NCBI GenBank assembly: GCA_037439705.1
Contig: JBBIVP010000023.1
Coordinates: 1-15,343, forward strand
DNA: 15,343 bases
Direction of reading: 5' to 3'
Source of the DNA: JBBIVP01 sp037439705 [NCBI: bacterium]
GTDB lineage: Bacteria > JBBIVP01
Under the pieces are notes generated by a model. The model was not told the origin of the DNA, did not search any database, and saw nothing but the letters and a program-made list of their open reading frames with translations. Below are positions 1-15,343 of this stretch, in pieces (positions within the stretch are counted from its first letter, which is position 1; each line of letters begins with the position of its first letter). The translations under genes and the position numbers were made by a program.

Positions 1-419
1 CCAGAGTATGTCTTCGGCGACCAACAAACTTCCCATGAACCACCATCCAGCTGGCATTCAAAAGAGCAACTCCCTTCATTACAGGCAAATTCAAATGTCG
101 CAGATGTAGAATTTGATGAATCTGTAGGATTCAAGGTAATTGCTGTATCAGGAGGAATTGTATCTATGACCCATGTATAAACAGCGGGGCTCGGGTCTAT
201 ATTCCCTGCTTGGTCTATTGCACGAACTCCAAATGTATGAATGCCATTTGAAAGTCCTTGGTATGCTATTGGCGATGTGCAAACTTCCCATGAACCACTA
301 TCCAGCTGGCATTCAAAATCGCAACTCCCTTCATTACAGACAAATTCAAATGTCGCAGATGTAGAATTCGTTGGGTTTTTAGGATATGTTGTAATTGCTG
401 TATCAAGAGGAATTGTATC
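1..419 (-). repeat. Tandem 255-bp coding repeat (1.6 copies visible)
   Basis: Within the lipoprotein gene, the unit at 419-165 is repeated at 164-1 with a period of exactly 255 bp (85 codons). My hand alignment of the 164 shared bases gives about 27 differences (about 84% identity), concentrated in a few codons. The core around CNEGSC...ECQLD is nearly identical in DNA, suggesting recent duplication or gene conversion. Further copies probably lie beyond the left edge. Confidence 0.85.
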
Positions 420-569
420 TCCCTCTACAGGAATGCATTCCCCATCTTCACAGATCTGCCCATCAGGGCAATCAGCATTCGTCTTACAACCCTCTTCCTT
501 ACCGCATCCTAAAAAGACCAGAACAAAAACAAACAAGAGAGCCGTGAGCAGTAACCCCTTCTTTTCCAT
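1..569 (-). CDS. Lipoprotein with tandem Ig-like repeats (3' end truncated by window edge)
   Basis: The minus-strand frame is open from an ATG at 569-567 to the window edge (189 residues, no stop). A hydrophobic N-terminus (about residues 6-20) ends in the lipobox LGCG, which predicts lipidation at C22 and a secreted, membrane-anchored protein. Residues 28-45 form a short Cys-rich segment (C28, C34, C40, C45; CPDGQIC). Ig-like repeats of 85 residues begin at D51 (DTIPLDT) and again at DTIPPDT; each has four Cys in a pattern like FxCNEGSCxFECQLD and the second is cut off. The Shine-Dalgarno AAGGAGG (576-582) sits about 6 bases before the ATG and supports this start. Function unknown; a surface adhesion or binding protein is the usual inference for this architecture. 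It is transcribed divergently from pheA. Confidence 0.82.
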   Translation of the reverse strand, partial: MEKKGLLLTALLFVFVLVFLGCGKEEGCKTNADCPDGQICEDGECIPVEGDTIPLDTAITTYPKNPTNSTSATFEFVCNEGSCDFECQLDSGSWEVCTSPIAYQGLSNGIHTFGVRAIDQAGNIDPSPAVYTWVIDTIPPDTAITLNPTDSSNSTSATFEFACNEGSCSFECQLDGGSWEVCWSPKTYS

Positions 570-594
570 CTTGCACCTCCTTGAATTTTTTTAG

Positions 595-623
595 AATTTA
601 AAATAAAAAAACGATAAAATCAA
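595..623 (-). promoter_or_regulatory. Candidate sigma-70-type promoter of the lipoprotein gene
   Basis: On the minus strand, TTGATT (623-618), a 17-bp spacer and TAAATT (600-595) form a moderate promoter. A start near 588 would give a leader of about 20 bases carrying the Shine-Dalgarno at 576-582. Both hexamers match consensus at only 4 of 6 positions in AT-rich DNA, so this is tentative. Confidence 0.35.
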
Positions 624-658
624 GTAAAATCAAAATCTCGGACTTCGGATTTGATTTT
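616..658. promoter_or_regulatory. Three AAAATCAA motifs in the divergent promoter region
   Basis: AAAATCAA occurs at 616-623 and 626-633, spaced 10 bp (one helical turn), and inverted as TTGATTTT at 651-658. The first copy covers the candidate -35 of the lipoprotein gene and the third covers the candidate -35 of pheA. The second and third copies can also form an AT-rich hairpin (626-637 with 648-658, one bulged A). This may be an operator shared by the two genes, or only a by-product of similar -35 boxes in AT-rich DNA. Confidence 0.35.
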
Positions 659-679
659 TCCTTTTGAGGGGATTATATT
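651..679 (+). promoter_or_regulatory. Candidate pheA promoter giving a leaderless transcript
   Basis: TTGATT (651-656), a 17-bp spacer and TATATT (674-679) form a good promoter. The pheA ATG begins at 686, only six bases after the -10 box, so transcription would start at or next to the A of the ATG. The nearest purine-rich stretch, GAGGGG (666-671), is 14 bases upstream of the ATG, too far for a normal Shine-Dalgarno, and lies upstream of the predicted start site. Confidence 0.5.
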
Positions 680-685
680 TAAAGC

Positions 686-1516
686 ATGTTAAAGGTTTCC
701 TATCTTGGGCCGGAAGGAAGTTTTTCCCACCTTCTCGCACTTGAAAGGTGGAAAGAAGAATGTGAACTCATACCCTTTAAAACAATAAATGAAATTTTTG
801 AGGCGGTTATAAAAAAAAGAGTTGATATTGCCCTTGTTCCTATAGAAAACTCATTCGGAGGACTCCTCTACGATACCTTGGACGAACTTGTCAGCCGAAG
901 TTTTTTAAAAAGCGGATTAAGAATAAAGGAAGAGATTTCCAAGAGAATAAGGCTTTGTATTCTCGGAAGAAAGGGAGAAAAACCGGAAAAGATATATTCC
1001 CATCCATATCCCCTCATCTACATGAGAAAATGGCTTAAAAAGAATATGCCCGACCTCCAGATTGTTGAGGTTTCAAGCACTGCAGAAGCGGCAAGAATTT
1101 CTGCTGAGACTCCTGGTTCTCTCGCAATAGCAAGTAAGGAGGCAGGGAAAATTTATAACCTTGATATTTTATATGAGGAAAAATCAAAAAATGCCAAAAA
1201 CATAACCAGTTTCTTTGTAATAGGAAAAGGGAAGAATTCAAAAAGCGGAAACGAAAAGACAGCCATTGTTTTCTCTTTAAAGCATGCTCCCGGAACACTC
1301 TACAGAGCCCTCGGCGCTTTTGCCAGAAGAAGGATAAACCTCACAAGAATAATCTCAAGACCACATCCAGAAAGAAGGAAATTTGGAGAATACATATTTT
1401 TTGTAGAATTTGAAGGACACGAAGATGAATCTCGTGTAAAAAATGCCCTCAAAGAGTTATCAAAATCCACCCTTTATTATAAAACCCTCGGTTCATATAA
1501 AAAAATAGAGCTATAA
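686..1516 (+). CDS. pheA: Prephenate dehydratase with C-terminal ACT domain
   Basis: It converts prephenate to phenylpyruvate in phenylalanine synthesis and is a stand-alone dehydratase of 276 residues, normal for the family without a chorismate mutase domain. The start MLKVSYLGPEGSFS matches the conserved N-terminus. The catalytic domain (about 1-180) carries VPIENSFGG (51-59) and SHPYPL (105-110). The ACT domain (about 191-276) carries GTLY (203-206, usually GALV or GSLY) and ISRP (223-226, usually ESRP), the sites that bind phenylalanine for feedback inhibition. The family's TRF signature reads TSF (174-176): the essential Thr is kept but the Arg is Ser. It is the only plus-strand gene, has no nearby Shine-Dalgarno and is probably leaderless. 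Identity is secure; the motif changes leave activity and feedback control uncertain. Confidence 0.93.
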   Translation: MLKVSYLGPEGSFSHLLALERWKEECELIPFKTINEIFEAVIKKRVDIALVPIENSFGGLLYDTLDELVSRSFLKSGLRIKEEISKRIRLCILGRKGEKPEKIYSHPYPLIYMRKWLKKNMPDLQIVEVSSTAEAARISAETPGSLAIASKEAGKIYNLDILYEEKSKNAKNITSFFVIGKGKNSKSGNEKTAIVFSLKHAPGTLYRALGAFARRRINLTRIISRPHPERRKFGEYIFFVEFEGHEDESRVKNALKELSKSTLYYKTLGSYKKIEL

Positions 1517-1557
1517 CTTTCCCGCTACGCTACAAAGTTCTTATTCCATTTTGCATT

Positions 1558-2586
1558 TTATCCCAAAATTCTCCTCATAAGTTCAGGAGATTCAAGAAGC
1601 TTGCCTCCTCCTCTTGCAACGCATGTAATTGGGTCATCTGCTATGGAAACAGGAAGATGAACCTCCTCTTTTATTAATAAATCTATATTTCTCAAAAGTG
1701 ATCCACCACCTGTAAGAACAATACCCCTTTCCACAATGTCTCCTGCAAGCTCTGGCGGCGTTTTTTCAAGTGTTGTCCTTACTCCACTGATTATCGCTTT
1801 TAAAGGTGCTTCTAAAGCCACCCTTACCTCATCTTCTTTTACTTCAACTGTTTTCGGAATCCCTGTAACAATGTCCCTTCCCTTTATTTCCATTGACCTG
1901 TCCTCACCGGTAGGATAGGCACTTCCTATGGTTATTTTTATCTCCTCCGCTGTTTTTTCTCCTATCAGGAGGTTATACTTCCTTTTAATATGGGCTATTA
2001 TAGACTCGTCCATCTTATCGCCAGCTACCCTCAATGATGTACTTGTAACAATTCCACCGAGGGAAATAACAGCCACTTCAGTTGTTCCTCCACCAATATC
2101 AACAACCATATTTCCAGATGCTTCAAGAACAGGAAGACCAGCACCTATAGCTGCAGCCATCGGTTCTTCTATTATGTAAACCTCCCTCGCTATAAGCTGT
2201 GCAGAATCTTTTACAGCCCTTCTTTCCACATCCGTAACCCCGTGGGGCACACATATTACGATTTTCTTTTTCAGAAAAAATACTCTGTTCTGAGAAATCC
2301 TCCTTATAAACTCTTTGAGCATCATTTCTGTAATTGTGAAATCTGCAATAACTCCATCTTTCAACGGTCTTATTGTCTCAATATCTGATGGGGTTTTACC
2401 AAGCATTTCTTTTGCTTCTTTGCCTATACTAACTATCTCAAATCCTCCCCTTTCACTTCTTCTTATAGCTACGACCGAGGGTTCGTTCAGAACAATCCCT
2501 TTTCCTTTCTCATATATTATTGTGCTCGCTGTTCCAAGGTCAACTGCGATATAACTGGAAAAAAAATCAAATATTTTCTTTATCAT
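1558..2586 (-). CDS. mreB: Rod-shape-determining actin homologue MreB
   Basis: MreB forms membrane-associated filaments that guide lateral peptidoglycan synthesis in rod-shaped cells. Its 342 residues match the family. Actin-fold motifs are all present: phosphate-1 loop DLGTAST (16-22), catalytic-region EEP (140-142), phosphate-2 loop DIGGGTT (163-169), and adenosine loop LTGGGS (291-296). The amphipathic N-terminus ([11 protein letters not shown]) could bind membrane. The ATG at 2586 is preceded by a purine-rich AGGAGAAGGGGGG run. The gene starts 20 bp inside the end of argG, so it is probably co-transcribed and translationally coupled. No mreC or mreD follows; the next gene, pheA, converges on it, so mreB is separated here from its usual partners. 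A second MreB/Mbl paralogue could exist elsewhere. Confidence 0.96.
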
Positions 2587-3784
2587 CCCCCCTTCTCCTC
2601 ATGCTGAACAATTTAAGTCTCAATGCATTTATGTTTATGAAACCGGCAGAATCTTTCATGTTGAATCCACCTTCCTCTTCAAAAGAGACAATGGATTTCC
2701 TGTAGAGAGAAAAATCGGATTTCCTTCCTGTAACGATAACATTCCCTTTGTAAAGCTTAAGCCTCACCACCCCGCTAACTTTTTCCTGACTTTTATCAAT
2801 TAGTGCCTGCAAAAGCTCCCTTTCAGGAGAAAACCAGTAACCATAATAGATGAGTTCAGAATACTTGGGGATAAGAGAATCCCTTATTCTCATAACCTCC
2901 CTGTCCATGGTTATTGACTCAATCGCTCTGTGAGCAACATGAAGGATTGTTCCACCGGGAGTTTCATACACTCCCCTTGATTTCATTCCTACATATCTAT
3001 TTTCAACCACATCGCTTCTGCCTACTCCGTTTCTACCTCCTATCTCGTTCAACTTTTCAAGGAGTGGAAACGGAGAAAGCCTTTCTCCATTAATGCCAAC
3101 TGGATTTCCATTTTCAAACTCAATCTCAATTACCTCTGGTCTATCAGGAGCCTTTTCAGGTGAAACTGTCAATGTAAACATATCCTCAGGAGGCTCCATC
3201 CACGGGTCTTCCAGAATACCTCCCTCATAACTTGTATGATATGCATTTCTATCTATGCTGTATGGTCTTTTCACAGTAACAGGAACCTCAAGCCCTCTCT
3301 CTTTAGCATATCTTACAAGGTCAGCTCTCCCCTTAAAATCCCATATCCTCCATGGTGCTATTGCTTTTATTGTTGGCTCCAAAAAATAATAAGAAATCTC
3401 AAACCTTACCTGGTCATTTCCTTTTCCTGTTGCTCCATGAGCAACAGCATCGGCACCCAATTTTCTGGCATATCCTATCTGACCTTCTGCTATCAATGGA
3501 CGAGCAATAGATGTGCCAAGAAGATAACCTTCATAAACAGCATTTGCCCTTATCATGGGAAATATAAAATCTCTCACAAACTTTTCCCTCAAATCTTCTA
3601 CATAAGCATCTTTTGCTCCTGTCTTCAATGCTTTTTTTCTTATTGCTTCAAGATCTTCCTTCTGCCCGAGATCCGCTATATATGCGTAAACATCGCATTT
3701 ATAGGTTTCAATGAGCCATCTTAAAATTACTGTGGTATCCAACCCTCCCGAATATGCAAGAACTATCCTCTTGACTTTCTCCAT
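2567..3784 (-). CDS. argG: Argininosuccinate synthase
   Basis: It joins citrulline and aspartate, using ATP, to form argininosuccinate in arginine synthesis. The N-terminal PP-loop YSGGLDT (11-17) binds ATP, and [14 protein letters not shown] (116-129) is the family's second strongly conserved block; the rest aligns with a full-length synthase of 405 residues. I chose the ATG at 3784 ([14 protein letters not shown]), which matches the usual family start; an in-frame TTG six codons upstream (3802) would overlap the -10 box. No Shine-Dalgarno precedes the ATG; the -10 box TATATT lies seven bases before it, so the mRNA is probably leaderless. Its stop overlaps mreB by 20 bp. No other arginine gene is in view. 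Confidence 0.95.
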
Positions 3785-3791
3785 AGACCGA

Positions 3792-3820
3792 AATATACAC
3801 AATGCATTTTAAAAATTCAA
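3792..3820 (-). promoter_or_regulatory. Candidate argG promoter giving a leaderless transcript
   Basis: On the minus strand, TTGAAT (3820-3815), a 17-bp spacer and TATATT (3797-3792) form a promoter in the 45-bp gap after the sua5-like stop. The argG ATG starts at 3784, seven bases after the -10 box. The architecture matches that of pheA (TTGATT, 17 bp, TATATT, 6 bases, ATG). It would let argG and mreB be expressed separately from the upstream genes. Confidence 0.5.
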
Positions 3821-3829
3821 GAACTTCTT

Positions 3830-4438
3830 TTAAATTTTTCGTCCGAGAACCTCTTTTATTTGTTCAACCGGAATCGCGCCCTCTCTTATCATAACCCCTT
3901 TATCAGGATCATAGACGGTGGACGGGAGATTATTAGATGAAAGCTCTCCGCCATCAACTACCATATCAACTCCATCCATTATTTCTTTTTCTATTTCTTG
4001 AACACAGGAAACAGGAGAAGACCCGCTCGTGTTTGCACTTGTTGCAATGAGTGGAATTTTTAAAATTTTCAAAATAAGAAGAGAAATTTTATTGTTCGGA
4101 ATCCTGACAGCGGATTTTCCATTTTGAGATAAAAGTGGATGGGAAAATTCTGAGCCAAGAAGAAGGGAAAGCGGACCCGGCCAGAAAACCTGTGCAAGAA
4201 AATACGCTTGAGGAGATACCCTGAAATATTTTTCAACCACATTCATACTCCCAACAATAAGTGGAAATGGTTTTCTTACACTTTCATTTCTCGATTTTAA
4301 TTTTTCAACCCTTGCAAGGGCATCTTCAACAAACGGAGAACAACATAGTCCATAAAGGGTATCAGTTGGAAGAATTACAATTCCTCCCTTTTCCAGTATT
4401 TCAACTGCCCTTGTTATATCTTTTGCTGAAATTTTCAT
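3830..4438 (-). CDS. tsaC: Sua5/YciO/YrdC family threonylcarbamoyl-AMP synthase
   Basis: This family makes threonylcarbamoyl-adenylate from threonine, bicarbonate and ATP, the first step of the t6A37 modification of ANN-decoding tRNAs. The 202 residues cover only the YrdC domain (short TsaC type, without the C-terminal Sua5 domain). Visible motifs are PTDTLYGL (24-31), the K-x-R motif K48/R50 followed by RKP (55-57), SANTSG (134-139), STV (173-175) and REGA (185-188). The ATG at 4438 lies 38 bp inside the end of purE; a GAGGAG stretch is about 13 bases upstream, a rather long spacing. A YciO-type paralogue of unknown role cannot be excluded, but the motif set favours TsaC. Confidence 0.85.
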   Translation of the reverse strand: MKISAKDITRAVEILEKGGIVILPTDTLYGLCCSPFVEDALARVEKLKSRNESVRKPFPLIVGSMNVVEKYFRVSPQAYFLAQVFWPGPLSLLLGSEFSHPLLSQNGKSAVRIPNNKISLLILKILKIPLIATSANTSGSSPVSCVQEIEKEIMDGVDMVVDGGELSSNNLPSTVYDPDKGVMIREGAIPVEQIKEVLGRKI

Positions 4439-4907
4439 TTTCTTTTTTCATCTCCTCTTCAAGTTTTTTTCTCCTTTCAATTAGAAGATTTTTTAACTTT
4501 TCGTCAGAAACCGCAAGGATGGAAACAGCAAAAAGTCCAGCATTATAAGCACCTGCCTTCCCTATTCCCATACATCCAACAGGTATGTGCTTCGGCATCT
4601 GAACTATTGAAAGAAGTGCATCAAGACCGGTTAATTCCTCTGAATAGGCAGGAACGCCTATAACAGGGAGAAGAGTCTTTGAAGCAACAATTCCTGGAAG
4701 ATGGGCTGCTTTTCCTGCAATTGCTATAAATACCTTTGTTCCATTTTTCTCCGCTTCCTTTATAATTTCTTCAAGATAAGCAGGGGAACGATGGGCTGAA
4801 GCAAGAAAAACGCTTCTGGTCACTCCAAACTCGTCAATTGCCTTTAAACATTCCTTGAGAAGTTCCTCATCGGATTGAGACCCAATTATTATTGTTATTT
4901 CGCTCAT
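4401..4907 (-). CDS. purE: N5-carboxyaminoimidazole ribonucleotide mutase, PurE
   Basis: PurE moves the carboxyl group of N5-CAIR to C4 of the imidazole, giving CAIR in purine synthesis. The 168-residue protein has the family blocks GSQSD (9-13), SAHRSP (37-42, with the catalytic His), AGKAAHLPG (64-72) and a C-terminal LLSIVQMP...GKAGAYNAGL region typical of class I enzymes. No purK lies beside it, so whether it acts as mutase or directly on AIR (class II) cannot be settled here, though the motifs favour class I. The last 25 residues are a charged Lys/Glu tail that overlaps the next gene. Its ATG overlaps the yraN stop (ATGA), with a GAAGGGGG ribosome-binding site ahead. Confidence 0.94.
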   Translation of the reverse strand: MSEITIIIGSQSDEELLKECLKAIDEFGVTRSVFLASAHRSPAYLEEIIKEAEKNGTKVFIAIAGKAAHLPGIVASKTLLPVIGVPAYSEELTGLDALLSIVQMPKHIPVGCMGIGKAGAYNAGLFAVSILAVSDEKLKNLLIERRKKLEEEMKKENENFSKRYNKGS

Positions 4908-5248
4908 TCAAAACCCCCTTCAATGTATTCAATTACTCTCAATTCTTCAAGGTTTACCCATATAAAATCAAACCTCATTTGCAGTTCTATTGCCCATTTA
5001 TTTCTGGATACAAAGTCAAGGGCAGTAGTTTTTATTTTATTAATTTTACTTCTGTTAATTTTTAAAGGACCACTGAAAGGAGAAGTTTCGGATTTTACTT
5101 CAACAAAACACAATTCACCCGAAGGAGCTCTTGTGATGATATCCAATTCTCCATATTTCGTTGAGTAATTCCTTTCAATTATTTTGTGCCCCCTTCTTTT
5201 TAGGAACTCCACAGCAACATCTTCACCTTTATTCTTTCCTTTCTTCAT
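4904..5248 (-). CDS. yraN: UPF0102 (YraN) family endonuclease-fold protein
   Basis: A 114-residue member of the YraN family, which has a restriction-endonuclease-like (Holliday-junction resolvase-like) fold and no firmly established role. Visible family residues are E9, N27, GELDII (33-38), FVEVKSE (48-54; the putative D-ExK metal site is D36, E50, K52), and RFDFI (92-96). Its ATG overlaps the rnhB stop as ATGA, and its stop overlaps purE in the same way. The rnhB-yraN pairing is one of the best conserved features of the trmD-rplS neighbourhood in many bacteria, which supports the call. A DNA-processing role is an inference from the fold. Confidence 0.9.
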   Translation of the reverse strand: MKKGKNKGEDVAVEFLKRRGHKIIERNYSTKYGELDIITRAPSGELCFVEVKSETSPFSGPLKINRSKINKIKTTALDFVSRNKWAIELQMRFDFIWVNLEELRVIEYIEGGFE

Positions 5249-5835
5249 TTGAGAAGTTTGAATCCTATTCTGTGATAAGGGCTCGGACCTTTCAGAGAAA
5301 TTATCTCCCGATGCTCCTTTGTAGGATATCCCTTATGTTTTGAAAAGAGATAACCCGGACAGAGCCTGTCAAGTTTTTCCATGTATCTGTCCCTCTCCAC
5401 CTTTGCAATTATGGAGGCAGAAGCAATGCTCATGCTTTTTCTATCCCCTTTTATAATGGATTTTTCGCATATTTCTGTTCCAAGTTTTATGTTTCCATCA
5501 ATTATGAGTGCATCGGGTTCAACTGGAAGAGCAAGAATTGCTCTTTTCATGGCAAGTTTCGTGGCTCCAAGAATGTTAAAATTTTTTATTTCCTCCTCCG
5601 TCGCTATTCCAACAGCCCAGTGACAATTTTTTTTAATGATTTCAAACAACCTGTTCCTTTCCTCTGGTCTCAACCTTTTACAATCGTCAATGCCCTTACA
5701 CCTGATTGGTTCCTCAAATATAACAGCGGAAGCAAATACAGGTCCTGCAATGGGTCCCCTTCCTGCTTCATCAACACCTGCAACATACCTGAATCCTTTC
5801 TTCCACAGACTTCTTTCAATTCTCCAGTCAGGCAT
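5245..5835 (-). CDS. rnhB: Ribonuclease HII
   Basis: RNase HII cleaves the RNA strand of RNA:DNA hybrids and nicks at single ribonucleotides embedded in DNA, starting ribonucleotide excision repair. The 196-residue protein has the catalytic DEAGRG motif (22-27; D22 and E23), the DDCKRL segment (50-55), IDGN with D113, and the block MSIASASIIAKVERD ending at D149. The C-terminal GPSPYHR motif is also typical. The ATG overlaps the stop of the ATPase gene by one base (TAATG), with GAGG seven bases before it, and its own stop overlaps yraN by four bases, so translation is coupled on both sides. Confidence 0.96.
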   Translation of the reverse strand: MPDWRIERSLWKKGFRYVAGVDEAGRGPIAGPVFASAVIFEEPIRCKGIDDCKRLRPEERNRLFEIIKKNCHWAVGIATEEEIKNFNILGATKLAMKRAILALPVEPDALIIDGNIKLGTEICEKSIIKGDRKSMSIASASIIAKVERDRYMEKLDRLCPGYLFSKHKGYPTKEHREIISLKGPSPYHRIGFKLLK

Positions 5836-7724
5836 TATATCCTCAATACATTATCTGCAAACCTTTCAATCTCTTTAACCCTTGAAAAAATTAAACCCTG
5901 TCCAGTTCTTCCCGCAATTTCCTTCACTTTTGAATAAAATTTTTCCCTCTTTGAATCATCCATTGTGATAAAGACATCATCAAAAATAAACGGGATATTT
6001 CTCACACCCGACTGATAATCAATGAAAGAAAGAAGAAGGGAGAGAAATGCCATATCAATAACAGAGCTGGAAAGAAAATCAAAAGAAAAAAAATCTCCTT
6101 CCGGATTTCTCATCCCTAATTTATCGTCCTCAAATGCTACAGTCTCAAATTTTCCTCCTGAAACCTCTTTAAGGATTGGAACAAGGTGGTCCAATAAAGA
6201 GGAAATGGAATTTTCTTTGTCCTGTCCCATAACCCTTGAAAGCTCATCTAAAAAATCAATCAAATCAGCACTTTTCAACGGTTCAAACGAAGGAAGAGTT
6301 GTTTCTTCTCTTCTCTCCCCTTCCATCTCCAGGGATTCCTGAAGTGTTCTGAGCTCTTCTTCAATTTCATGTTTTGAAGCGGAAGAAGTGCCAAGGCTCT
6401 GCAGTTCCTTTTTCAGTGCCTCAATCTCTCCTGACAGCCTTGCTTCTTCCGAATTTAACTCCTCGTCGCTCATATCAGAAATCTCCTTCTCAAGTTCTGC
6501 CTTTGCTTCTTCCAGCTCCCTTTTCGTTTCATTAAAGGAATAAACCTTCTGTGGAAGGTCATCGGGACTCATTAGCCCAATCTCTTTTGTAATTATTTCA
6601 ATTTTTTTAAGCTCCAATTCCACCTGGTTTTCCTGTTTTTTAAGCCTTAATTCCTTTTCCTTTAGAGTTTTCAAAAGTTCCTCTCTTTTTGCCTTTTTGC
6701 TTAATTCATTAAATAATCCCCAGAAAACTGTACCGATAGAACCTATGATAATGGGAAGAAATAAAAACCGAAGCGGTAGGGAAAGGCTTTCAAGATTTAT
6801 CAAAGAAAGAATCGGGGTTCGGATGAGAAAGAGAAGAAGTGAAACTCCGAACACAATGCTTCCAACCTTTACAAAGGAATTCTTAAAAATTCCATCGCCA
6901 CCAAGCTTCTCTATCTCTTCCTTTAAAGGCTCTATCTCATGAAAAAATGCTGCTCTTATTTTCTCCTTCTCCTTCAACAATTTTTTGTAATTGGCAAGTT
7001 TTCCTTCAACATCATGAGAAAGTTCCTCAAGCGGAGCATTTTCTTTAACCACCTGAGTAAGAAGTTCAATCCTATCTCTCAAATTGCTCCTTTTCTCTTT
7101 TCTTTCCTTTATCTTAAAAATTTTTCTTTCCAGATCGCTCAAAAGTTCTTCCTTTTCTTCAATTTTTTTGACCCTTTCCAGCTCCTCCGATAGCTGTTTT
7201 ATTCTATTTTGAACCTCTTCTTTCGCAGTTCCTTCTTTTTTCTCCTTCCTCTTTGAAATTTCTTCTTTTACAAGAGAAATTTTTTTAGCCTCGGAAAAAG
7301 ACGGAAGGTCTGTGTGGGTGGCAGAGAACAATCTTCTGTATATGTGAAATGGAAAAAGGTGGAAGGTATCTTCAAGAAGGGAAGAAAGGGAAAAAGGGTC
7401 TCTTGAAACCTCCTTGAAGGTTTTTGTCTGAGGCTCATATTTAAAAAGAACAAATCCACCTGTTGACAGGTCTCTTATAACCCTATAAATGAAGTTATCA
7501 TTTCTAAAAGTAACAGAAACCCTTGGAGGTTCACCACCAGAAATCCTTATTTTCTCGTGAAGGTCCTTCCATCCCTCGGAAAAAAGGGAAGCGAAAATGC
7601 AATTGAAAATTGTGGTTTTGCCTGATGAATTTTCACCAATAACTGCATTTAACCCATTCTTTAACTGTAACCTTATGGAATTAAAAGGTAAAACCCCCTT
7701 TATTCCAATCTCGATTATCTTCAC
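5835..7724 (-). CDS. Membrane-anchored Rad50/YhaN-like coiled-coil ATPase
   Basis: A 629-residue SMC/Rad50-type ATPase. Visible are Walker A GENSSGKT (30-37); a first coiled coil (about 155-280); two hydrophobic segments likely to cross the membrane (about 283-302 and 316-337); a second coiled coil (about 340-470); an ABC-signature-like region [15 protein letters not shown] (550-564) that lacks the usual Gly; and Walker B FIFDDVF (579-585). The layout resembles YhaN-type proteins, partners of an Mre11/SbcD-like nuclease in some bacteria, but no such nuclease is encoded here. The GTG start overlaps the rplS stop (GTGA) and the stop overlaps rnhB, so it is translationally embedded between L19 and RNase HII. 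DNA-end or chromosome processing at the membrane is an inference; the actual role is unknown. Confidence 0.8.
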
Positions 7725-8116
7725 TCTTTTTCTTCTGGGGGACTCTCTTCCTTTTTCTCTTCTTTTGCTGACTCAGTAAGTAACTCCTTCACCTTTGCCT
7801 TTTTCCCTACCTTTTCTCTCAGGTAATAAAGCCTTGCTCTTCTAACCTTTCCTCTTCTCAGAACCTCTATTTTCTCAATGAACGGTGAATGAAGCGGAAA
7901 TGTTCTCTCCACACCAACACCGTAAGAAATTTTTCTTACCGTAAAAGTAGCACCTGTTCCGCTTCCTCTCTTTCTTATCACCACACCATCAAAAGGTTGA
8001 ATCCTTTCTTTATCTCCTTCCTTGATCCTGAAATAAACCCGGATGGTATCACCCTGTCTGAATTCAGGAAGGTCTGGTCTTAAAAATGGCCTCTCAACCT
8101 CAATAAGTTTATTCAT
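7721..8116 (-). CDS. rplS: 50S ribosomal protein L19
   Basis: L19 lies at the 30S-50S interface of the ribosome. The ATG at 8116 ([19 protein letters not shown]) matches the family start and has an excellent AAGGAGGTAAAAAA leader, so I reject the longer frame that reaches 8170. Conserved blocks include FRQGDTIRV (19-27), QPFDGVVI (40-47), [15 protein letters not shown] (64-78) and [12 protein letters not shown]. At 131 residues it is longer than the usual ~115 because of a charged tail ([14 protein letters not shown]) that ends by overlapping the ATPase start by four bases. The trmD-rplS pairing is typical of bacteria, but here a 165-bp gap with its own candidate promoter separates them. Confidence 0.96.
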
Positions 8117-8141
8117 TTTTTTACCTCCTTTTGGTTTTAAG

Positions 8142-8170
8142 AGTTTATTATTATATCCTCTACTTGTCAA
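8142..8170 (-). promoter_or_regulatory. Candidate rplS promoter in the trmD-rplS gap
   Basis: On the minus strand a consensus TTGACA (8170-8165) is followed 17 bp later by TAAACT (8147-8142). A perfect TATAAT also lies at 8155-8150, only 9 bp from the TTGACA, so exact use is unclear. The leader would carry AAAACCAAAAGGAGG just before the rplS ATG. The rest of the gap (8171-8281) holds no gene that I can see. Confidence 0.45.
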
Positions 8171-8281
8171 GGAGATGGGACTCTTCCAGGTTAAAACATG
8201 GAAAAGGGGGTAAAAGAAAAAACCTTAACCACTCAGACCTCGCCCCCCATCAACTTCAAATCAACTTTTAAAAAGTGAATA

Positions 8282-9025
8282 CTATTTTTTAACCGATGAG
8301 TTTTCTTTAAGTTTTTTCAGGCTCTCGAGTTCTTCTTGTGTAAGTAATTCCTCTCTTATAATTTCGGGTCGCCTTTTTAGGGTTCTTTCAATGGTTTTCA
8401 TCATTCTCCATTTTCTTATTTCCTTGTGATTTCCGGAAAGTAAAACCTCAGGGACGGATATACCTCTGAAAACAGCGGGTCTTGTCCACTGAGGATAATC
8501 AAGAAGTCCCCTTGAAAAACTATCCTCCTCAACGCACTTCCTGTTACCGACAACTCCTGGCACATACCTTGAAACCGCATCAATCAGAACTGCTGCTGCG
8601 GGTTCTCCTCCCGTAAGTATATAATCGCCAATGGAAATCAAATCCTCGCAGAAATGCTCAAGAATCCTCTCATCTATTCCTTCATACCTTCCACAGAGAA
8701 TTATTATTTCTTCATATTCGGAAAGTTCTTTCACAATCTTCTGATTCAGTAATCTTCCAGCAGGAGTCATAGCGATAACCCTCTGTTTTCTCTCAGGATT
8801 TATAATGCTTTCAATGGCTTTTACAATGGGCTCCGGCTTCAACACCATTCCTCCTCCACCTCCGTAAGGAAGGTCATCAACGGTTTTATGAAGGTCTTCT
8901 GCAAAATCTCTGATATTTATGATTTCTATTTTTACATCTCCTCTTTCAACAGCCTTTCCAAGGATGCCTACACTCAAAGGTCCATCAAAGTATTTCGGAA
9001 GGATAGTTAAGATGTAAAACTTCAT
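8282..9025 (-). CDS. trmD: tRNA (guanine-N1)-methyltransferase TrmD
   Basis: TrmD methylates G37 of tRNAs that have G36, using S-adenosylmethionine, and so prevents +1 frameshifting. The 247-residue protein has the SPOUT trefoil-knot motifs: LCGRYEGIDER (108-118), SIGDYILTGGE (131-141) and the downstream YPQWTRP...VPEVLLSGNHKEI block. The start MKFYILTILPKYF is the family start. The ATG follows the phosphatidyltransferase stop by eight bases with a weak purine-rich site. rpsP and rimM, usual upstream neighbours, are absent and a lipid gene takes their place. The stop is TAG; 165 bp separate it from rplS. Confidence 0.97.
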   Translation of the reverse strand: MKFYILTILPKYFDGPLSVGILGKAVERGDVKIEIINIRDFAEDLHKTVDDLPYGGGGGMVLKPEPIVKAIESIINPERKQRVIAMTPAGRLLNQKIVKELSEYEEIIILCGRYEGIDERILEHFCEDLISIGDYILTGGEPAAAVLIDAVSRYVPGVVGNRKCVEEDSFSRGLLDYPQWTRPAVFRGISVPEVLLSGNHKEIRKWRMMKTIERTLKRRPEIIREELLTQEELESLKKLKENSSVKK

Positions 9026-9033
9026 ATTAAAAC

Positions 9034-9798
9034 TTACTTCTTTTCTCCTCTAAGGGAATTTATTGAATGAACTGCCCTCTGGTAAACTGTGATTGTGGCC
9101 ACAATGCATAAAAAAAGAAGGATAATTTTGAAGAAAAAATAATTTCCAAGTCCCAATGGTTTGTTTATTATGTGATACAAAATGGGCTCAAGCGTTGAAA
9201 CTCCTCCAAGATATATGATTCTTTCCGGTCTCTGCATCCATCCAACTGAACAATTAATACCAAGTGCCTCTGCCCTTGCCTTTGCATAACTTATGAGTTG
9301 AGAGGAAAGGAGTGTGAGAACCGCAACAACAAGCCAGAACGGCGATTTTCTAAAATAGTAGATTATTCCCGTATAAACCAGCCCTTCCGCAATCCTGTCC
9401 GAGAAGGAATCAAAGAAAGCCCCATCCCTGGTAACCATATTTTTCTTCCTCGCAATTCTTCCGTCAAGCAGGTCAAAAAAACCTGAAAGAAAAAGAAGCC
9501 ACCCTCCAAGTGGAAAATGACCCACTGCATATGATAGACCCGAAAAAAAACTTATTATTACAGAAAAACCTGTAACCTGATTGGGGGTTATCTTCAAACC
9601 GAGAATTGCCCTTTCCACAGGATAAGTAAGCCACATCCACCACTGCCTCAAAAACTGCCCGAGAAAGACAGAGGCTCCTCTTGACCATACTTCCTTATCA
9701 AAAATTTTATCCTTTCTCCACTGAAAAAAATAAAAGAGGGCCATTGAAAAAAGGAAGAAAGAGGGAATTATTATAAAAGCAAGCTCACTGGGCTTCAC
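9034..9798 (-). CDS. CDP-alcohol phosphatidyltransferase (PgsA or inositol-phosphate type)
   Basis: An integral membrane enzyme of phospholipid synthesis that transfers a phosphatidyl group from CDP-diacylglycerol to an alcohol. The signature D-x2-DG-x2-AR-x8-G-x3-D-x3-D is complete: D109, D112, G113, A116, R117, G126, D130, D134. There are about six membrane segments plus an extra hydrophobic N-terminus (6-26). The later segment SYAKARAEALG (170-180) followed by RPER (190-193) resembles phosphatidylinositol-phosphate and archaetidylinositol-phosphate synthases more than glycerophosphate-using PgsA. The start is GTG at 9798, 14 bp inside the end of the DUF4340 frame, with a weak ribosome-binding site. 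The fold is certain; the substrate is not. Confidence 0.85.
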   Translation of the reverse strand: MKPSELAFIIIPSFFLFSMALFYFFQWRKDKIFDKEVWSRGASVFLGQFLRQWWMWLTYPVERAILGLKITPNQVTGFSVIISFFSGLSYAVGHFPLGGWLLFLSGFFDLLDGRIARKKNMVTRDGAFFDSFSDRIAEGLVYTGIIYYFRKSPFWLVVAVLTLLSSQLISYAKARAEALGINCSVGWMQRPERIIYLGGVSTLEPILYHIINKPLGLGNYFFFKIILLFLCIVATITVYQRAVHSINSLRGEKK

Positions 9799-10003
9799 CT
9801 TTTTTCTCTTCTTCCTTATATTTCTCCTTATCTACCTCAAGTTTTCCTGTTATATCCGGTTTTGTAAGATAAACATAGGGTTCAGTTGAAAGTTTAAAAT
9901 AAACCCCTTCCTTTGAGGGAGAGAAAAGGACTTCAAGGGGACTTTCTCCTTCTGCAGTAATTTTTACTATGTACTGGGGATTATCAAGTCCATATTTTTT
10001 CAA
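9785..10003 (-). CDS. DUF4340 C-terminal portion, in frame after an internal stop
   Basis: This frame continues the DUF4340 protein immediately beyond the TAA at 10039-10037: the codons after the stop read VEKFVDDTPKDLKKYGLDNP, homologous to the internal repeats RDLKAVDFVDD...YGLSSP and EFGLEPP upstream. The only in-frame start is a TTG at 10003 with no usable Shine-Dalgarno, so independent translation looks poor; it probably represents the third repeat of one original protein. The tail is Lys/Glu-rich (KEKYKEEEKKGEAQ) and overlaps the phosphatidyltransferase start by 14 bp. No function is known. Readthrough, a recent nonsense mutation or a sequencing error are all possible. Confidence 0.55.
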   Translation of the reverse strand: MKKYGLDNPQYIVKITAEGESPLEVLFSPSKEGVYFKLSTEPYVYLTKPDITGKLEVDKEKYKEEEKKGEAQ

Positions 10004-10036
10004 GTCCTTTGGAGTATCATCTACAAATTTTTCTAC

Positions 10037-10039
10037 TTA
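10037..10039 (-). other. In-frame TAA interrupting the DUF4340 gene
   Basis: The stop lies between RDIRNV and VEKFVDD, where the homologous repeat upstream has an uninterrupted junction (RDLKAVDFVDD). The distance from this stop to the downstream frame is a multiple of three, so no frameshift is involved. A single C-to-T change from CAA (Gln) would explain it. Confidence 0.8.
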
Positions 10040-11158
10040 AACATTTCTTATATCCCTCAAAAGGTCTTCCACAACCCATCCTTTCGCCTTAATTTTTTCT
10101 GCACCTGCGGTCAAAAACCAGTTTTCCTCTCCTTCCTTTTCAAACATGAAATTCCCTTTTGGCGTTGATATTGTAAAATTCTTTGTTTTCCATGTATAAA
10201 ATGAAATGGGTTTCTTCTCCCTGAAATCATCGAGTTTTTTCATGCATTCATCATAGAGCGCAGAGCCTATTGAATAAACGGTTTTCTTCCCCTCCTTCAT
10301 CGCATATACGAGTTCCTCTTTATTCTTTTTGAACCTCTTCCCCAGTTTCAAAACCAATGGTTCCTTTTCCTTCCTTTGAACCTCAATAATCACATCCGGT
10401 GAGGAAAGCCCATAGATTTGAAGGTCTGAAGGTGAATCGTCAACAAAATCAACCGCTTTTAAATCCCTTATACTTGATACAAGCTTTGAAATCTGGTCGT
10501 TTGAACCCCTTACATTTTTTGGGAGGATTTTCCACTTCTCTTCTGTTTCTTTTTCAAAAATTATCTCCTCTTTACCCCTTTTTATTCTCATCTGAGAAAG
10601 CTCAGCAACAGAAAACTCCATGATTTTTTTATTCCTGTAATCCTTGATTTCTTTATTGAGGTCATTCAGTATGGAAGCACTGACAAGGTAGAGCTCTTCG
10701 TCTCCCTCTTTTGTGGCATAAGCAGAATATCCAATCGGAGCCTTCTTTCCGAGAAGGAGTTTATATTCTTTTCCATCTTTGTCCTTCAGGGTAATCATAA
10801 ATTCAGGAGGTTCAAGACCAAATTCTGATATGTTTTCCACCTCACTCTTTTTGAATCTCCGGGTGGGCTTTTCATCCTCAAGTTTCCTTGCTATTCCGTT
10901 GGGAATGTAAGGATCTGCTTCCGCCGATATAGGAGATGTAATTTCCCAGAAATCCTCACCCGCTTTTTTAAAATGGACCTCATCATTTCTTGACTGCCGT
11001 TTTATAGAAACCTCAAGGATATTGAGGCTGTTAAAATTAAACAATTTTTCTTCGGCTGTTTTTTTCTTTTTCTCAATGGTTTTAGATATATAAAGTCCTA
11101 TCCCTACAACAATTGCAATACCAAGTAATATGAGTGGAAGTCTGAAAATTTTAAGCAT
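10037..11158 (-). CDS. DUF4340 membrane-anchored protein, N-terminal portion (interrupted gene)
   Basis: A 373-residue frame with one N-terminal membrane anchor (about 7-25) and the rest predicted outside the cytoplasm. It consists of repeats characteristic of DUF4340: FGLEPPEFMITLKDKDGKEY...LYLV (113-160) and YGLSSPDVIIEVQRKEKEP...VYSI (249-297), each preceded by a W-x-I segment and a short acidic helix. A third repeat follows in the same frame beyond the TAA, so the intact protein would be about 457 residues. The gene starts three bases after the GldG-like gene, and DUF4340 genes are commonly seen after Gld-type ABC exporters, suggesting a shared role in an envelope complex. Ribosome-binding site weak. 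Molecular function unknown. Confidence 0.75.
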   Translation of the reverse strand: MLKIFRLPLILLGIAIVVGIGLYISKTIEKKKKTAEEKLFNFNSLNILEVSIKRQSRNDEVHFKKAGEDFWEITSPISAEADPYIPNGIARKLEDEKPTRRFKKSEVENISEFGLEPPEFMITLKDKDGKEYKLLLGKKAPIGYSAYATKEGDEELYLVSASILNDLNKEIKDYRNKKIMEFSVAELSQMRIKRGKEEIIFEKETEEKWKILPKNVRGSNDQISKLVSSIRDLKAVDFVDDSPSDLQIYGLSSPDVIIEVQRKEKEPLVLKLGKRFKKNKEELVYAMKEGKKTVYSIGSALYDECMKKLDDFREKKPISFYTWKTKNFTISTPKGNFMFEKEGEENWFLTAGAEKIKAKGWVVEDLLRDIRNV

Positions 11159-11161
11159 TTT

Positions 11162-12721
11162 TTAAAGGTTCTTTCTTGAAATCCACACGGAAATTCCAGC
11201 AATGAAGATAAGAACGGGAACGAAGATAGAAGTTATGTAAAATAATATCTTCCCGGCATTAGCACTCATGTTGAGTTCTCTTGCTTCCCTTTTCTTTGGT
11301 CCTATCGCCACAATATCTTCCTCCTGAGAAAGCCAGTTTAAAGAGTTCAAAAAAAGGTCACCGTTTCCTGAAAACTCAAAGAATGAATTTGAAGGAAAGT
11401 CTGAATCTCCAACCACAACTAACCTCATCCTCTTTTCCGGCTTTTTCTCTTCCTCGGATGGCACATTTTCTTCTTCTTTCTTCTTTTTTTCTGCAACCAT
11501 CATTAATGTAATTGGACCCCCTATCTCCTTTACATCATCAAATTTCAGTTCCTGTTTATCAATAACTTTTTCAAACAAGCTGTTCGGAATTGAACTTGCT
11601 ATGGCTGAAACTTCAATTCCTTCAGGAAGCTTAACTTTTGAAAGGGCTGAAGCAATTGGAAGGATTGAAGCGTAATTGAAATCTTTTGTTATTTCATGGG
11701 ATTCGTATTTTGTGATTACAGGCATTGTGAAGTGACCCCCGAAAAGCCTGGAAAGAGGGTCAATCACAAGTCCATTTGTATCAACCTTTATTCCGAACTC
11801 CTCAGCAAGCACCTCAAGTCCTGATTCTGTCAATGGGTCTAACATAAGCATAAGGGAACCATTTTTCTCAGCGAGATATTTACGGAGTGCTGAAATTTCT
11901 TCCGGAAGAAGCTTTTTCTTTGGACCCGCCACAATAAGTGTGGAACATTCGTTTTCCAGTTCCTCTCCCTTTTCAAAAAGGGTTATTTCCTTGACCTCCA
12001 TCCCCTGAGACTCAATTGCGGTCTTTGCTCTGGAATAACCATTTTCTCCAAAGTCTGATATTGATTTCTCGCCATGACCCGTGACGAAACATACGGTCTT
12101 TTTTGAGCCCCTTGTTATCTTCACAATAGCATTTGTAATCCCCTCTTCGGTTGCTTCTGTTGTTTTATTTTTTCTGTATATAGCCACAATTGTCCCGAAA
12201 GAACGGACATCGTGCTGTTGAGCAAGTCCTGGCGATTTCTCGGGGTCAATTAGTCTGTATTCAAAGTTCTTCGTCTCATAACTGTACTTCTCCAGAAGTT
12301 CCTTCGCATTCACCCAGTCAGGACTTCCTTCTTTAAAGAACCCGTAAATTGTAACTTTATCCTTTCCATTTCCTATTTCCTTAAGAACTTTCCTGGTCTT
12401 CGGGGAAAGACTGAAAATTTTTTCCTCTGTAAGGTCAACCCAGGTGTATCTTGAATTTAGAAGGATGTTGAGAAACACAAGGATTAAAAGGGAAAAAATA
12501 ATCGTGAAAAAGGCACTGCTACCATAAAGAAATGCCCTTCTTCTGACACTTGAACTCAATTCCTCCCTGTTAAAATAGAGGTAAAGGAGAAGGAAAAGAC
12601 AACCTATTGCAATAAGGGGTATCCAGGCATAAGGATAGTCTTTCAACATAAGAAGTGCTAAAAATCCTATAAATATAATGAAAATTCCTATTGTTCCTGC
12701 CCACTTCTTCAGAAATCCCAT
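11162..12721 (-). CDS. GldG-like ABC exporter auxiliary protein
   Basis: A 519-residue membrane protein of the GldG / ABC-type auxiliary family. Three N-terminal membrane segments (about 8-27, 31-50, 66-90) are followed by the typical YTWVDLTEEKIFSLSPKT entry (92-109) to a large extracytoplasmic domain, with VCFVTGHGEKSI (210-221) and VVVGDSDFPSN (435-445), and one C-terminal membrane segment (about 490-514). A low-complexity Lys/Glu insert lies at 411-431. The family contains no catalytic motif I recognise; the domain is thought to bind partners or substrate of the exporter. The ATG has a perfect GGAGGTGAT leader and follows the permease stop by four bases. In Bacteroidota, GldG serves gliding motility; elsewhere its role is unknown. 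Confidence 0.85.
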   Translation of the reverse strand: MGFLKKWAGTIGIFIIFIGFLALLMLKDYPYAWIPLIAIGCLFLLLYLYFNREELSSSVRRRAFLYGSSAFFTIIFSLLILVFLNILLNSRYTWVDLTEEKIFSLSPKTRKVLKEIGNGKDKVTIYGFFKEGSPDWVNAKELLEKYSYETKNFEYRLIDPEKSPGLAQQHDVRSFGTIVAIYRKNKTTEATEEGITNAIVKITRGSKKTVCFVTGHGEKSISDFGENGYSRAKTAIESQGMEVKEITLFEKGEELENECSTLIVAGPKKKLLPEEISALRKYLAEKNGSLMLMLDPLTESGLEVLAEEFGIKVDTNGLVIDPLSRLFGGHFTMPVITKYESHEITKDFNYASILPIASALSKVKLPEGIEVSAIASSIPNSLFEKVIDKQELKFDDVKEIGGPITLMMVAEKKKKEEENVPSEEEKKPEKRMRLVVVGDSDFPSNSFFEFSGNGDLFLNSLNWLSQEEDIVAIGPKKREARELNMSANAGKILFYITSIFVPVLIFIAGISVWISRKNL

Positions 12722-12725
12722 CTTA

Positions 12726-13493
12726 TCACCTCCATCTGTTCGACTCTATCGTTATATATGTTAAAAAAATGCCAAAGATTGTAAAACTCAAATAATAAAC
12801 GATGTCCCTTGTATCAATGAGACCCTTTGTGAAGTTGTTGAAGTGTTCAAAAAAGGAAAGATACGAAAATACCTTCTCGCCTATTTCTCCTGCTGCCTGA
12901 GAAGCCCACCCAATTAGCCAGAAGATCAAAAGCATGCTGAAACTGACAACCGCAGCAATCGCCTGATTTTCGGTTATTGCTGAAGCGAAAGTTCCAAGGG
13001 AGATAAAACTCGCTCCCATGAATATCAATCCAAGATAGGTGCTTAAAATAACTCCTTTTTCAGGATTTCCATATTTGAGGAGAATTACTGGAAACGGAAT
13101 GGTGAATGCTATCATCAAAAGGAAGAGAAGGAATGCGGAAAAGAATTTTCCAACAGTTATTTCAATTGAATTTATTGGAGAGGTATAAAGAAGTTCAGTT
13201 GTTCCCTGCCTCTTTTCCTCAGCAAAAAGCCTCATCGTCATTATCGGTACCAGAAGCATGAGGATTACGGATAAATTTCCATAAAGCGGTCTTATCACAA
13301 AATCCGTAAGATTGAGCCTTTCTGCAAACCACGGATACCTTGATGACATAAGCATCTGAATCATATAAGCCTTACAAATATTGAAAAACATATATCCGGC
13401 AAGGAATGTAAAAAAAGCGATCAGCACATAAGCAGTGGGGGAGTAAAAATAGGATTTAAATTCCTTTGCTGTCAAATAGAGAATTCGTTTCAT
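12726..13493 (-). CDS. ABC-2 type permease (GldF-like)
   Basis: A 255-residue membrane permease with about six membrane segments. The N-terminal KRILYLTAKEFKSYFYSPTAY region, the loop around MTMRLFAEEKRQGTTELLYTSPI (86-108), and the ELLYTSP coupling-helix motif are typical of ABC-2 and GldF-like exporters. It begins two bases after the ATPase stop with a GGAGGG ribosome-binding site and is followed at once by the GldG-like gene, so the three genes are one unit. It forms the pore, probably as a dimer with the ATPase. The exported substrate is not known. Confidence 0.9.
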   Translation of the reverse strand: MKRILYLTAKEFKSYFYSPTAYVLIAFFTFLAGYMFFNICKAYMIQMLMSSRYPWFAERLNLTDFVIRPLYGNLSVILMLLVPIMTMRLFAEEKRQGTTELLYTSPINSIEITVGKFFSAFLLFLLMIAFTIPFPVILLKYGNPEKGVILSTYLGLIFMGASFISLGTFASAITENQAIAAVVSFSMLLIFWLIGWASQAAGEIGEKVFSYLSFFEHFNNFTKGLIDTRDIVYYLSFTIFGIFLTYITIESNRWR

Positions 13494-13494
13494 T

Positions 13495-14415
13495 TCATCC
13501 CTCCTGAGAAATTCTTTTTATATAAATCTCCTCAAGGGTTGGAAGGTTTTCTTTCATCTCCACGAGTCTCATTCCGGATGATACAATTGTTTTAACAATC
13601 TCATCTCTCGGATCCGACCCCTTTGCACATTCAACAAGAAATTCGCCATCCTTTCTTTCCACTGCCTGAACCCCCTTCAACGATTTGAGAAGATTCAACA
13701 CAGCCTCCCTGTCTCCGTCTATCCTTAAAGAAAGCACAAGTTTTTCTCTCTCTTTTCTGTAAAGGTCTTCAAGTGAATCTTCAGCCACGAGCCTCCCCCT
13801 GTTTATTATAAGAACTCTTGAACATACCATCGTTACCTCAGGAAGTATGTGGGTTGAGAGAATAATTGTATGCTGTCCCTTCAAACTCTTTATGAAATTT
13901 CTTATTTCCATTATCTGCTGGGGGTCAAGTCCAAGTGTGGGTTCATCAAGAACAAGAACCTCCGGATTGTGAACGATAGCCTGAGCAATTCCAACCCTCT
14001 GTCTGTATCCCTTTGAAAGATTCTTTATAAGCCTCCCTCTCACCTCTTTCAAACCGCACTTCTCTATTACCTCTTCAATTGCCCTCTTCCTGTCTTTATT
14101 TGAAACCCCTTTTATCTTTGCTACGAAATCAAGATAGGAATAAACGCTCATATCAAGATAAAGGGGAGGGTGTTCAGGAAGGTACCCTGTTCTTCTTTTT
14201 ACCTCTAAGGGATGGCTCGTTACATCATATCCACAAACACTCGCTGTTCCAGAGGTGGGAGCAAGAAATCCTGTTATTATTCTCATTGTTGTTGTCTTAC
14301 CAGCCCCATTTGGACCAAGGAATCCGAGTATCTCACCCTTCTCTACTCTGAACGAGACATCCTCAATTCCTATTTTATCACCGTATTTTTTTGTTAAATT
14401 TTTAACCTCTATCAT
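13495..14415 (-). CDS. ABC transporter ATP-binding protein (GldA-like)
   Basis: A 306-residue cytoplasmic ATPase that powers the adjacent permease. Motifs: Walker A GPNGAGKT (34-41), GYLPEHPPLY (77-86, where E81 replaces the usual Q-loop Gln, a pattern seen in GldA-like and ABC-2 ATPases), signature LSKGYRQR (133-140), Walker B VLVLDEP (153-159) and switch His in STHI (H189). About 80 residues of C-terminal domain follow, as is common in ABC-2 exporters. The ATG at 14415 has a strong GGAGGAGG leader. It starts the four-gene cassette ATPase-permease-GldG-DUF4340 and lies 41 bp after the dsbA-like gene. Confidence 0.93.
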   Translation of the reverse strand: MIEVKNLTKKYGDKIGIEDVSFRVEKGEILGFLGPNGAGKTTTMRIITGFLAPTSGTASVCGYDVTSHPLEVKRRTGYLPEHPPLYLDMSVYSYLDFVAKIKGVSNKDRKRAIEEVIEKCGLKEVRGRLIKNLSKGYRQRVGIAQAIVHNPEVLVLDEPTLGLDPQQIMEIRNFIKSLKGQHTIILSTHILPEVTMVCSRVLIINRGRLVAEDSLEDLYRKEREKLVLSLRIDGDREAVLNLLKSLKGVQAVERKDGEFLVECAKGSDPRDEIVKTIVSSGMRLVEMKENLPTLEEIYIKRISQEG

Positions 14416-14429
14416 TTATCCTCCTCCAG

Positions 14430-14458
14430 AATAAAGATCTGAAAATTGATCTTTTATT
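14430..14458 (-). other. AT-rich stem-loop between the dsbA-like gene and the ABC cassette
   Basis: Arms AATAAAGATC (14430-14439) and GATCTTTTATT (14448-14458) pair with one bulge around an 8-base loop. It follows the dsbA-like stop directly. It lacks a GC-rich stem, so it is at best a weak terminator or an mRNA processing or stability element separating the two units. Confidence 0.35.
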
Positions 14459-15155
14459 ATTTTAGATATTTATCTATCACATTCTTAAAACTCTCAAAAG
14501 GAAGGGCACCCCTTACGACCTCACCCTCAAATGTGCTTCCACCCTTGTTCTTCCCTATGATGAAGGATGGTGTTCCCCTTATTCCATATTGACTTGCATC
14601 GTTCATATCCTTTGTTATCTCCGCATCCACATCTGCATCCTGCAGGCAGGATTCAAAATTCTTCATATTAAGCCCGAGTTGCTTGGCATGATTTCTTAAA
14701 TCATCAGGAGAGAGTTGCCCTGTTGAAAACAACAGGTCGTGCATCTCCCAGTATTTTCCCTGTTTTCCAGCGCAGTTTGCAGCTTTCGCTGCATCTCTTG
14801 CTAAATTGTGGAATGGAAGCGGATAATCTCTGAACACAAGTTTAACCTTCCCTGTATCAATGTACTCACTCTTTATCTGTGGAAGTGTTTGAAGGGCAAA
14901 CCTCCTGCAGAAAGGACACTGAAAATCACTGAATTCTACCATAATAACTGGAGCATCTTCTTTTCCTTTTACAGGGTCATCGTCAACAGATACGGTAATT
15001 TTCTCCGGGGGCATTTCAGGAATTGCAGGTTGTGGTCTCTCTGCCCTCCTTTCAGGAACAGATGGTTTCTTTGTATAGATTGCGATCGCCAGAGAGAATG
15101 TCATAATGGAAAAAAGTAAAATCAACCACACCACAATTCTGTCTATCGGCTTCAT
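14457..15155 (-). CDS. DsbA-family thioredoxin-fold protein, membrane-anchored
   Basis: A 232-residue thiol-disulfide oxidoreductase of the DsbA/thioredoxin-4 type. An uncleaved N-terminal membrane anchor (about 7-27, no lipobox Cys) is followed by a Pro-rich linker (31-50), then the thioredoxin fold with active site CPFC (80-83), FRDYPLPFH (108-116), and the cis-Pro loop GTPSF (P196). Two additional Cys (C128, C170) lie in the helical insert and could form a structural disulfide. It probably acts outside the cytoplasm in disulfide formation or exchange. The start has a strong AAGGAGGTAATGAG leader and its own promoter. No DsbB or VKOR partner is in the window. It may fold or oxidise envelope proteins, including the Cys-rich lipoprotein, but that is inference. 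Confidence 0.9.
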   Translation of the reverse strand: MKPIDRIVVWLILLFSIMTFSLAIAIYTKKPSVPERRAERPQPAIPEMPPEKITVSVDDDPVKGKEDAPVIMVEFSDFQCPFCRRFALQTLPQIKSEYIDTGKVKLVFRDYPLPFHNLARDAAKAANCAGKQGKYWEMHDLLFSTGQLSPDDLRNHAKQLGLNMKNFESCLQDADVDAEITKDMNDASQYGIRGTPSFIIGKNKGGSTFEGEVVRGALPFESFKNVIDKYLK

Positions 15156-15177
15156 CTCATTACCTCCTTTTTGGTTT

Positions 15178-15206
15178 TTTATACAACTTTATATTCCAAA
15201 TGTCAA
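15178..15206 (-). promoter_or_regulatory. Promoter of the dsbA-like gene and possibly the ABC cassette
   Basis: On the minus strand TTGACA (15206-15201), a 17-bp spacer and TATAAA (15183-15178) make the best promoter in the window. The resulting leader of about 15-20 bases begins near AAAACCAAAAAGGAGGTAA and includes the Shine-Dalgarno. Confidence 0.65.
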
Positions 15207-15240
15207 GATTTTTTCCTACTCTTGGTCAGCACATAATTAC

Positions 15241-15343
15241 CTATCGGTGTAAGCCCATTTCTTTTTCAGAAAATACTATAGCCTCAAATCTGTAAAGTTC
15301 GGTTCCTTCCTTTCCAATGCAATCTATTGGAAGACCAGCCTTT
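15241..15343 (-). CDS. C-terminal fragment of an unidentified protein (5' end beyond window)
   Basis: One minus-strand frame is open from the window edge to a TAG at 15243-15241, giving 33 residues ending in VFSEKEMGLHR; the other two minus frames I checked carry stops. The composition looks coding and it matches the direction of the downstream genes, with the dsbA promoter starting 35 bp later. I do not recognise the family, and a chance open frame of this length cannot be excluded. Confidence 0.45.
   Translation of the reverse strand, partial: KAGLPIDCIGKEGTELYRFEAIVFSEKEMGLHR

What the first reader, a model, noticed from the sequence alone, without database searches (positions are those of the whole stretch)
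5835..7724. Membrane-anchored Rad50/YhaN-like ATPase embedded between rplS and rnhB
The conserved bacterial order trmD-rplS-rnhB-yraN is interrupted by a coiled-coil ATPase with two membrane segments in the middle of its coiled coil. Its start overlaps the L19 stop and its stop overlaps the RNase HII start, so its dosage is tied to both. It sits beside two nucleic-acid enzymes (RNase HII and the nuclease-fold YraN) and no Mre11-like nuclease, suggesting a possible membrane-linked DNA or RNA:DNA processing module.
Basis: partly seen in the sequence, partly recalled or inferred. Interest (0 to 1): 0.6.

Follow-up and report, generated by a model that had tools for sequence, protein, structure and literature searches.

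The report
Membrane-anchored Rad50-like ATPase beside YraN
A ribosomal-protein gene cluster of an unidentified bacterium carries a DNA-repair-type ATPase with a membrane hairpin in the middle of its coiled coil; the distant relatives found keep it at the same spot, close to a small nuclease-like gene and without its usual nuclease partner beside it.

Summary
The model is a Rad50-type ABC head whose halves are joined by a coiled coil with a membrane hairpin at its tip. The arrangement recurs: 9 of 395 genomes drawn from one phylum carry full-length homologues (19-28% identical). All nine lie directly behind rplS and are followed by yraN, directly (5) or after rnhB (4). They are every held genome of three small classes. 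Nearest relatives are YhaN/SbcE ATPases: 23 of 23 hand-picked control loci hold a YhaO/Mre11-like gene, none of ten rplS-linked loci does. The rplS-linked proteins form a separate branch (100/100) and lack the ABC signature glycine (0 of 9 against 22 of 22). dN/dS near 0.2 argues against decay. Best reading: a membrane-tethered, Mre11-less YhaN-like DNA clamp, with YraN as likeliest nuclease partner (inferred). RNase HII is not a constant partner. New variant of a known kind; host lineage unidentified.

The parts
5835..7724 (-). Membrane-anchored Rad50/YhaN-like ATPase, 629 aa
7614..7637 (-). Walker A, residues 30-37 (GENSSGKT)
6903..7226 (-). N-terminal helical arm, residues 167-274 of the model
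6822..6878 (-). First predicted membrane segment, residues 283-301 (mean hydropathy 2.23)
6711..6767 (-). Second predicted membrane segment, residues 320-338 (mean hydropathy 2.08)
6327..6710 (-). C-terminal helical arm, residues 339-466
6054..6074 (-). Degenerate ABC signature, residues 551-557 (LSSSVID; Ser554 where the YhaN controls have Gly)
5955..5990 (-). Walker B and D-loop, residues 579-590 ([12 protein letters not shown]; Asp583 at the catalytic position)
7721..8116 (-). rplS (L19); the listed ORF begins at an upstream TTG, 8170; the likely start is the ATG at 8116
8282..9025 (-). trmD
5245..5835 (-). rnhB (RNase HII), with the DEAGRGP motif
4904..5248 (-). yraN (UPF0102), nuclease-type motif GELD...FVEVK intact; likeliest partner

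Best explanation
It is a membrane-anchored member of the Rad50/SMC superfamily, nearest to YhaN (SbcE), that has no Mre11/YhaO phosphoesterase gene beside it and sits in the trmD-rplS-(rnhB)-yraN cluster. Shown by sequence or model: the two half-heads fold into one Rad50-type ABC head. Two arms of roughly 110-130 residues lead to a hydrophobic hairpin in place of a zinc hook or hinge; an even number of membrane segments keeps both half-heads on the same side, taken to be the cytoplasm. Inferred: two copies dimerise their heads on ATP around DNA at the inner membrane, forming a clamp that turns over slowly because the signature glycine is lost. Inferred and less certain: YraN, a PD-(D/E)XK-type nuclease made from the same cluster, does the cutting that Mre11/YhaO does elsewhere, in recombination, break processing or uptake of DNA.
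For: Fold: Foldseek best match the archaeal Mre11-Rad50-DNA structure, E 3.9e-11; VIA-align Z 26.1 to Pyrococcus Rad50, 276 residues, 3.0 A; profile hits to Rad50 at both half-heads. The orthologue L028 gives the same layout. Two hydrophobic segments at the tip both reach 1.6 in 6 of 9 members. Conserved position: 9 of 9 behind rplS and followed by yraN, in all held genomes of three classes, 2/2, 4/4, 3/3. No YhaO: 0 of 10 loci against 23 of 23 control loci. 7 of 9 genomes have no SbcD-profile hit at E<=1e-5. Where rnhB is absent, yraN follows directly, overlapping the ATPase by 4 nt in L021 and by 1 nt in L025/L095. YraN keeps its E...D...ExK-type residues (Lys is Arg in two of eight). [quoted passage not shown] YraN is called a helicase-associated nuclease in transformation (passage in PMC12455585 citing a preprint).
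Against: No interaction or activity was tested. yraN follows rplS without the ATPase in L010 and, further off, in L011, and rnhB follows rplS without it in L003, L004 and L007, so adjacency may be inherited rather than functional. YraN is cited as working with a different helicase, ComM. One UPF0102 protein made recombinantly showed no detected activity (table passage, PMC10140301). The catalytic acidic residue is Ala or Thr in 2 of 9 members, so ATP turnover may be absent in some. The topology rests on hydropathy and on a model with block pLDDT of 48-76 over residues 281-340; in 3 of 9 members the second segment is weak (1.44, 1.23, 0.86), and both flanks are richer in Lys/Arg than the loop in only 5 of 9. 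Completeness of the nine genomes is not told, so the missing SbcD could be a gap.
Confidence: 0.4

Rival explanations
1. It is a membrane-to-DNA tether without any nuclease: an ATP-gated clamp that holds the chromosome or transcribed DNA at the membrane. YraN and RNase HII are neighbours only because trmD-rplS-rnhB-yraN is an old gene order.
For: Signature glycine absent in 9 of 9 and catalytic acid lost in 2 of 9 suggest binding rather than turnover. rnhB is dispensable at the locus. rplS-rnhB or rplS-yraN neighbours exist at loci without the ATPase (L003, L004, L007, L010).
Against: Every YhaN control locus holds a nuclease-type gene (23 of 23). yraN stays next or next but one to the ATPase in 9 of 9 relatives, also where rnhB is gone.
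Confidence: 0.3
2. It is an ordinary YhaN/SbcE whose YhaO or SbcD partner is encoded elsewhere in the genome.
For: 2 of 9 genomes have a weak SbcD-profile hit, G100 and G098.
Against: 7 of 9 have none at E<=1e-5, and none passes the family cut-off. In G100 the weak hit lies about 3 kb from a separate 791-aa YhaN-type frame, so that YhaO seems to have its own YhaN (read from coordinates, not fetched). The rplS-linked proteins form a separate branch with a different signature motif.
Confidence: 0.1
3. It has no DNA role: an SMC-type ATPase serving the membrane or translation, kept beside rplS for growth-linked expression.
For: It follows a ribosomal protein gene in 10 of 10 loci. Many ABC ATPases have no DNA partner (general knowledge).
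Against: Head and fold are closest to Rad50 and SMC heads. Operon neighbours of ribosomal genes are often functionally unrelated (general knowledge).
Confidence: 0.15
4. It is a decaying YhaN copy.
For: Degenerate signature; the window protein has a long branch and lacks the Glu of the Walker A loop found in the other 8 members.
Against: Intact frames in the eight complete relatives and in the window; dN/dS 0.18, 0.23 and 0.21 in three of five pairs (in the third dS is 2.1, near saturation; in the other two dS was saturated); 25 invariant columns across nine members.
Confidence: 0.03

Closest known systems
YhaN / SbcE (AAA_27, partner YhaO)
   Same: Split ABC head, Asp-Asp Walker B (20 of 22 controls), often a membrane hairpin in the middle of the protein (13 of 22 controls show two segments). 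Profile A1 finds 22 of 23 control loci's YhaN ORFs at E 1.8e-15 to 2.2e-33.
   Different: No YhaO neighbour, signature Gly replaced by Ala/Ser, shorter (629-665 aa against 695-1176 in the controls with both half-heads), fixed place behind rplS, separate branch.
Rad50 / SbcC
   Same: Head fold, Z 26.1.
   Different: No CXXC zinc hook (one Cys in the protein), a membrane hairpin instead, no Mre11/SbcD beside it, no LSGGE (that the hook and LSGGE mark Rad50 is recalled).
SMC / cohesin / condensin
   Same: Head fold, Z about 24 to cohesin SMC3 and prokaryotic Smc heads.
   Different: Little room for a hinge domain at the tip; whether a kleisin exists was not searched.
YraN (UPF0102)
   Same: The neighbouring gene is a normal member.
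   Different: No pairing with an SMC-type ATPase appeared in the listings or in the passages read.

Membership tests
Rad50/SbcC | Rad50-type bipartite ABC head | tested here: met
Rad50/SbcC | CXXC zinc hook at the coiled-coil apex (feature recalled) | tested here: not met
   translation: a single Cys, near Walker A; the apex is hydrophobic
Rad50/SbcC | Mre11/SbcD encoded beside it | tested here: not met
   no hit in the window or in 9 relative loci (two YhaO queries, tblastn E<=1e-3)
Rad50/SbcC | Signature LSGGE-like motif (feature recalled) | tested here: not met
   LSSSVID; Ala/Ser at the Gly in 9 of 9
YhaN/SbcE | Detectable profile similarity of heads | tested here: met
   22 of 23 control loci gave a YhaN ORF matching profile A1, E 1.8e-15 to 2.2e-33 (E for a small search); controls were themselves chosen from matches to A1
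YhaN/SbcE | Pfam AAA_27 above cut-off | tested here: not met
   window protein: no hit at E<=0.01; 6 of 9 alignment members hit at E<=0.01, best 2.7e-6; whole-genome search at E<=1e-5: 1 of 9 genomes, at another place
YhaN/SbcE | Neighbouring YhaO phosphoesterase | tested here: not met
   0 of 10 against 23 of 23
YhaN/SbcE | Signature with Gly (LSxG) | tested here: not met
   0 of 9 against 22 of 22 controls
YhaN/SbcE | ATPase activity, DNA binding, break-repair phenotype | not testable with these tools
   -
SMC proteins | Hinge domain and kleisin partner | tested here: inconclusive
   About 64 residues (275-338) lie between the arms in the model, mostly the hairpin; kleisin not searched

The most novel reading that the evidence does not exclude
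A new pairing of an SMC-type clamp with a nuclease: a membrane-tethered Rad50-like ATPase that has dropped Mre11/YhaO and controls the PD-(D/E)XK nuclease YraN instead, working at the inner membrane on recombining or incoming DNA.
Probability: 0.28. Interest if true: 0.75.

Novelty: new variant of a known kind. Interest (0 to 1): 0.52.

Why it matters
Rad50-type ATPases are understood as partners of Mre11-type nucleases. This one has none beside it, is predicted to be held in the membrane by its coiled-coil tip, and has kept one genomic address in three classes and in the window's unplaced lineage. It gives a small, testable system for what membrane anchoring does for an SMC-type clamp, and a concrete candidate partner for YraN, a widespread but poorly understood nuclease-like protein.

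Tried and rejected
Searches with no relative: the search for related loci with the ATPase in genome contigs and viral contigs; these reach close relatives only. None of the 19 TrmD loci (L001-L019) has an ATPase hit.

Surveys without full-length members at the thresholds used: 0 of 199 genomes from the phylum of G004 (Acidobacteriota by record title) and 0 of 145 from that of G007 (Omnitrophota) (E<=1e-10; 30 and 2 genomes had end-domain matches only), 0 of 299 from that of G006 (Pseudomonadota) (E<=1e-20). The tool scored only 3-7 first-look candidates per genome, so absence is not proven; the last answer carries the tool's own warning that an empty result shows nothing.

Replacement of SbcD: 0 of 9 ATPase genomes pass the SbcD cut-off and 2 of 9 have a weak hit, against 29 and 77 of 148 in a draw from the same phylum that includes ATPase genomes. 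Nine genomes from three classes are too few; I make no claim of exclusion. The profile also rings weakly on YhaO-type genes. The AAA_27 search missed the YhaN-type frame of G100, so it is no test for absence of YhaN.

Lineage of the window: a TrmD+L19 tree puts it in a weakly supported group (86/92) with the seven ATPase-bearing genomes of that tree, a Caldimicrobium MAG, one of two Acidobacteriota and an Elusimicrobia MAG; no close relative (highest identity 55%). Left open.

Defence-system profiles (best mad3, E 3.3e-13, residues 6-240; that library lists no cut-offs) were read as a shared ABC head and coiled coil, since the neighbours are housekeeping genes. TrlF, Rad50, ASRP and PtuA profiles of NCBIfam score far below their cut-offs. 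The Gpos_tandem_5TM and UvrD hits were taken as chance.

Rows dropped: L022 (cut by a contig end) from the alignment and tree; L102 (G180, fetched; the gene runs off a 4.6-kb contig, so its upstream neighbour is not visible) from the controls; L111 (no YhaN ORF passed) from motif and tree counts, though it counts among the 23 loci; L122 (no Walker A half) from the tree and from the length range. Controls were picked by hand; those in the set all have open frames under 830 aa, so the counts of membrane segments are not a fair sample of YhaN.

The B. subtilis paper on SbcE (PMC2811018) is not held; I saw only its title in two reference lists and sentences citing it. That B. subtilis YhaN has membrane segments is recalled and is not used.

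It corrected one overlap (1 nt, not 4, in L025/L095), the size of the tip, the pLDDT range of the hairpin and the account of the charge bias.

Full report
What is there. The minus strand carries trmD (8282-9025), rplS (to 7721), the ATPase (5835-7724), rnhB (5245-5835), yraN (4904-5248) and purE (4401-4907). The ATPase reads 629 codons from GTG to TAA. Its start overlaps the rplS stop by four bases and its stop shares a base with the rnhB start. Its base composition is that of its neighbours, so nothing marks a recent arrival.

What the protein is. Pfam places the N-terminal half in AAA_23 above cut-off; AAA_27 (YhaN) is not matched. Against solved structures the best sequence match is archaeal Rad50, E 1.9e-10, with a weaker second stretch at the C-terminal half-head; the family profile matches Rad50 at both halves, E 1.5e-19. 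The AlphaFold model (mean pLDDT 78.8, pTM 0.47, nine sequences) shows a split head, helices 167-228, 230-234 and 239-274, a hydrophobic hairpin, and helices from 317 to 466 leading back to the second half-head. Foldseek ranks Mre11-Rad50 structures first (E 3.9e-11). VIA-align 2, a second look at Foldseek's matches, gives Z 26.1 to Pyrococcus Rad50 over 276 residues at 3.0 A, and 24.5 to SMC heads. An orthologue modelled on its own gives the same order of elements.

Membrane hairpin. I looked in each of nine aligned members for the two most hydrophobic 19-residue stretches between residues 271 and about 375. Both reach mean hydropathy 1.6 in 6 of 9; in the other three (L020, L021, L025) the second is 1.44, 0.86 and 1.23. 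The loop between them has 1-2 Lys/Arg. Both 15-residue flanks have more than the loop in 5 of 9 (window, L020, L021, L023, L025); the bias is weak or absent in L026, L027 and L028 and reversed in L024. Away from this region only the window protein has a stretch that reaches 1.6 (550-568), inside the head. The topology is a prediction.

The arrangement recurs. A search by sequence alone in 247 genomes of the phylum of a Caldimicrobium MAG (Thermodesulfobacteriota by record label) gave matches in 51 genomes at E<=1e-3. Nine were long (E 2.8e-17 to 6.3e-34); the next was 1.5e-6. All nine lie directly behind rplS. A profile search of 395 genomes, among them those nine, gave the same nine as its full-length matches; 100 further genomes had partial matches only. 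The genomes fall into three classes, of which every held genome has the gene: 2 of 2, 4 of 4 and 3 of 3. Behind the ATPase comes rnhB and then yraN in four (G026, G064, G100, G129) and yraN directly in five (G024, G044, G062, G081, G098; in G062 the gene is cut by a contig end and yraN is read from the second piece). With the window, yraN is there in 10 of 10 and rnhB in 5 of 10. Whether rnhB lies elsewhere in the five was not searched. Identity to the window protein is only 19-26% over the alignment and 20-28% in local alignments, against 44-51% for TrmD in seven of these loci: a fast-evolving protein at a fixed address. A TrmD+L19 tree groups the window with these genomes, but weakly (86/92). 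Inheritance from one ancestor at this place is the simplest reading, not a proven one.

How it differs from YhaN. The profile's end-domain matches elsewhere are largely YhaN-type ATPases. I took 23 such loci as controls, picked by hand: three fetched and 20, from the matches. All 23 hold a YhaO/Mre11-like phosphoesterase gene (tblastn against these loci, E 3.65e-5 or better); in the 22 where the YhaN ORF was delimited it is the next gene upstream. None of the ten rplS-linked loci has such a hit. Two of the 23 supplied the queries and match by construction, which leaves 21 of 21. In a tree of the heads the nine rplS-linked proteins form one side of a branch with 100/100 support against 21 YhaN proteins. 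The tool warns of long branches, among them the window protein's; its place within the group is unsure (83/75). The ABC signature glycine is present in 22 of 22 YhaN controls and in 0 of 9 rplS-linked proteins, which have Ala (5) or Ser (4). The acidic residue after the Walker B Asp is Asp in 20 and Glu in 2 of 22 controls, and Asp in 7, Ala in 1 and Thr in 1 of 9. A membrane hairpin is not unique: 16 of 22 YhaN controls show at least one hydrophobic segment of this strength and 13 show two.

Alive, not decaying. dN/dS was 0.18 (L020/L023), 0.23 (L021/L025) and 0.21 (L026/L028, with dS 2.1, near saturation); in two further pairs, of five tried, dS was saturated. The pair with Ala/Thr at the catalytic position (L020/L023) is under purifying selection, so the protein seems useful even where hydrolysis is doubtful.

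Mechanism. Shown by sequence or model: Rad50-type head, hydrophobic hairpin in place of hook or hinge, no adjacent Mre11-type gene, constant yraN close by. Follows from the family: ATP-driven head dimerisation around DNA. Inferred: slow or binding-only cycle because of the signature change; DNA held at the membrane; YraN as the cutting partner. For the last step the support is position (yraN next or next but one in 10 of 10; overlaps of 4 nt in L021 and 1 nt in L025/L095), the intact nuclease-type residues of YraN (Arg for Lys in two of eight aligned), the absence of a SbcD-profile hit in 7 of 9 genomes (genome completeness not told), and literature tying both families to recombination of incoming DNA: YhaN = SbcE in break repair and competence (title cited in PMC3896406 and PMC4205851, passages read) and YraN as helicase-associated nuclease (PMC12455585, passage read, citing a preprint that I did not see). 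PMC6452273 (passages read) calls the role of SbcEF poorly characterised. Against the step stand the age of the rplS-rnhB-yraN order, seen in part without the ATPase in L003, L004, L007, L010 and L011, and a recombinant UPF0102 protein with no detected activity (PMC10140301, passages read).

Novelty. In the library searched I found no paper describing this family or arrangement among the listed results: searches with YraN/UPF0102, YhaN with Rad50 and transmembrane, YhaN/YhaO, membrane-anchored SMC-like ATPases, SbcE/SbcEF, YraN with ComM, and rplS/rnhB/trmD/Rad50/UPF0102/YraN together. Several listings show only the top of longer lists, and subscription papers and preprints are not held, so this is a limited statement. 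It is a new variant of a known kind: YhaN-like, but failing two features that its nearest family shows throughout the controls (YhaO neighbour, signature glycine).

Limits. The window's own genome is not held, so partners elsewhere in it are unknown. The relatives are unnamed. Absence in other phyla is weakly tested. Nothing biochemical is known.

Noticed in passing
window 9785-11158 (-): A 373-aa DUF4340 ORF is followed by a separate 72-aa ORF that also matches DUF4340 (23.8 bits, just under the cut-off of 25); the gene may be split.
   Followed up: partly
window 10037-14415 (-): Cluster of ABC-transporter ATPase, ABC-2 permease, an ABC_transp_aux protein and DUF4340, as in gliding-type transporters (the likeness to GldG is recalled).
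   Followed up: partly
L094 11325-11903, L097 208-825, L098 11236-11802: In three of the four genomes of the class of G026 a similar ORF of 188-205 aa (GEVF[IV]GLVHYPV-type start) lies directly before rplS, between trmD and rplS where trmD is in view; it is not in the window.
   Followed up: no
L020 (ATPase residue 619) and L023 (residue 618): The residue after the Walker B Asp, normally Asp or Glu, is Ala or Thr in both held members of one class, yet the gene is under purifying selection.
   Followed up: partly
L100, L101, L108-L110, L116, L117, L120-L123, L126, L127: YhaN-type ATPases paired with YhaO often carry two hydrophobic segments in mid-protein (13 of 22 controls), while the longest ones (L103, L112, L113; 1167-1176 aa) have none.
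   Followed up: partly
G100 contig C80, about 31.8-35.1 kb: This ATPase-bearing genome also seems to hold a YhaO/YhaN pair, so the two systems can coexist (coordinates; not fetched).
   Followed up: no
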